IMG/VR virus record: IMGVR_UViG_3300044682_000046
Location: 1 to 55,730 of that record
Direction: 5' to 3' (one strand)
DNA length: 55,730 nt
From: a virus
This document shows, in pieces, positions 1 to 55,730 of this stretch (within the stretch, counting starts at the first letter, position 1; every line of letters begins with the position of its first letter). A model generated the notes under the pieces. That model was not told the origin of the DNA and made no database searches. It worked only from the letters and a program-made list of their open reading frames with translations. The position numbers and the translations under genes were made by a program.

Positions 1-53
1 GGGACCTCGAGGACATCCGTTACGGCCAAGACGCCAAGTCCGCTGCGGCCTAA
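1..53 (+). CDS. 3' end of a gene entering from the left edge (unknown)
   Basis: Only the last 17 codons are visible, ending in DAKSAAA and TAA at 51-53. The frame is open to the window edge. The following gene starts 20 bases after the stop. Its final codons lie in the first copy of a 77-bp direct repeat, so the ends of this gene and of the next gene are the same at base level. Nothing can be said about function. Confidence 0.5.
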   Translation, partial: DLEDIRYGQDAKSAAA

Positions 54-119
54 CACCACCCCTGAGGGCGACCATGGCGAACAGCAATCCCCCGAAGATC
101 ACCAAGGGCGAGCGAGCCG
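43..119 (+). repeat. 77-bp direct repeat, copy 1
   Basis: Bases 43-119 are identical to 306-382 (offset 263). The unit covers the stop of the preceding gene, the intergenic leader with the GAGGGCGACC ribosome site, the ATG and the first 15 codons of the next gene. It therefore duplicates a complete translation-start module. Confidence 0.95.
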
Positions 120-316
120 CGCTGTGGATGATCGCGCGCCGCGAGGGAACGTTTCACAGCGTTCTCGGCCATCGCCTTCAACAGAGCGCCCTCGCCTACC
201 CGGTCTCTGGAGTCTTCAATTTCCTGGTCGGCTGCAACTGCCGAACGGCTGACGGATGGATGCTGACCGATCTTGGCGCAGCCCACATCGGCAGCGTCCT
301 GGTTCCTGCGGCCTAA
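74..316 (+). CDS. hypothetical protein sharing its N-terminus with the next gene
   Basis: 80 aa, not recognised. The first 15 residues (MANSNPPKITKGERA) are encoded inside the 77-bp repeat and are identical to the start of the next gene; the remainder (ALWMIARREGTFH onward) is different. The ATG is preceded by GAGGGCGACC, a reasonable Shine-Dalgarno. The protein has no clear membrane segment and contains one CNC motif. Part of the plus-strand early operon. Confidence 0.6.
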   Translation: MANSNPPKITKGERAALWMIARREGTFHSVLGHRLQQSALAYPVSGVFNFLVGCNCRTADGWMLTDLGAAHIGSVLVPAA

Positions 317-382
317 CACCACCCCTGAGGGCGACCATGGCGAACAGCAATCCCCCGAAGATCACCAAGGGCGAGCGAGCCG
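306..382 (+). repeat. 77-bp direct repeat, copy 2
   Basis: Perfect copy of 43-119. It supplies the leader, start codon and first 15 codons of the gene at 337. Recombination between the copies would delete 263 bp and remove one of the two genes cleanly. Confidence 0.95.
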
Positions 383-621
383 ACGAAGCGGGCCGATTCG
401 TGGAGGTCGAGGACGGAAACCGACGAAGCTTTCGGTTCGGCGAGTGGGTCAAGCGAGATGATGGGTATTGGGCGCTCAGAATAACGCTTGGTGATGTGCT
501 TGCTGCCGCGACCAGTCTTCGTCAATGCGATTGCTGCGGACAGATGCGAGAATGCGAATCTGTTGTTGCATTCGGAACTGACACTGTCGCTTGCGAAGAC
601 TGCCGGAGTCCCCTCCCATGA
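337..621 (+). CDS. small zinc-ribbon-like hypothetical protein
   Basis: 94 aa. The start at 337 is chosen because it has the same leader as the gene at 74. The N-terminal 15 residues come from the repeat. The C-terminal half has CDCCGQMREC and CEDC, a CxxC...CxxC arrangement typical of a small zinc ribbon. The family is not recognised. The stop overlaps the next start in ATGA at 618-621, so translation is probably coupled. Confidence 0.65.
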   Translation: MANSNPPKITKGERADEAGRFVEVEDGNRRSFRFGEWVKRDDGYWALRITLGDVLAAATSLRQCDCCGQMRECESVVAFGTDTVACEDCRSPLP

Positions 622-998
622 TCCTCGCTCCCGAGAAGCGCGAATTATTGCACGAATACGCAAAGAATCGCGCCGCGCTCGAAAAAAGCATCAAGCATTG
701 GGAAAAGAACGTCGTCGCGAAGACGTCGGTCCAGGCGAGCGTTAGCGCCGGAGACTGTGCTCTCTGCAAATTGCATCGTCGTCAGGGCGCCTGCGATCAG
801 GAATGTCCAGTTAAAGCGAAAACCGGATTAGACCTCTGCGGAGGCACTCCCTACGACGATGCTTGGCGGGCGTTGGTGGCATGGATTGATGAAGAGCCCA
901 ACACCGATAGCTGGCGCAAGGCTCGCGCTCTCTGGCGCAAGGCGGCGCAAGCGGAACTCGACTTCCTCATCAGCCTGCGTCCGGAGGCAGCGCCATGA
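618..998 (+). CDS. hypothetical protein with Cys cluster
   Basis: 126 aa. It has an N-terminal charged helix (EKRELLHEYAKNRAAL) followed by a cysteine cluster (CALCKLHRRQGACDQECPV) that may bind zinc, then a helical C-terminus. The arrangement resembles small phage-encoded proteins that accompany recombination genes, but no family can be named. Coupled by ATGA overlap on both sides. Confidence 0.65.
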   Translation: MILAPEKRELLHEYAKNRAALEKSIKHWEKNVVAKTSVQASVSAGDCALCKLHRRQGACDQECPVKAKTGLDLCGGTPYDDAWRALVAWIDEEPNTDSWRKARALWRKAAQAELDFLISLRPEAAP

Positions 999-1366
999 CC
1001 CCCGCCCCCGAGGAGCGCGCTGAGGAAATCAGCAAGACGCCGTGGCGGTATTCCAGTGCCGATGGAACAATCCGTGACGCCAAAGACAAGGTCGTCGCGT
1101 TTCTCTCCCAAGGTTTCGAGATAGGTGCTGCCAACGGCGCCCTCATGGCCGCAGCGCCCGAGATGCGCGAGGAAATCCGCAGGCTGAGAGAAGTGCTCAA
1201 GCCGTTTGCTAATTACGCGGCGTGGGTAGCTGAGCATCACCCCGGATGGGATCACGACGATTTCAGCGTTGGATTGCCGGACGGCTTTTTCGCAAAGACG
1301 GGGGCGGACAAGCTCGGTGCCTTTCGCGCCGCTCTCTGCGCCCTCAAATCGGAGGACCGCTCATGA
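995..1366 (+). CDS. hypothetical early phage protein
   Basis: 123 aa, no recognised domain. The N-terminal part (TPWRYSSADGTIRDAKDK) and the middle (NGALMAAAPEMREEIRRLRE) match the layout of a common type of phage protein in which a short beta segment precedes an 'AAPEM' helix. Starts in ATGA with the preceding stop and ends in ATGA with the next start. Confidence 0.6.
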   Translation: MTPAPEERAEEISKTPWRYSSADGTIRDAKDKVVAFLSQGFEIGAANGALMAAAPEMREEIRRLREVLKPFANYAAWVAEHHPGWDHDDFSVGLPDGFFAKTGADKLGAFRAALCALKSEDRS

Positions 1367-1770
1367 GCGGCCTCAGCGCTCATCTCCCCAACTGTTCAAC
1401 GCCTGGGCTCTGCGGCGAGCGGGACTCCTGTCAGGGAACGCCTCCATGTTCCAGCGCGAGCGAGCCGGAGTTCAGCGCGGAGCTGGTGGAGCGGTGCGCG
1501 AGCAAAATGTCAGCCGCTATGGATGGATGGTTCCAATCCTGTCGAACGAGCGCGCCCAAAGAAAAGATGGAAGCGTTCGTGGCTCGCGCCATCATTCGCG
1601 AGAGCGGCCACGCCGATCTGGTCGCGGCGCTGAAGCTGTTACTCGATTTTGTCGGCTACAGGCACATGACCGACGACCAACTGTGCGAAGAGGCGCGTCT
1701 CGGAAACAGGCTTGCTCCGGACATTCTCAAAGCGCGCAAAGCTCTTCGCAAAGCCGGAGCCATCGCATGA
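1363..1770 (+). CDS. hypothetical early phage protein
   Basis: 135 aa, unrecognised. Cysteine-rich N-terminus (NCSTPGLCGERDSC) followed by a helical body. The start at 1363 overlaps the previous stop (ATGA). Confidence 0.6.
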   Translation: MSGLSAHLPNCSTPGLCGERDSCQGTPPCSSASEPEFSAELVERCASKMSAAMDGWFQSCRTSAPKEKMEAFVARAIIRESGHADLVAALKLLLDFVGYRHMTDDQLCEEARLGNRLAPDILKARKALRKAGAIA

Positions 1771-2072
1771 GCGCGCGCTACAGCCTGACCTACGAGTTTG
1801 ACGAGCTTCCCGTAGGAGCTTGCATGGCTCGCGGCAGCGCGGAGGTGGAGTTCACGCGCGACGGCGCTTGGCGTTTGCAAGGCATGAACGCTTTCATCCG
1901 CGATGTCCACGACGACGAGATGGCGGACGTTACTCCTACAATCGTTATGGCAATCCGCCGCGCGCTGAACGACGACCGCCGCATCCAGCAAGCCGTCAAC
2001 GACGAACTCGCCGAGCTTCCGTCGCCCCGCGAAGAGGCTGCGGCGGACGCGGCGGATTGGAGGCGAGAGTGA
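1767..2072 (+). CDS. hypothetical early phage protein
   Basis: 101 aa, unrecognised acidic protein. The start at 1767 is in an ATGA overlap. The end overlaps a GTG start (GTGA at 2069-2072). Confidence 0.6.
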   Translation: MSARYSLTYEFDELPVGACMARGSAEVEFTRDGAWRLQGMNAFIRDVHDDEMADVTPTIVMAIRRALNDDRRIQQAVNDELAELPSPREEAAADAADWRRE

Positions 2073-2284
2073 CGATCCGCTCCTTCTTCGCCGATCTTCT
2101 CGCCTTCCTGCGCTCATGGTCCGACTGGCGGAAGCGCATGCCCGAGCTGGAGCCGAAGCCGGACTTCGCCGAGGCGAAAGCCAACTACGCCAGCGCCCGG
2201 AAAGCGCACCACGGCCAGCGCGAGGCGTGGCTAAAGCTGCGCGACGCGGCGAATGAATCGCTCAAGCGCGGGCTTTATTCATGA
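2069..2284 (+). CDS. hypothetical protein, GTG start
   Basis: 71 aa, with N-terminus VTIRSFFADLLAFLRSW and a charged helical remainder. The GTG start is chosen because it lies in the same 4-base overlap pattern as all its neighbours. No family recognised. Confidence 0.5.
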   Translation: MTIRSFFADLLAFLRSWSDWRKRMPELEPKPDFAEAKANYASARKAHHGQREAWLKLRDAANESLKRGLYS

Positions 2285-2472
2285 ACGCTCACGCGGTCGA
2301 TACCCGAGCCGTCGACCTCGCGATCGTCACCGCGAGGGGGCACATTCTCTCGGCCGAGCAGGCTTTGGAACGCGCCCGCGCGGAAGTCCGCAAGCTGGAA
2401 GCGCGTCGAGATGAGATCGCGGCGGACTGCGCGGCGACGCGCGACGCTCGCAAATTTGGAGAAGGAAAATGA
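2281..2472 (+). CDS. small coiled-coil hypothetical protein
   Basis: 63 aa, almost entirely helical with heptad-like composition (ALERARAEVRKLEARRDEI). Immediately upstream of and coupled to the ERF gene (ATGA at 2469), so it may be a small partner of the recombinase. That role is inferred from position only. Confidence 0.55.
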   Translation: MNAHAVDTRAVDLAIVTARGHILSAEQALERARAEVRKLEARRDEIAADCAATRDARKFGEGK

Positions 2473-3287
2473 ACGCCCAAGTCCAAGATGTCGTCGTCCA
2501 CGAGCAGCCAGGCACGCCAGCATCTGAATCCGATCCTTTTTTGGTTGTCGCGCGCTTGGCAGCATCGCATCCGATGATCGACGCTGACAAGCTCGTCAAG
2601 CTGTACGATTTGGCCGATCGGGCGAACAAGGCTCGTGCCTCGGTTGCATTCGCTGACGCCTTCGCGACCATGATCCACGAGCTACCATCGATCGATCGGC
2701 GCGGGCGCATTATCGTCTATTCGAAAGAGGCTCGCGAGCGCGGGGTGAAAGAAAGCGACAGGCCCCAGCAAGACACGCCCTACGCCACATTCGACGATAT
2801 CCTTGAGAACATCATTCCCGTGCTTGCCAAGCATAGATTCTCGATCCGTTTTGAGCACGAAACAGTTACCGCCGGAGACAGCTACCGGATCAAGACGAAA
2901 GCGATCTTGCGCCACAAAGACGGCCATTATGAGACAGCCGAGACGCCTCCGTTACCGCACGACTCCACGGGGTCAAAGAACCCGACGCAAGCGGTCGGAT
3001 CGGCGATGGCCTACGGCAAGCGCTACGCCCTGCGCGCCGTGTTGCCGATTGTCTCGCACGCGCCCCAGGACGCGGACGACGATGCGAAGAAGGCGAATGA
3101 GCCAGAGGCAATCGGCGTCGATGAGATCGCCTTTATCGAGCAGCAAATCCGCGACACGGGAAGCGATCTCACCATCTTCCTCAAGCTGCTCGGGGCGGAA
3201 AGTGTCGCGGCGATTCCAGCGTCGAAATATCGACGCGCCTTGGAATTGCTCGAGGCCAAGAAGCGCAAGCAGGCGGCTGGGAAATGA
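2469..3287 (+). CDS. erf: ERF-family single-strand DNA annealing protein
   Basis: 272 aa. ERF proteins anneal complementary single strands during phage recombination and genome circularisation in the cytoplasm, working with a 5'-3' exonuclease. The diagnostic segment is at about residues 171-192, with NPTQAVGSAMAYGKRYAL followed by RAVL, the ERF signature. The N-terminal helices (ARLAASHPM, LYDLADRANKARASVAFADAF) also fit. The acidic C-terminal tail probably binds partners. It is directly followed, with a 4-base overlap, by a YqaJ-type exonuclease and then NinB, which is the expected recombination cassette. Length is usual for the family. Confidence 0.9.
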   Translation: MNAQVQDVVVHEQPGTPASESDPFLVVARLAASHPMIDADKLVKLYDLADRANKARASVAFADAFATMIHELPSIDRRGRIIVYSKEARERGVKESDRPQQDTPYATFDDILENIIPVLAKHRFSIRFEHETVTAGDSYRIKTKAILRHKDGHYETAETPPLPHDSTGSKNPTQAVGSAMAYGKRYALRAVLPIVSHAPQDADDDAKKANEPEAIGVDEIAFIEQQIRDTGSDLTIFLKLLGAESVAAIPASKYRRALELLEAKKRKQAAGK

Positions 3288-3937
3288 GCGGCGTCGAGGT
3301 CATCGACTGCGAGCAGAACAGCGAGGAATGGTTCCGTGCTCGCCTTGGCTTGCCTACAGCGAGCATGTTCTCTGACGTGCTCGCCAAGGGCGAGGGCAAG
3401 ACGCGCCGCTCCTACATGCTTCGCCTGGCAGGTGAGATCATCACGGGCGAGCCAACCGAGTCCTTCACATCGCCGGCAATGGAACGCGGCAAGCTGATGG
3501 AGGACGAAGCGCGCGCGATGTACGAGTTCCTGAGCGATGAGCCTCTAGAGCGCGTGGGCTTCATTCGCAACGGCGACAAGGGCTGCTCGCCCGATAGCCT
3601 CATCGGCGCCAATGCCGGACTCGAAATCAAAACCAAGCGCAGCGACCTGCTCATCGACACGATCTTGCGTGATCGCTTCCCCCCGGAACACGTCGCGCAG
3701 TGCCAAGGCTTCCTTTGGGTAGCCGAGCGCGAATGGTGCGATCTGGTCTGCTATTGGCCTCGCCTGCCGTTGTTCGTCAAGCGCGCCTATCGCGACGAAC
3801 CCTACATCAAGACGCTCGCTAGCGAGGTCGCCAAATTCAACGCCGAACTCGCAGAGACCGTCGAGAAAATCAGGCGCTACGGGGAACCACAACCATCGCT
3901 TCGGGAACAGCTTGAACACAGCGTGGCGGCGCCATGA
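3284..3937 (+). CDS. YqaJ-like viral recombinase (lambda Exo-type exonuclease)
   Basis: 217 aa. Members of this PD-(D/E)XK family resect double-strand ends so that the annealing protein can load. Visible motifs: QNSEEWFRARLGLPTAS at 11-27, the ERGKLMEDEARAMYE helix near 68-81, the metal-site run SPDSLIGANAGLEIKTK (D104, E114, K116), and the HVAQCQGFLWV helix near 136-146. All catalytic positions seem present. ATGA overlaps join it to ERF upstream and NinB downstream. Confidence 0.9.
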   Translation: MSGVEVIDCEQNSEEWFRARLGLPTASMFSDVLAKGEGKTRRSYMLRLAGEIITGEPTESFTSPAMERGKLMEDEARAMYEFLSDEPLERVGFIRNGDKGCSPDSLIGANAGLEIKTKRSDLLIDTILRDRFPPEHVAQCQGFLWVAEREWCDLVCYWPRLPLFVKRAYRDEPYIKTLASEVAKFNAELAETVEKIRRYGEPQPSLREQLEHSVAAP

Positions 3938-4335
3938 CTCGCGCGCTGCTCATTCTCAACAGCGAGACGGCGCGCGCCCAGGCGATGCGCTGGTTGTCGA
4001 TCGCGCCCGACGGGACGCGGGTGGAATTCAAGAAGCCCAGACGATCATTGGATCAAAATTCTTTGATGTGGGCGCGGTTGACTGAAGTTGCGCAGCAGGT
4101 GACTTGGTACGGGCAAAAGCTCTCGGCGGAAGACTGGAAAGATGTCTTCAGTGCGTCGCTTCGCAAGGCTCGCGTCGTGCCTGGGCTCGATCCAGGAACC
4201 TACGTGCCGCTCGGCATGCGAACGTCCGATATGTCGAAAGAGGAAATGGGACTGCTGCTCGACCTCATAGACGCCTTCGCGGCTGAGCGTGGCGTCCGCT
4301 TCCAAGACACGGAAATTGCAGAGGCGGTCGGATGA
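3934..4335 (+). CDS. ninB: NinB-family recombination protein
   Basis: 133 aa. NinB (Orf of lambda) is a recombination mediator that binds single-stranded DNA. The hallmark segment is RRSLDQNSLMWARLTEVAQQ followed by WYGQKLSAEDWKDVFSASL, then VVPGLDPGTYVPLGMRTSDM and the C-terminal FAAERGVRF. Length is normal for the family. It completes the ERF-exonuclease-NinB cassette. Confidence 0.9.
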   Translation: MTRALLILNSETARAQAMRWLSIAPDGTRVEFKKPRRSLDQNSLMWARLTEVAQQVTWYGQKLSAEDWKDVFSASLRKARVVPGLDPGTYVPLGMRTSDMSKEEMGLLLDLIDAFAAERGVRFQDTEIAEAVG

Positions 4336-4586
4336 GCGGCCCGGACAAACCCAACCTCAATGACAACGAGCGCCGCGTCCTTCGCGCATTGCCGTCTGAG
4401 GGCTACGCCGGATTTGGATTTGTCAGCTTCGCTTACCTCACACGGGAGACGATGCTGAACCGGCGCGCTGTACGGCTGGCCTGCCGCTCCCTGGCGCGCA
4501 AGGGCCTTGCCGAGTACTCGCGCGGGCTTTGGTCTGAGGACGGGAAACCGTGCGGAGCGGGGTATGCGAGGACTTGGGAGACATGA
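4332..4586 (+). CDS. small winged-helix-like hypothetical protein
   Basis: 84 aa. The order 'NDNERRVLRAL ... YLTRETMLNRRAVRLACRSLARKGLAEY' looks like a small winged helix: a helix, a recognition helix with RRAV, and a wing. It could be a DNA-binding regulator, but no specific family is recognised. Coupled to both neighbours. Confidence 0.55.
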   Translation: MSGPDKPNLNDNERRVLRALPSEGYAGFGFVSFAYLTRETMLNRRAVRLACRSLARKGLAEYSRGLWSEDGKPCGAGYARTWET

Positions 4587-4987
4587 GCGAGCGCCGCGCC
4601 GAGTTCACGCAGGCGATCAAGGTTCGCCGCCTCACCTTTGCGGGATTCAGATGCGAAGCCGAGGTCACGCGCGACGACGCGACGAAAGTGCGGTGCAACG
4701 CGGTTCTAACCGGCAAGCGCGTCGAGTTCCATCATGCGATCGAAGCGGAGCTAGGCGGATTGGCGACGTTTGAGAATTGCCGCGCCTGGTGCCGCCAATG
4801 CCACAGGGATTACTACCCGCAGAGCGCGGCGAAAATCAGCGAAGCAAAGCGCCGCGAAGCCGCGCACGTAGGCGCACGCCGACCAAAGCAGCGCATGGCC
4901 TCGGGCGCCAAGCTAGCCGGCCCCGAGCGCGCTCACGAAGGGCGTCAGCCGCTTCCGAGACGCTCGCTATATGAGGACGTTCGATGA
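4583..4987 (+). CDS. HNH-type endonuclease-like protein
   Basis: 134 aa with start at 4583 in an ATGA overlap. The core is CEAEV..., then VEFHHAIEAELGGLATFEN (H50, H51, N65) and CRAWCRQCHRDY (C70, C73, H74), the order of an HNH nuclease with structural zinc. The C-terminus is basic. HNH proteins in phage early operons can act as homing or packaging nucleases. Position beside NinB is more in keeping with recombination, but this is inference. Confidence 0.7.
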   Translation: MSERRAEFTQAIKVRRLTFAGFRCEAEVTRDDATKVRCNAVLTGKRVEFHHAIEAELGGLATFENCRAWCRQCHRDYYPQSAAKISEAKRREAAHVGARRPKQRMASGAKLAGPERAHEGRQPLPRRSLYEDVR

Positions 4988-5262
4988 TCCGTCAAACCGC
5001 CCAGCGTCCAGCGTCCAAAGCCTCCGACTTGGACATGCTCCCTGAGCTGATATGCCGGTTCGTCGAGGAGCGAGGGCCGCAAGAGATCGAGCGGTTGTGC
5101 CTGTTCTTGGATACGCTGGCGTCGCTTTTGCACTCGTACCAGCAAGTCGTTCATTACGCGGGACAGATCACGCCTGATGCTGACGATTTGTCGGCCTCCC
5201 GGAAGGCTGTCCGATTGGCTCTGGCTAATATCTTAGATGGGGTTAGGAAGCGCCAGCCATGA
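4984..5262 (+). CDS. hypothetical protein
   Basis: 92 aa, helical, with no known motif (CRFVEERGPQEIERLCLF). Coupled by ATGA to the HNH gene upstream and by a 4-base overlap to the next gene. Confidence 0.55.
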   Translation: MIRQTAQRPASKASDLDMLPELICRFVEERGPQEIERLCLFLDTLASLLHSYQQVVHYAGQITPDADDLSASRKAVRLALANILDGVRKRQP

Positions 5263-5462
5263 CGGACAGGATGACAGACGCGGAATTGCCCAAAGAAGCG
5301 GTTGCGTTAATTGCTGCGGAATTCGCCCGCATCCGCAACGCCGCGCTCGATGAGGCGGCGAAGGCGGCGCGAGAACGTGCTCAAAACTTCGCGCACGAGG
5401 CCAAGCTCGTCCTCCTCAGCGTTGGCGACGAGATCGAAGCCCTCAAAACCAAAGAGCTATGA
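5259..5462 (+). CDS. small helical hypothetical protein
   Basis: 67 aa, a single long charged helix (ALDEAAKAARERAQNFAHE). It resembles the short helical proteins beginning 'RNAALDEAA' that are common in alphaproteobacterial phages. Function unknown. Confidence 0.5.
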   Translation: MTDRMTDAELPKEAVALIAAEFARIRNAALDEAAKAARERAQNFAHEAKLVLLSVGDEIEALKTKEL

Positions 5463-5466
5463 GAGT

Positions 5467-5685
5467 ATGAGCGATCCTTGTCAGTTCTGTATGGCCGGTT
5501 CGTCCTTAGGGGCCGAGAAGCCTCAGCTCGTTCTATTTGAAGGCCAATGGCAACCATGGCCCTTGGTCGCGCCATTGCCCGATGCGCCAATCGTCTTGGC
5601 CGACATCTGTCCAGTCTGCGATCGGGAACGGTTCAATGCCGAGGAAGTACCGCGTCTAAATCAGAGATTGGGATTAACGCCATGA
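5467..5685 (+). CDS. small zinc-ribbon-like protein
   Basis: 72 aa with CQFC near the N-terminus and CPVC near residue 50, a plausible two-knuckle zinc site. Start at 5467 lies 4 bases after the previous stop. Unknown function. Confidence 0.5.
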   Translation: MSDPCQFCMAGSSLGAEKPQLVLFEGQWQPWPLVAPLPDAPIVLADICPVCDRERFNAEEVPRLNQRLGLTP

Positions 5686-5774
5686 TGGACTACTTCACTG
5701 GCATAGAAAAAGTATTTGTAGCGGTACGCGACCGTATCCTCGCCCTCAAAACACCGGAGCGGGAAGATGAATGA
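5682..5774 (+). CDS. very small hypothetical peptide
   Basis: 30 aa beginning MMDYFTGIEKVF. Supported only by the ATGATG/TGA overlap with its neighbour and by good spacing to the next start. Its C-terminal DRILALKTPERE resembles the end of the 67-aa protein at 5259. It may be spurious. Confidence 0.35.
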   Translation: MMDYFTGIEKVFVAVRDRILALKTPEREDE

Positions 5775-6000
5775 CGCTGCTGTAACGATGATTGCCACTT
5801 GTTTGATGCTGAACCCTACTTGTCCTGCAAACGAATATCCTGTCTGTACCGTAAATGGAACGCCAATTTGCGTCAAGGGTGAATACCCTGTTGCGGCAAA
5901 TCACCTCTGCTCTGATGATAATAGGGTGTGGTGGCCAGCCAGAAGTGACGGAATGTGTTACTTCGATGACAAACCGAAGGTTCCTTCCGATGCCAAATGA
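5767..6000 (+). CDS. Cys-rich hypothetical protein
   Basis: 77 aa with six cysteines spread through short loops (TCLMLNPTCPANEYPVC, PICVKGEYP, HLCSDD, GMCYFDD). The pattern looks like a secreted disulfide-bonded peptide, but the N-terminus (MNDAAVTMIATCLML) is only a weak signal. Preceded by GGGAAG. It resembles the cysteine-rich secreted protein at 23253 in general design but not in sequence. Confidence 0.5.
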   Translation: MNDAAVTMIATCLMLNPTCPANEYPVCTVNGTPICVKGEYPVAANHLCSDDNRVWWPARSDGMCYFDDKPKVPSDAK

Positions 6001-6178
6001 GAAGCAAGCCACGCCCCTTCGTCTCCGCTGCTTCGACTGCGGCGGGAAGGACTTTGTGATAGTCGTTGAGAAAGACGGCTTCGGCCACCGCTATGTGAGG
6101 ATCACCTGCGCGGACTGCCGGCGTGAATGTAGGCAGGTCTTTGTAGCGGGGAAAGAGAGGGATCGTGATGGCAAGTGA
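5990..6178 (+). CDS. small zinc-finger-like protein
   Basis: 62 aa; LRCFDCGGKDF and ITCADCRRECRQVF give two CxxC knuckles about 25 residues apart, a small treble-clef or zinc-ribbon fold. The start at 5990 overlaps the preceding gene by 11 bases. Function unknown. Confidence 0.5.
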   Translation: MPNEKQATPLRLRCFDCGGKDFVIVVEKDGFGHRYVRITCADCRRECRQVFVAGKERDRDGK

Positions 6179-6650
6179 GAAGGAAGTCGAGGCGGCGTGG
6201 GCTGCGCTGTGCGGGCCTTTTGCGCCGCACACAATATCGACAACTATCGAGAAGGACGATATCCGCGCCGCCCTCTCCGCCGCCGAGGCTGTGCGGGGGG
6301 AGGAAGGCATCTTATCATGCGGCCACCCGAAATCCCTCGAAATCGTAAGCATCGAAAGTGATTATCGCGATTGCGAGCTTTGCGAGGCGCGTCGCATGAA
6401 ACGTGACGCCGAAGCTATGGAAATTCACCATAGAGCAGAACGCGACGCCGAACGGGCAAAGAACGCCTCCCTCCGCGCGCTGCTCGCCAAGGCGGGGGAG
6501 GGGATGGAGCCTTTCCAAAGGCTTGCTGATGAAATCGATGAAATCAGAGGCGATACTTCGCCAGATTGCTGGTCGAAGTCATGCCAATGGAGCGATTTGG
6601 TCCGCGCCCGCGCCCTCCTCGCCGAGATCGAGAAGGAGTTGGGAAGATGA
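6168..6650 (+). CDS. hypothetical phage protein
   Basis: 160 aa from the ATG at 6168; a GTG at 6165 is also possible. It has SCGHP...CELC in the middle, followed by a long coiled-coil helix (EIHHRAERDAERAKNASLRALL). The end overlaps the next start (ATGA at 6647). Family not recognised. Confidence 0.6.
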   Translation: MASEKEVEAAWAALCGPFAPHTISTTIEKDDIRAALSAAEAVRGEEGILSCGHPKSLEIVSIESDYRDCELCEARRMKRDAEAMEIHHRAERDAERAKNASLRALLAKAGEGMEPFQRLADEIDEIRGDTSPDCWSKSCQWSDLVRARALLAEIEKELGR

Positions 6651-6898
6651 GCCAAGACGGCAAGACAGTTGCAAAATCGTTCATAGCCGAAATGAACGCG
6701 GACGAGCTGGCCCTCCGTTTGATGGCGATTGGCATTGGGTTGCGACCACCGCCAGGGACTAACGCGACGACCGCTCTCGACGAAGCCGAGAGGGCATGGC
6801 CGCGCGACCCATCGGGCAGCTTCCCTTTTCGACGAATGGCCCACGCGGCAATCTCTTACCTCGGCGAGTGCGTTGAGAACGGCCAGCGGCCCGCATGA
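6647..6898 (+). CDS. hypothetical protein
   Basis: 83 aa, helical, no motif recognised. Coupled by ATGA overlaps on both sides. Confidence 0.5.
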   Translation: MSQDGKTVAKSFIAEMNADELALRLMAIGIGLRPPPGTNATTALDEAERAWPRDPSGSFPFRRMAHAAISYLGECVENGQRPA

Positions 6899-7575
6899 CC
6901 TCCCTTCTCCCCGCATCCACCTCCCGCATCGCCGGGCCGGAAAAGCCGATAGGATTCAAAGCGCCTATGGTCCGGGCGATCCTCGCCGGGAGGAAGACGC
7001 AAACGCGGCGGGTGCTGCGCCCGATCAAGGGCGTCACCCTGGCAGATTTTACGTTCAGCGGCGACCAGGTTGCGCGATGGGGAAGTCTGCCAATCGAGAA
7101 GATTCGTAAGCCTGCCTACGCCGTCGGCGACAGGCTGTGGGTTCGCGAGGCGTGGCGGGCTGGAAAGCAATGGGATCGCGTCACTCCGCGAGATATTCCG
7201 CGCGGCGAGGCAATTTGGTTCGAAGCAGATCAGCCTTTCCCCATGCAGACACCCGGAAAGCTTCGCCCAAGCATTTTTCTTCCGCTTTGGGCTGCCCGTC
7301 CAGATCGCCTTGTCGTAACGGCCGTGCGCGTCGAGCGGTTGCAGGACATCAGCAAGGAAGACGCGATTGCGGAGGGGATAGAATGGCGCAATAGCACGCT
7401 GAGCGTCGGGGGGTATTGGGGTACTTGGAACGCAGACAATACTATGCGCTGCGGCGGAAGCCCAGACCCAATCGAAGCCTATCGATGTCTTTGGATCAAT
7501 ATCAACGGCCCCGGCTCCTGGGAAGCAAACCCCTGGGTCGCCGTCTATGGGCTGTCCAGGAGGGCGGCGGGGTGA
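6895..7575 (+). CDS. ASCH/PUA-like domain phage protein
   Basis: 226 aa. The opening GFKAPMVRAILAGRKTQTRR, then YAVGDRLWVREAWR, then RPSIFLPLWAARPDRLVV and ERLQDISKEDAIAEGI, and the closing GPGSWEANPWVAVY are the ordered blocks of the common phage ASCH-type protein. ASCH domains are PUA-related folds that bind RNA or modified nucleobases. The exact substrate of the phage group is not known. Next to a DUF5131 gene, with which it often co-occurs in phages. Confidence 0.75.
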   Translation: MTSLLPASTSRIAGPEKPIGFKAPMVRAILAGRKTQTRRVLRPIKGVTLADFTFSGDQVARWGSLPIEKIRKPAYAVGDRLWVREAWRAGKQWDRVTPRDIPRGEAIWFEADQPFPMQTPGKLRPSIFLPLWAARPDRLVVTAVRVERLQDISKEDAIAEGIEWRNSTLSVGGYWGTWNADNTMRCGGSPDPIEAYRCLWININGPGSWEANPWVAVYGLSRRAAG

Positions 7576-7617
7576 GCGCGCAAAGCGGGCATCGATAAAA
7601 ATGATTGGAGACCTATG

Positions 7618-8631
7618 ATGGGGAAGACAAAGATAGAATGGGCCACAGACAGTTGGAATCCCATCCGCGCGCGTAACAAGGCAACCGGGAAAATCGGCTG
7701 GCATTGCCAACACGTCACTACGGGATGCGAGTTCTGTTACGCCGAGGGTATCAACAAGCGCCTCGGGACCGGCCTTCCGTTCAAGCCCGGACACAGCAAG
7801 GATATCGAGCTTTTTCTCGACGAGAAGATGCTGCTCGCACCGCTGCGCTGGAGGAAGCCGCGCATGGTCTTTGTTTGCAGCATGACCGATCTCTTCGCCG
7901 ATTTTATCCCCGACAGATGGATCGACCGCGTCTTCGCCGTCATGGCGCTTTGCCCGCAGCACATTTTCCAGGTGCTGACCAAGCGCGCGACGCGGATGCG
8001 GGGGTATTTCGAGACGCGCCGCGATGGCGACCCGTGGGCAGAAGCTGCGGATGCGGTCGCCGACATGGTCGGGATGAAGGAGCATCCGGTCGTTTTGGAG
8101 CCGCGCGATTTGCCCCTGCCGAACGTCTGGCTCGGCATCTCGGCCGAGCGCCAGCAGGAGGCCGACGAGCGCATCCCCGACCTGCTCGCGGCACCGGCGG
8201 CGGTGCGCTTCGTCAGCGCCGAGCCGCTGCTCGGCCCGATCGACTTTCTCAAGACGCACGATCGCGGCGGACATTGGGATTGGCTGACGGGGTCGTTCGA
8301 GGACTGTCGCGAGAAAAGCGCTAGGGCCAAGCTCGACTGGGTGATTTGCGGCGGCGAGAGCGGTCCTGGCGCGCGGCCGATGAACATGGCGTGGGCGTCA
8401 TCGATTGTCGCGCAGTGCAAGGCCGCAGACGTGGCTTGTTTCGTGAAGCAGATGGGACCCCAGGCAACGGGACCGCACAGCAACGGCGTCAACGAAACGA
8501 CATGGCAGTTCAAAGACCGCAAGGGCGGAGACATGGCCGAATGGCCCGAGGACCTGCGCGTGCGGGAGTTCCCACGCGCCTACCCCGCCAGCCAACGGTT
8601 CGCGAGGGCGAATAGGAGAATACGAGGATGA
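7618..8631 (+). CDS. DUF5131 (phage Gp37/Gp68) family protein
   Basis: 337 aa from the ATG at 7618; the ATG at 7615 is also possible, but GGAG at 7607-7610 is better spaced for 7618. Family features: IEWATDSWNP at the start, the three-cysteine cluster CQHVTTGCEFCYAE near residue 30, MVFVCSMTDLFADFIPD, LTKRATRM, NVWLGISAERQQEAD, RFVSAEPLLGPID and DWVICGGESGPGARP, ending FVKQMGP. The cysteine cluster and barrel-like order are reminiscent of radical-SAM enzymes. The activity is unknown to me. The gene sits just downstream of the ASCH gene. Confidence 0.85.
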   Translation: MGKTKIEWATDSWNPIRARNKATGKIGWHCQHVTTGCEFCYAEGINKRLGTGLPFKPGHSKDIELFLDEKMLLAPLRWRKPRMVFVCSMTDLFADFIPDRWIDRVFAVMALCPQHIFQVLTKRATRMRGYFETRRDGDPWAEAADAVADMVGMKEHPVVLEPRDLPLPNVWLGISAERQQEADERIPDLLAAPAAVRFVSAEPLLGPIDFLKTHDRGGHWDWLTGSFEDCREKSARAKLDWVICGGESGPGARPMNMAWASSIVAQCKAADVACFVKQMGPQATGPHSNGVNETTWQFKDRKGGDMAEWPEDLRVREFPRAYPASQRFARANRRIRG

Positions 8632-8699
8632 GACTTACGGGCCAGGTCATCAAGGATATGGGCTATAAGCCCGCTCGGCGGAAGACGGGAGAGGGATGA
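8628..8699 (+). CDS. 23-aa basic peptide
   Basis: MRLTGQVIKDMGYKPARRKT... then stop. It fills exactly the space between two ATGA overlaps (8628-8631 and 8696-8699), so it looks like a real small gene of the operon. Too short to assign. Confidence 0.35.
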   Translation: MRLTGQVIKDMGYKPARRKTGEG

Positions 8700-8833
8700 T
8701 GAGCGAGATGCACAATTGGTTCGGCACTGGCCTGATGATGTCGACGCAGATGGCGGCCATCCTCGACGGTGCGATTATCGTAATAATTCTCGGGCTTGTG
8801 GTTTGGTTCGCGCGTCACAGCCCGAGCTGCTGA
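8696..8833 (+). CDS. small single-pass membrane protein
   Basis: 45 aa (or 44 from the second ATG at 8699). Residues about 23-38 (ILDGAIIVIILGLVVWF) form one transmembrane helix; the C-terminus is short and basic. Preceded by GGGAGAGGG. Last gene of the plus-strand early operon. Size and topology would suit a holin or an envelope-acting peptide, but nothing in the sequence proves either. Confidence 0.5.
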   Translation: MMSEMHNWFGTGLMMSTQMAAILDGAIIVIILGLVVWFARHSPSC

Positions 8834-8882
8834 TAAGTGCTATAGGGGGGCGTTGCAACCGCATTAATGTGGCTAGAACGCG

Positions 8883-9578
8883 TCAGTGCGCAAAACGCAT
8901 GAGGGAAATCACCACGGTCACCACGGCGACTAGGACGCCGGATGCGCCGATAACGAAACCGACTGTTTGAGAGGCGCCCTGGGACGCGCCAGACCCTTGC
9001 CGGATCGCCCCCTTTAACTCATCAACCGTACCTTGCAAGGCCTCTATTTGCTTGCCAAACAATTCCTCGGTTTTCTTGATGCTCTCTTTGTTATTCTCTT
9101 GCTGCTTGTCGACGAGGGTCTGAGCTGCTTTGAGCGCCGCGTCAAGCGCGGTTTGCTTGTACCTGTCGCCTTCTGTGAGCCGCGTATTTAGCTCATTAAA
9201 CCGAGTGCCAACTCCAGTGAATTTTTCCTCGTAGACGGCCGAGTTTTCGCTGATTTTACCGGCAAGGATATTGACATCCGCTTGCAAGTCGGAGTGCATC
9301 AACTCCCGCAACGATTGAACGGACTTTTGAACTTCGGTGGGAACGCGAACGAGGTCTTCGTGCCAAAGCGTAGCCGCCTTATCCATCGCCACGATGCGCA
9401 CATCAATGCCGTCTATTTTGGCGGAAAACTCACCGCGCAGCGTGGCGGCCGTGCGGTCAGCAATCGATTGCATAATGGCTTGGGGGTCAGTGACCGAGCG
9501 AAGAGCGATAACCAGCTTGCGGCCTATATCGATCGGCGCCAAAAGGTCGTCGTTGTTTTCTTCAGGCGTCGTCGCCAT
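8883..9578 (-). CDS. coiled-coil protein with C-terminal membrane anchor
   Basis: 231 aa. A long heptad-rich helical body (KKAAQ..., NNKESIKKTEELFGKQIEALQG) ends in a single hydrophobic segment (VGFVIGASGVLVAVVTVVIS) near residues 205-227. This tail-anchored arrangement is seen in phage lysis-cassette and membrane proteins. Specific function unknown. Last gene of the minus-strand operon, convergent with the early operon. Confidence 0.65.
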   Translation of the reverse strand: MATTPEENNDDLLAPIDIGRKLVIALRSVTDPQAIMQSIADRTAATLRGEFSAKIDGIDVRIVAMDKAATLWHEDLVRVPTEVQKSVQSLRELMHSDLQADVNILAGKISENSAVYEEKFTGVGTRFNELNTRLTEGDRYKQTALDAALKAAQTLVDKQQENNKESIKKTEELFGKQIEALQGTVDELKGAIRQGSGASQGASQTVGFVIGASGVLVAVVTVVISLMRFAH

Positions 9579-9756
9579 CGCCTTCCTCTCCTGTATGATG
9601 ATCGCTCGGATCGTTTCGCCGCCACTCCGCGCGCGGGAACTGCCTGAAAAAAGCCGCGCGCCTCTTCGGCCGTTGCCGACGCTCGCGCATGCGGTGGCCG
9701 GCGACGAGCACAGCGCAGATAGCGACGATGACCAGGCAGAGGAGGCCGAGCGACAT
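9562..9756 (-). CDS. small membrane protein
   Basis: 64 aa from the ATG at 9756. An N-terminal hydrophobic segment (LLCLVIVAICAVLVAGH) is followed by an arginine-rich cytoplasmic tail. The ATG shares one base with the stop of the preceding gene, and the end overlaps the next start by 17 bases. Confidence 0.5.
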   Translation of the reverse strand: MSLGLLCLVIVAICAVLVAGHRMRERRQRPKRRAAFFRQFPRAEWRRNDPSDHHTGEEGDGDDA

Positions 9757-9857
9757 CAATGGCCGGCGAGGTACCCGACCGCGCCCGCTAGCAGCGTGAC
9801 GCCCGCCAGGACCGCGATGATGAACCAGATGTTCCAGGGATAGTTTGGCGCGACCAT
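9756..9857 (-). CDS. 33-aa membrane peptide
   Basis: MVAPNYPWNIWFIIAVLAGV... is one hydrophobic helix ending in GYLAGH. It fits exactly between neighbours (one-base overlap at 9756, three-base gap at the start). Function unknown. Confidence 0.45.
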   Translation of the reverse strand: MVAPNYPWNIWFIIAVLAGVTLLAGAVGYLAGH

Positions 9858-9859
9858 TC

Positions 9860-10255
9860 TTATGCTCCCAGCTTGGCCTTGATCGCCGCGACGGTCGCAA
9901 CGTCCGGGCATCGTGTGCGGTCCAGGCCCTGCTTGACCTGGAACGCCAGGACAGCCGCAACAGTGTCCGTCCCGATGCTCCCGTCCACATTGAGCACAGG
10001 CGACGCCCCGAGGGTGTTGAGCGCGGTCTGGATGCCTTTGATCGTCGTCAGGTCGGGAACGCCGTTAGACGCCGCTCCTGTGGCGCTCGCGACCAGGCTC
10101 GCGACATTGATCCCATTCGCAAGCAGGACCGCATTGACCTTGTCGAACAGGCCGCCGCCGTCGATGGCGTCGATTTGCTCAAAGAGCGAAAACGCCTTTT
10201 CCGCCTCGGGCAGCAAAGCCCAAGCCGCTTTCAGGGTGCTGAGAAAGTTGGACAT
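9860..10255 (-). CDS. peptidoglycan-binding-domain protein
   Basis: 131 aa. The C-terminal half (IKGIQTALNTLGASPVLNVDG then GTDTVAAVLAFQVKQGL) matches the PG_binding_1 repeat, which attaches phage lysis enzymes to the cell wall. No catalytic domain is present, so it may work as a separate wall-binding protein beside the lysozyme at 19341 or as a virion protein. No signal peptide. Confidence 0.7.
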   Translation of the reverse strand: MSNFLSTLKAAWALLPEAEKAFSLFEQIDAIDGGGLFDKVNAVLLANGINVASLVASATGAASNGVPDLTTIKGIQTALNTLGASPVLNVDGSIGTDTVAAVLAFQVKQGLDRTRCPDVATVAAIKAKLGA

Positions 10256-10271
10256 CAGAGAAGCCCTCTTC

Positions 10272-10529
10272 CTATGTCAACGGCAACATATAATTGACGC
10301 CGAGCCGACCGCCAACAACGCCAGCGCATTCCGCCAGTCTCCACAGGAGGATCAGGATGAAGATGGCGACAACGCCGCCGATGACGATCTGGATTATATT
10401 CCAGTAGGGGGCTCCAGTGATCCCGGTGAACACGCCGGGGAGCGCGGCCCTGATAAGGGCAAAGATGACCAGGATCACGATAATGAATATCGCGACCTGG
10501 AAGATTGTACCGATTCCGAATCCGCACAT
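10272..10529 (-). CDS. small membrane protein with two hydrophobic segments
   Basis: 85 aa from the ATG at 10529, chosen because GGAGAAGCAAC precedes it. Hydrophobic segments at about residues 11-30 (FQVAIFIIVILVIFALI) and 44-64 (WNIIQIVIGGVVAIFILILL). Could be a second holin-like protein; not assigned to a family. Confidence 0.55.
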   Translation of the reverse strand: MCGFGIGTIFQVAIFIIVILVIFALIRAALPGVFTGITGAPYWNIIQIVIGGVVAIFILILLWRLAECAGVVGGRLGVNYMLPLT

Positions 10530-10542
10530 GTTGCTTCTCCTT

Positions 10543-10680
10543 CTATTTTGGCTTTCCCTTTGATTTGTCCTCAAAGAGATCGCCCACCGCACCGATGAAA
10601 GCGACACAAATCGCGAGGAAGACAAGCCATCCCGCCGCGACGACGTTCTCTACTGGCACGCCAGGATCAGTCGGAATCAT
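10543..10680 (-). CDS. 45-aa membrane peptide
   Basis: MIPTDPGVPVENVVAAGWLV... has one transmembrane helix (AAGWLVFLAICVAFIGAV) and a lysine-rich tail (DKSKGKPK). ATG overlaps the stop of the upstream lipoprotein gene by one base. Confidence 0.5.
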   Translation of the reverse strand: MIPTDPGVPVENVVAAGWLVFLAICVAFIGAVGDLFEDKSKGKPK

Positions 10681-10802
10681 TACGGGAGAGCCGGTATCGA
10701 GATCGTCGGGGAAAAGTCGAATACGACCGTGCTCCCTGTGATCGTCATACAGCCGCTAAGCAGGATCGCCGCGAGAGCGAGCAGCACGGCGCGGAGCTTC
10801 AC
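10680..10802 (-). CDS. 40-aa lipoprotein
   Basis: GTG start in a GTGA overlap. VKLRAVLLALAAILLSGC is a lipoprotein signal with lipobox LSGC; the mature part is about 23 residues (MTITGSTVVFDFSPTISIP). It could be an outer-membrane spanin-like component, but it lacks the proline-rich character of Rz1 and no inner-membrane partner is obvious. Confidence 0.55.
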   Translation of the reverse strand: MKLRAVLLALAAILLSGCMTITGSTVVFDFSPTISIPALP

Positions 10803-10969
10803 AGCCGCCCCACCAGCATCAATATGACGACCACGATCAGGACGGCGCCAAGGATGCCGATCGCGCCGTTGCCGAAGCCGTAGCCGTGACCCCAATAGGG
10901 AATCACGCTGCCGCCGCCTAACCCTCCGCAGAGGAGCAAAACGACGATGATAAGCAGGATCAGGCCCAT
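10799..10969 (-). CDS. DUF3309-like small membrane protein
   Basis: 56 aa. MGLILLIIVVLLLCGGLGGG, a central tryptophan/glycine stretch (PYWGHGYGFGN) and a second hydrophobic helix (ILGAVLIVVVILMLVGRL) match the DUF3309 pattern of two short helices separated by a W/G-rich loop. This family is abundant in alphaproteobacterial chromosomes and phages and has no known function. Confidence 0.65.
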   Translation of the reverse strand: MGLILLIIVVLLLCGGLGGGSVIPYWGHGYGFGNGAIGILGAVLIVVVILMLVGRL

Positions 10970-11066
10970 GGGTTTTTCCTTGCGTTCTTTGCGGTGAGGG
11001 TGTAGAAGACAACGATCCTGGGCAGCCTAGAGTGACATTGCGCGGGGTTGGGAAGCTGGCCCAATG

Positions 11067-11098
11067 AAAAACCCGGAGGGAAATGGCACATCCTCCGG
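11067..11098 (-). terminator. rho-independent terminator (minus strand)
   Basis: On the minus strand a 7-bp stem CCGGAGG/CCTCCGG with a 12-nt loop is followed directly by GTTTTT. It lies between the gene block 18085-11671 and the small membrane-protein block 10969-8883, so the two blocks may be separate transcription units or joined by antitermination. Confidence 0.65.
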
Positions 11099-11122
11099 CA
11101 ACTGTGCACTTGAGTTAGCCCA

Positions 11123-11350
11123 ATGGTTTATGATAATGATTCTGCCGTCGTCTCCAACGAGGCGGCTGGCGTGCCCGAGACAGAGATTGAAATCACGCCC
11201 GAGATGATCGAGGCGGGGGTTGAGGCTTTGGCAATTTTTGGGGACAATCTGACATTTCGTGACCTTGGGCGCGGGGACTCTGAATGGCTTGTCATGAGGG
11301 TGGCGAGAGCTGTTCTTTCTGCAAAGAAAGTTTGTATTCCTGCATCCTAG
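11123..11350 (+). CDS. hypothetical phage protein on the opposite strand
   Basis: 75 aa, with EIEITPEMIEAGVEALAIF in the middle, a segment found in many small alphaproteobacterial phage proteins ('ITPEMIEAG'). The only plus-strand gene inside this otherwise minus-strand region, 25 bases beyond a minus-strand terminator and followed by a plus-strand terminator at 11484. It therefore looks like a self-contained insertion. Confidence 0.55.
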   Translation: MVYDNDSAVVSNEAAGVPETEIEITPEMIEAGVEALAIFGDNLTFRDLGRGDSEWLVMRVARAVLSAKKVCIPAS

Positions 11351-11392
11351 CATGGAGATTCCTTTTTAGGGGAGCAGCCTATTGCATTGGTT

Positions 11393-11438
11393 GGCAGGAA
11401 CGCCTATGATCCCCTAGGGAATTTGAGGCGTTCCTGCC
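11393..11438. repeat. 13-bp inverted repeat
   Basis: Arms at 11393-11405 (GGCAGGAACGCCT) and 11426-11438 are perfectly complementary, with a 20-nt loop that itself contains CCCCTAGGG. There is no U-tract on either side, so this is more like an operator or structured RNA than a terminator. It lies in the 320-base stretch 11351-11670, which holds no gene I can support. Confidence 0.7.
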
Positions 11439-11483
11439 TCCTCGGCCAGACATGCTTGCAACGGCCGGCCGAACCCCAAACTG

Positions 11484-11525
11484 CCCGTCCGGAGAGTTCG
11501 CAGCTCTCCGGCGGGTATTTTGTTT
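11484..11525 (+). terminator. rho-independent terminator (plus strand)
   Basis: The stem CCCG(T)CCGGAGAG/CTCTCCGGCGGG has a 6-nt loop and one bulged base and is followed by TATTTTGTTT. It would end transcription from the plus-strand gene at 11123. The remainder of 11526-11670 shows nothing recognisable. Confidence 0.7.
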
Positions 11526-11670
11526 GAGGCCTCCGCGCTTCGCAAAACATCGAGGTTGTCGCCGAAATAGAGCTTGTTCACAACGCAACCGGCAGCGCGC
11601 CACCGGCCTCCCCACGCACGCGAAGGAGCGACGATAACATTATGTTAACTCCTCTAGGAAGGTCAGCCAT

Positions 11671-11934
11671 TTAAGCGCTTTCCTTCACTCCAAGCCACTC
11701 CCATATGCTCTTTGAGGCATAACCGTTATAATCCGCAATCCTCACGATTATAGTGCCCGCAATTTTCTTTTCGGCCAACTCCAGCTTATTGGCCACCTCC
11801 TCTGCTGTAACTCCGGAATCTGCCACCAAATATACATTTGGCGCGATCTTAAACTTGTTTGCACTGTAAACGCTATCTATTTTGGCCACCAGATCGGCAT
11901 TCTCGGAATTGCTAATGACTGAGAAAATAACCAT
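11671..11934 (-). CDS. small alpha/beta hypothetical protein
   Basis: 87 aa from the ATG at 11934. The order beta (MVIFSVISNSENADL), helix, beta (NVYLVADSG), helix (TAEEVANKLEL), beta (GTIIVRIADYNGYASKSIWE) is ferredoxin-like. It is similar in plan to short ORFs annotated as SinR- or Cas2-like, but I cannot confirm that. Codon use is more AT-rich than its neighbours, which points to a separate origin. Confidence 0.5.
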   Translation of the reverse strand: MVIFSVISNSENADLVAKIDSVYSANKFKIAPNVYLVADSGVTAEEVANKLELAEKKIAGTIIVRIADYNGYASKSIWEWLGVKESA

Positions 11935-12016
11935 AGGGCACTCTGGGAGCAAAACGGGCAGGCGACCAAATAGCCGAAATTCGTTGGTAAATCCGGCCCG
12001 CGCAATGTCCTTACGG

Positions 12017-12397
12017 TTAGTGCCAGCCTTCGCCAAGCCGCTCCCAGTGCAGCTTGATCCGCTCGAGCACGCGCTGCTCGGCCGGGGCCTCCGCGGTAAT
12101 ATGCACGTTGGAGAGCAATCCGGAGCCTTGAAGCTGGATTGCGAGTTGGATGATCGCCAGCGCGACGGTCGCGTTGTTGAAGACCGTTCCGCCGGCGGTC
12201 GAGGCGCACGCGGACATGATCCCGTTGAGCGCGAGCGTCTGATTGGCGTTGAGCTTGACGTTCGAGGTTTGGAGCGTGGCGGCGTCGGAGCATATTGACG
12301 CCGTAACCGCAGTTGAGGACGTGTTGCAGCCGTCGAGCGCAAGCGCGCCGAGACCGAGAGCGCTGGCGAGCGCGACTTTAAGAGTAAGTTTTTTCAT
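12017..12397 (-). CDS. lipoprotein
   Basis: 126 aa. MKKLTLKVALASALGLGALA then LDGC is a lipoprotein signal with lipobox LDGC near residue 24. The mature part is Ala/Thr/Asn-rich (SSTAVTASICSDAATLQ) and ends in a charged helix. The plan is shared with phage-encoded lipoproteins of Hyphomicrobiales; role unknown. Confidence 0.65.
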   Translation of the reverse strand: MKKLTLKVALASALGLGALALDGCNTSSTAVTASICSDAATLQTSNVKLNANQTLALNGIMSACASTAGGTVFNNATVALAIIQLAIQLQGSGLLSNVHITAEAPAEQRVLERIKLHWERLGEGWH

Positions 12398-12414
12398 CGG
12401 GGTTTTGTGCCCTA

Positions 12415-12828
12415 TTAAGCGCCGAGGGCATGGCGGCCGCCTTCGATGACAGACAAAGGCTTGACGGGTTCTCGGAGAGAAAACGGCGTCATCGCGCCGG
12501 CTTTCACAAGGGCGTTGGAGGCGTTCATCTTTGCAACGCGCCCGTTGATCCAGGCGCGGAACTCATCGTCCGATCCGCGGCGCTTGAGCACGTTGACCTG
12601 ATAGTCAATCCAGGGCTGATAGGGGTTAGGCCCCCCAACGCTTCTTTTGACTATTGGCCGGGCGGCGACATCCGGGTCCACGCCCGTCACGTCATACAGA
12701 GTGGCCCAAGTACCAGCCTTGGGCCGACTTCTGGCCCGGTTATATTCGACGCGCGCGTGAACGCCATAACGAAGTTCAAAGAACAGACGAATTGGCATTT
12801 GCGCTTCGGCGTATGTCGGCAGGCTCAT
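12415..12828 (-). CDS. hypothetical protein
   Basis: 137 aa, basic, no signal peptide. The segment RSRPKAGTWATLYDVTGVDPD suggests a compact soluble domain. No family recognised. Lies between two lipoprotein genes. Confidence 0.5.
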   Translation of the reverse strand: MSLPTYAEAQMPIRLFFELRYGVHARVEYNRARSRPKAGTWATLYDVTGVDPDVAARPIVKRSVGGPNPYQPWIDYQVNVLKRRGSDDEFRAWINGRVAKMNASNALVKAGAMTPFSLREPVKPLSVIEGGRHALGA

Positions 12829-12840
12829 TTCAAATCTCCA

Positions 12841-12951
12841 TCAGTTGCAGTTCTGCGGATAGAAGCTCAACGGGCACACCTGGACCCCTCCAGCGCATCC
12901 GCCAAGGGCAACCAAGAGACCGACAATGACGAGAAGCCTGAGAGTGCTCAT
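12841..12951 (-). CDS. 36-aa lipoprotein
   Basis: MSTLRLLVIVGLLVALGGCA: lipoprotein signal with lipobox LGGC; the mature peptide is about 18 residues with two cysteines (CPLSFYPQNCN). The ATG overlaps the TAA of the upstream PEP-CTERM gene by one base. Confidence 0.55.
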   Translation of the reverse strand: MSTLRLLVIVGLLVALGGCAGGVQVCPLSFYPQNCN

Positions 12952-13784
12952 TACGTCAATCCACGTCGAAAGCGCCAGAGGCCGACGAAGCCGAGAGCCA
13001 TCATGGCATATGTAGATACTTCAGGGACCGCCGCCGTCGAATCGGCCGTTTCGAGATCGGCCATCCCGCTCGTAGTCAACTCGAACGAATAGCTGATCGC
13101 GCTGTCATCGTAGTACGTCAGCGTATGGCCGGTTTGGTTGACCAAGACCGGGAACGCGAGGGCGTTGAATACAACAGTTGTTCCCGGTGCCTGCCATACG
13201 CCTTGCGGCCCATCGAGGAAAGGATCATTCCCGCACGGCAAGGCCCCGCAGGTATTTGTGGCCATGGTCGAGCCGTACTGGAACGGATACTGCGGCCCGA
13301 ACTGTGCCTCGCTGCCAACCGTCCATACGCTATCCTGGTTATAGGAGGCGTCTGCGTAGGTGGGAAAACCCGCATTATCGCCGTTGGGGTCCTGAGAGAA
13401 AGCCTCCGTGTCCAGCGTAGTGATCGGATATTTTTTGTAGGGGTAATTGATCGACCCCAGGGGTTCATAGGTGATCGCCACCAAGGCCTGTACCCAGAGG
13501 ATTCCCTCATTGACATAACCCGATGAGGGCGGCGATGCGCCGTTCAGCGTCCCGTAGACGATTGCGCCCCCCGCACTTGAGCTAGCCGACAGTTCAACTT
13601 GGAGCGACCCGAAACTCGCTCCCTCTGGAAGCGTGGAGCCTCCGTCCGTGAAGGTCCAGGTCGTCTTGGATTCCACCGCCTCCCAGTTCTGCATGGCATT
13701 GAGGCCCGTTGCCGTACCTCCATTGATCGTCGTCCCGACGGGACTTTCGGTCGAAAGATCATACCAGACCGTATCCTTGCACGA
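12951..13784 (-). pseudogene. PEP-CTERM protein, C-terminal part (interrupted by transposon)
   Basis: 277 codons continuing in frame from the N-terminal part at 17951-18085 if the transposon and one target copy are removed. The body is rich in Tyr/Trp/Gly. The last about 25 residues read VPEVSTYAMMALGFVGLW followed by RFRRGLT: a PEP-CTERM-type sorting tail (here PEV instead of PEP), with hydrophobic helix and arginine cluster. Such tails are processed by exosortase in the inner membrane. The fragment as it stands has no start or signal peptide. Confidence 0.8.
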
Positions 13785-13792
13785 CGTATAAG
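13785..13792 (+). repeat. left target-site duplication (CGTATAAG)
   Basis: CGTATAAG directly abuts the left terminal repeat and is identical to 17951-17958. Eight bases is the duplication length expected of IS1595-family transposition. Confidence 0.9.
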
Positions 13793-13818
13793 CGGTATTA
13801 TGGCGCAGACGCCACAAG
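13793..13818 (+). repeat. left terminal inverted repeat (26 bp)
   Basis: Starts CGGTATTATGGCGCAGACGC and ends CACAAG. It is the perfect reverse complement of 17925-17950. Confidence 0.95.
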
Positions 13819-13958
13819 CGGGCGAGTGCCGGCAAACCCACATTTCCGGCCGGGGTCAATAAGTGACTGGGGCCGCGCGGCGCGCGCTTCCTTCGGCTTT
13901 GCCATTTCGAAGATTGCGGCATAAGCTATCTGCGACGCCAGAGAAGCGCGCCCTTGCA

Positions 13959-15466
13959 ATGAAACGACTCGACCTCCTTCGTCAGATTACGTTCGGCGCG
14001 CAAGTGGCCGAGGAGGAGGCGACCTCCTTAGCTAGCTATTTCGTCGAAACGAATGACTGGGCTAGAGTCAATCGCGGCGAAATAGACATTGTTCGCGGTG
14101 ACAAAGGTTCTGGCAAGAGCGCGATTTATTCCCTGTTGCTGGAGAAGGCGGGCGATTTCTTTGACAACCGGGTTATATTAATTCCCGCAGAGAATCCGCG
14201 CGGTGCTACTGTTTTCAAAGACCTATCGGCAGACCCTCCGACAACGGAAACAGAATTCATTACTCTATGGAAATTGTACATACTCGCGCTGGTCGCACGT
14301 GAATTGAGGGAATACGCCGTGGTTAGTCCTGAGCTAGCGGCAGTGTTTCGAGCGCTAGAGGAAGCACGACTTTTAGAGAGAGAATTTAGTCCCGCTGGAC
14401 TACTTCGGCGCGTCCACGATTATGCTCGGCGCATTGTGCATGCGGAAGCGGTGGAGTGGAGGGCGGGTTAGAGTTAGATCCAATAACAGGAATGCCCTCG
14501 GGGATCATTGGACGAATAGTACTGAAAGAACCAACTATTGCACTACGCGACGCAGGTTTAGTTACGATAGACAGGCTACTGTCGCTGTTAGACAGCGGCG
14601 TGAAACATAATGGCTGGACTGTTTGGATTCTATTTGACCGTCTTGATATTGCCTTTGCCGATAACCATTCGCTTGAGGCCAACGCCCTTCGGGCATTAAT
14701 ACGGACATATTTGGATTTTAAGGCATACGATAATATTGCGCTGAAAATATTTCTCAGAGAGGATATATGGACTCGCATAGTGGAGGGTGGATTCAGAGAG
14801 TATAGCCACATTGTTAGATACATAGTCTTATCATGGAATGAGGACTCACTACTCAATCTGTTAATGCGGCGCTTACTGAGCAATGACGCTTTGGTCAACG
14901 AATTTAATATCAGTGCCCCTGAGGTACTAGCAGACTATAAGCGGCAGGAAAGATTGTTTTATCAATTTTTCCCTGAGCAAGTTGAGCAGGGGCCACAAAA
15001 GGCGAAAACATTCAAATGGCTTATTACCCGGTGCGCCGATGGTACGCAAAAGACGGCGCCAAGAGAGCTAATTCACCTTGCCAACTCAATCCGAGATTGC
15101 GAAATAAAGCGACTAGAAGTCGGAGGTACCGCCGCCGACGCGCTTCAGTTATTTGATAGATCGGTATTTAAACTAGCCCTTCCAATTGTCTCACAAACAA
15201 GACTAACATCATACTTATACGCCGAATACCCGAATGCGAGACAATTTATAGCAAGCTTGGAAGGGCAAAAAACGGAGCAGACGCCAGAGAGCTTGAGTGC
15301 TCTTTGGACTCTATCACGACCAGACGCTCTGGTCAAAGCGAGGGAACTAACTGCGCTAGGGCTATTTGAAGAACACGGGCCACGGGATCAGCCGACATTT
15401 TGGGTTCCATTTCTTTATCGCGAGGCGCTAAGCTTAGTCCAAGGGCGCGCTGAGCCTGACGGGTAG
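13959..15466 (+). pseudogene. Sll1717-family P-loop ATPase, frameshifted
   Basis: The first frame runs 13959-14471, the second continues from about 14456 to 15466; together about 500 aa would be made. Walker A is VRGDKGSGKS (about residues 45-54); the Walker-B-like strand is WTVWILFDRLDIAFADN in the second frame. Other family blocks: LVPAENPRGATVFKDL-like IPAENPRGATVFKDL, ALRALIRTYLDFK, KIFLREDIWTRI, RCADGTQKTAPRELIHL and QPTFWVPFLYREAL. The break is at 14452-14461, where TGGAG occurs twice in tandem; removal of one copy restores the frame through EAVEGGLELDP. The gene is more AT-rich than the phage DNA around the transposon. Confidence 0.85.
14452..14461 (+). repeat. tandem TGGAG duplication causing the frameshift
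   Basis: TGGAGTGGAG: two 5-bp units. With one unit the ATPase reading frame is continuous. A 5-bp insertion by slippage is the simplest explanation. Reversible slippage (phase variation) is possible but two units are too few to be a typical contingency locus. Confidence 0.85.
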
Positions 15467-15467
15467 A

Positions 15468-15707
15468 CTAAATATCTTCTAGCCGCACGCCTTCCATTTC
15501 TAGTGCGGCCACACAGGCGAGAAAAAATGTGGCCGCAAACGCTCCTCGTTTCAATTTTGATGCGATCGAATCTCGCGTTTCGTTAAGCCCGTGCTCCTTA
15601 AGCCGCGTTACCAATTCCTCATAGGTCACGTCCGCCCGCTTAAGCTCCGCCTTAAGAAAGCGAGCGGCCCGTTGGCCTAGTTCCGCTTCACTGGTTGCCA
15701 GTCCCAT
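15468..15707 (-). CDS. DUF6471 protein
   Basis: 79 aa from the ATG at 15707, preceded by GGAGAAACGGTT. ARFLKAELKRADVTYEELVT followed by RLKEHGLNETRDSIASKLKR and FAATFFLACVAALEMEGVRL is the complete DUF6471 domain, a helical DNA-binding-like fold with an HTH-like core. Convergent with the ATPase gene (ends one base apart) and divergent from the transposase. Its position suggests it could control the transposase promoter, which is inference. Confidence 0.8.
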   Translation of the reverse strand: MGLATSEAELGQRAARFLKAELKRADVTYEELVTRLKEHGLNETRDSIASKLKRGAFAATFFLACVAALEMEGVRLEDI

Positions 15708-15752
15708 AACCGTTTCTCCCGACAAAAAAGTGTCGCGAGTGACAATTTAGTG

Positions 15753-15773
15753 CTTTACACAACGCCTGTAAAG
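15753..15773. promoter_or_regulatory. candidate operator between DUF6471 and transposase genes
   Basis: CTTTACA (15753-15759) and TGTAAAG (15767-15773) form a perfect 7-bp inverted repeat with a 7-base spacer, centred in the divergent intergenic region. AGTGTC occurs on either side (15729-15734 and 15772-15777). The site is placed to control both genes. Confidence 0.5.
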
Positions 15774-15806
15774 TGTCATCTTCGCCCTGTTAGGGGCGAT
15801 ATCGAC

Positions 15807-16790
15807 ATGGCACAGCACTTCCTTCTCTCCCGGCCGGCCAAGAGCCTCAATCTTGCGACCGTGTTCCGCATGACGGACGCTGAGGCCGAGACGGCGTTTG
15901 CCAAGGTGCGCTGGCCTCAAACGAATGGCGCGCCGGTTTGCCCATCGTGCGGCGGCTTGAACGCCTACGATTGCCGGCGCTCGAATGGCGCTCCGCGCTT
16001 CCGTTGCCGCGCTTGCAAGGCGGACTTCTCGATTACCAGCGGAACGCTCTTTGCCTCGCACAAGCTCCCGCTCCGGGCCTATCTCGCGGCAATCGCCATC
16101 TTCTGCAACGAGGTCAAAGGCAAGTCCGCGCTCGCCCTCACACGCGACCTTGGCGTGAGCTATAAGTGCGCCTTCGTTTTGCTGCACAAGTTGCGCGAGG
16201 CGATGGCGGAGGAATTGAAGGGTCGCGTCGTCGGCGGAGAGGGCAGGATTGCGGAAGTGGACGGAGGTTACTTCGGCGGCTACGTGAAGCCTCGCAACCT
16301 CGCCGAGAACCGCGTTGATCGTCGCCTCTCGCGCAACCAGTCCGGCAAGCGCAAGGTTGTCGTCATCGTGCGCGAGCGCAATGGCAACTCAGTCCCGGCC
16401 GTGTTCCGCACGGAAGGCCAAGCCCAGTCTTGGATCAAGGCGCGCGTCGCCAAAGGAACCGTTCTCAATGCCGACGAAGCTACCTCATGGGACGGCTTGC
16501 ACGGCGCGTTCGAAATGCGCCGGATCAATCATCAAGAGGCGTACAGCCTGGACGGCGCTTGCACGAATTGGGCGGAGGAATATTTCTCCCGCCTTCGCCG
16601 CGCGGAGGCCGGCCATCATCATCATATCGCGGGCGCTTACTTGCTCCGCTACGCGCAAGAGAGTTCATGGCGCGAGGACTATCGCCGCGTCTCAAACGGC
16701 GACCAGACCTACCGCATCGCCGGATTGGCGATGCACAAGGCCGTGTCGCCGGATTTCACCGGCTACTGGCAACGGCATTTGGCCGTGTAA
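15807..16790 (+). CDS. IS1595-family (ISXO2-like) transposase
   Basis: 327 aa from the ATG at 15807; AGGGG lies 11 bases upstream. N-terminal zinc ribbon: CPSCGG near 45-50 and CRAC near 67-70. DDE-type core: EVDGGYFGGY (D152), NADEATSWDGL (D223 or D229) and CTNWAEEYFSRLRR (N254/E257), followed by a histidine run (HHHH) near 270. These are the ISXO2-like transposase blocks. It appears intact and should act on the 26-bp repeats. Confidence 0.93.
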   Translation: MAQHFLLSRPAKSLNLATVFRMTDAEAETAFAKVRWPQTNGAPVCPSCGGLNAYDCRRSNGAPRFRCRACKADFSITSGTLFASHKLPLRAYLAAIAIFCNEVKGKSALALTRDLGVSYKCAFVLLHKLREAMAEELKGRVVGGEGRIAEVDGGYFGGYVKPRNLAENRVDRRLSRNQSGKRKVVVIVRERNGNSVPAVFRTEGQAQSWIKARVAKGTVLNADEATSWDGLHGAFEMRRINHQEAYSLDGACTNWAEEYFSRLRRAEAGHHHHIAGAYLLRYAQESSWREDYRRVSNGDQTYRIAGLAMHKAVSPDFTGYWQRHLAV

Positions 16791-16805
16791 GCCTCCGAAT
16801 TGACA

Positions 16806-16856
16806 ACCCGCCCCGAATCTTCGCATGGTCGGGACGGACTCTGATTCGGTGCGGGT
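16806..16856 (+). terminator. long hairpin after the transposase gene
   Basis: 14-base arms (ACCCGCCCCGAATC and GATTCGGTGCGGGT) pair with one mismatch across a 23-nt loop, 16 bases after the transposase stop. Downstream bases (AACGAATCTTTAATTTG) are AT-rich but not a strict U-tract, so terminator function is probable, not certain. Confidence 0.5.
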
Positions 16857-16925
16857 AACGAATCTTTAATTTGTCAAGAGGCGTAATTTCGGTTTACAAC
16901 TCCCTTTTAGCGGGATGACGTAGCC

Positions 16926-17231
16926 ATGAAAAAGCCCTCATCGACCACGCGGTTCACGAAAATTGTCGTCAAGCTTGAGAGTCGCGATGACGGTGGCCTT
17001 CGCGCTTACAGCGATGACGTGCCGGGGTTCGTGCTGTCCCATCCCAATCGTGAAGCGGTCCTAGAAGACATCGGGCCTGTTTTAGAGACAATCCTTTCTG
17101 CAATGTGGGGAGTTACCGTTGTCGCGTCTCCGCTAAGATCACTAAATCAGATCGACGATGAAGACGACGACAAGGTTACAATTCCAGACGCCCATATCTG
17201 TCCGAAGGAATACGTTGCCTACGCTTCATAA
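16926..17231 (+). CDS. HicB-like protein
   Basis: 101 aa. KIVVKLESRDDGGLRAYSDD and VPGFVLSHPNREAVLEDIGP match the HicB/DUF1902-like fold that in HicAB systems is the antitoxin. A C-terminal DNA-binding part is not obvious. It precedes an 81-aa gene by three bases, the spacing expected of a toxin-antitoxin pair. Confidence 0.65.
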   Translation: MKKPSSTTRFTKIVVKLESRDDGGLRAYSDDVPGFVLSHPNREAVLEDIGPVLETILSAMWGVTVVASPLRSLNQIDDEDDDKVTIPDAHICPKEYVAYAS

Positions 17232-17234
17232 CTC

Positions 17235-17480
17235 ATGATCGCCAATCGCCTTCTAGATAGAGCTACTTGGGAGGCGAAACTTAGGCGTCGTGGATGCGAG
17301 CCGCTGCTTGGAAAAGGTCGCCTCAATACAGGCGAGTGGTGGCATAGACCTGGAAAGACGCCCTTCCTTGTTTCTATCGAGGACGATGAAGGGCGGTGTG
17401 AATTTTGGGCTATCAAAAGATTGTGCGACGATTTTGATAAGCTGCCGCCTCCCAATCCTTTCAAACCGTCTCTAAACTAA
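17235..17480 (+). CDS. partner of HicB-like protein (possible toxin)
   Basis: 81 aa, beta-rich: RRGCEPLLGKGRLNTGEWWH, PGKTPFLVSIEDDEGRCEFW, then DKLPPPNPFKPSLN. No HicA signature (no conserved glycine-histidine pair) is visible, so the pairing is suggested by gene order only. Its end overlaps by 9 bases the end of the convergent gene at 17472. Confidence 0.5.
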   Translation: MIANRLLDRATWEAKLRRRGCEPLLGKGRLNTGEWWHRPGKTPFLVSIEDDEGRCEFWAIKRLCDDFDKLPPPNPFKPSLN

Positions 17481-17891
17481 CCGCCAGCGCGCCGTCTTCC
17501 GCTCGCCTTCTTTGAAGACCGCCCCGCGCTTTGCCAGATACCGCAGCGCCATGCGGACGCGCTTCGTGACGTTCGGAGCGCTGGCGCCGACGCCCGCGAT
17601 AGCGGCGACAACCTCTTGCGTCGTCAAAGCCCGCTCCGCGCGCCGTAGGGCATCCAGGATAAGGCCGGTCAACTTCTTGCCGCCGAAGAGCTTGCCGCGC
17701 CTATAGAACCGCTTGGGGCGCACTGAGGCGGGATCATAGGTAGGGTCTAAGAGCGCAATCGAGGCGTCCAGATGGACAATAGCCTCAGTGAGGTTTTCGA
17801 GCTTTCGGCGACAAGCCTCTATCTCGCCGTCAATCTCCGCGCGGCGCTCTTTGAGCGCGTTGATTGCGTATCGGTTGCTTCTCTCGTTCAT
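17472..17891 (-). CDS. coiled-coil plus winged-helix passenger protein
   Basis: 139 aa. Residues about 1-50 are a charged coiled coil (INALKERRAEIDGEIEACRR), followed by RPKRFYRRGKLFGGKKL and a winged-helix-like C-terminus (LTTQEVVAAIAGVGA, RMALRYLAKRGAVFKEG). Proteins of this layout are frequent next to ISXO2-like transposases in alphaproteobacteria. Starts 34 bases inside the right terminal repeat. Confidence 0.6.
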   Translation of the reverse strand: MNERSNRYAINALKERRAEIDGEIEACRRKLENLTEAIVHLDASIALLDPTYDPASVRPKRFYRRGKLFGGKKLTGLILDALRRAERALTTQEVVAAIAGVGASAPNVTKRVRMALRYLAKRGAVFKEGERKTARWRLV

Positions 17892-17924
17892 AACCCCAAA
17901 AGTGGGGCGGGCGCGCCTTTATTT

Positions 17925-17950
17925 CTTGTGGCGTCTGCGCCATAATACCG
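17925..17950 (+). repeat. right terminal inverted repeat (26 bp)
   Basis: Starts CTTGTGGCGTCTGCGCCATA and ends ATACCG; perfect reverse complement of 13793-13818. Confidence 0.95.
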
Positions 17951-17958
17951 CGTATAAG
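17951..17958 (+). repeat. right target-site duplication (CGTATAAG)
   Basis: Identical to 13785-13792 and directly adjacent to the right terminal repeat. Confidence 0.9.
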
Positions 17959-18085
17959 CCCCATTGTCACAACTCGGCAGCGTGGCGGTAAGCTCTTCTT
18001 GTGCGACCGCCGTGCCCAAGCTGAGCATCATGAACAGGTGGCTCCACGCTGCTACAAGGATTCCGACTTGACAAGTGGCGTTCAT
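17951..18085 (-). pseudogene. PEP-CTERM protein, N-terminal part with signal peptide
   Basis: 45 codons from the ATG at 18085 up to the transposon end. Residues VGILVAAWSHLFMMLSLGTA then VAQ form a Sec signal peptide (cleavage probably after VAQ), followed by EELTATLPSCDNGAYT. Joined to the codon beginning at 13784 (SCKDTVWYDLS) it gives an uninterrupted 322-aa secreted PEP-CTERM protein. The ATG overlaps the stop of the upstream 90-aa gene (ATGA). Confidence 0.8.
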
Positions 18086-18354
18086 GCTCGCTTCGCCTCC
18101 GCTTGCTCTTGCGGCCGATAGCTTTCGGGTATTTCCACGCCATAGTGCTCTTTCATCGAGGCACGGAAATAAGACCATGCCTCATCGGGCGCTAGGTCAT
18201 GCCTACAATCAAGGCATTGCGATTCCCCTCGCATCTGAGCATTATAGTCCCGATGGACATCGATGCCTTTGGATGAAAAACGTCCGACACACATTCCTTG
18301 CGAGCTATTGACCCAAACGGTTTTGCCGTTAGTGCTGATATCGAAATCGTTCAT
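18082..18354 (-). CDS. hypothetical protein with CxxC
   Basis: 90 aa, containing QCLDCRHDLAPDEAWSYFR near the middle and a charged tail. Unrecognised. Overlaps the start of the interrupted PEP-CTERM gene by 4 bases, so the two were one translational unit. Confidence 0.55.
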   Translation of the reverse strand: MNDFDISTNGKTVWVNSSQGMCVGRFSSKGIDVHRDYNAQMRGESQCLDCRHDLAPDEAWSYFRASMKEHYGVEIPESYRPQEQAEAKRA

Positions 18355-18397
18355 CCCATTTTCCTTTTCGCCTGTTCGGCTTCCTCAGGGGGTTTAC

Positions 18398-18832
18398 TCA
18401 TTTCAGCACCGCGCCGATTGCCGGCTCGGGCAATGTGGCGACAACCGTTGGCGTGGCCGCCTGGGCAAGGCCGATTGCGCCCGCGATGTCATGGGCAACG
18501 TCATCCGGCGACCTCCCCGTCGCAGCAAGAAGCGGCTTGAGGTTGGTCGCGATGTAGTTCGCCCCGCTCGCAACCGCTGAGCTATGAGCGTCGATCGACT
18601 GCCCGGCGAGATTGGTCGCGGACGCCGCGATGGCGAGGCCAGCTTGCGTGCTGACAGCCTTAGCGAGCGCGGCCTCGTTGGCTTGGTCGATTTTGATGCC
18701 GGTCCACCGTTGGAACAGGGCCGCGCCGTATAGGACCGCCGCGCCGATGATCGTCGTCGCCGCAGCCGTCAGATATGGCTGAAGCGTGTCGACGAAAGGC
18801 GCGAGCGGAACGACTGTGGATGCGTCGGTCAT
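18398..18832 (-). CDS. candidate phage holin (LLH-like)
   Basis: 144 aa. One N-terminal transmembrane segment (YLTAAATTIIGAAVLYGAAL, about 20-40) followed by RWTGIKID and a long Ala/Thr-rich helical tail. This layout is that of the LLH-type holins, which permeabilise the inner membrane at lysis. It lies two genes downstream of the GH24 lysozyme, which supports the assignment. Family membership should be checked with a profile. Confidence 0.55.
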   Translation of the reverse strand: MTDASTVVPLAPFVDTLQPYLTAAATTIIGAAVLYGAALFQRWTGIKIDQANEAALAKAVSTQAGLAIAASATNLAGQSIDAHSSAVASGANYIATNLKPLLAATGRSPDDVAHDIAGAIGLAQAATPTVVATLPEPAIGAVLK

Positions 18833-18834
18833 TT

Positions 18835-19344
18835 TCAGTTTCCCTTCGTAATCGCGGCGATTGTTCTAAGAGCTTCGATGAGGCCTTCGGCATATTCATG
18901 TCGGCCAGCATCCTTTGCCGGCCGAACCATTTTCGACAGCTTGCGAATGGCCTCGCGAACGACCTGGGGCTTGCTCTTGAATTCGGCGCGGCGTCGAATT
19001 CGACGGCGTATCCGAGAAGAAGTGCGGCGGGGAATTAGTACCTGTTCCCCGCCGCCAGGAGGCATAACCAAGCGCGCCTCCTTACGGGACGGCATGCTAT
19101 CTGTCCCGTCGCCTTGAGCCTTATCGTCAGACTCTCGGCTGCTTGACCAACGCATTCCGGCGTCGGCCAACGTCTGAGCGTGTTGCGCCCAGAGCGTCCC
19201 TACCGCGCGTTTGGCGACGGACCTCGCAAAGCGAGCGTCCGGCAAACGCCCAGGATGATGATGGGCGGCGTTGAGGACGGCCCCGGATACAATCCTCAGC
19301 ATCCGATGTTGAGGCCCCTTGGCGCGCTTCCAAAGCGTGCTCAC
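18835..19344 (-). CDS. basic hypothetical protein
   Basis: 169 aa from the GTG at 19344, which overlaps the lysozyme stop (GTGA). Very arginine-rich centre (PRRTSSRIRRRIRRRAEFK), helical C-terminus (VREAIRKLSKMVRPAKDAGR). Not recognised; placed between lysozyme and holin candidate. Confidence 0.55.
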   Translation of the reverse strand: MSTLWKRAKGPQHRMLRIVSGAVLNAAHHHPGRLPDARFARSVAKRAVGTLWAQHAQTLADAGMRWSSSRESDDKAQGDGTDSMPSRKEARLVMPPGGGEQVLIPRRTSSRIRRRIRRRAEFKSKPQVVREAIRKLSKMVRPAKDAGRHEYAEGLIEALRTIAAITKGN

Positions 19345-19937
19345 GGCGTCTTTCCTTGCGGTCCCGTCAGGGCCGCGAGAAGATGCTCCACGGCCGTCAT
19401 GCGCTCGGCCAGTTCGGCGATCTGTTCGGCTACATCCGGCGCGGAGGGGGCGACCGGCGAGGATGAGGACGGCACCAGCGGCATGCCCTTCGCGAGAAAT
19501 TGCGCCATCTCGGCTTTGCGCCGGCCGAGCAATTCCTCGGGATGGTCCCAAAGCAGAAACGCCTTCGCCGCGGCGTCGATGTCGCCCGCATTGATATCGC
19601 GGACAACCGAGGAGCCTGCGAAGCCTCCAATGCCGATATTATGGCAGAGGCTCACGCAAGCGTCGAACTGATTTTGTGAAATGGGAAACGGCGGATTGAG
19701 CGCACGATTGACCTCGGCGATTTCAGGCTTCAGGTCGGAGCGGTAGAGGTCCATGACCGCCTGATACGACATCTCCATGCCGGCGCACGGGATGGGTGCC
19801 CCGGCCGCTGCGGTGTGGCCGACGCCGATAGTCCAGATTCCGCGTGTGTCGCGATAGGCCAGCGTGCGCACGCCCTCTCGGCCGGCGAGCGCGGCAAGTC
19901 CGGACGCGCTGATATCCATGTTCACCGGGAGAGCCAT
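19341..19937 (-). CDS. phage lysozyme, glycoside hydrolase family 24
   Basis: 198 aa endolysin that cuts the glycan backbone of peptidoglycan. The T4-lysozyme catalytic triad is visible with canonical spacing: GREG (E21), YRD (D30), WTIGVGHT (T36). The segment FDACVSLCHNIGIGGFAGSS and the C-terminal RRKAEMAQFL also fit. No signal peptide, so it needs a holin. A further acidic tail (VPSSSSPVAPSAPDVAEQIA) ends in a short coiled coil. Confidence 0.9.
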   Translation of the reverse strand: MALPVNMDISASGLAALAGREGVRTLAYRDTRGIWTIGVGHTAAAGAPIPCAGMEMSYQAVMDLYRSDLKPEIAEVNRALNPPFPISQNQFDACVSLCHNIGIGGFAGSSVVRDINAGDIDAAAKAFLLWDHPEELLGRRKAEMAQFLAKGMPLVPSSSSPVAPSAPDVAEQIAELAERMTAVEHLLAALTGPQGKTP

Positions 19938-20134
19938 TTATGGTCTTCTTTCCACCATTTCCAGCGGGGAACGGTCTTAACAACCGAGCGCGTGCCCGTG
20001 AACACTTGGTTTTCAACCGCCGCACTACCTTGCGCATCGAGGCATGACATAGGCTTAGACTGTAAGCTCCAAATCGGGTCGCCCCCAAGCGGTGTAGTGA
20101 TCAGATAAACGGCGATAACACAAAGTTGGATCAC
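19922..20134 (-). CDS. small exported or membrane-anchored protein
   Basis: 70 aa from the GTG at 20134 (GTGA overlap with the upstream stop). N-terminal hydrophobic segment VIQLCVIAVYLITTPLGG, then a basic Trp-rich end (PRWKWWKEDHKW). It overlaps the lysozyme start by 16 bases. Unrecognised. Confidence 0.45.
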   Translation of the reverse strand: MIQLCVIAVYLITTPLGGDPIWSLQSKPMSCLDAQGSAAVENQVFTGTRSVVKTVPRWKWWKEDHKWLSR

Positions 20135-20556
20135 AGCGGCCTTCCTGCCGGCTCGCCGTTCTCGCCCGCCCCGACCTTGCGGAGCATTTCGAGAACGAAG
20201 CCCGGCGCGATAAACCGGGAGCACGCCCGCCCCTCGTCTTTAGGATCGGCCCCGTGAGTAATCAGCATCGCCATGACAAGGCCGTCCTGAGAAGCAAGCG
20301 CGGCGCTGTCGCCCGCCGGGAGTTCCTTCGACATCGGCGGAATGAAAATATAGGCTGTCCTGATGAACTGGAACTGGTCCGGCGTCATCGTTTGCACGGA
20401 CGCTACCTTCTTGATTTCCGCGACCGGAACGCAAGCCGGACTGTCCGGTCTGAGCCATTGCCAGAACACGCCGTCCCCTGAACTGTCCCGCCCTTCCGCC
20501 GCAAGCGCAGCGCCTCCGAAAGCGAGAGCGATAACGAGAGCAAGCAAGCGCTTCAT
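20131..20556 (-). CDS. periplasmic hypothetical protein
   Basis: 141 aa with a clear Sec signal peptide (MKRLLALVIALAFGGAALAA). The mature part has CVPVAEIKKVASVQTMTPDQ and CSRFIAPGFVLEMLRKVG; two cysteines could pair. No family recognised. Part of the lysis/accessory operon. Confidence 0.6.
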   Translation of the reverse strand: MKRLLALVIALAFGGAALAAEGRDSSGDGVFWQWLRPDSPACVPVAEIKKVASVQTMTPDQFQFIRTAYIFIPPMSKELPAGDSAALASQDGLVMAMLITHGADPKDEGRACSRFIAPGFVLEMLRKVGAGENGEPAGRPL

Positions 20557-20567
20557 TCGACCCTCCT

Positions 20568-20894
20568 TTATGGAATTCGTCGCATCAGTTCGGCCCGATC
20601 AATCCGCCCGGCCGCGAACTCGCGCGCTGCGGCTCTAATCGCCTCCGACCTCGCCAATGCGGACGGCCTCGACGGCGGTTTGGGGCGCGAAGGAAGGGCG
20701 GCCTCGAAGGAGAGCCTTCCCTTAACCAGGGCTCTGCTTTTCCGGACGCGCCGCGCCGCCGCGGCCTTCTCGCCGTTTTCGTCCAGCACCCATGTGACCA
20801 TCTTAACGGTCTGGCCGAGCCGTTGGGCGATCTCCGATTTCAACATGCCGGCCGCTCGCATGCGCCGGCATTGTTCGTGCCAAGCTCGGGACAT
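20568..20894 (-). CDS. helix-turn-helix protein
   Basis: 108 aa. CRRMRAAGMLKSEIAQRLGQ then TVKMVTWVLDE reads as a helix-turn-helix (Hin/GcrA-like layout), followed by a basic linker rich in Arg/Pro and a C-terminal helix. Likely DNA-binding; target unknown. The start shares one base with the stop of the gene at 20894. Confidence 0.6.
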   Translation of the reverse strand: MSRAWHEQCRRMRAAGMLKSEIAQRLGQTVKMVTWVLDENGEKAAAARRVRKSRALVKGRLSFEAALPSRPKPPSRPSALARSEAIRAAAREFAAGRIDRAELMRRIP

Positions 20895-21298
20895 CAGAAA
20901 GTCGCCGGCTGTTCAAGGCAGTAGAAGTCGTAGTCGTCCGTCTCCCCGTAACCTTTTTGAGAGGCCGGTTCCTGTGGACCTGCCCACAATTCCCCTGTTC
21001 CTGTGCGTAAACCATGATGATACCAGATACCCCAGCAGGACGCTCCCGTCGATTGAGCGATGAGCCATGTCTTTGTTTCAAAATGAATAGCTTTCCGCCA
21101 TTTGCCGTTAAGAAATACGTCGAACCCATCCCCGTCAACTCGCACTTCATTTGATTGAAGCGCACGATAGTCTCCGCTTCCGCAGCATCCGGACTTGACT
21201 TCCAAGGGCGCTGTATTATTGTTGCAATCGACGGAGTGAGCGAACGCGGGCGCTGATAGGCTCAGCGCGAGAGCGACGGGGAGGAGGAAGCGGATCAT
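20894..21298 (-). CDS. secreted hypothetical protein
   Basis: 134 aa. Signal peptide MIRFLLPVALALSLSAPAFA, then a Cys-containing domain (VDCNNN, SGCCGSGDYRAL, ASCWGIWYHH, YCLEQ). The order 'CCGSGDY...EVR..GDGFDVFLNGKWR' resembles a common alphaproteobacterial secreted protein family of unknown function that is also found in phages. Confidence 0.65.
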   Translation of the reverse strand: MIRFLLPVALALSLSAPAFAHSVDCNNNTAPLEVKSGCCGSGDYRALQSNEVRVDGDGFDVFLNGKWRKAIHFETKTWLIAQSTGASCWGIWYHHGLRTGTGELWAGPQEPASQKGYGETDDYDFYCLEQPATF

Positions 21299-21313
21299 TT
21301 GGGAGCCGTCTTA

Positions 21314-21466
21314 TTATTTGGTGAAAAGACGTTTTCGCCAACGTTCCATAATTGCATATCCGATTACGAACAGGCCAACTCCTATGCATCCGAAAAAGAA
21401 CAACCAGCCAGACTCTTCTCCGCTATCGATTCGCACGTTCAATGCAATCGGTTGCCAAGTGCTCAT
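21314..21466 (-). CDS. 50-aa membrane peptide
   Basis: MSTWQPIALNVRIDSGEESG followed by WLFFFGCIGVGLFVIGYAIM and a basic tail ERWRKRLFTK: one transmembrane helix, positive-inside. Start overlaps the stop of the upstream gene (ATGA). Confidence 0.5.
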   Translation of the reverse strand: MSTWQPIALNVRIDSGEESGWLFFFGCIGVGLFVIGYAIMERWRKRLFTK

Positions 21467-21690
21467 TTGGAGATCCGCCCTAAATACCAAGCGACTGCGG
21501 CCAACAACGAAATGCCAAAGTAATACCTAGCATCGTGAACAACCGTTGTCCCATCTGTCCAACGCGACAGCCTATCAGCGAGATAAATGCCAAGAGTCAT
21601 GGCAATTCCGGAACGCGCAGCCAGGAACGCTGTTTGCCACCATGGTTCATGACGTGATCGCATAGGCGCAACCCACCCGCTCACGGCCAT
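21463..21690 (-). CDS. small membrane protein
   Basis: 75 aa from the ATG at 21690. Two hydrophobic segments (FLAARSGIAMTLGIYLA and YFGISLLAAVAWYLG) separated by a charged loop. Coupled to both neighbours. Unknown function. Confidence 0.5.
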   Translation of the reverse strand: MAVSGWVAPMRSRHEPWWQTAFLAARSGIAMTLGIYLADRLSRWTDGTTVVHDARYYFGISLLAAVAWYLGRISK

Positions 21691-21806
21691 TCCCTCCACA
21701 GGAATGCGACCACGAGAACAATCGCAACGGCAACAAGAGCGGCTAAGCCGAGCGCAGAATCGCGCCCATGCCGCCATCCCCAATCGGGATCGTCGGGATC
21801 AGTCAT
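21681..21806 (-). CDS. 41-aa membrane peptide
   Basis: Acidic start (MTDPDDPDWGWRHGRD) then one helix ALGLAALVAVAIVLVVAFLW. ATG overlaps the stop of the upstream gene (ATGA at 21803-21806). Confidence 0.5.
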   Translation of the reverse strand: MTDPDDPDWGWRHGRDSALGLAALVAVAIVLVVAFLWREWP

Positions 21807-22024
21807 TTTTCAATCACCGCAGCAAAAGTAGAAATCTTCTTTTGCCCGATCCATTTTATGATTTCCTCGGCAAGATCATCGATCTCGTCAAGATGAATAC
21901 AGGCATACCCGCCACTGCTTACTCTGGCACGACGTCTTATAATTACTCCGATGCAATATTTAGCCCTCTCAAATTCATCATCGCGGATAGCTAGCGTGAC
22001 GAGTTGGCCCGAGGATTCGGTCAT
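21803..22024 (-). CDS. hypothetical protein
   Basis: 73 aa, soluble (MTESSGQLVTLAIRDDEFER, HLDEIDDLAEEIIKWIGQKK). Unrecognised. Confidence 0.5.
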   Translation of the reverse strand: MTESSGQLVTLAIRDDEFERAKYCIGVIIRRRARVSSGGYACIHLDEIDDLAEEIIKWIGQKKISTFAAVIEK

Positions 22025-22103
22025 CTCGTCCCCCCCCCGCCACCGGCGGCTGCGTCAGGATCAGCCCCTCAAGCACCGCGTCGATCTCGGATTTGCCGGG
22101 CAT
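21978..22103 (-). CDS. small ORF with a G9 tract (end uncertain)
   Basis: 41 aa as read: MPGKSEIDAVLEGLILTQPP then VAGGG and a tail. The run of nine G (minus strand; C9 at 22030-22038) lies before the end. With one more base the frame would stop in the ATGA overlap with the gene at 22024, as at most other junctions of the operon. The present frame instead overlaps that gene by 47 bases. Either slippage, recent mutation or a sequencing length error may explain it. Confidence 0.4.
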   Translation of the reverse strand: MPGKSEIDAVLEGLILTQPPVAGGGRDDRILGPTRHASYPR

Positions 22104-22143
22104 GGCTATCTGCCTCTCACGATCATGTCACCGTGAGTTGAAA

Positions 22144-22189
22144 GTGCTAGCACCGTGCTATTGACTTGTCAAGCGCAAAATGCTAGGTA
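22144..22189. promoter_or_regulatory. divergent promoters with palindromic operator
   Basis: Plus strand: TTGACT (22161-22166), 17 bases, extended -10 TGCTAGGTA (TAGGTA at 22184-22189), only six bases before the ATG at 22196, so the transcript may be leaderless. Minus strand: perfect TTGACA -35 (22172-22167), 17 bases, weak TAGCAC at 22149-22144. The two -35 boxes overlap back to back, and the palindrome GTGCTAGCAC (22144-22153) covers the minus -10. It would control the minus operon and the plus-strand RHH gene together. Confidence 0.5.
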
Positions 22190-22195
22190 TCTTCC

Positions 22196-22354
22196 ATGCT
22201 CATGCCGACGGACAAACCGGTTGTGTTCGTGCGCTTCGCGCCCGAGACAAAGAAGGCGCTGAAAAAGGCAGCCGCCGCGGACATGCGCTCGGCCTCCTCG
22301 CTGGTCGAAAAAGTTATGACCGAATGGCTCAGACAGAACGGATTTCTCAAGTGA
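22196..22354 (+). CDS. ribbon-helix-helix-like protein
   Basis: 52 aa (second ATG at 22202 also possible). FVRFAPETKKALKKAAAADM then RSASSLVEKVMTEWLRQNGF is the order strand-helix-helix of MetJ/Arc/CopG-type repressors. It lies directly at the divergent promoter with the palindrome GTGCTAGCAC, so autoregulation is likely. The end EWLRQNGFLK recurs at the C-terminus of the next protein (EWLRAKGFLK). Confidence 0.6.
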   Translation: MLMPTDKPVVFVRFAPETKKALKKAAAADMRSASSLVEKVMTEWLRQNGFLK

Positions 22355-22821
22355 GCGGATCGATTTATGTAGCCCGCCCGGAAGCTGGCGGTCCCGTGAA
22401 GATCGGGAAGTCAGGAACGCCGCGCATAAGACTTAGCGAACTCAACGCCTCCTCTCCGATTCGGCTACTCATGGACTATGCTGCCCGCGCGGATGACGCC
22501 GGAACGATAGAAACCCGGGCGCACGAAATACTCAGGACGAACCGCGCTCATGGCGATTGGTTCAATGTCGATAGCGAGACAGCCATTTCCGCGGTTATCC
22601 AAGCCGCCGCCGAACTAGGTTTCGCGCTCACTCGCGTAGAGGACAATTTCCTTCCGATTGAACGCCCAACGGATACGGAACCCGTAACCCTCAGGCTTCA
22701 GCTCGAAGTGCTGGACGCCGTCGAGGATGCGCGCCGATCGATGCCCGTGATCCCCTCTCGGCAGGAGGTCTTGCGGACGGCGATCGTCGAATGGCTCCGC
22801 GCCAAGGGGTTTTTGAAATGA
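22351..22821 (+). CDS. T5orf172 (GIY-YIG-like) domain protein with RHH-like tail
   Basis: 156 aa from the GTG at 22351 (GTGA overlap). Residues about 4-70: SIYVARPEAGGPVKIGKSGT, PRIRLSELNASSPIRLL, ETRAHEILRTNRAHGDWFNV match the T5orf172/MUG113 branch of GIY-YIG nucleases. The C-terminal 45 residues (VTLRLQLEVLDAVEDARRS ... RTAIVEWLRAKGFLK) form a second RHH-like unit. Thus a nuclease-like domain is fused to the DNA-binding fold encoded just upstream. Confidence 0.75.
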   Translation: MSGSIYVARPEAGGPVKIGKSGTPRIRLSELNASSPIRLLMDYAARADDAGTIETRAHEILRTNRAHGDWFNVDSETAISAVIQAAAELGFALTRVEDNFLPIERPTDTEPVTLRLQLEVLDAVEDARRSMPVIPSRQEVLRTAIVEWLRAKGFLK

Positions 22822-23213
22822 CCTCGCACAAGCGCATCGCCCAGCCTGACGATCCGGCGCGCGCCCTGCTCAAAGGCATCGCAATGGACATCGGCAAGGA
22901 AGTCGTCGCCTACGTCGAGCGCATGTACGCGGAGGCGACCATCTCGACGAACTCGGGATTCCGGCTCTCACTCCGCAACGTGATTCACAACGAGATCGTC
23001 AACGCCATCGACGAAACAACCGGAAAGACAGACACCGAAATCCTAGCGTGGCTCGCAAGCCGAAAACATGCGCGCCGCAAACTGAAGACCATCGTCGGAC
23101 TAATTCGCGACACCGATTGGGAAGCGACGAAGGCCAAGATCGCTGAAGGCCATAGTTGGACTGATGCGGTGAACGCCGTCGTCAATCCAACGGCATTTGA
23201 TGAAGACGTCTAA
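22818..23213 (+). CDS. hypothetical protein
   Basis: 131 aa, helical (VVAYVERMYAEATISTNSG, LRNVIHNEIVNAIDE, ARRKLKTIVGLIRDTDWEA). Unrecognised. Coupled by ATGA to the T5orf172 gene and therefore possibly its partner. Confidence 0.55.
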   Translation: MTSHKRIAQPDDPARALLKGIAMDIGKEVVAYVERMYAEATISTNSGFRLSLRNVIHNEIVNAIDETTGKTDTEILAWLASRKHARRKLKTIVGLIRDTDWEATKAKIAEGHSWTDAVNAVVNPTAFDEDV

Positions 23214-23252
23214 TCGCGGCTATCTCACGAAGCGAGAGGACAAGGAGACGAA

Positions 23253-23537
23253 ATGATCAAGACGCTTGCGTTAGGCGCGCTCGCCGCGGTGCTGGCGACG
23301 GGAGTGCAGGCTCAAAACGTCGATACTGTGTCCGGGTGCCCCTTGGACGCGAATGGTCGATGCGCAGGCGAATGGTGTAAGACACATACGTGTTGGGAGG
23401 TCGTCGATAGCGCCGGGGATTCTCACGTTGGGCCTCCCTCCAATATTCTCAAGTCCTGTGAGCCAGGTTATACCCTTGTCGTGGTTGGCTCGCACGATAT
23501 GTGTGCGCCCGCGTGGCTTTTAGAGCAGCCGAAGTGA
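23253..23537 (+). CDS. secreted Cys-rich hypothetical protein
   Basis: 94 aa. Signal peptide MIKTLALGALAAVLATGVQA then QNVDTVSGCPLDANGRCAGE, CKTHTCWEVV, CEPGY, MCAPAW: seven cysteines. AAGGAGACGAA upstream of the ATG is a strong ribosome site. Function unknown. Confidence 0.6.
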   Translation: MIKTLALGALAAVLATGVQAQNVDTVSGCPLDANGRCAGEWCKTHTCWEVVDSAGDSHVGPPSNILKSCEPGYTLVVVGSHDMCAPAWLLEQPK

Positions 23538-23615
23538 ATAACACTTGCTCCCCTCGCAGTACGGTTAGTCACATTATCAATACCCGTTTATGCACTTGCC
23601 AAACTGGACAGAAAA

Positions 23616-23804
23616 ATGGTAAACGAATCGGGACAGGTCGGCGAAACCGAAGGGGAAGAAACGCGTGAGGAGCGGCTTCTCCGCGCACTGCATCAGGCGT
23701 ATCTTAGCATCGAGAGTCTATCTGAAGAAATCGAACGCGTTCTAATGCGCACAAAAGACACGCTCGATTCATTCGAGTCTCTTGATCCTCCCGGCGGCTG
23801 TTAA
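23616..23804 (+). CDS. small acidic coiled-coil protein
   Basis: 62 aa; highly charged helix (EETREERLLRALHQAYLSIE SLSEE). Unrecognised. The 78-base gap before it shows nothing clear. Confidence 0.5.
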   Translation: MVNESGQVGETEGEETREERLLRALHQAYLSIESLSEEIERVLMRTKDTLDSFESLDPPGGC

Positions 23805-23808
23805 TTCA

Positions 23809-23916
23809 ATGGGGAATTCCCAAGGGGCGGGAATACCGATCAAAGGCGGCTCGCAATATTCGGCGGTTTTTAATGACGTGGAGAATATAGACGAGGCCAT
23901 CTCCCACTTGCGTTAA
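23809..23916 (+). CDS. 35-aa peptide, convergent with the fibre gene
   Basis: MGNSQGAGIPIKGGSQYSAV then FNDVENIDEAISHLR and TAA. Its stop overlaps the stop of the convergent gene at 23913. Four bases separate it from the preceding stop. Weak evidence: no clear ribosome site, but the composition looks protein-like. Confidence 0.35.
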   Translation: MGNSQGAGIPIKGGSQYSAVFNDVENIDEAISHLR

Positions 23917-26279
23917 TTGGTCGATATGAACAGCACACTGCCGGGGGGCGGGCTCGCGCCAGCCCCGCCCGGAACGCCGGGGAGCGACCACTCATTTGCC
24001 CACCCATACCCCGGCGCGACGCCGCCGACGGCGTTGTCGCCGCTGTTGGCCGGCGCGGCGGCGCCCGGCCCGGAAGTCGCATTGCCTCCGGGCGCGACGC
24101 TGATCGTGCCGCAGGGGCCGGCGGCGGCACACGGCGAGCCGTCGTTCGTCTGGACGTTGTAAGGCAGGTTCACCGTCGTAGGGTTTCCGGAGCCGCCGGC
24201 CGCGATTGAATAGGTCGCCGGGTATTCGTCGGCATACAGCGTCATATTGTCAATCTCGGTAAAGGCGCCACTCCCGCCATTGTACGGCGAACTCGCCGCG
24301 CCCCCGGCCCCGGTAATTCTGATCGTGAGGTTCCGGCAATGCCGGGGGTTGCGCGTGCCGCTGCCCGACGTGTAGGGGCCGTCAACCCCCGGCGTGCATG
24401 GCGGCGGGGGCCAGCTCGCGGCCGCCGTCATTTTGGCGTCGAAATTGTCGATGTAGCGGAGATGGTTCTCCGCCGCCCACTCCTTGACCTGGCGATTATA
24501 GGTGTTGACGCCGTATCCTCCGTCAACATTCGTATAGATTTGGAACCATCCAAAATTGTTGAAATAGGTCAGGAACGTCGAGAAGAACGTGTGATAGTCG
24601 AGGATCGTGTGCGACGAGATAGTGACCAAATTGCCGTAAGTGAAGCCGCCCGCATCCGTGCCCGTGTCGCCCGCGCCAAGCCCAAGGAAGTGCGCGCCGG
24701 TCCCGGTCATGAGTTGCATCGTGCCGAACGGAGTGTTGTAGGGCAGCCAGGAACTCTGCTCGGCGATGAGGCGTGTCGATGTCCCATCAGGTCCGGTGAA
24801 CTCGGCGTCTGAGATTTGGAGCGGGGGGGACGTGAAGTTGAGCGCCTGCGCCGTCGTGCCGCAATCAATTGGATTCGCGTAGGCGCACGAGAGAATCCAG
24901 ATCGAGCCCTCGCACCCCGCGCCCGCGCACTTGGCCCCGGTCGCCGTTTGCGTGACGCTGCCGCCTGACACGTAGCCCATAACGCCGGTGGCGGGGGCTG
25001 AGTTGGCCGACGTCATCCAGCAGAAGGCGTGGCTCGTGGTGCAATAAGGGCCGTCGCCGCCGAACAGGTAGATGGCGGGATTATTCGCGACCACGGCCAT
25101 GGCCGTGGCGAGCGTCCCGGTGAACGACGACCCGATCTGTAGCTGGCCCCAATAGGCCGTAAAGGCGTAGGTCGGATTCTTGGCGGTGTTTGAATTGCTC
25201 GGTCCCGGCTGCCAATAGGTGCAACAGCCGCCCGAGAAGGTCGTCCATGTGACATAGACACCGGCGCCGCCCGGCGTCCCCGAAATCTGGCCCATATTGA
25301 CGATCCCAGTCGGCGTCGTCGCGACGTTCGCGCCGAATGGGATCGAGCAGCCGGCGGTCGACGTGACGACCATGAACTGGAATAAGACGTAGCCCGTGAA
25401 ATTGCAGCTTTCGCCGGTAACGGAGGTCCCCGTCGCGGCGGCCGAGCCGAGCGGATTATTGTAGACGTAGGCATTGAAACTGTCGTTTGCGTAGGACGCG
25501 ACTTGCGCCCATGACGGATTGAAAGTGATCGTTCCCGTGCATGGGCAAGTGACCGTTCCGGCGACAGTGAACGTGACGTAGTTCGCGCTCGCGTCGGTCG
25601 TCGTGTAATTGCCGTTGAGGGTCGGCCCGCTCGCGTCCGAACCGCTCGAAATCGTGATCAACGAGTCGCCGGCCGGCAGGGCGTTGGGGCTTGCGATCGC
25701 AGTCGACCAGGTGAGCACGATCTGCGTTGTGGGGACGGCGACTGTCCCGTTCGGCGTCGCGGTCCCGCTCACGGCGACTTGTTGCGGCGGCAGGCAGAGC
25801 GGCGATGTCGTGTCGGCGCAGACCGAGAAAGGCACCGTGTAGCCGCTCGGGTTGATGTTCGCGTCGATATCGTAAGTGAGCGACGCGGGGCACACCCCGA
25901 TCGTCATGTTGCAGCCGGCCTGGATCGCCGCCAGCGAAGGTTCCGGGATGCTGAAATCGCGTGCCCGCGCCCCCCCGGACGGCAGGCGGCTGAAGTAGAG
26001 CGTTATGGTCGGCCCGCTGTACCCGGCGAAATACTGCTCCGCCTGGGTGCATTCTGGGCTACCGAGGCCGAAGTAGTCGCACGCCTGCCGCGAACTCTGG
26101 AATCCGACGACGGCGTCCACAGGCAGGATGTTATTTCCCGTGAAGACGAGCACATTGGGATTGGTCGAACTCGGCACGGCGACGAGCTGGTTGAGGTAGC
26201 CGGCCTGGGCCTCCGCGAGGCCGAGGAGCGACAGGAACAGATAGAGATAGGTGAAGACCCTGATCGTCGCTGATTTCAT
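23913..26279 (-). CDS. exported fibre-like protein with sheath-like domain
   Basis: 788 aa. N-terminal signal peptide (TYLYLFLSLLGLAEA ending AEAQA). Residues about 60-110 (ACDYFGLGSPECTQAEQYFA, TITLYFSRLP) resemble the opening of the DUF3383 sheath domain ('FG..SpE...A..YF...lY..R'). The body contains Ig-like beta repeats (VAVSGTATPNGTVAVPTT; ANYVTFTVAGTVTCPCTG) and the C-terminus is glycine-rich (GGAASSPYNGGSGAFTE; GGVAPGYGW). Last structural gene, directly after its 1004-aa paralogue. Glycine-rich ends usually bind receptors. Confidence 0.6.
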   Translation of the reverse strand: MKSATIRVFTYLYLFLSLLGLAEAQAGYLNQLVAVPSSTNPNVLVFTGNNILPVDAVVGFQSSRQACDYFGLGSPECTQAEQYFAGYSGPTITLYFSRLPSGGARARDFSIPEPSLAAIQAGCNMTIGVCPASLTYDIDANINPSGYTVPFSVCADTTSPLCLPPQQVAVSGTATPNGTVAVPTTQIVLTWSTAIASPNALPAGDSLITISSGSDASGPTLNGNYTTTDASANYVTFTVAGTVTCPCTGTITFNPSWAQVASYANDSFNAYVYNNPLGSAAATGTSVTGESCNFTGYVLFQFMVVTSTAGCSIPFGANVATTPTGIVNMGQISGTPGGAGVYVTWTTFSGGCCTYWQPGPSNSNTAKNPTYAFTAYWGQLQIGSSFTGTLATAMAVVANNPAIYLFGGDGPYCTTSHAFCWMTSANSAPATGVMGYVSGGSVTQTATGAKCAGAGCEGSIWILSCAYANPIDCGTTAQALNFTSPPLQISDAEFTGPDGTSTRLIAEQSSWLPYNTPFGTMQLMTGTGAHFLGLGAGDTGTDAGGFTYGNLVTISSHTILDYHTFFSTFLTYFNNFGWFQIYTNVDGGYGVNTYNRQVKEWAAENHLRYIDNFDAKMTAAASWPPPPCTPGVDGPYTSGSGTRNPRHCRNLTIRITGAGGAASSPYNGGSGAFTEIDNMTLYADEYPATYSIAAGGSGNPTTVNLPYNVQTNDGSPCAAAGPCGTISVAPGGNATSGPGAAAPANSGDNAVGGVAPGYGWANEWSLPGVPGGAGASPPPGSVLFISTN

Positions 26280-26282
26280 CGG

Positions 26283-29200
26283 TCAATGATCCTGCGCCGA
26301 GACGATCGCGGCAAAGCCGCCCGCCGAAGACCCGGCTGCTCCAGGTGTGCCGTGGCTCGATCCTCCACCGGGGCCGCCCGACGCGCCGTAGTTTCCAGCC
26401 AGGCCGCCATTGCCGGCTTGGGGTGTGGTTGTCGAAATCGTTCCGTCCGCCGCTGCGCCTCCTCCGCCGCCCTGTCCGAAGCCGCCCGCGCCGAAAAGAG
26501 AGACGAGGCCAGTCCCGCTCCATCCCGGAGCGCCGTTGCCGGAGTTCGTACTCGCAACCGAGGTGCCTGATCCCGCGCCGCCCGGAGAATTGCCGTTCGA
26601 CGCGGCCGTATTCTGTCCCGCGCCGCCCGGCGTCCCGTCGTTATTCGCGCCGGCCGCCCCGCCTGATGTGACCAGCGTGCCCGTCGTGCAGCCGGTTAGA
26701 GGCGTTGTCCCACCCGGACACCCCACGCCGCCCGTACCCGTACCGCCGCCGCCGCCAGCGCCCGTATAGATCGAGTTCCCGCCTTTCTTGCCGGCGTTGA
26801 TGAATGTGGCCGATCCCGTTCCTCCGGGGGCGCCGACGCCGCCGTCGCTGTTGGGAGGAGCGCCGCCGACGCCGCTCGCGCAGGTAATGGCCCCTCCGGG
26901 AAACGTGTAGGTTCCTGATGGGCAAGTCTGCGCCGACGTCGTGCCGGCGATCGAGCCCGCGGCGGTCATGGCCTCCGCGGCAATGGCGCCCGCTTGGGCC
27001 ACGCTCAGCGCGTAGACGCACGGCGTCCCGACGCTGCACGAGCCGGGCGTCCCCGAGACGAGCCCCGTGATCGTCGTAGACGCCGTGACGCTTGTGCCGT
27101 GCAGGAAGAAAGCCGACCCGGTCGAGGCGTATTGGATCGTCCCCGTCGTCGGGTTGGCCGTGAGGACGAGCTGCGAAAGGTTTCCGACGAGCACCGAGCC
27201 CGTGAACGCGGCCGCGGTCGGCGCGGTGGCGTTCCCGCCGCTGAAGGCGTAGGGAGCAGAGGAAAACAAGATGCCGGTCGGTGCTGTGCCGATCTTCGTG
27301 CTGAGCCCGCCGCATGCCGAGTCGACGGTGAACGTGTAGATTACGCCGCCGCTGTCAGAGGTGACCTGCGTCAGTTCCTCGGCTGAGGCGCTCGCGCCTG
27401 GCGAGCCCGGGGCGCCAACCCCAATGCCACCGGCGAGGCCATTGGTCGAGCACCCGCCCGACCCGATCAAGCCGATCGTGTGGACCGGGCACCAGTCCGG
27501 CCCGTAGGTGTAGACCCCCGGCGACGTGTAGCGCGTCGGGGCCGGCGTGCATGACGGGGGAACGGAAGTATTGTTCGCCGCGAACGGATACCAAATCTCG
27601 CTTCCCACACGGAAATATTGGTAAGGAGCGACCGGGATGTTCGCGTCGCCGAGGCTGCCATAGAAGCTCGTGACGGCGTTCTTGTAGGTAGGCGTGACCG
27701 TTCCGCTGACGACGAGGCCGAGGTCGGGGTCAATCTGCAGCCCTACCACCGTCGCGGCCGGAATGATGGTCGAATGCGCGAGTTCGAGCCATTGAGCGTA
27801 GGACGTCATGCCAGGGGTGACCCCAAGTACCTCATCCTGGAACGACAAGCTCGCGCCACCGTAGGGCCACGAGACGGGGCTCGCCGGCCGCGCGCTCGCC
27901 AGGTCAAGCCCGAGCGTATGCGCCGCGGTTCCGGTCGCCCAGGTCAGGGTCGGCGCGGGCCAATAGGGGCAATAGGCGCTGACGCTCGGCCAGATGCGGA
28001 TATAGTCGTTGACTACGCCAGTATAGGCGTTCGCTTCGAGGTCGAACGGGCACGGGGCCGAGGTCATCGTCTCGGTGCCCGAAGACGGCACGGAAGTCTC
28101 ATTTTGGTCATTGCTCAATGCGAACTCAGCGCCGGCGCAGCCCGCGCCCTGGCAGTAAGCGATCCCGTTGTAGTATTGAATGCTCGCGGCCCCCCCGATA
28201 TAGGCCGTGATGACGCTGTTAGAGGCCCCCGTGCTATTCCCGGCGAGTCCCGTCCCGTAGAGCGCGTCGCCAACAGAGACAATCCCGCTCGCGCCGACGC
28301 TCGTGATGGTGAGGACGCCCCAATTCTCCTGCCAAGCGGCCGGCTCGCCGCTGAGATTGTTCTGGAGGGCGTAGTTCTGGGCGAAGTTGTCGAGCCAGAC
28401 CGCGTGGACGCCCGCGCCGCCAGGAGTGCCACTGACCTGACCGAGCGCGAGCTGCCCGATCCAGCTCGGGAACCCGCCGCCGTTGCAGGGAAAGCCGCTC
28501 GCAAGATTGGTGCAATTGAGGAGGCCGCCCTCCTGGTAGCAGTTCGACGACGGCGTGCCGACGCCGGTGCCCCCGGTCGCGGACGTCACCGTCATGAACC
28601 CGGCCGTGATTATGCCTGAGACCTGGCAAGAGGCCGGCGTAACCTGGCCGACGATGGCGGCATAGGGAGTCGCTGCCGCGGCCGCATTGAGATACGTCTG
28701 AATAGTGGAAGCAATTATGGCCCAACTATCGCCGGACAGCGTGGGCAGCGTGGCCGTGACGGTCTGAACGCCGTGGACGTTCGTTCCGCCAATGCCGATG
28801 GTGATCGTCGATCCGCCAAGCGCCTGGATCGCTCCAAGCGCGCAATAGGTTTGCCCGATCTTGCATGTCGTATCGGTCGTTGTAATCGGGCCGTCGGCGA
28901 CCGGAACCTGTTCGAGCACCGCGCCGAGGCCACGCGCACGGCCGCCGCCGACCGGGCTGCGGGTAAAAAACAATTCGGCGTTGCCGCTGGAGTAGCCGCT
29001 AAAAAAGCCCTGACAACTGATGTATTCCGGCTTGCCGTCGCCGCTCGTCGTCCCGAAAAAATCGGCGCAATCATTGAGATTGCCAAAGCCGAAACTCTGG
29101 TCGAAAAGCGCATTGTGATCAGGCGTTGCGATCCAACCGACGACTTGGCCGTGCGTATTCGGGATGGTCGCAAGGCCCCCGCCAATGCCCGGAGGCGCGC

Positions 29201-29297
29201 CGGGGAGCGACATGCCGGCCGGCGTCATGGCCGGGGCCGCGCGCGCGGCCGGTATGCCCGCTAGCAGCAGGATGATGGCAAAGAGAGCGCGGAGCAT
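26283..29297 (-). CDS. large exported glycine-rich fibre-like protein with sheath-like domain
   Basis: 1004 aa from the ATG at 29297. Signal peptide MLRALFAIILLLAGIPAARA. Residues about 60-110: CADFFGTTSGDGKPEYISCQ, GFFSGYSSGNAELFFTRSP, again like a DUF3383 sheath start; then STITIGIGGTNVHGVQTVTA, matching the interspersed beta domain of sheaths. The C-terminal third is a very Gly/Ala/Thr-rich collagen-like region (GAGGGGGTGTGGVGCPG; GAGGFGQGGGGGAAADG). Paralogue of the gene downstream. Probably a host-binding protein; the secretion route is unexplained. Confidence 0.6.
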   Translation of the reverse strand: MLRALFAIILLLAGIPAARAAPAMTPAGMSLPGAPPGIGGGLATIPNTHGQVVGWIATPDHNALFDQSFGFGNLNDCADFFGTTSGDGKPEYISCQGFFSGYSSGNAELFFTRSPVGGGRARGLGAVLEQVPVADGPITTTDTTCKIGQTYCALGAIQALGGSTITIGIGGTNVHGVQTVTATLPTLSGDSWAIIASTIQTYLNAAAAATPYAAIVGQVTPASCQVSGIITAGFMTVTSATGGTGVGTPSSNCYQEGGLLNCTNLASGFPCNGGGFPSWIGQLALGQVSGTPGGAGVHAVWLDNFAQNYALQNNLSGEPAAWQENWGVLTITSVGASGIVSVGDALYGTGLAGNSTGASNSVITAYIGGAASIQYYNGIAYCQGAGCAGAEFALSNDQNETSVPSSGTETMTSAPCPFDLEANAYTGVVNDYIRIWPSVSAYCPYWPAPTLTWATGTAAHTLGLDLASARPASPVSWPYGGASLSFQDEVLGVTPGMTSYAQWLELAHSTIIPAATVVGLQIDPDLGLVVSGTVTPTYKNAVTSFYGSLGDANIPVAPYQYFRVGSEIWYPFAANNTSVPPSCTPAPTRYTSPGVYTYGPDWCPVHTIGLIGSGGCSTNGLAGGIGVGAPGSPGASASAEELTQVTSDSGGVIYTFTVDSACGGLSTKIGTAPTGILFSSAPYAFSGGNATAPTAAAFTGSVLVGNLSQLVLTANPTTGTIQYASTGSAFFLHGTSVTASTTITGLVSGTPGSCSVGTPCVYALSVAQAGAIAAEAMTAAGSIAGTTSAQTCPSGTYTFPGGAITCASGVGGAPPNSDGGVGAPGGTGSATFINAGKKGGNSIYTGAGGGGGTGTGGVGCPGGTTPLTGCTTGTLVTSGGAAGANNDGTPGGAGQNTAASNGNSPGGAGSGTSVASTNSGNGAPGWSGTGLVSLFGAGGFGQGGGGGAAADGTISTTTPQAGNGGLAGNYGASGGPGGGSSHGTPGAAGSSAGGFAAIVSAQDH

Positions 29298-29298
29298 C

Positions 29299-30519
29299 TT
29301 AGTAGAGTTCCGAACACACGATCTGCTGGCTGGCCGAGGAAGTGATCCCGTACAGCGCACTGGTCACTGGAAAGGTCAGAGTCGCCCCAATGTACCCCGG
29401 CAAGAGCCAGCCCAGCGTAGCGCCCGTCGCCGTCACGGTCGTTCCGCCAAGGTAGACGTTTGTCGTCCCAAGATTTTCACACATTACCGCGATGCGGCCG
29501 GTCCCCGGCGCGCCTGTCCTGGCGCTGAAAATGAGTGTCCCGCCGTTAGAGCCTGCCCCGCCGCTTGAGGCGATGGTGAACGGCGCCGGGGCGAAATTAT
29601 TTGCGCCGACAGGGTTCGCGCCCTGGAGGGCCGCAGTGGCGGCGCCCGACGGAAGCGGAGCACTGGCCAGCGCCACATTGATAGTCGATTGATCCGAGGC
29701 GATATTGACCGTCGGCGAGGCCGACATGGTCGTCTGCCCGAGACCCTGCGCGTTATTGACCTGAATGCCGTTGGTTGTGCCTGGCGTGGTCTGGTCGATG
29801 TCGACTTTGCCGACAATCTGCGATCCGGCGGCAAGTCCGACGGCGCCGCCACTGTTTTGCATCGGCGAACCCAACGTCGCGTTGATCGTCGAGAGCGAGC
29901 CGTTCGCCGTCGTCTGGTTTGCAGCCGTCGCCAGCGCGGCGCCGCTTGGGCCTACAGCCGTCATGTTGAGATTTGCGGCTGTCGGTTGGGTAACAACGCC
30001 CCCGCTACTCGGTCCGCCGCCTCCACCACCTGATCCGGTCGGCAGGCCGGCGCCCCCAGAAATGTTAATCGCGAGCGTGCCCGCCGGGGAGATGCAGGCA
30101 ATATCAGTCGCGCCGGCGGGCACGGTGAACGCAACCCAGGAATTGGCCTGAATTACATCATTGCCGGCCGTCGCCGTGACGCTGCTTGATCCATAGGTGC
30201 AATAGGCGACATTGGCCGACGTGTTGTAAACAACATCGACAATTCCGGTGGGGACCGCCACACGCTGGCTGGTCGTTAAGGCCGACGACAATTGCGAATA
30301 GGAGGGCGTCGGCGTGAAGCCGCCTAATGTCGCCGAGAATGTGCCAGAAATGGGCAGCGGATTTGAACCGGAAACCGGGGCCATCTGCCCCGACCCGTTG
30401 TTGGTCAAAGGAACCGTGCCAGTTGCTTGATGGCCATCCGGCGTTGGAAAGACTATCTGCGCCAACGAATGATGGCCCAAGGCGCAAAGGATCGCCGCCG
30501 CGTAAAGGGCGCGCTTCAT
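29299..30519 (-). CDS. exported tail/fibre-associated protein
   Basis: 406 aa from the ATG at 30519, preceded by GAGGTTCCCCA. Signal peptide MKRALYAAAILCALGHHSLAQ. Mature part: beta-rich with repeats such as PLTNNGSGQMAPVSG, ATAANQTTANGSLSTINATL, ASPTVNIASDQSTINVALAS, a style common in phage fibre and neck-whisker proteins. A glycine hinge (GSGGGGGGPSSGG) separates two parts. The end (YGITSSASQQIVCSELY) is compact. Confidence 0.6.
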   Translation of the reverse strand: MKRALYAAAILCALGHHSLAQIVFPTPDGHQATGTVPLTNNGSGQMAPVSGSNPLPISGTFSATLGGFTPTPSYSQLSSALTTSQRVAVPTGIVDVVYNTSANVAYCTYGSSSVTATAGNDVIQANSWVAFTVPAGATDIACISPAGTLAINISGGAGLPTGSGGGGGGPSSGGVVTQPTAANLNMTAVGPSGAALATAANQTTANGSLSTINATLGSPMQNSGGAVGLAAGSQIVGKVDIDQTTPGTTNGIQVNNAQGLGQTTMSASPTVNIASDQSTINVALASAPLPSGAATAALQGANPVGANNFAPAPFTIASSGGAGSNGGTLIFSARTGAPGTGRIAVMCENLGTTNVYLGGTTVTATGATLGWLLPGYIGATLTFPVTSALYGITSSASQQIVCSELY

Positions 30520-30551
30520 TGGGGAACCTCGCGGGGGAATGGAAGAGAGTT

Positions 30552-31205
30552 CTAGACCACGATCGGCGCGGCCGGGCCGTAGGAGAGCACTGTCGCCGAG
30601 AAGGGCGCCGCCACGCCTACCGTCAGCGTCGAGTTGGCGAAGATATCTTGCGTGAGCACGCCGTCGGTCGCCACAAGCGTCATCGAATAGGCCCCGGCCG
30701 CCCATCCGGCATTATTCAAAGCCGTACATGTCGCCGTCAGGATATTCGAGAGTGAGCCGCTGATTACGATTCCGCCCCCGGTTGCAATCCCCGTTGTCGC
30801 CGCGCTCGCCCAGCCGCCTTGCGGATTGGCGATCGTGAGCGTCACGCCATTTGCAAGCGCGATTGCCCCGGCCGTCTCACATGTCGCGTTGACAATAATC
30901 GAACCGCTTGCGGGGATCGTGACAGACGAGGGAAGCGCCCAGACATTGCCATTCGGGTCGGTTAGAAGGCCGGCGGCGATTACCGCGCCGCCCGTCCCGC
31001 CGGCCTGGACCGGGACCGTCGCATAGGTTGCGGTCGAAAGCTCGGCGACTATTTCGCCCGTTGTATTCGGCGGAAAGATCGAAAGCGTGAACGTGATCCC
31101 GGTTAAGGGAGCGCCGAAGGCAAGCGAGAACGTAAGGTCTTCTTCGCCGCTGATGCTGGCCTGGGCCTGGACAAGCGAGAGAAGCGGAATGTTCGTCGCA
31201 GTCAT
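30552..31205 (-). CDS. tail-associated protein with gp47/BppJ-like segment
   Basis: 217 aa. N-terminus ISGEEDLTFSLAFGAPLTGI looks like a phage receptor-binding N-domain. Residues about 75-145 (DPNGNVWALPSSVTIPASGS, IVNATCETAGAIALANG, LTIANPQGGWASAATT) are clearly similar to the matching segment of the baseplate J protein at 33375 (DPAGNTWALPASVTIP, VSATCQTQGAIQ, LTILNPQMGWQTVTTT). So it appears to have captured a beta domain from the J protein. Confidence 0.6.
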   Translation of the reverse strand: MTATNIPLLSLVQAQASISGEEDLTFSLAFGAPLTGITFTLSIFPPNTTGEIVAELSTATYATVPVQAGGTGGAVIAAGLLTDPNGNVWALPSSVTIPASGSIIVNATCETAGAIALANGVTLTIANPQGGWASAATTGIATGGGIVISGSLSNILTATCTALNNAGWAAGAYSMTLVATDGVLTQDIFANSTLTVGVAAPFSATVLSYGPAAPIVV

Positions 31206-31504
31206 GATCTAATGATCCCCGCGCTCGCGCTCGCCCTTGTTGGCGTCCATTTGAGAAAAGCGGCTTTTGTGCGCCGAGAGAGGCGGGGCTCAATCGATCC
31301 GTCGCGTGTGACGACGATCCTAATGTCTTCGCGGTCCGGACCAAATGGAACCCATTTTTCCAGCTCATCGAGCGCGGTCTTGTTGAACGCGCGAAGCTCA
31401 GTTTTCGACAGCTGGCGGCGGACGAAAAGCGGAGATGCCAATTCGGTGAGCCGCTTGATGAATTCGGCGATCCGCGCCGCACGTTCTTGGACCAAAGTCA
31501 TCAA
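31202..31504 (-). CDS. hypothetical protein of the fibre module
   Basis: 100 aa (or 99 from the second ATG). Helical, basic (RAARIAEFIKRLTELASPLF; DREDIRIVVTRDGSIEPRLS). Coupled to the next gene by ATGA. Could be a fibre assembly factor by position only. Confidence 0.5.
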   Translation of the reverse strand: MMTLVQERAARIAEFIKRLTELASPLFVRRQLSKTELRAFNKTALDELEKWVPFGPDREDIRIVVTRDGSIEPRLSRRTKAAFLKWTPTRASASAGIIRS

Positions 31505-31552
31505 AGTTAATCCAGTTATTTGCCCGCCAGACGCGATGCGGGGCGGCGGCGA

Positions 31553-32650
31553 TCAGGGGGAGTACCAGCCGGGCGACACCACATTTCCCGCGCCTGTCCC
31601 GGAGATCGTCGCTCCGTCCGCAACAATTCCACCGCCGTAAAGGCATGAATATCGATAAGTATCACTCGTAACCGTACCGCTCTGATTAAACTGGGCGGCG
31701 CTTATCGTAATGACTCCATTCGCAGACGTTTGCATCGTCCCATTTGTAGTTGACGATGTGCCATAGTTAACATCGGCGATATTTGTCGTGTACCCGTCTG
31801 TAAATCCAAGAACGATCTGGGCACCGGCGCCTACAGCGCCAAAGAACCCATAATAGGCTCCGTTGAGGAACTCAATCGTGCTTGTTGCATTACCATACGT
31901 TGCAATGTAGCCTCCAAATGAGGAAATGCAAGGTGACACCCCCGCAGTCGGGCTTGAAAAGATGAGGTTGCCTAAAGCTATATTGCTTCCAGGCTGTGCA
32001 TTGACGCCCTGATACTGAGACGCCACTGAAAACCCAGTAACCAATACATTAGCCCCGTAGCCGGCAAGTATCCCCACTCCAACCGATACGGACGAAGTTC
32101 CAACAAGAAACGTGCTGGCGGCTCCTGCCGTGCCAATAATGATCCATTCGCTGATGAAACTGCGCGGGACCGAGATGCCTGAGTATGTGCCTGGGGCGAC
32201 GTTGATTGTAACGCTAGCCAAGCTGGCGTAGCCCGCGATCGTCGAGAAAGCATGGGCGAGTGTAGCCCACGGGCCAGACCCTCCGCTCACCGTCGCCGTT
32301 AGTCCATTATTCGAGTCGCTTGCGCCGGTTCCGCCTACAAAATAATTACTCGCCGGAGGAAGTGAAACGAAGTATGTGCTCAGATATTGAACGAGCGCAG
32401 CCTCGAATTCGGCCTCCCAATTAGCCACAATCCCGTTGTCGAGGACATTGTTCGACTGATTATCGGCGACGAATTGAGAGAGCGCGGCCGCGACAAAGGT
32501 TGCCTGCCGTGTTGAACTATTGTACGCTATGGGGTCCGCTAAACCATTTACAACTCCGGTTTGAAGCGGCGTCAAGGCCGCATATTCGGCGTTCGTGTAA
32601 ACATTAGAGCTGGGTTGAATGGCCCAAGCCAGAAATTCATTCGTTGGCAT
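31553..32650 (-). CDS. tail fibre with parallel beta-helix
   Basis: 365 aa. N-terminal MPTNEFLAWAIQPSSNVYTN and WEAEFEAALVQYLSTYFVSL look like a baseplate-attachment domain. From about residue 105 (YFVGGTGASDSNNGLTA, WATLAHAFSTIAGYASLASV, INVAPGTYSGISV) the pattern is DUF1565-like right-handed beta-helix, followed by VLVTGFSV, IALGNLIF coil repeats. Probably the receptor-binding fibre or spike. No signal peptide, in contrast to its neighbours. Confidence 0.7.
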   Translation of the reverse strand: MPTNEFLAWAIQPSSNVYTNAEYAALTPLQTGVVNGLADPIAYNSSTRQATFVAAALSQFVADNQSNNVLDNGIVANWEAEFEAALVQYLSTYFVSLPPASNYFVGGTGASDSNNGLTATVSGGSGPWATLAHAFSTIAGYASLASVTINVAPGTYSGISVPRSFISEWIIIGTAGAASTFLVGTSSVSVGVGILAGYGANVLVTGFSVASQYQGVNAQPGSNIALGNLIFSSPTAGVSPCISSFGGYIATYGNATSTIEFLNGAYYGFFGAVGAGAQIVLGFTDGYTTNIADVNYGTSSTTNGTMQTSANGVITISAAQFNQSGTVTSDTYRYSCLYGGGIVADGATISGTGAGNVVSPGWYSP

Positions 32651-32657
32651 CAGGCCC

Positions 32658-33374
32658 TCACGTCACAACGTTTTCGGCTACATAGTCAGGCGTCGCGCCC
32701 CAGGCCCCAACGCCCCACCCGCTGATGAATTCGTTCTCGACGCCCCATCCGAAAACAGGCGCGCCGGCGACCGTCGTCACGCCCCATTGGACGCCCATGC
32801 CAGCCGGCTTCACCGGAATGAGCCATTGCTGCAAAATTGCGAGATCGACAACGTTTGGGAGCGTCCCTGAGATGCCAATCCCGATAACGAGATTAGTTGA
32901 AGTCCGGTTCGGCGGATAGTCAGTCTGGTCGATTACGAAAACATTCAGCCCGCTATAGACCGACAGATACTCGGCAAGCGCGGCTTGGATCGACGGCCCA
33001 AGGCCATTGCAATTATTCGCTAAAATCTTGGCGTAGATCAGCCGGCGAAACGTTTCGTCGTCCAGCACCGAGAGTTGCGTGCCTTCATAAGGCCCGTACC
33101 AATAACCCTGGCCCCAGCCAAGCCCAGGCGTGCCCCAAGAGAACCATGGATTTTCGACCGGCACGGGAATTTCGCGCGAGCAGCCAACCCAAGCCCCTAC
33201 CGCGTCGAGCTGCACGCCGATCGCCTCGCCGACCGAAAAGGCCGCCGGCAATGAGGCGAGAAACGCTTGCTGATCGACAAACGGCGCGAGCACAAGCGAA
33301 AGCTCGGCCATGAAATTGGCGTCTTGCGCATTGTAAGGCGGGACAAGCGCAAGATATTCAGCGAGCGTTCGCAT
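32658..33374 (-). CDS. DUF2612 tail protein
   Basis: 238 aa. AAFSVGEAIGVQLDAVGAWV GCSRE, then GQGYWYGPYEGT, LDDETFRRLIYAKILANNC, IQAALAEYL and WLIPVKPAGMGV are the ordered DUF2612 blocks. These proteins follow baseplate J in contractile phages and link the baseplate to fibres. The last 30 residues (FGWGVENEFISGWGVGAWG) are Trp/Gly-rich. Confidence 0.85.
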   Translation of the reverse strand: MRTLAEYLALVPPYNAQDANFMAELSLVLAPFVDQQAFLASLPAAFSVGEAIGVQLDAVGAWVGCSREIPVPVENPWFSWGTPGLGWGQGYWYGPYEGTQLSVLDDETFRRLIYAKILANNCNGLGPSIQAALAEYLSVYSGLNVFVIDQTDYPPNRTSTNLVIGIGISGTLPNVVDLAILQQWLIPVKPAGMGVQWGVTTVAGAPVFGWGVENEFISGWGVGAWGATPDYVAENVVT

Positions 33375-34685
33375 TCAGATCGTAACGATCACGGACAGCG
33401 GATTGACCGGATTCCCGTTCACGTCGACGATTATGTTGGCTATATCGTTGAACGCCATCACTACGTCGGCCGGCTCTAGCGTATTCCCATAAACGGCGAG
33501 CGTAAGGGCCGTGACCTCATACGTCGAGGAGGCCAAGTTGATCGAATTGAACGTCGCCAGCGCTGTAGCAATAGCGCCCTGGTTGCCCGCCGCAACGGCC
33601 GCCTGCAACGCCGCCGCGGCCTGAGTCAGGATCGGCGCGAGATAGGCCGCGGCAAACCCCCTCGTTTGCTGAACGTTGTTCCCGGTTCCAAGTGAATTGA
33701 TCCAGGCCGCCATGCTCTGTTGAATGAGCGCAGCCGTGCTGGTCGCGTATAGCGGGCCGGGCGCGATCGTAACCCCAACGCCGATCGGGACGACGGTTGC
33801 AAAAAAGAAATTGATGACATGGCCGACGCCAACAGCGTCATAGACCGTCTCGCTTGTCGTTCCCCACGTTCCGCAACCGAATTTGTATTGCTGGATTGTC
33901 TGTGCGATCGTCAGCGCGTTGCCGCCCTGGATCACAAGATAAATCGAATATCCGGGCGCGCCGTTGCTATCCGGCGCGTCGGTTTCGTTTTGGTAGGGCA
34001 CGCATGTCTCGACGCCGGGGATTTCGAGCACGGCGCCAACAATCCCGGCCAGCATCGTCGAGGCCGGGATTTGCGTCGATTGCGCCTGCCGGACACGAAG
34101 CTGCGCGTCCGTTTCGACCGGCGCCCCCGGCGTCGCCGACGAGGTTGTCGTAACGGTTTGCCAGCCCATCTGCGGGTTAAGGATCGTCAGCCCGTTCATG
34201 CCCCCGGTAGTCAGGCCCAAGGCAAGCTGGATCGCGCCTTGCGTCTGGCATGTCGCGCTGACGGCGATCTGTCCCGCGGGAAACGGGATCGTCACGCTTG
34301 CCGGGAGCGCCCACGTATTCCCGGCCGGATCGCTGAATTGCCCGTTGGAGATAACGCTCGCGCCGACGCCGACAATGAGGACCGGCACGCTCGAATTAGT
34401 CGGCACGTCCCGCTGGATGCCATTGATCTGAACATTGAGCGAGAGGCCCGCGCCCTGCGCGGTAGCGGGAGGAAAAGCGTTGTAGACGTCAACCGAGGCG
34501 GCATTTCCATCGTCAACCGCCGACGCGAGCAAGCCCATGAATTGGCCGTCCTCAGTATCGGAGGTTAGAACTACGTCGCTGCCGTATATGCCTTGGTAGC
34601 CCGTTGTGAAATAGATCAGGACAGTTGCGAATGGCGGCCTGTATATACCCGTTGCCGAAATCGAACATACAGGAGTATTGCCCAT
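33375..34685 (-). CDS. baseplate J / gp47-family protein
   Basis: 436 aa. Baseplate wedge protein. YGSDVVLTSDTEDGQFMGLL near the N-terminus, DPAGNTWALPASVTIP, LNPQMGWQTVTTTSSATPG followed by ETDAQLRVRQAQS, then GVETCVPYQNETDAPDSNG and the helical end. Overlaps its neighbour at 34685 by one base. Normal length. Confidence 0.88.
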   Translation of the reverse strand: MGNTPVCSISATGIYRPPFATVLIYFTTGYQGIYGSDVVLTSDTEDGQFMGLLASAVDDGNAASVDVYNAFPPATAQGAGLSLNVQINGIQRDVPTNSSVPVLIVGVGASVISNGQFSDPAGNTWALPASVTIPFPAGQIAVSATCQTQGAIQLALGLTTGGMNGLTILNPQMGWQTVTTTSSATPGAPVETDAQLRVRQAQSTQIPASTMLAGIVGAVLEIPGVETCVPYQNETDAPDSNGAPGYSIYLVIQGGNALTIAQTIQQYKFGCGTWGTTSETVYDAVGVGHVINFFFATVVPIGVGVTIAPGPLYATSTAALIQQSMAAWINSLGTGNNVQQTRGFAAAYLAPILTQAAAALQAAVAAGNQGAIATALATFNSINLASSTYEVTALTLAVYGNTLEPADVVMAFNDIANIIVDVNGNPVNPLSVIVTI

Positions 34686-35044
34686 TACGATACACCTTGA
34701 AACACAATTGGTCCATATATTGTTGAAAGTTGACAGCTAACGGTCCACACTCGCGTCGTCGAGTCCTCGACGCTGGAATAATTATTGAACGGATTTGTCG
34801 GAGACATTCCAGGCGTTGCCAAGATTTGCGCCTGTATTGCGATGTCTCGCGTCGGAGTCGTGTTGTGACCTATGATTTGCGTTAGCCAGGGCGTACCCGC
34901 CGAGGCCGCAAGAAACCATTGGCCCCGCCACAATCCGAGACGAGAGCCGACAATCTGAGCAACGCCATCAGGGACGTTTATCCAGAAGTTATTCCGGCCC
35001 GCGCCGAATTGGCGAAGGCCATTGATGACTTGACGGACTCTCAA
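34685..35044 (-). CDS. baseplate wedge-type protein (gp25/gp46-like position)
   Basis: 119 aa. QVINGLRQFGAGRNNFWINV, GQWFLAASAGTPWLTQIIGH, IQAQILATPGMSPTNPFNNY, VEDSTTRVWTVSCQL: the order 'W ... Fl....G.PW...iig ... I..QIl.tpGV' is typical for gp46-like/wedge proteins encoded between the spike and J genes. Confidence 0.75.
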   Translation of the reverse strand: MRVRQVINGLRQFGAGRNNFWINVPDGVAQIVGSRLGLWRGQWFLAASAGTPWLTQIIGHNTTPTRDIAIQAQILATPGMSPTNPFNNYSSVEDSTTRVWTVSCQLSTIYGPIVFQGVS

Positions 35045-35063
35045 AGGATTTTCTTCATGTTCA

Positions 35064-36170
35064 TCAATGAGCCACGCAAATTACGAGTTCTCCCGCCGCA
35101 ATACTCGTATTCAGATATAATTCCCCAACGGGAACGCTGCTGGCAATTGCCGCCGCATTGTTTGCATACTGCGGGAGCGCGTTACCGTCGGCGACATGCG
35201 TAATCCCTACAACATTTGGATCGGGCAGCGTTCCCGAAAGATCGCCGCCCAGCGCCCCAACGTTTGACGACGCCGCTCCGGCCGCCAGCGCGCTACTCTG
35301 GACGCCGCCCGCCGGAAGATTGAGCGACGGGGCCGAAAGACTTAGGCTCGTTCCCGCCGTTAGCGAAAGGGATTGACCCGCTATCTGTTCAAGATTTTGC
35401 GCCGCATTTTGCGTGATATTCTGTTGCGCGGCGCTGGTAATGCTGGCCGTCGTCGCCGACGCGATCCCGTTTGTCGGATGGACGTTGACGGTATGCGCGC
35501 CGTTGTTCGCCGAGAGCAAAGCCCCCGCCGCATGCGTCAGGCTGACCAGATGCGTGGCGCCGCCGCTCACCGCACTGTGAATAAGCCCGGAAACGGCATT
35601 GTGGATTGTCTGGTAAAAGGTGCTCGCGCTGATGAACGGGTTTGTCGAGGGGTCGCTTGTCGGAACAACTTTCGAGGTCAACCCATTCGTCGGATGAACG
35701 TCGTGGGTTATGCGGCCGTCAAGCGACCGATGCTGAAAGGAATCCGGCTGCGGATTGGGGATCGTGTTAGGATCGCTCTTAATCCCGCCGAGATAGGCGC
35801 TATCGCTCGGGTTATGTTGCCGAGCGTCAAGAGGCGTCTGTTGGCCGCCGGCCTGATGCCATGAATCAACATTTCTGGCAAAAAAGAGAGCAATTCCCTC
35901 ATCGCCCGAAAGGACCGGATGCGTGCTCGTAACTTGACCGCCGCCCGCGAAATGAACCGGCATTGTCTGAAACGGCGGAGGCGGGACGTAACTCATCGTC
36001 CCGTCGGGATTTCTAACTAAGCCATTGATCGCACTGTTTGCGTTTGCCGTATGCTGGTCGCTACTCGTGATTATCGCGGGCAGCGCGGTGAATATCGTCC
36101 GAAGTTCGGCTTGGATCGCAGCCTTTAGCGCATCCGAATCATCGGCGGCGAGTTCCCATATCGTCGCCAC
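35064..36170 (-). CDS. Gp138-family membrane-puncturing spike
   Basis: 368 aa. An N-terminal OB-like domain: GTMSYVPPPPFQTMPVHFAG, THPVLSGDEGIALFFARNVD, LDARQHNPSDSAYLGGI (Gp138_N signature). The middle is a repetitive beta-helical stalk (AAGALLSANNGAHTVNVHPT; AAQQNITQNAAQNL). It forms the trimeric central spike that pierces the outer membrane on contraction. Confidence 0.85.
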   Translation of the reverse strand: MATIWELAADDSDALKAAIQAELRTIFTALPAIITSSDQHTANANSAINGLVRNPDGTMSYVPPPPFQTMPVHFAGGGQVTSTHPVLSGDEGIALFFARNVDSWHQAGGQQTPLDARQHNPSDSAYLGGIKSDPNTIPNPQPDSFQHRSLDGRITHDVHPTNGLTSKVVPTSDPSTNPFISASTFYQTIHNAVSGLIHSAVSGGATHLVSLTHAAGALLSANNGAHTVNVHPTNGIASATTASITSAAQQNITQNAAQNLEQIAGQSLSLTAGTSLSLSAPSLNLPAGGVQSSALAAGAASSNVGALGGDLSGTLPDPNVVGITHVADGNALPQYANNAAAIASSVPVGELYLNTSIAAGELVICVAH

Positions 36171-36171
36171 G

Positions 36172-37170
36172 TCAATTCGGCCCGAGGTAGGGCGTGGCGG
36201 CGGCGGCCGTGGTTAGCGAAGAGCCGAACCCCTGTGACGAAGAGAAGGTCGCCAAGTCCTGATACCACTCATTTCCGCGTGTATCGCCGTGAGTGTCTAT
36301 CTTGTAGATCGTGTAAATTCCGTCGCCTACCGACAACGGGGCCAAGAGAGATTGTGACAGAGGGGCGCTATTCGAACCGCCGAAACCCTCGTTCGGCTGT
36401 AGTGGGGAAATCGTTCCCTGGATATCCGCCTCGTTAATATGCACCTGACCGTGAATATGGTTTGCCGGATTGATCAGACATCGAACCATGATTCCCTCAA
36501 TCGTCCGCGAGGGCATGCCGACCATGCCGGTTTGCGAGTTCAACACTACAACGCCGCCGGGCGCCGACTGCCCTTGCGGGACGATCATCACTTTGCCTTG
36601 CTGATAGCTGACCGTCGCATTCTTGGATTTGGCGATATTGCTGAGCACGTCGCGCGCCATGCCCCACAAGGTCACGGCCCGCGGATAGGTAGGCGTCGAT
36701 AGATTCACCCCGACATAGCCCAGCGTGAGCCCAAGCGGCCCGAGCGCCTGCATCGCAACGTCGAGATGCTGTTGCGGCGTCGAGCCCGGCGGCAGCGTCG
36801 TTTTGACCGTGCCGTAGTTGTGGCCGAGGTCGCCGTCCGCAACATAGAGCGTCAAGAGCGTGTCTGTAGGGCTCTCGCGGCCATAAATGCCCTGGATCAA
36901 GTTGCCCTTAAAGATAACGCCATGACCGTCCTGGTATCCGGCGTCAATCGTCCAGTTCGTATATTCCTTCGCGACCGCCGCAAGGGCTTGCTGAATTGGC
37001 GGATTGGTGATCAGGATAACGGCTTGGCCCGGCGACAGGGCTGACCGCGAAAGCAGTTGGAAGCGCGCGCGAAGACCCACCGTCTCCCCGTTTGGGCCTT
37101 GCTGGTCAGTGCAGTTGAATGTACCGCCCGAGCCTGAACCGGATATTGAAGCGTATCTTAGGTATTGCAT
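36172..37170 (-). CDS. baseplate hub protein
   Basis: 332 aa. RARFQLLSRSALSPGQAVIL, ISYDAGYQDGHGVIFKGNL-type segment (DAGYQDGHGVIFKGNLIQGI), TDTLLTLYVADGD, MARDVLSNIAKSKNATVSYQ, SRTIEGIMVRCLINP. Segments are those of the gp27-like hub upstream of Gp138 spikes in Pam3/ZF40-type phages. Confidence 0.75.
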   Translation of the reverse strand: MQYLRYASISGSGSGGTFNCTDQQGPNGETVGLRARFQLLSRSALSPGQAVILITNPPIQQALAAVAKEYTNWTIDAGYQDGHGVIFKGNLIQGIYGRESPTDTLLTLYVADGDLGHNYGTVKTTLPPGSTPQQHLDVAMQALGPLGLTLGYVGVNLSTPTYPRAVTLWGMARDVLSNIAKSKNATVSYQQGKVMIVPQGQSAPGGVVVLNSQTGMVGMPSRTIEGIMVRCLINPANHIHGQVHINEADIQGTISPLQPNEGFGGSNSAPLSQSLLAPLSVGDGIYTIYKIDTHGDTRGNEWYQDLATFSSSQGFGSSLTTAAAATPYLGPN

Positions 37171-37173
37171 CAG

Positions 37174-37548
37174 TCATATTGCCGGAGCCGGCGGGGGCTC
37201 TGCGGCCTGTAGCCACAAATGGGAAGTCAGTCCCGGTCCCAAATTACCCCATGACGGAACCGATACGCCCGCCGAGTCGCCGTCAACCGTGCAATACATG
37301 ACAGCGCCGAACCCGAGGTAAGCATATTGCCCGAGCAGATCGGCGCCACAGACCAACGGAACGCCTTGCAGAAGCGGATTGCCCTCGTCATCGGCGATAT
37401 CCATCAGCCAACAGGCATTCGTCAAAAACTGGAACTGGATCGAAAGCTGATAGGTATTACCGTTCGGGAATTGCACCGAAAGCGTCTGCGGCACGGAGCC
37501 GACAAAGGGAACCTCGTAAACTTGGCCCGTCCCAACCGGAGCGGTCAT
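37174..37548 (-). CDS. baseplate plug protein
   Basis: 124 aa. YEVPFVGSVPQTLSVQFPNG, YQLSIQFQFLTNACWLMDI, DDEGNPLLQGVPLVCGADLL, YLGFGAVMYC: matches the DUF6983-like baseplate plug (Pam3 gp18 type). Overlaps upstream gene by 4 bases. Confidence 0.8.
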   Translation of the reverse strand: MTAPVGTGQVYEVPFVGSVPQTLSVQFPNGNTYQLSIQFQFLTNACWLMDIADDEGNPLLQGVPLVCGADLLGQYAYLGFGAVMYCTVDGDSAGVSVPSWGNLGPGLTSHLWLQAAEPPPAPAI

Positions 37549-38222
37549 TGGAAGAGGTTCGACTGAGACTGACCGAAAGACGGCCCAACCGTTGACGGGA
37601 CAAGCGACGACGCGCCGTTATCCGCCTGCGGGATCGGGAAGAGCGACGCGCCGCCGAATCCTACCGTCTGGTAGCCGCCCGGAACGCCGGGAACCCCGTT
37701 CCACATATACGTTCCCGAACTCGGATCATAGGTTGCGCCGGTTCCGGTTGGGGGCGGTTGCGGGCCGCCGATTTGCTGGTTGCCGTCCGTGTTCGGGGTT
37801 GTCGTGGTCATTTGGCTCGTAATGATCATTTGCCGGCAAATCGCAATGACCGGGAGCGTATACTCGCTTGTTTCGTCCGTCGTCACCTGAATTGAAAGGG
37901 CTTGCATGCTCGGATATTGGCGCTTTCCCGTGGTGACGGAGAAAATCTGTCGCGACTGTTGAAGCGCGAGCAGCATTTGGTAAAGCTCGATGACAAAACC
38001 GTCTTCCTGCGCATTGGAATCCGACCAGCCCCAGAAAAGCTCCACAAGCTGCGGGAGCAAGAACATATGATCGGTTGACGGCGTCCCGGTAATGAGAGGG
38101 TGCATGGTGAGCATCGCCTCGTCCCGCGATATCTCGCGTATCGCAACCTGCGGGACAATCGTTCCGATCGACCGCGCCGACTCGATGAAGGCATAAGACG
38201 CAAGGAACGTCTCGGGATTCAC
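37545..38222 (-). CDS. Dit-like baseplate protein
   Basis: 225 aa. SYAFIESARSIGTIVPQVAI, HPLITGTPSTDHMFLLPQLV, FVIELYQMLLALQQSRQIFS, then TLPVIAICRQMIITS correspond to the N-terminal beta/helix region of the Dit-like component between tape measure and plug genes. The C-terminus is Gly/Pro/Gln-rich and disordered (GPQPPPTGTGATYDPS). Confidence 0.65.
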   Translation of the reverse strand: MNPETFLASYAFIESARSIGTIVPQVAIREISRDEAMLTMHPLITGTPSTDHMFLLPQLVELFWGWSDSNAQEDGFVIELYQMLLALQQSRQIFSVTTGKRQYPSMQALSIQVTTDETSEYTLPVIAICRQMIITSQMTTTTPNTDGNQQIGGPQPPPTGTGATYDPSSGTYMWNGVPGVPGGYQTVGFGGASLFPIPQADNGASSLVPSTVGPSFGQSQSNLFQ

Positions 38223-40294
38223 TACTGAAAAGCTCCTTGCAGGTTGCGCGTTAAATCGTTGCCCGAACGATCAAGGTGCAGCCCGACCATCGCCGCGGCC
38301 GTGTTCGGGTCGGGCGCGCTTACGGTTATGTTGTTTGTTTGATTCGCGGTTGCGACATTCCCCCCGCCGCCGCCGCCCACAGCCGGGCGATCGTGAAGCG
38401 GCCCCGCATTGGGCGGCAGGAATTGCAGGGGATTGGCGTGCATGCCGGACGGCGGCGTCCCGGCAGGGGGAGCGCCGATCCTGATACCGCCGGGCGCGGT
38501 GACGACCGGGAACAGCGGCTTCGGCGGCGTGCCGGCGGCTGGCCCCGGACGCGCCGGGCCGGCAAGGTCAGGATTGGCGTGCTCGGACGGCGGCGTGCCG
38601 GCAAGGTCCGGCGCGTCACCGCCGGGGGCGGTGACAGCGGGAAAAACGCTTTTGGGCGGATTGGCGACAACGCTTCCCGTTGCAGCGCGAATAGCCGCCA
38701 GCACCTTCGCAACCGGCGTTGCGTTCGTATAGGCGTCATGCCCGGTCGCCGCGTTGTAACCCTCCGCTCGTTCAAACATCGAGGCGCCGCGCGCGGCGTC
38801 CTCCGGCGTTCTGGCGTTCTGTAGAGCGGCCCACGCGCGTTGTTCGCGGCCCTGACCCTCTCGGATTGCCCTTGTGAGTTGTTCGTCGAACGACTCCGGA
38901 TGACCCGGACGCCGGTCGCCAAGCCATTGCGCGATGCCGTAGGCCCCGCTGGACGGATTGATTGATCCAGGGCCGCCGGGAGCCTCGACGGCCGCCCAGC
39001 GGGCCACAAGGCCCGCCGCGCCCGTCTCGCTCAGGCCGCCCTCTTTCATAAGACGATCAGTCGCGTATTTCATGCGGGCCGGCGTCCACCATCCGCCGAC
39101 TGACTTCTCGCCGGCAAATCCCGGCCCAAGAGCGCCGCCCCGGCCGCCCGCGCCGCCCGCCCCGCCCGTTCCGCCGCCGAACATGCCGCCAAGCCCAAGC
39201 GAGTTCATGAGGCCGGAAAGGAAACCGCCGCTATCCGACGAAATCGTGACCGGCAGGGGATTGCCGCTCGAAACGGGAACGCCGTTAACCGTCGGCGCCA
39301 CGCCGTCAATCTGAGAGGGTGGCCCGCCCTGTGAGCCGCTGGATGGCTGAGAGGGCGGTCCGCCCTGTGAGCCGCTGGCTGGCGAAACGACAGCTTTCTT
39401 AAGCCATTCCCACGCTTGACTAAGCCATCCGCCGATACGCTTGGCCCCCTCTTCGCCCCCACGGAGAGCCTGTTCAGGCGGGACGTATCTTAAATGCGGC
39501 ATCCAATCGGTCTGTGACATCTTGGTTATGATCTTGCCGAGCGTCGAATCAATTATCGGCTCGTTGGCGACCAGCCAATCCTTGAACCTCTCAATCGGTT
39601 TTTGGAAAGCTAATTCAAACTTGCCCTCAGCACCCGCAACCATTGTGTTGAAATGCTGGTCAATCAGTGTCAAGTTCTGATCGATGCCGGTAATGTCTTT
39701 CGCAATCTTGTCGGTAATTCCGGATTGTTGTACGCTTCTAAGTTCTGCCCCATAGCGTCCGGCAAAATCTGGCTGTTGCGTCGCGAGCAGGGTGCGATAA
39801 TCCAAGATGCCTTTCGTCATCGCCAAGAATTGATCTTGGATATATTTTGGCTTACCGGCTAGAGCTGCACCAATGTTCGTAAGCAGTTGCGTCGTCTCGA
39901 CATTGACGCCGTTGATCGCCGTCTTGATCCCGAGCGTGCCCTCGATGAATTGCCGTGGAATCGGCGTGCGCAAAAACTTGCCGAAGTTCTCGATGCTCTC
40001 TCCGGCCGCCTCCGCCGTGCCGCCGGTCTGTGCAACCGCGTTCTTGAATGCGATAATGCCTTGAACGCTCGCCTCAGATCGCTGAGATTGGCGATAGAGG
40101 TCTTCAAAACTCTGCCCTACCTGGCCGATTTTATCATACGCGGTCTTGGCGAGACCCTCGATGGCCGCCGATAGAAGGTTCGCTTTGACGAGAGTTCCCT
40201 CTAGCCCGTCATTGAATTTTTTCTGATTGGCCTCGTCGATTTTGTAGCCGATTGAAACGAGGAAATCTCTGAGCGTGTCGTCGGGCATAGACAC
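38222..40294 (-). CDS. tail tape measure protein with tail lysozyme domain
   Basis: 690 aa. N-terminal helices (FLVSIGYKIDEANQKKFNDG, LLSAAIEGLAKTAYDKIGQV) and the region up to about 300 are tape-measure-like. Between about 320 and 350 an 11-12 residue unit (SGSQGGPPSQ) is repeated. Around 400-520 lies a tail-lysozyme-like domain: GLSETGAAGLVARWAAVEAP, GAYGIAQWLGDRRPG, RAWAALQNARTPEDAARGAS. The C-terminal Pro/Gly repeats (GTPPSEHANPDL; AGTPPSGMHANPL) are linker-like. Length sets the tail length. Confidence 0.8.
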   Translation of the reverse strand: MSMPDDTLRDFLVSIGYKIDEANQKKFNDGLEGTLVKANLLSAAIEGLAKTAYDKIGQVGQSFEDLYRQSQRSEASVQGIIAFKNAVAQTGGTAEAAGESIENFGKFLRTPIPRQFIEGTLGIKTAINGVNVETTQLLTNIGAALAGKPKYIQDQFLAMTKGILDYRTLLATQQPDFAGRYGAELRSVQQSGITDKIAKDITGIDQNLTLIDQHFNTMVAGAEGKFELAFQKPIERFKDWLVANEPIIDSTLGKIITKMSQTDWMPHLRYVPPEQALRGGEEGAKRIGGWLSQAWEWLKKAVVSPASGSQGGPPSQPSSGSQGGPPSQIDGVAPTVNGVPVSSGNPLPVTISSDSGGFLSGLMNSLGLGGMFGGGTGGAGGAGGRGGALGPGFAGEKSVGGWWTPARMKYATDRLMKEGGLSETGAAGLVARWAAVEAPGGPGSINPSSGAYGIAQWLGDRRPGHPESFDEQLTRAIREGQGREQRAWAALQNARTPEDAARGASMFERAEGYNAATGHDAYTNATPVAKVLAAIRAATGSVVANPPKSVFPAVTAPGGDAPDLAGTPPSEHANPDLAGPARPGPAAGTPPKPLFPVVTAPGGIRIGAPPAGTPPSGMHANPLQFLPPNAGPLHDRPAVGGGGGGNVATANQTNNITVSAPDPNTAAAMVGLHLDRSGNDLTRNLQGAFQ
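39311..39382 (-). repeat. 36-bp tandem repeat in tape measure gene
   Basis: Two adjacent 36-bp units (39311-39346 and 39347-39382) with three mismatches encode two SGSQGGPPSQ-type linkers. Confidence 0.85.
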
Positions 40295-40302
40295 TCCGAT
40301 AG

Positions 40303-40331
40303 TTGCAAAACGGCCCGAGAATGCTTATATT
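40303..40331 (+). promoter_or_regulatory. promoter of the moron pair
   Basis: TTGCAA (40303-40308), 17 bases, TATATT (40326-40331), a good sigma-70-type promoter on the strand opposite to the virion operon. The strong site GCGGAGGAAAAA precedes the ATG at 40352. Confidence 0.6.
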
Positions 40332-40351
40332 ACGCGGTAGCGGAGGAAAAA

Positions 40352-40717
40352 ATGAGACAGACCCTTAAGATATTAGTCGCCACGAGCGCCCTGCTGATCG
40401 GGTCTCAATTGGCGCATGCCGCCAATTCGGTCCCGTTCCCCGCAATGGCCGATCCAGAAGCAGCTTGTCGTGATTTAAGTCCAACGCCTTCGACTGGATA
40501 CAATGTTTGCTTGAGTCTCAATCAAGAAGGCTACGACAACGCGAGAGCGGTATGGGATCAGTTGTCACAAAGCTCGGCAGAGTTTTGTGCGGAATATACG
40601 CCGAAGATAAAGCCATTCGATCAGTATGACGCATTAGGCGCATGCGCAATGGCCAGATTTAATCTCGATAGAATGCAAGAAATTATGTCTGGCGTCCCTA
40701 AATCCTTCAAATGGTGA
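40352..40717 (+). CDS. secreted protein (moron)
   Basis: 121 aa. Signal peptide MRQTLKILVATSALLIGSQL ending AHAA, mature part with five cysteines (AACRDLSPTPSTGYNVCLSL, AEFCAEYTP, GACAMARF). Plus-strand gene inside the minus-strand virion operon with its own promoter, so it can be expressed by a lysogen. More AT-rich than neighbours. Unknown function; pairs with the superinfection-immunity gene. Confidence 0.7.
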   Translation: MRQTLKILVATSALLIGSQLAHAANSVPFPAMADPEAACRDLSPTPSTGYNVCLSLNQEGYDNARAVWDQLSQSSAEFCAEYTPKIKPFDQYDALGACAMARFNLDRMQEIMSGVPKSFKW

Positions 40718-40724
40718 GGATAAA

Positions 40725-40940
40725 ATGACAGCATCCGATTGGCTCCTACTCGCGCTTGTGATTGCGACCTATTTTCTCCCAACGATCATCGCCGCCTCAC
40801 GAGACCACCAATCCACAGCCGCAATTTTCGTCGTCAATCTCCTCGCCGGCTGGACGGGCCTCGCTTGGCTCGTTGCCTTCATTTGGAGCCTGACGGGAAC
40901 GAACAGACAGCGCGTCATCGTCATTGAGCGGAACAGTTAG
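40725..40940 (+). CDS. imm: superinfection immunity protein (T4 Imm-like)
   Basis: 71 aa. Two transmembrane segments: WLLLALVIATYFLPTIIAAS and IFVVNLLAGWTGLAWLVAFI. YFLPTIIAA...NLLAGWTGLGW-type sequence is the family signature. In T4, Imm sits in the inner membrane and blocks DNA entry of related phages. Seven bases after the secreted protein gene. Likely a prophage-expressed exclusion function. Its stop overlaps the stop of the convergent GH108 fragment. Confidence 0.85.
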   Translation: MTASDWLLLALVIATYFLPTIIAASRDHQSTAAIFVVNLLAGWTGLAWLVAFIWSLTGTNRQRVIVIERNS

Positions 40941-41128
40941 ACTCGCCGCCGATGGTCCTCTAATTGGAACACGCTACGCGGCGCGAGCCCCGCCGATTCC
41001 CGATAATAATTGTACGTGTCTTGTGTGATCCCCTGGTTAGTGCGCCCGCCAGGATCGTGCGCCAGATTGGCTTTGCCGCCTTCCTTCTCTAGAACTGCCG
41101 CAAGCGCGCGTTGGAAATTGCTCTCCAT
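40937..41128 (-). CDS. truncated GH108-type lysozyme fragment
   Basis: 63 aa. FQRALAAVLEKEGGKANLAH then DPGGRTNQGITQDTYNYYRE and GLAPRSVFQLE match the N-terminal domain of GH108 muramidases, including the catalytic EGG glutamate. Full-length enzymes are about 170-190 aa, so the remainder is missing. The gene ends exactly where the moron pair ends, as if the moron insertion removed its 3' part. One-base overlap with the tail-chaperone gene upstream. Confidence 0.65.
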   Translation of the reverse strand: MESNFQRALAAVLEKEGGKANLAHDPGGRTNQGITQDTYNYYRESAGLAPRSVFQLEDHRRRV

Positions 41129-41328
41129 CAGCGGCGCCCTCGCGCAGCATCAGCCTCTCTTTGCATAACCTCACGCAATCGATAGGTATTCTCCGCCTTA
41201 ACCCCGAGCGCCTCGTTCATGCGCTCGATATCGAACAGATCGAGCGTCCCGTCTTTCAGGCTTTCGTATTTGCAGAGGCCTTCGAGAACGGGGGCTATGC
41301 CCCATTCCATCCACTCGCCTTCGCTCAT
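41128..41328 (-). CDS. frameshift extension of the tail assembly chaperone
   Basis: 66 aa if translated from its own ATG at 41328, but the frame is open upstream to the T9 slip site. The sequence joined there reads RRVVTIERRGRSYQFDAVKM, then SEGEWMEWGIAPVLEGLCKY and LKDGTLDLFDIERMNEALGV. A -1 shift in the preceding gene would make a G-T type fusion of about 224 aa (41804 to 41128), as in many long-tailed phages. Confidence 0.65.
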   Translation of the reverse strand: MSEGEWMEWGIAPVLEGLCKYESLKDGTLDLFDIERMNEALGVKAENTYRLREVMQREADAARGRR

Positions 41329-41804
41329 TTTGACGGCGTCGAATTGGTAGCTCCGGCCCCGCCGCTCGATAGTGACAACGCGGCGAAAAAAAAAGCGCCG
41401 AACTTGATTCGCAGAACGTTGAAGACGATTTCAAATATCGCCAGCATGTTCGAGTTAAGATCGGGGAAGTTCGATGATGTTGCGCCTACCGCCCACACTG
41501 GCGCCCAGCCTCCAGCCCCACCACCAGGAACCTTCCGGGTACAAGCCGACAAGCACGCGATGATGACCGAGTTCCGATCCTCGCTGGTCATCTTCGCAAA
41601 CTCTCTCGTGATCCCCGGAAACAACAGGATCAGTTCAAATTTGTGCTTCTCATTTTCCTCTTCGCTCGCCGCTTTGGCCTGAAACATCGCATAGTCGAAT
41701 AGTCCCATCGCAAACATCGGCGACAGCTTGGCGATGATCTCAACCGACGTAAGCAATGGAATGGTTCCCACGCTGTACGCCTGACCGCTTACCTCAAACT
41801 CCAC
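41325..41804 (-). CDS. tail assembly chaperone
   Basis: 159 aa. IPLLTSVEIIAKLSPMFAMG, LILLFPGITREFAKMTSED, then LNSNMLAIFEIVFNVLRIKF. Position between tube and tape measure genes and the slippery T9 near its end (residues 138-140, FFF) make it the G-type chaperone that guides the tape measure during tail assembly. Confidence 0.7.
   Translation of the reverse strand: MEFEVSGQAYSVGTIPLLTSVEIIAKLSPMFAMGLFDYAMFQAKAASEEENEKHKFELILLFPGITREFAKMTSEDRNSVIIACLSACTRKVPGGGAGGWAPVWAVGATSSNFPDLNSNMLAIFEIVFNVLRIKFGAFFFAALSLSSGGAGATNSTPSK
41386..41394 (-). promoter_or_regulatory. slippery T9 for -1 programmed frameshift
   Basis: On the minus strand GC-T9-CGCC. The zero frame reads TTT TTT TTC; slipping back one base after the second TTT enters the frame of 41128-41328, which is open from there to its stop. 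Homopolymer T/A slip sites at this gene position are typical. Confidence 0.65.
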
Positions 41805-41817
41805 GGACGACTACCTT

Positions 41818-42318
41818 CTAAGCCGCTATAGCGTTCGTGAAGTTCAGCGGGCTCGGATTGTAGCCGTTGCCGAGCAGCGGGATAATCGAGATGAACTGGA
41901 ATTCCCAAACGAGAAACCGTCCGGGAACGTCGTAGACGACATCCGCATGCTTGCTGAACGCGCCGATGTTGCACACGATATTATCGCCGAAGACCGGCGA
42001 GTTGATCGTAATTTGGATATTTCCCCAGAACGCCCCGCTCGATTGCTGAAACCGATAGAGCGCGTTCAATTGAGCATTGACCGGCGAGGCCTTGAGCAAG
42101 TTGACCGTCACGTCGCCCGCGTTGCTCGCGTGAAGCCCCATCATGCCCGAGCCGTCCGCGCCCATCGTGCGCGTATTCTTGGGGCCGGCCATGCGGTACA
42201 CAAGCCCCTCCTCGGCGATCCCGTTCTCACTGAGCGTGATCCCCATGGAATTCGCCAAGAGCGTGCATTGCACGTCAAGGAAGCTGTACGTTCCGGAGAG
42301 CGGCAGGATACCCGTCAT
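41818..42318 (-). CDS. tail tube protein (DUF3277)
   Basis: 166 aa. MTGILPLSGTYSFLDVQCTL, SENGIAEEGLVYRMAGPKNT, then ADGSGMMGLHASNAGDVTVN, NALYRFQQSSGAFWGN, and FLVWEFQFISIIPLLGNGY: the inner tube family DUF3277/PhiTE type. AAGGAAATGAAGAA upstream of ATG. Confidence 0.85.
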   Translation of the reverse strand: MTGILPLSGTYSFLDVQCTLLANSMGITLSENGIAEEGLVYRMAGPKNTRTMGADGSGMMGLHASNAGDVTVNLLKASPVNAQLNALYRFQQSSGAFWGNIQITINSPVFGDNIVCNIGAFSKHADVVYDVPGRFLVWEFQFISIIPLLGNGYNPSPLNFTNAIAA

Positions 42319-42349
42319 TTCTTCATTTCCTTATTATTGGAGGAAGGAC

Positions 42350-44179
42350 CTACCGATTGACAGAGATCAGGATGTTCGGTTGGTGAACCGCGCCGGCCAA
42401 CTTGACCGCGCACTGGAACGGAACGGAGATACGTTCGTCGCGTTCCGTCTCGCTTTGCGTCGCAATCAGTGGATACCAAACATAAAACCCGTTCGAGAGC
42501 GTATATCCCGTATTGAGAGAGCCAAAGGGAGAGGCATCCCAGACGCCCGGCGCCATAAGTCCGTTGACGACGCCTTGAACAAGGCTATTCTCGATGTTCG
42601 TCGCAAGCATGTTGTCCCCGGCGTCGGTTTGCGGAACCTTGGTCGTCACGTCAGAATACATAAAATTGAACATATTCGTCTGGACATAGTTTGCGAGCCA
42701 GTCGCAGCCAAACACCTCGTCAATCCAGTAGCCATTCTCCATCTGGCCAGGCCAGATCATCTGCGCGCCGTTCTGCACAAGGATGACGGCGTTGCAGCCC
42801 TTGGAAACAAGGGTTGCGAATTCGTTCTGGTTGAGATTTTCCGCGATGATCCCCGGCGCTTGCTTCCAGGCAAGCGTGATCGTGGTCAGGCTGGCGAGAT
42901 AATCGACCGTCCCGATACGGCCGGCGAGCGAGGCCACGCTATAGGGATTCGTGCTCGAATAATTGACGAACACCCGCTTATTGTTGAGCGATTGCATGAC
43001 GGACGCGATGTCGCTCGTATCCTCCGGATTAAGGACGCCGGTATCTTGCGTCGAGAGGCCGAACGTCCGCAAAGGCTCGGACGCGAGGATATAGTTCGCG
43101 GTGTTGATGAGGTCGGTTTGCGTCGGCGTCGCCGCGGCGGCAAGAATTTCGTCGTACCACTGCGAGCTCGCATTTGCGCACGCCTCGGTCGCGGAAAGCA
43201 GCGTCTCGGCCGCGATGCCATTGACCGGAGGTGTCGCCCCCGCGATCAAGGAAAGGCCAAGGAGCGCGGAAACGTCGGTCGCGTTGCCGCCCGCAAGCGT
43301 CGCGCCGCTGAGCGTGATATTGCTGTCGGTCGTCGTGAGCGTAAACGCATCTCCTCCCGCGCCGGGCGTGTTGTAGACGACAGAGATTGAAAGTCCGCCG
43401 GAAGCGAGGTAGTTCGCCTGGCTGATATTGACATCGGCGCTCGCGTTCAAGAAAGTCAGCAAGGCTGCCGTTGTCAGAACATCCGTCGTTCCGATCTTTA
43501 CTTGATCGCCGGTCGGCGTGCCGGCGACGAATTCAACAGCCGTTCCACCAAGGCTGATCGTATGGGTAGCCGTCGGCTGTCCCGTGAGCGTAATCAATCC
43601 GACGGCCGTCGGCACATTCGCATACCCGATCGTGGAGGTTGGGCCGGACACCCCCGCCACCGTAACAATGAACTGCCCATAGGAAGCATTCCAGACGCAG
43701 CCCACGTCTCCGACGACGGTCATCAGTTGCGTCTGGACTTCCGCCGCAACGCCGTTGAGATTGGTTGCGGTGGAAAAATTCAACCCGGTAATGGCATAGC
43801 CGAACCCGTCGACCTCGATATAAAATCCTCCGCTCGTAATGCCGGTGAAGTTTGTGAGCAATTGCTGCTCGGTCGTAAGATATGCCCCCTCCAACTCAGC
43901 CGAGGTAGACGTGCTCGCCCAGCGGCCGATGTAGACAAGCTCCGGCTGCGGCTCCTGGCCGAAATAGGGCACGCACGCAAGATATTCCGGCGCGGTATTG
44001 CCAAAATCGGTCGCAACGCCGGTCAGGCTTGTGTACTGACGCACGCGCTCATTGACATCGATGATTTTCGAATCGCCGATCATGAGCGGCACGCCGATAT
44101 TGGAATACGGAACCGCCGGCGGAGCAACGGTTACGCTTATTGGAACGAAATCATCGACGGCCAATCCTTGAACGGTCAT
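42350..44179 (-). CDS. tail sheath protein (DUF3383)
   Basis: 609 aa. VPYSNIGVPLMIGDSKIIDV, FGNTAPEYLACVPYFGQEPQ, PELVYIGRW at the N-terminus; then repeated beta domains (TTEQQLLTNFTGITSGGFYI; ATHTISLGGTAVEFVAGTPT); then NIASVMQSLNNKRVFVNYSS-like (SVMQSLNNKRVFVNYSS) and EVFGCDWLANYVQTNMFNFM near the C-terminus. The contractile sheath surrounds the DUF3277 tube. AGGAG lies before the ATG. Confidence 0.9.
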   Translation of the reverse strand: MTVQGLAVDDFVPISVTVAPPAVPYSNIGVPLMIGDSKIIDVNERVRQYTSLTGVATDFGNTAPEYLACVPYFGQEPQPELVYIGRWASTSTSAELEGAYLTTEQQLLTNFTGITSGGFYIEVDGFGYAITGLNFSTATNLNGVAAEVQTQLMTVVGDVGCVWNASYGQFIVTVAGVSGPTSTIGYANVPTAVGLITLTGQPTATHTISLGGTAVEFVAGTPTGDQVKIGTTDVLTTAALLTFLNASADVNISQANYLASGGLSISVVYNTPGAGGDAFTLTTTDSNITLSGATLAGGNATDVSALLGLSLIAGATPPVNGIAAETLLSATEACANASSQWYDEILAAAATPTQTDLINTANYILASEPLRTFGLSTQDTGVLNPEDTSDIASVMQSLNNKRVFVNYSSTNPYSVASLAGRIGTVDYLASLTTITLAWKQAPGIIAENLNQNEFATLVSKGCNAVILVQNGAQMIWPGQMENGYWIDEVFGCDWLANYVQTNMFNFMYSDVTTKVPQTDAGDNMLATNIENSLVQGVVNGLMAPGVWDASPFGSLNTGYTLSNGFYVWYPLIATQSETERDERISVPFQCAVKLAGAVHQPNILISVNR

Positions 44180-44241
44180 TTATATGCTCCTAGAGAAGCG
44201 AGGATTAAGCGAGAGGCGATCTTTCAGTGCGGAGGAGGGCA

Positions 44242-45990
44242 CTAGAACCCCGCGCCAGAATTATGGACGAAGACATAGTCCCCAGCGGTAATATTGGCGC
44301 TAGATACGATGCCTAAACCGTTGTTATTATACGGAGCGCTCACATTCAGATACGCACTCGCTCCATACCCCGTAAGCGCCACGCCTTGCGGGGATGAATC
44401 GTGGCTAAAGGCGAAGGCGATCACGCAAGAAGTCCCGGCAGCAGCTCCCCAATCAATATGGAAGTCGTAGTCTGTCCCGGCGACCTGAGCGCCCGTGCCC
44501 CCGCATCCCGACACAACGGTCGGCGAGAGGCCCTCCATGTTCGTCCCGTTGTCATAGAATGATGGGTTTGCCTGAAACTCGATGTGCGCCCCAGGAGCGG
44601 TATTATGGACGCCTATCCCGTTCTGCCCGATCGCCCCGCCTGACAAATACATGCGGATTTGGTCCGACTGGGCCAAAATCCCCGATACGCTGCAATTCTC
44701 AATGCGGGCGCCTATAAGGTGAATCTCCCAATTGACCTCGCTTCCCACCTTGAGACAGGTCGCAGTGGTGCTGATCCAGCACCCCTCACAAAAGAACTGC
44801 ACGCCTCCCTGGCCCGGTCCCGGCCCATGTCCGAAGGTGAGGTTGTCTGCCGCCCCGGCGCTGTTGGCCGATACGGTCGCCACCACAAGGTTCGTCCCGC
44901 TGCAGGATGTGATCGGCCCGATATTCCTCGGCGGAATGAGAGACGTATCGAACAGGAAACTCGAAAGCAGCGTCGCCGGGCACGCCGCTACAGGGATCGT
45001 GACCGCGCTGCCCGCAGAAAATGAACTCGTCGCATTGGTCGTAAACGGCGCGGCGTTGCCGTCGATTCCCGTGTCCTCGATATCTATTCCGATCGGCGGG
45101 CCGCCGTCGCTGGCGAAGTTCGGCCCAAAGCGAAACTGGTTGTTATGAACCGGGACTTGCGACTGGTCGATCCGCACGTTAGCGACGCTGTTGCCGTCAA
45201 CGTCGGCATTGTCCCAGTAGCAGCCGCCGCAGTTTCCTCCGATGAGCAGCCCGTAGCCGCAGCCCACGAGATCAATGTGTAGATGAAAGGCGTCGGTGAG
45301 TTGGACCGTCGTATCGCCGTTGATGACCTCGCAGGCGTTAGACCCCCTGGCGGTAAGGAAGTTGGCGTGTATCACCCCGCCGCCATTGATATGAATCCCA
45401 TTGTAGAAATTCGCGTTAGTGAAAAACGCGCCAACGGTCACATTGCTTATAGTCAATTCGCAAATATCATTGAGGCGGAACCCATCTCCGCCGGTCATGA
45501 CTGTCGTGGAGGCGATATTGAGGTCTCGGATCGTCTCCACGCTGGCAGAGCATGCTCCCAATGTTGTGCCCCACGTGACCAGATTGCCAGTTGTGGCGGA
45601 ACCTTGATACGAAAGCGTGGCTCCATTGCCATAGATGATGATGTTATTTACCTGCGGGAGGGTGATCGGTTCCTTAAAGACGCAGGTTGCGCCTTGGGGC
45701 ATAGCGATGGAAGTGTTGGCGGTCACACTTGCGAAGAACGCATTGAGCATTGCCGCATCGTCGGTCGCCGCGTCGCACTTCACGCCGGAATTGAGGGGAC
45801 TGACCGGTGGAGCGGTGTACAGAATCGGCTGATTGCCGAGCGTAAGCGAGCCGCCGACGCTCGCATTGCCGTTGACCTGCAAGCTATCGGTTTCGGTAGA
45901 GCCAAAGTACGGCGTGCCGCTTCCCCCGGCCATCGCTTTCGACGATAACAAGGCAACGACGATCGTCCCGAGAACGAGCGATCTAATCAC
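44242..45990 (-). CDS. exported beta-helix spike (pectate-lyase-like)
   Basis: 582 aa from the GTG at 45990 with AGGTG upstream, sharing one base with the neck-gene stop. Signal peptide VIRSLVLGTIVVALLSSKAM then A. Residues about 40-100 (GNASVGGSLTLGNQPIL; GVKCDAATDDAAMLNAFFAS) match the start of pectate-lyase-superfamily tail spikes; then repeated short strands (INGDTTVQLTDAFHLHIDLV; NWEIHLIGARIENCSVSGIL) form a right-handed beta helix. Many cysteines. Oddly located between neck and sheath genes. Confidence 0.7.
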   Translation of the reverse strand: MIRSLVLGTIVVALLSSKAMAGGSGTPYFGSTETDSLQVNGNASVGGSLTLGNQPILYTAPPVSPLNSGVKCDAATDDAAMLNAFFASVTANTSIAMPQGATCVFKEPITLPQVNNIIIYGNGATLSYQGSATTGNLVTWGTTLGACSASVETIRDLNIASTTVMTGGDGFRLNDICELTISNVTVGAFFTNANFYNGIHINGGGVIHANFLTARGSNACEVINGDTTVQLTDAFHLHIDLVGCGYGLLIGGNCGGCYWDNADVDGNSVANVRIDQSQVPVHNNQFRFGPNFASDGGPPIGIDIEDTGIDGNAAPFTTNATSSFSAGSAVTIPVAACPATLLSSFLFDTSLIPPRNIGPITSCSGTNLVVATVSANSAGAADNLTFGHGPGPGQGGVQFFCEGCWISTTATCLKVGSEVNWEIHLIGARIENCSVSGILAQSDQIRMYLSGGAIGQNGIGVHNTAPGAHIEFQANPSFYDNGTNMEGLSPTVVSGCGGTGAQVAGTDYDFHIDWGAAAGTSCVIAFAFSHDSSPQGVALTGYGASAYLNVSAPYNNNGLGIVSSANITAGDYVFVHNSGAGF

Positions 45991-46913
45991 TACGACACCT
46001 GAAAGATCAGACCGTCCAAGAACACGTATCCCGCAACGTCCGGCTCTACAGTGGGCAATCCTATCGTCCACGTCGGGGACGCCGCGTTCCATCCAAGAGC
46101 CGACAATTGCATCACGCCATCTCCGTCTTGGATTCCGCCGATATTGCTCCACGGAACGCCCGGGCCGTATGGCAAAAACGTCGGCAGATTAGAGCCGGGT
46201 TTAGCCATGACAATCCCGCCATTAAGATATAATTGTCCCGGCGGGAACAGCGCTTGAAGCTCGACCCAACTAAGGACGGCCCCAGGAGCGGGGTAACTCG
46301 CGTTATGCTGCTCGCTTACAGTGATAGAAACGCTACTACCATCGTCGGCAAAGATCGTCGCTTGCGCCGTAAGCAAGTTCTCGATTTCCCAAGTCCGCGA
46401 CGACGGTATGTTCAATCGAAACCGTATGTCAGCACGGCGTTGTGTCTGTAGATTGACAATCTCGGGAATGAACATCATCTGTCGAGGCATCTCGACAAGC
46501 GCTATTCCCAATAGTTGCAATTTCTCACGGTTCTGCGCGATCATCACGCCGTCACGAAACAGCTTGGCGTAGCCCCGTGCGCCCGGCCCATAGAACGACG
46601 CGAGGAAGGTAACAATATCGAACTCGACGGAGAACGTCTGGCCTAAGCCGTTATTGGCCTGCGCCCAATGTTGGGAAATGATCTGGCCGCCCGGCCCCTC
46701 CTCGTCGATAATACCGAGCGCGCACCAATTCGTGCCGACCTCAGGCATGGACGGGGGGTGCAACTGCCAGCGCGGCCGGACCAGATTGCCCGGAAGGCGC
46801 GTGACGCCGGCAACAAACGCTTGGACAATCGCGTCAAGCGCGCCGTCCTCGGGGACCGGCGCGCCGACCGGGCTGAGATAACCCCCGGTTGCGCTGGTCG
46901 CCTGGACCGCCAT
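45990..46913 (-). CDS. neck terminator-like protein with extra C-terminal domain
   Basis: 307 aa. Residues about 20-190 (FVAGVTRLPGNLVRPRWQLH, GTNWCALGIIDEEGPGGQII, FDIVTFLASFYGPGARGYAK, LFRDGVMIAQNREKL, FIPEIVNLQTQRRADIRFRL) fit the phage neck terminator fold, about 190 aa in relatives. From about 205 an additional beta-rich domain follows (SVSITVSEQHNASYPAPGAV; PYGPGVPWSNIGGIQDGDG). This part could decorate the neck. Confidence 0.7.
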   Translation of the reverse strand: MAVQATSATGGYLSPVGAPVPEDGALDAIVQAFVAGVTRLPGNLVRPRWQLHPPSMPEVGTNWCALGIIDEEGPGGQIISQHWAQANNGLGQTFSVEFDIVTFLASFYGPGARGYAKLFRDGVMIAQNREKLQLLGIALVEMPRQMMFIPEIVNLQTQRRADIRFRLNIPSSRTWEIENLLTAQATIFADDGSSVSITVSEQHNASYPAPGAVLSWVELQALFPPGQLYLNGGIVMAKPGSNLPTFLPYGPGVPWSNIGGIQDGDGVMQLSALGWNAASPTWTIGLPTVEPDVAGYVFLDGLIFQVS

Positions 46914-46916
46914 AAC

Positions 46917-47282
46917 TCAGAATTGCGCGAGCGACGCGAGCATGTGGCCGTGAGAGGTCGTTCCCCACGCCGCAAGCGCATAGGCTTTCCGCCGCGCTTT
47001 CGTCGTCGTGAGGTTTGGCGCGCTATGCGTCGGGATCTGGCGCGTCACCTCCTTGCGGCTCTTGTTGAGCTTGAACGGCGCATTAGCGCTGACAACGTTG
47101 TGCAGAACGTAAAGCACGCGCGCCTGGCTGACGTTCTCAGCCTTGAACCGCCCGTAGACCGAGTTGACCGCGACCGGGGCCAAATCGATCCATTGCTGGA
47201 CCTTGGCCTCGGGATAGGTTGCAAGCCACGGATAGGTCGCGACCAGCGCGGCATAAGTCAGCGGAGGGGTTTTGGCGGCCAT
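46917..47282 (-). CDS. head-tail connector-type protein (DUF4054-like plan)
   Basis: 121 aa. YPWLATYPEAKVQQWIDLAP then VNSVYGRFKAENVSQARVLY and VLHNVVSANAPFK follow the helical pattern of DUF4054-like adaptors. The C-terminus is basic. A second protein of this plan lies at 48262. Confidence 0.5.
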   Translation of the reverse strand: MAAKTPPLTYAALVATYPWLATYPEAKVQQWIDLAPVAVNSVYGRFKAENVSQARVLYVLHNVVSANAPFKLNKSRKEVTRQIPTHSAPNLTTTKARRKAYALAAWGTTSHGHMLASLAQF

Positions 47283-47293
47283 GAAAGCTCCGT

Positions 47294-47683
47294 TCAGGTC
47301 GAGGCGTTGAGTTGGATCAAATCACACGCCACGCGGTAATAACCCACGCCGTATGCTGACCAATCTTCCGACATTCTTACTACGTACATTCTCCCGTGCC
47401 ACGTCACAACGTCGGCCAACCGAGATTGCACGTCGTTTGTCTTGGTCCCGGCGGACAGCTTCGTCCGCGTGAATATGAAGATCGTTCCCTCAAGCCGGGA
47501 GCCGTCGGCGAGGCGCAGCATACTCGTCTTGTCAGGCTGAATGACCGCAACGAGCGGGTAGGCGGGATGCGGAGTTTCGAGCGGTACGCCGCCTTGGCTC
47601 ATCATTACGGATGTCGAAACGACGGTGCAGCTATCGAGAAAATCGGGATCGCTGAAAACGTCGTCGACGTCGATCCTGGCCAT
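47294..47683 (-). CDS. head-closure/stopper-like protein
   Basis: 129 aa from the ATG at 47683. MARIDVDDVFSDPDFLDSCT, VSTSVMMSQGGVPLETPHPA, then IVIIQPD-like segment VAVIQPDKTSMLRLADGSRL, WHGRMYVVRMSEDWSAYGVG. The 'V...DW..YG.G...v.c' end is common in minor head-tail proteins of this phage group. Confidence 0.6.
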   Translation of the reverse strand: MARIDVDDVFSDPDFLDSCTVVSTSVMMSQGGVPLETPHPAYPLVAVIQPDKTSMLRLADGSRLEGTIFIFTRTKLSAGTKTNDVQSRLADVVTWHGRMYVVRMSEDWSAYGVGYYRVACDLIQLNAST

Positions 47684-48261
47684 CAAACCTTCCTGATCAC
47701 GGACTGGATATGTCGCATGTAATCCGAAGTGCGGATAAGCGGCGTCTCGCCTTCGAAGCCCGCGCGCTTTCTTGCGGCAAGCGTCGCGGGTTTAAGCGGC
47801 GGCGGAATAACGTCGACGATTTTCGTTTTGACCGCCGAGACGGCCTCGATTCCCACGGCGGTCAACGCCTTCGTAACGGCGTCCGTTATCGGGGCCTTCC
47901 GGCCATTGGCGACCATCTGCGCAAGCGTGTCATGCGGCGCGTTGATCGGCTTAGGCGGGGCCTCGCGTTCGTGCAACGAATCGAGCGTCGCTATCGCGGC
48001 GCGGCGCAACCGCTCATGACATTTCGTGCTTGCCGAATAAGCCGCGACGGCGGGGATGAGATGGGGCCGGGGCGGAATGTTCTTGTCTGGCATGCCGAAT
48101 TCGTTGATGTAGCCGATCTGCGCGTTCGTGATCCCGCCGCCGTCCGCCGCCTCACGCTTCGCGTCCTCGGCGGGAATGCCGATCATGACGCGGCGGCGCG
48201 TGAGCGCGGTAATCGCCTCGATAAGCTGCGCGCTCTGATCCTTGGTGACGGCGACGGGCAC
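47683..48261 (-). CDS. HK97 gp10-like tail completion protein
   Basis: 192 aa. MIGIPAEDAKREAADGGGIT then NAQIGYINEFGMPDKNIPPR and PHLIPAV, a pattern ('iG..NEfG...iP.RPFl..a') typical for gp10-like or virion-morphogenesis proteins. The end (TPLIRTSDYMRHIQSVIRK) has the usual 'L..TG.l..si.y.i' strand. Confidence 0.75.
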   Translation of the reverse strand: MPVAVTKDQSAQLIEAITALTRRRVMIGIPAEDAKREAADGGGITNAQIGYINEFGMPDKNIPPRPHLIPAVAAYSASTKCHERLRRAAIATLDSLHEREAPPKPINAPHDTLAQMVANGRKAPITDAVTKALTAVGIEAVSAVKTKIVDVIPPPLKPATLAARKRAGFEGETPLIRTSDYMRHIQSVIRKV

Positions 48262-48735
48262 TTACTGCGGCCAAGGCCAATACGCGCCCAAGGGCAACGT
48301 AGGCGCGGAACCCGGCGGCGAAATACCGGGGATAGACCAAGGAAGGCCGCCGCCGGGAATGTGTAGCCCGCCCAGGCAGGCGCCCTGCACAAGGCGATAA
48401 AACCGCTGCCCGTAGGAGGTCGCATTGTACTCGCCGGCGCCCGTAATTGCCGCGGCCTCGGTGTCGTAGGTCTGGCTCACGGAGCCGACGGTCTTTCCCG
48501 ACGTGACCGTAAGCGCCGCGCCGAAACTCGCCCCGCCCGCCTCGGCGCTCAGTTGCGCCCGCCTCGAAAGATAGAGATTATGCGCCGTCCAAAGCATCGC
48601 CGCATAATCGAGGTTTGCCCCCAGGCGGTAGGCGTCGATCTGCTGATAGGCTTGCGCCGACCAAAGCGCGACCGCATTCGGCGGCACGTTGCCGAACTCC
48701 GGGAACATCGTCACGAAGTCGTTTTGGTCGAACAT
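48262..48735 (-). CDS. DUF4054 head-tail adaptor
   Basis: 157 aa. FVTMFPEFGNVPPNAVALWS, YAAMLWTAHNLYLSRRAQLS, ALTVTSGKTVGSVSQTYDTE, then YNATSYGQRFYRLVQGACL are the DUF4054 hallmarks (adaptor at the portal). A Pro/Gly-rich tail follows. Confidence 0.85.
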   Translation of the reverse strand: MFDQNDFVTMFPEFGNVPPNAVALWSAQAYQQIDAYRLGANLDYAAMLWTAHNLYLSRRAQLSAEAGGASFGAALTVTSGKTVGSVSQTYDTEAAAITGAGEYNATSYGQRFYRLVQGACLGGLHIPGGGLPWSIPGISPPGSAPTLPLGAYWPWPQ

Positions 48736-49004
48736 TACCCTATAACCGTCGGGTTGTAGACGATCGCCGCCGGGAACCTCGGGTCAAGGGCGGCCACATA
48801 GACGATCGACGATCCGTCCGCCGGATAAACCGGCGTCGATCCCATCAGCGGGCTAAGGACAAATCCGGGCGTCCCGACCGCAGGCAACGAGTCCGCCACG
48901 ACGATCACAACGCTCCCGTAACCCAAGCATTGCACCTGGGCCGGCGCAATCCCGAGACTTACGAACGTCCCCGAGTTGATTGTCAGCGGCGTCGTCGCGG
49001 CCAT
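48735..49004 (-). CDS. small virion-module protein
   Basis: 89 aa, beta-rich (VSLGIAPAQVQCLGYGSVVI; SIVYVAALDPRFPAAIVYNP). Unrecognised; possibly a head decoration or connector protein because of position between adaptor and capsid-associated genes. One-base overlap with the DUF4054 gene. Confidence 0.5.
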   Translation of the reverse strand: MAATTPLTINSGTFVSLGIAPAQVQCLGYGSVVIVVADSLPAVGTPGFVLSPLMGSTPVYPADGSSIVYVAALDPRFPAAIVYNPTVIG

Positions 49005-49007
49005 GGG

Positions 49008-49466
49008 TTATACCCCCGCCGCCATTTCCGCCGCGGCCTTGCCGGACTTGATATCGGCCTCCAGCACGCGCTCAAGCCCGTGCTTGCGATCGGCCGGCGA
49101 CAGGATCATCTCCGGATGCTTCGGGTCAATGCCCTCGAAGCCGGTTTTGAGATCGCGCTCGTCAAGCGCCTGGGCAACGGCTCTCTCGCGATTCGCCTGC
49201 ATCTTGACCGCACCCGATCGGACAACCGCGTCATTCTTGTGCGCGGCAAACCAAGACTCCCAGAAATCGGCGGCGACCTCGGTCAGGCCATGCCCGCCGA
49301 TGACGCCGGACGAATTGGCGCCATTGAGACGGACCCTCGTCAGGTCGATTGACCCGCCAACCGGAATCTTGATCGGCTTGCCGTCGTCGGTTTTGCCGCT
49401 CTCCTCCAGATAAATGTCGAGGCCGTGCGGAAGCTTGCACTCGATCCAAACGCTCGATTTTGCCAT
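49008..49466 (-). CDS. hypothetical virion-module protein
   Basis: 152 aa from the ATG at 49466 (GAGG upstream). The N-terminal part (MAKSSVWIECKLPHGLDIYL, VGGSIDLTRVRLNG) is followed by GGHGLTEVAADFWESWFAAH, a segment often seen in the conserved gene between capsid and adaptor genes. No function known. Confidence 0.6.
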   Translation of the reverse strand: MAKSSVWIECKLPHGLDIYLEESGKTDDGKPIKIPVGGSIDLTRVRLNGANSSGVIGGHGLTEVAADFWESWFAAHKNDAVVRSGAVKMQANRERAVAQALDERDLKTGFEGIDPKHPEMILSPADRKHGLERVLEADIKSGKAAAEMAAGV

Positions 49467-49510
49467 AAATTTCAAACCTCATTCACTAGCGGAAGTCCGC
49501 GCCATGAATT

Positions 49511-50563
49511 TCAGACGCCTAGCATCTGAGCGCAGGCGATCGGGCGCCGCCAGATCGCGCCCCAGCCGCCGCCGATCTTCTTCTGACGGAAGGCCGAAAG
49601 CTCGGGAACGATGCGGCCGGCGCGCAATTTTTCGGTGAATGCACAATAGACGCTGCGCACGCCGTCAATCTCGTCAACAAACAGTTGAATGAGATTGCCG
49701 GACGGGGTCGCCGTCTCCGGGACGGTGATGATTCGCATGTTCGGAAAGTTTTCCTTGAACCATGAGCGAACCGAAACCAGCGTGTATTGCGTGCCCTTGC
49801 CGAGGTTCGGCTCCACGGTCGGCGGCAGGACCATCGTCATCGGCGTATCGCGGTCAAGCGCATAGCCCTGCAACTGAGTTTGCAGCTGGGTGTATAAAAG
49901 TATGCCGTCGTTCATGATCTCGTATGCTTGAGCGACGGCCCAAGTCGTCCCGCCGGCAAGCTTTGTTGACGGCGTGATCGGGGCCGATAGCGACGAATCA
50001 TTGAGGGCGCCGTAGTTCTGCGGTCCTTCAAGGCCGAACAGATAGTCCTTGTTCAGCCACTTGTTCAATACCAGCGCGCTCGAATAGCCCACGTCGGCGA
50101 CATAATTTATCTGAGCGAGGCCGAACATTTCCGTCTCTAGGTCTCCGTACTGGGAGACCGTCTGCACATGGAAGCTCTGCCGCGGAACCCAATTGTAATT
50201 CGAATCGACCGCGCCGCCCTGCTGATAGTCGCTATACGCCGCGACTTGACCCGTGGTTTCAACCACCGGAAACTGAGCTGTAACGGTCGTCCACTCGCCT
50301 TTTTTCACCTCCGAATATGCCAGGGCGGCCTTCATCGGGGTGACGAGCACGCGGATCATCTGCGGATCGAGCAGGTTCGCGAGATAGGCCGGAATGCCGA
50401 CGTTCTGCGCCGTAATCGTCTGCGGCTGAGCGTCATAGGCCATGCGAAGGCGGTTGAGGGTTGGGCCGGGATTTTCCCGCCAATTCTCGGGCAAAACCTC
50501 CGCGTAAGGTTGCGGCACAATTCCGCGAGCCAATAGCCCCTGGCGGTCGCTCTCTTTCATCAT
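49511..50563 (-). CDS. major capsid protein (DUF2184)
   Basis: 350 aa. GIPAYLANLLDPQMIRVLVT, KKGEWTTVTAQFPVVETTGQ, AAYSDYQQGGAVDSNYNWVP, RQSFHVQTVSQYGDLE, and C-terminal RKGLRAGRI-like EKLRAGRIVPELSAFRQKKI then GGGWGAIWRRPIACAQMLGV are DUF2184 hallmarks. HK97-fold shell protein. AAGGAACCGAAACC upstream. Length normal. Confidence 0.9.
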   Translation of the reverse strand: MMKESDRQGLLARGIVPQPYAEVLPENWRENPGPTLNRLRMAYDAQPQTITAQNVGIPAYLANLLDPQMIRVLVTPMKAALAYSEVKKGEWTTVTAQFPVVETTGQVAAYSDYQQGGAVDSNYNWVPRQSFHVQTVSQYGDLETEMFGLAQINYVADVGYSSALVLNKWLNKDYLFGLEGPQNYGALNDSSLSAPITPSTKLAGGTTWAVAQAYEIMNDGILLYTQLQTQLQGYALDRDTPMTMVLPPTVEPNLGKGTQYTLVSVRSWFKENFPNMRIITVPETATPSGNLIQLFVDEIDGVRSVYCAFTEKLRAGRIVPELSAFRQKKIGGGWGAIWRRPIACAQMLGV

Positions 50564-50619
50564 GGTTTCGGTTCCTTATTTCAGGCGCGCAAGCGCCGCT
50601 CCGGGGAAAGTTGGGGGGC

Positions 50620-51588
50620 TCAGCTTCTCGTGCTGATCATCGCGAGTTCGTTCGCCCCCGCGTAGGTATCGACAAGCCATTTCGTCGCGACGTTTGTGGC
50701 GCCGGTAACGGTCCCGCTTGAGGCCGTTTGCGAGGGCGAAACCGCATAAGTGCCCGCGCCGCCCCCGCCCGTCAGCGCCGCGGTTGCGCCGCCATTGGTC
50801 GAGTTGGCCCAGATGGCGGACCCCGCCGAGACGCCGGTTCCGGTCAATGTCGCGCCTAGCGGGTAAGTCCCGGTCACGGTCCCGCCGAGCGTAAGCAGCC
50901 CATACGAGCCGGTGATTGTTTCGGACGAAATCGACTGATAATCGCCGACCGAAAGCAGATAGCGCCCGACGCCGCCGACCGTTTCACCCGTGTTGAGCGG
51001 CGTGACCTGGACGATCACCTGAGTGCCGCTGACGACGTTCGTGCCCGAAATGATCGTGCCGGGAACGATCGAGCCCGCCGAGACGGCGGTGACGGTCATG
51101 AGGTTGTCGCTGATCGCCGCCGTGCAAGAGAGCGTGGTGACGGGCGCAATTGTAAACGTGGTCGAGGTCGCCGAGGACGGCGCGCTCGCTGCCGCGGCGA
51201 CCCCGGTTCCGTCCGCATAGTTGGCGTAAACCGTCTGGCCAATCTGGGCGCCCGCCGCGAACCGGCACCAAACGTCCGCCGTGTCGAAGATGTTCACCTC
51301 CATCCCCGGCGGGATCGTCATCGTCGATTGCGGGAGCCAATTCGCATAGCCGGTCGGCACGATAAGCGCCGGCTGGTCTTTCTGGATGAAACCGAGCCGC
51401 CCGTTGCCGCCGACGGCGACAATGCCGGACGGGCTGAGCCAGGCGAACCGGCCGACAACGACGCCATTCGGGCCGGCCATAGGCTGCCCCGGCCCGACAA
51501 GCATGGAGAATTTCGGATTGGCTGACGCCCAGCCCCCCTCGATGCCCGGAGCGGGATTTGCGTTCATGACAGTTTGAAATCCGGCCAT
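50620..51588 (-). CDS. structural cement protein Gp24-like with beta-repeat insertion
   Basis: 322 aa. N-terminal AGFQTVMNANPAPGIEGGWA, VGRFAWLSPSGIVAVGGNGR, LGFIQKDQPALIVPTGYANW, TMTIPPGMEVNIFDTADVWC: Gp24-like cement fold (about 130-170 aa in simple relatives). The second half carries beta repeats (SAGSIVPGTIISGTNVVSGT; ATLTGTGVSAGSAIWANSTN; GGAGTYAVSPSQTASSGT), then the native end KWLVDTYAGANELAMIS. AGGAG before the ATG. Confidence 0.75.
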   Translation of the reverse strand: MAGFQTVMNANPAPGIEGGWASANPKFSMLVGPGQPMAGPNGVVVGRFAWLSPSGIVAVGGNGRLGFIQKDQPALIVPTGYANWLPQSTMTIPPGMEVNIFDTADVWCRFAAGAQIGQTVYANYADGTGVAAAASAPSSATSTTFTIAPVTTLSCTAAISDNLMTVTAVSAGSIVPGTIISGTNVVSGTQVIVQVTPLNTGETVGGVGRYLLSVGDYQSISSETITGSYGLLTLGGTVTGTYPLGATLTGTGVSAGSAIWANSTNGGATAALTGGGGAGTYAVSPSQTASSGTVTGATNVATKWLVDTYAGANELAMISTRS

Positions 51589-51631
51589 CGACCGTACTCC
51601 TATTGTTTTGCAGAGAAATTGGCTGCGCTCA

Positions 51632-51650
51632 CTGTTTCACAGTGAAACAG
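51632..51650. repeat. 19-bp palindrome between scaffold and cement genes
   Basis: CTGTTTCAC/GTGAAACAG around a single central A. Lies in the 63-base gap between two virion genes. Could be an operator or an RNA hairpin (8-bp stem, 3-nt loop). No U-tract follows on the transcribed strand. Confidence 0.6.
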
Positions 51651-51651
51651 A

Positions 51652-52596
51652 TCATACGTGTTGTGGCGCCGGATTCTTGGCGAAGAACTCGGACAACACG
51701 CCGTCGCCGGCCCGGCCGCTATCGAGCGCCAGGCCCGACGCGGACGCGAGGGCTGAACTCTGTTTCGCCGTCGCGACTTGGCTGAACAAGATTTTGAGCG
51801 CCGGCAGCGGAAGGCCGGCGATCTCGTCTTTCTTGACGCCCGCAAACTGCCCCAGGGCGGTCGCGTAGACGGTCTCGGCGCTCTTGCTGTCCTCGGCGAT
51901 TTCAAGCCGGCCCACGAAAGGCGCAACGGCCTGCTCGGCCTCGCGAATGGCGCGATGCTTCGCCTCGGAGGCGGCAACCGCCGCGCCGATCATCTTCTCC
52001 ACTACCGCCGCGTCCATCGCGCCACCGCCTGTTTCCAGTTTCTCGACGCCCTGTTGGCGCGCGCTCGCGCCCTCGGCGTCCCTCGCGCGCTTGTCTTTCG
52101 CCTTGCGGTCCATGCGCTGCTCTTCCGTTTCGCCGTCGCGGGCGCGCTTCCGATCCTCGGACGCCTCCTCCTCGTCGCGCTTTTTCGCCTCGGCCTCGGC
52201 GTCCTTGGCCTTTTTGGCGTCGGCGGCGCGCTTGTCCTCGGCCTCTTTCTTCTTCTTGGCCTCCTCCTCTTCGGAGTCCTTCGCGCGCTTCGCGTCCTCG
52301 GCCTTCTTCTTTTCGGCCTCGGCCTCGTCTTTCGCCCGCTTGTCGCGCGCCTTGCACATGGCGTCGTAGGTCTTCCAATCCTCGGCGCTCATCTTGCTCT
52401 TGACGAAGTTTTCCGGCTCGGCGTCCTTGGCCTTGCGATCTTCTTCCGTGCTTGACATTGGAATCCCCGCATTTGGAGAGGTTGACATTACTTGATCGCT
52501 CCCTGTGACAAGCAAGGATTCATCAAGGCCTAACACTTTCAGTACCGCTTGGGGTGTGATAAACTTCTCTTGCAATGCCGCCTTGAGAGAAGTCAT
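51652..52596 (-). CDS. scaffold half of the DUF2213 protein
   Basis: 314 aa. Begins MTSLKAALQEKFITPQAVLK then VLGLDESLL, which in relatives lies directly after the protease domain. Residues about 60-185 are an extremely charged Lys/Glu/Asp/Arg coiled coil (EEEEAKKKKEAEDKRAADAK) typical of scaffolds, followed by a helical end (FVGRLEIAEDSKSAETVYAT; FSQVATAKQSSALA). GAGG lies seven bases before the ATG, so it can be translated alone. Separated from the protease half by a GIY-YIG gene. Confidence 0.75.
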   Translation of the reverse strand: MTSLKAALQEKFITPQAVLKVLGLDESLLVTGSDQVMSTSPNAGIPMSSTEEDRKAKDAEPENFVKSKMSAEDWKTYDAMCKARDKRAKDEAEAEKKKAEDAKRAKDSEEEEAKKKKEAEDKRAADAKKAKDAEAEAKKRDEEEASEDRKRARDGETEEQRMDRKAKDKRARDAEGASARQQGVEKLETGGGAMDAAVVEKMIGAAVAASEAKHRAIREAEQAVAPFVGRLEIAEDSKSAETVYATALGQFAGVKKDEIAGLPLPALKILFSQVATAKQSSALASASGLALDSGRAGDGVLSEFFAKNPAPQHV

Positions 52597-53482
52597 GAAC
52601 GAACCTCAGATTTTTTACGTCTATGCTCTATTCGATGCTAATGGCATTCCACGCTACATCGGTAAAGGCAAGGGCAGCCGATGGTTCAACCATCAACGAT
52701 GGATTGAGCGCCGAAATCAAGTCAAACGAGCTTTCATCAAGCGAACCTTGGGCAAACTCGGCGACATACCCAAGGTCAAAGTCCGACAGAATATTTCTGA
52801 AGCTGAGGCGTTCGAAACGGAAATAGCCTTGATTAAGGCTATTGGACGACAGGACAAGGGACTTGGCCCTCTCACGAACATGAGCGACGGCGGAACGGGT
52901 GGATATTGCGGCAATCCCCTGTCCCGCAAAGTCCGTACATGGACGCCAGAACAACGCAAACACTTCGGCGAAAAAATCAAATCGTGGTGGGCTTCTGCTT
53001 CATCACAAGAAAAGGAACTTCAGCGCTCCGTGGCCCTAAAAATGCACAATCACCCAAATTATGGGCTCAAACGTCGCATGGCTATAGTAATAGGGAAACA
53101 GAAGCGCTCGCCAGAACAACGAGCAATGACCGCTGCCAAATTACTTGTTGCCTTTCCACCCGAAAAACGAAGTGAGGCGGCCAAGCGGTTCCACTCCTCT
53201 CAAACACAGGAGGAACGAAACCGGCGAGTCATCGGCTCCCTAACTCAAGATCAACGAAGAGAAAGATCGATAAAGTCTAATAAATCCCAGACTACAGAGC
53301 AGAGAAGCGCTCGCAACCGTCTCGCCGCAGCTAACTTCTCTCCTGAAGCCAAGATTAGACGAAAAGAACGCGCTCGCCTGCTTGGCATGAGCCGTTGGAT
53401 TACAAACGGCCAAGACACTATGAGGATATCCGAGATAGAAGCTATACCTGTAGGATGGCGCTATGGCCGCACGCGCGTATAG
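52595..53482 (+). CDS. GIY-YIG homing endonuclease
   Basis: 295 aa. N-terminus FYVYALFDANGIPRYIGKGK then GSRWFNHQRW is a GIY-YIG nuclease (YVY...YIGKG, LEM-3-like subgroup). The body has short repeated motifs (TPEQRKHFGEKIKSWW; SPEQRAMTAAKL; TQDQRRERSIKSNKS; TTEQRSARNRLAAANFSPE) like NUMOD3-type DNA-binding modules. Ends GMSRWITNGQDTMRISE. Inserted on the opposite strand between the two halves of the DUF2213 gene; its ATG and the scaffold ATG overlap in CATG. Base composition is more AT-rich than the virion genes. Confidence 0.85.
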   Translation: MNEPQIFYVYALFDANGIPRYIGKGKGSRWFNHQRWIERRNQVKRAFIKRTLGKLGDIPKVKVRQNISEAEAFETEIALIKAIGRQDKGLGPLTNMSDGGTGGYCGNPLSRKVRTWTPEQRKHFGEKIKSWWASASSQEKELQRSVALKMHNHPNYGLKRRMAIVIGKQKRSPEQRAMTAAKLLVAFPPEKRSEAAKRFHSSQTQEERNRRVIGSLTQDQRRERSIKSNKSQTTEQRSARNRLAAANFSPEAKIRRKERARLLGMSRWITNGQDTMRISEIEAIPVGWRYGRTRV

Positions 53483-54233
53483 CCTCCTCTATTAGAGACC
53501 ATTCGGCCTCAAAATCGATCAGCGCATTATCTGCGACCATTGCTCCCGATACTCTCCCGTCAGATACTATCGCGCAATGATTAAATAGTATCCCCTCCAT
53601 TTTCCCATCGAACGGTAGGCCATTATGGATACCGGGTTCCATTCTTGCCTTATACCTGTAACCGCACGATAGATCACTTCGCTCGCCACTTTCTATTAGT
53701 TTGATCGCGTCCGCATCCCAAACTATCAATTCCGCTAGAATATTAGGTGGTTCCCACACCGGATTGATGACACTGCCAATCACAACCTCTCGATCGTGAT
53801 CGTCGGCGGTGATCGCCTTGTGGCGGATCAGCAATGGCTTGCCCTGCAAGCTTGGAGTCGCCGCCTCAAGCGCAACAGGATCGCGCAGAAGCATATATTT
53901 TCGGTTCGGATCAAGGCCAAGCGCGGCCGCATCCGGGATTTCCTTGCCCCAATATGGGTTTATTTGGGCCGCACTCACAACTGACGAAGCCACGCGCAGA
54001 TGGCCGTCAACGTCATAGGTGCGGACAGATGACCGATCGAACGCGACGGCGTCATGCGCTGCGGGCCTCAAGGCCGCGTCCACCTCGGCGTCAAACGCCT
54101 TGTCCGCGCCGCGGTCCTTGCCGGCCTTCCGGTATGCCGCCGCAATCGCCTGCTCGCGCGGATGGCCCGCTTTTATCATTTCCGCGATGTTGGAACTCAT
54201 CACAGACGCAGACGAACCGGCCGCGAGGGGCAT
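53442..54233 (-). CDS. DUF2213 prohead protease half
   Basis: 263 aa (start at 54233 or at 54200). After a short helix (HPREQAIAAAYRKAGK) the protease domain: YMLLRDPVALEAATPSLQGK then PLLIRHKAITADDHDREVVI, GERSDLSCGYRYKA, PFDGKMEGILFNHCAIVSDG, RVSGAMVADNAL. H and S of the usual catalytic group lie in NHCAIV and DLSCGY. The frame then runs into the inserted DNA (SLIEEAIRACGHSAILQV) and stops. In relatives the scaffold sequence follows directly. Confidence 0.8.
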   Translation of the reverse strand: MPLAAGSSASVMSSNIAEMIKAGHPREQAIAAAYRKAGKDRGADKAFDAEVDAALRPAAHDAVAFDRSSVRTYDVDGHLRVASSVVSAAQINPYWGKEIPDAAALGLDPNRKYMLLRDPVALEAATPSLQGKPLLIRHKAITADDHDREVVIGSVINPVWEPPNILAELIVWDADAIKLIESGERSDLSCGYRYKARMEPGIHNGLPFDGKMEGILFNHCAIVSDGRVSGAMVADNALIDFEAEWSLIEEAIRACGHSAILQV

Positions 54234-54242
54234 GGGTACGGC

Positions 54243-55058
54243 TTAACGTCTCGCCGGATCGGTTGGCGCCGGGTATCTCATTAGGTTCGCCTGCACAGGC
54301 GGATTGTCTGGCCAAGGTTTTAGGTTCGCCTGCACGCCCGGATCGGGCGCCGGATCGGCCACGCGCGCGGGCATAGGCTTCCCGTCCCCCCGCTCTTTCT
54401 TGTCGGCGTCCTCCTTGGCGCTCTCAACCTCGGCGGCGGCTTTTGCATTGGCGGACGATACGTCCTGAGCCGCCTTGGCGTAAGCGGCCTCCTTAGCCGC
54501 CTCCGCCTCAGCATTTACCCGCCGGGTCGCCTCGGCCTCCGCAATTGCCCTTCTCTGTCGGGCGGCCTTATCGGCAACGGCGATTCCGTCCGCGGTCTTG
54601 CGATCGTCGGCGCCCCTGTTCTCAGCCTCGTAGGATTTGGCGTCCCTGGGCTTCGGGGCGGACGCCTCCTTCACAAGCCTGTCAACGTCGTCGTCGAAAG
54701 CCTTGTCGTCGCCGCGGACCCGGCTATCGTCCTTGTACGCGGTATCGGTCGCCTCCTCTTGCGTATGCCCCGCGCCGACAAGCCCGACGATCTTCTCGCT
54801 CAATGCCTTGGCCTCGGCCGCCGCGTCCGCATTCTCTTTCGCGACCTCGCCGGCCCTCGCTTCGTCTGCCTTGTGCTTATCCCAAGCCGCGGCCTTTATC
54901 TCCGATTTCGACAAATCAGGCTGAGGAACGCCCTCGATCTCCGCCCATTTCGTCTTCGACACGACGCCGGCATAATTGTAACGCCACAACGTTCCGTCGT
55001 CGCAAAGGGCGATAATCCCGTGATCGTTGCCGTGAATCTGTATCATCTTGCGCGCCAT
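54243..55058 (-). CDS. virion-module protein with coiled coil
   Basis: 271 aa. N-terminus MIQIHGNDHGIIALCDDGTL then WRYNYAGVVSKTKWAEIEG is a small beta unit seen in phage proteins. Central and C-terminal parts are Ala/Lys/Glu-rich coiled coil. Residues 96-130 (AGHTQEEATDTAYKDDSR then VRGDDKAFDDDVDRL) share a motif with residues 22-56 of the protease protein downstream. AGGAG precedes the ATG. Possibly a head assembly accessory. Confidence 0.6.
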   Translation of the reverse strand: MARKMIQIHGNDHGIIALCDDGTLWRYNYAGVVSKTKWAEIEGVPQPDLSKSEIKAAAWDKHKADEARAGEVAKENADAAAEAKALSEKIVGLVGAGHTQEEATDTAYKDDSRVRGDDKAFDDDVDRLVKEASAPKPRDAKSYEAENRGADDRKTADGIAVADKAARQRRAIAEAEATRRVNAEAEAAKEAAYAKAAQDVSSANAKAAAEVESAKEDADKKERGDGKPMPARVADPAPDPGVQANLKPWPDNPPVQANLMRYPAPTDPARR

Positions 55059-55069
55059 GGAATTTTCTC

Positions 55070-55730
55070 CTAAGTTCCCGAAACGCTGTCAAAGCCGCCG
55101 GTGTCGCCGCTCTTCGCCTTGACCATCTTCGCTTGCGCGACCAGTTCCTCGGGCGAGGGCGTCGGCGGCTCCTCCTCGGCCTCGGCAATGTCCGCATTGT
55201 CGATCGCGTCGCCCAAACCGGGGACGTTCTCCTTGACCATCCGAAGTGCGGTTGCACGGTCGATCACGGCCTCGCCGAACAACTGGGCGACCGCGGCCGC
55301 CGTTTGCTGCGCAATCTGCGCGGCCTCGTCAGGCGGAGAGGGCGGCGTCTTGGACAGATCAAGGCTCGCATAGGGCGCGTCCGGATCGGCCGCGAGGCGC
55401 GTGCGCTCCTCCTCTTTGGTAATCGTGTTGTTCGCGAGATGTATGGTCGCCGTTTCGGCCTCGGTCTTGCGAAGAGCCGCGGCGGCGAGTTCGTCAAGGT
55501 CAACGGCCGGCTTGAACGTAAATCCAATATCCGGATCGATCTGGCCGTACATGTCGCACTGGATTACCTGAAGCACCGTCGTCAGCGGCTTGCGAAATAG
55601 TGCTTCCTGATATGCTTTAACCGTTTTACGCCAAGTCAACCGCTCGCCTGAGCTAGACGCATTCATGCCTGACGGCTGTATGCCAAGCAACTCAATCACA
55701 GGAATACGCGAAAGAGAGGCCATATGTTCT
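55070..55730 (-). CDS. portal protein (DUF1073), C-terminal part
   Basis: Open to the right edge; codons before the methionine at 55723 (E-H) are in frame, so that methionine is internal. SLSRIPVIELLGIQPSGMNA, LTWRKTVKAYQEALFRKPLT, DPDIGFTFKPAVDLDELAAA, NTITKEEERTRLAADP are the C-terminal blocks of DUF1073 (PF06381) portals, which form the packaging ring. Members of the Pfam entry are also described as Acb1-like at the N-terminus, which is outside this window. Confidence 0.85.
   Translation of the reverse strand, partial: EHMASLSRIPVIELLGIQPSGMNASSSGERLTWRKTVKAYQEALFRKPLTTVLQVIQCDMYGQIDPDIGFTFKPAVDLDELAAAALRKTEAETATIHLANNTITKEEERTRLAADPDAPYASLDLSKTPPSPPDEAAQIAQQTAAAVAQLFGEAVIDRATALRMVKENVPGLGDAIDNADIAEAEEEPPTPSPEELVAQAKMVKAKSGDTGGFDSVSGT

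Follow-up and report, generated by a model that had tools for sequence, protein, structure and literature searches.

Two predicted exported proteins of a phage tail-fibre cluster carry an N-terminal domain related to the DUF3383 tail sheath

Introduction

PblA and PblB of streptococcal phage SM1 are tail proteins that serve as bacterial surface adhesins, and Lom of phage lambda is an exported protein encoded beside the tail-fibre genes. Tail sheaths of the DUF3383 family (PF11863) include gp31 of Pseudomonas phage E217 (PDB 8env, 8fuv), whose lattice is held together by an N-terminal arm (residues 1-23), a C-terminal beta-turn (460-488) and a C-terminal arm (491-504) (PMC10329688). The tail of Agrobacterium phage Milano is rich in disulphides and its tailspike is in direct contact with the sheath; cysteine richness is also possible in virions that oxidise after release (PMC10811340).

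Here we describe two ORFs (ORF A and ORF B) in a window of 55,730 nucleotides, which is a 55.7-kb virus record of IMG/VR and not host genome. The proteins share with DUF3383 sheaths the motif FG..S.E...A..YF..(L)(Y/F)..R and a second colinear block, but differ from them by a signal peptide, 22 cysteines and a fibre-like C-terminus, and by the lack of the N-terminal arm, the C-terminal half, the C-terminal beta-turn and the C-terminal arm. They resemble Lom in gene position and predicted export, whereas Lom is a small outer-membrane barrel with no virion-type domains; PblA and PblB, unlike A and B, have neither a signal peptide nor a sheath domain. In Milano, by contrast with A and B, the cysteine enrichment (2.1%) extends across the structural proteins generally, and no signal peptides are mentioned for its proteins in the available part of the report (PMC10811340). 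Among the open-licence papers searched, we found nothing on point about signal peptides on tail fibres, and no combination of a sheath domain with a signal peptide.

Late tail operon and signal peptides

The late genes of the phage are encoded on the minus strand in the order capsid, sheath, tape measure, Baseplate_J, DUF2612, a PHROG tail-fibre protein (phrog_11303), ORF C, ORF B and ORF A. ORF A is the final late gene, and plus-strand genes lie beyond the end of C-B-A. Downstream of the Baseplate_J, DUF2612 and phrog_11303 genes, A and B have the fibre-cluster position of a tail fibre or adhesin. The genes and signal peptides concerned are as follows.

42350..44179, minus strand: the phage's own tail sheath (DUF3383, E = 1.8e-105; PHROG 205 tail sheath)
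44242..45990, minus strand: ORF D, signal peptide and 16 cysteines; next gene upstream of the sheath, within the tail operon
29299..30519, minus strand: ORF C, 406 aa, signal peptide and fibre-like protein; upstream neighbour of B
26283..29297, minus strand: ORF B, 1004 aa, architecture as in A
29238..29297, minus strand: signal peptide of B, residues 1-20
23913..26279, minus strand: ORF A, 788 aa, signal peptide, DUF3383 N-terminal domain, beta modules and fibre-like C-terminus
26208..26279, minus strand: signal peptide of A, residues 1-24 (heuristic Sec score 5.61)

An earlier note had described A and B as starting with a signal peptide followed by sequence like the start of the DUF3383 sheath, and Pfam, hhalign and our heuristic signal calls bear this out, the signal peptides being of the Sec type. 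The translated starts of both ORFs show a tripartite N-terminal signal with an AxA-type cleavage site, as in Sec substrates (MKSATIRVFTYLYLFLSLLGLAEA before QA in A; MLRALFAIILLLAGIPAARA before AP in B); these calls rest on our own heuristic Sec score and on the start-codon context. The stop-to-start gaps between C, B and A are 1-3 nt, the ATG of A lying 3 nt and that of B 1 nt past the preceding stop codon. The signal peptides thus sit on translationally coupled starts, and this tight packing indicates that the signal-including starts are the natural ones.

An unlikely alternative is that A and B are ordinary virion fibres, in which the hydrophobic N-terminus is a non-export or uncleaved attachment peptide and disulphides form after release, as in phage Milano. 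An in-frame ATG of B at 29228, just past the signal, would suit such a protein, but it is not preceded by a Shine-Dalgarno sequence. The signal peptides themselves would also agree with lysogenic-conversion cargo, that is, a Lom-like moron that is exported or surface-located, is produced in the lysogen to serve host adhesion or to control superinfection, and never enters the virion; lambda's exported outer-membrane Lom is likewise encoded beside tail-fibre genes. We regard this reading as improbable too, since C, B and A follow one another in the late tail operon as a coupled series in which no separate unit can be seen, the domains of A and B are of virion types, and no outer-membrane barrel, lipobox, anchor or secretion domain was recognised in either protein.

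Several neighbouring genes showed features of their own. A family search with ORF D gave nothing above the cut-off. A domain of about 110 residues in a 217-aa fibre-cluster protein (30552-31205, minus strand) shares 45% identity (E = 7e-22) with the Baseplate_J protein of this phage (33375-34685); it is the second instance, within the cluster that contains A and B, of a core tail domain put to further use. Between the tape-measure gene and its neighbours, a 63-aa ORF (40937-41128, minus strand) aligns with Glyco_hydro_108 over the first half of the family only (E = 7.6e-10) and is probably a truncated lysin remnant. Two plus-strand genes run against the late operon: one (22180-22821) matches MUG113/T5orf172 (GIY-YIG type), and the other (52505-53482) is, by eye, a similar GIY-YIG homing-endonuclease-like insert.

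Sheath-type N-terminal domain

A and B are homologous to each other (BLASTP E = 1e-9) and are composed of the following regions.

25917..26168, minus strand: A residues 38-121, sheath (DUF3383) N-terminal domain (modelled b-b-a-a-b, core pLDDT 70-97)
25245..25592, minus strand: A residues 230-345, second DUF3383-colinear block, with a G.SGTPGGAGV repeat module at its end
23916..24404, minus strand: A residues 626-788, fibre-like C-terminal region in place of the sheath C-terminal half
28893..29150, minus strand: B residues 50-135, sheath (DUF3383) N-terminal domain
28398..28841, minus strand: B residues 153-300, second DUF3383-colinear block (LGAIQAL..TITIGIGG..SWAIIASTIQTYL and repeat module; score 37.4, maximum of 60 shuffles 26.2)
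26286..27488, minus strand: B residues 604-1004, glycine-rich C-terminal domain

The motif that had first drawn attention to the two proteins, FG..SpE...A..YF.....lY..R, is nearly exact in A (FGLGSPECTQAEQYFAGYSGPTITLYFSR) and only loosely kept in B (FGTTSGDGKPEYISCQGFFSGYSSGNAELFFTR), where there is a 4-residue insertion, F replaces Y and the A is absent. Pfam DUF3383 matched residues 38-88 of A (E = 2e-5; 6.2e-8 in a single-record search) with 24.1 bits, which is below the family cut-off of 34.9 bits, so that A does not count as a full-length member of PF11863; the Pfam search with B gave no hit to any family. Profile comparison, which the earlier note had proposed, did reveal the similarity in both proteins: in hhalign against 38 DUF3383 sheaths the E-values were 7.6e-7 for A, 2.5e-7 for B and 8.2e-9 for the A+B alignment (score 75.3), while 200 column-shuffles of A+B reached at most 28.5 and the reversed alignment 16.3. 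The 38 sheaths represent a DUF3383 subfamily with the N-terminus IPAS..SAGG..L.GL.LT..TRVPIG.V.SF..AAAV.AYFG..S.E...A..YF.GF, and were gathered with a hand-written consensus, which served as bait only. A scan of IMG/VR with the A+B alignment found only two proteins, both of them full, genuine DUF3383 sheaths (L006, L007).

The earlier note had linked the domain to the sheath of the same phage. Derivation from DUF3383 stands, but the source is not simply the resident sheath. Against a profile including the phage's own sheath, A+B gave a real but weaker score (40.8, E = 2.6e-4; shuffle maximum 26.2), and hmmsearch of A with a profile of sheaths close to the phage's own gave 6.1 bits, which is not significant and falls within the shuffles. 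The similarity of A is hence to the wider Pfam family and to the other DUF3383 subfamily. A and B appear closer to that subfamily than to the resident sheath, a comparison that profile depth also affects; the weaker score suggests that they are probably not recent duplicates of the resident sheath gene.

The homology extends over two colinear blocks (A 38-121 with B 50-135; A 230-345 with B 153-300). Taken alone, the second block is less specific, since similar motifs occur in FliD- and FlgE-like proteins of the flagellar cap and hook. A third candidate block, the LGL...WA region (A 500-625, B 438-575), looked alike by eye, but its score was within the shuffles. Flagellar hook (FlgE-like) and cap (FliD-like) proteins in L119 and L120 also scored against the DUF3383 mid-region, and partial DUF3383 hits to the mid-region alone should accordingly not be read as sheath.

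Structure prediction agreed with the sheath assignment in part. AlphaFold was confident only for the first block of A (residues 12-78 of the mature protein, pLDDT mostly >70, b-b-a-a-b); outside this core the models were poor (mean pLDDT 42 and 37.5), and that of B was too poor for use. Among the 50 matches listed by Foldseek for the A model, essentially all were contractile sheaths, from phages, a pyocin and extracellular injection systems, the best being E217 gp31 (8env; probability 1.0, E = 7e-3). The fold match is supportive rather than independent, because the AlphaFold input alignment contained sheaths and the result is partly circular.

A separate beta module, G.i..GT.i....GtgGaGtY.v..sq.v, recurs in unrelated structural proteins, as seen at 50620-51588 (minus strand) of the window and in the sheaths L028-L078. 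Its carriers in this phage group are the sheath, a capsid-adjacent protein and tail proteins, and it is apparently a mobile insert domain.

Loss of the lattice-forming parts

The homology of A and B begins at about sheath residue 25-27 and is seen only up to about residue 216 of about 570. The place of the sheath N-terminal arm is taken by the signal peptide and a short linker, and the C-terminal half of the sheath is absent, fibre-like sequence standing in its place. In A this region opens at a Cys-x19-Cys pair common to B. The glycine-rich character is clear in B, where glycine makes up 32-38% across residues 801-1000, and weaker in A. Neither protein thus has the lattice-forming arms and C-terminal domain of a DUF3383 sheath, and without these parts A and B cannot be sheaths.

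The same absence bears on the idea, raised in the earlier note as a surface decoy, that A and B are a secreted sheath mimic able to bind phages (incoming or competing) or to block receptors. An exported sheath-type domain is the sole point in its favour. With the lattice arms missing, no co-polymerisation with a sheath is expected; moreover, phages do not bind receptors through their sheath subunits, neither an anchor nor an outer-membrane export route was seen, and by position the genes belong to the late operon rather than to lysogenic functions. We consider a decoy very improbable. The adhesin reading of the same note, on the other hand, fits the predicted architecture and the gene position of A and B.

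Cysteine content and pairing

Each mature protein contains 22 cysteines (2.88% in A, 2.24% in B). The 27 structural proteins of this phage that lack a signal come to 0.64%, the resident sheath to 0.99% and the related sheaths to 0.43%. Among the other signal-bearing proteins, D has 2.85% and C only 1.04%. Overall, cysteines are enriched in the signal-bearing proteins relative to the remaining proteins of the phage (Fisher's exact test: p = 1.4e-11). Consecutive cysteines form short pairs beyond random placement (p = 1.5e-5 in A, 2.5e-3 in B), and four pairs are equally spaced in A and B (C-x6-C, C-x4-C, C-x19-C and C-x5-C; spacings of 7, 5, 20 and 6). One pair brackets the sheath motif (A 67-77, B 77-95). 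Disulphides are predicted for this pair and for 123-130, 451-456 and 628-648 in A and 145-152, 382-387 and 583-603 in B.

A and B thus show the cysteine enrichment, even count and short-range pairing of disulphide-bonded extracytoplasmic proteins. Such pairing would be favoured by oxidative folding outside the cytoplasm, and it supports export independently of the hydrophobic N-terminus, suggesting that A and B really leave the cytoplasm. For ordinary virion fibres it can be said that virion disulphides without export do exist, as in Milano (PMC10811340). In the present phage, however, high cysteine content is largely limited to signal-bearing proteins, which argues against that explanation.

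Recurrence in related phages

In 20 related virus records, we examined the sequence that follows the sheath gene downstream. Seven of these 20 fibre clusters encode signal-bearing fibre-like proteins of at least 300 aa, eight in all; in addition, L004 has two smaller ones and L128 has one that runs off the contig. The same detector called only 2 of 581 structural genes near the sheath, so the recurrence of tripartite AxA-type signals in fibre-cluster genes also speaks against non-export N-termini of ordinary fibres. An even number of cysteines was present in 14 of the 15 complete signal-bearing proteins with cysteines, versus 48 of 87 controls (p = 0.0036). Judged by these predictions, the presence of a signal peptide on proteins of the fibre cluster recurs among these phages, and the surprising part of the observation is wider than A and B themselves. 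The export claimed in the earlier note is a prediction that gains support from this recurrence and from the cysteine pairing.

The proteins of L132, L136, L137, L138, L140, L149, L150, L004 and L128, which are encoded where the tail operons of these related environmental phages end, are like A and B in their signal peptide, fibre-cluster position and usually even number of cysteines. Unlike A and B, none of them has DUF3383, and several have other fibre N-termini (e.g. PTPGQWNSYFAAKQDYLG); the sheath domain was seen only in A and B among the signal-bearing fibre-cluster proteins. In L147, a signal-bearing protein resembling an outer-membrane beta-barrel (Omp25/RopB-type, by eye; 10431-11231, plus strand) lies downstream of the phage tail cluster and is possibly a moron or host flank.

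No protein relatives of A and B were found in IMG/VR, GTDB genomes or INPHARED, in 39 related virus records, in 289 genomes of the class of G322, or in a search with the mid-region alignment, and no protein of the same architecture appeared in these scans. The A+B profile gave one marginal match in 398 Pseudomonadota genomes, to the C-terminal repeat region only (E = 3e-4). These scans used short exact patterns or a loose first look and could miss distant relatives. A lack of close relatives is what accessory cargo of the moron type would lead one to expect.

Proposed role of A and B

We propose, with a rough probability of 0.5, that A and B belong to the accessory tail appendages (fibres or adhesins) and are expressed late, exported by Sec, disulphide-bonded and equipped with a sheath fold as N-terminal module. 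In this model, A and B would be translated with a Sec signal peptide and moved across the inner membrane; once the signal had been cleaved off, each would fold in the periplasm and form as many as eleven disulphides. The first domain would be the core of a contractile-sheath subunit that, deprived of its N-terminal arm, C-terminal beta-turn and C-terminal arm, would no longer polymerise into a sheath. It would now serve as the N-terminal module, at the site where fibres usually have their attachment domain, and would be followed by repeat modules and a fibre-like C-terminal tip (glycine-rich in B). Lysis would free the proteins, which may then dock on virions, a step we only guess at, or bind their target as free proteins. 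As periplasmic and cytoplasmic contents mix at lysis, docking at that time would reconcile export with virion-type domains.

A broader reading, which is possible but which we hold as doubtful, is that in this phage group the tail appendages of the fibre cluster are exported by Sec, undergo oxidative folding in the periplasm and join virions no earlier than lysis, the sheath subunit having been turned into a docking module in A and B. The usual view is that tail parts assemble in the cytoplasm. Recurring signal-bearing, cysteine-paired fibre-like proteins at the ends of tail operons would mean that some of the tail, or else a secreted partner of the tail, matures outside the cytoplasm. A and B further indicate that a sheath subunit can take on a new role as a module that does not polymerise.
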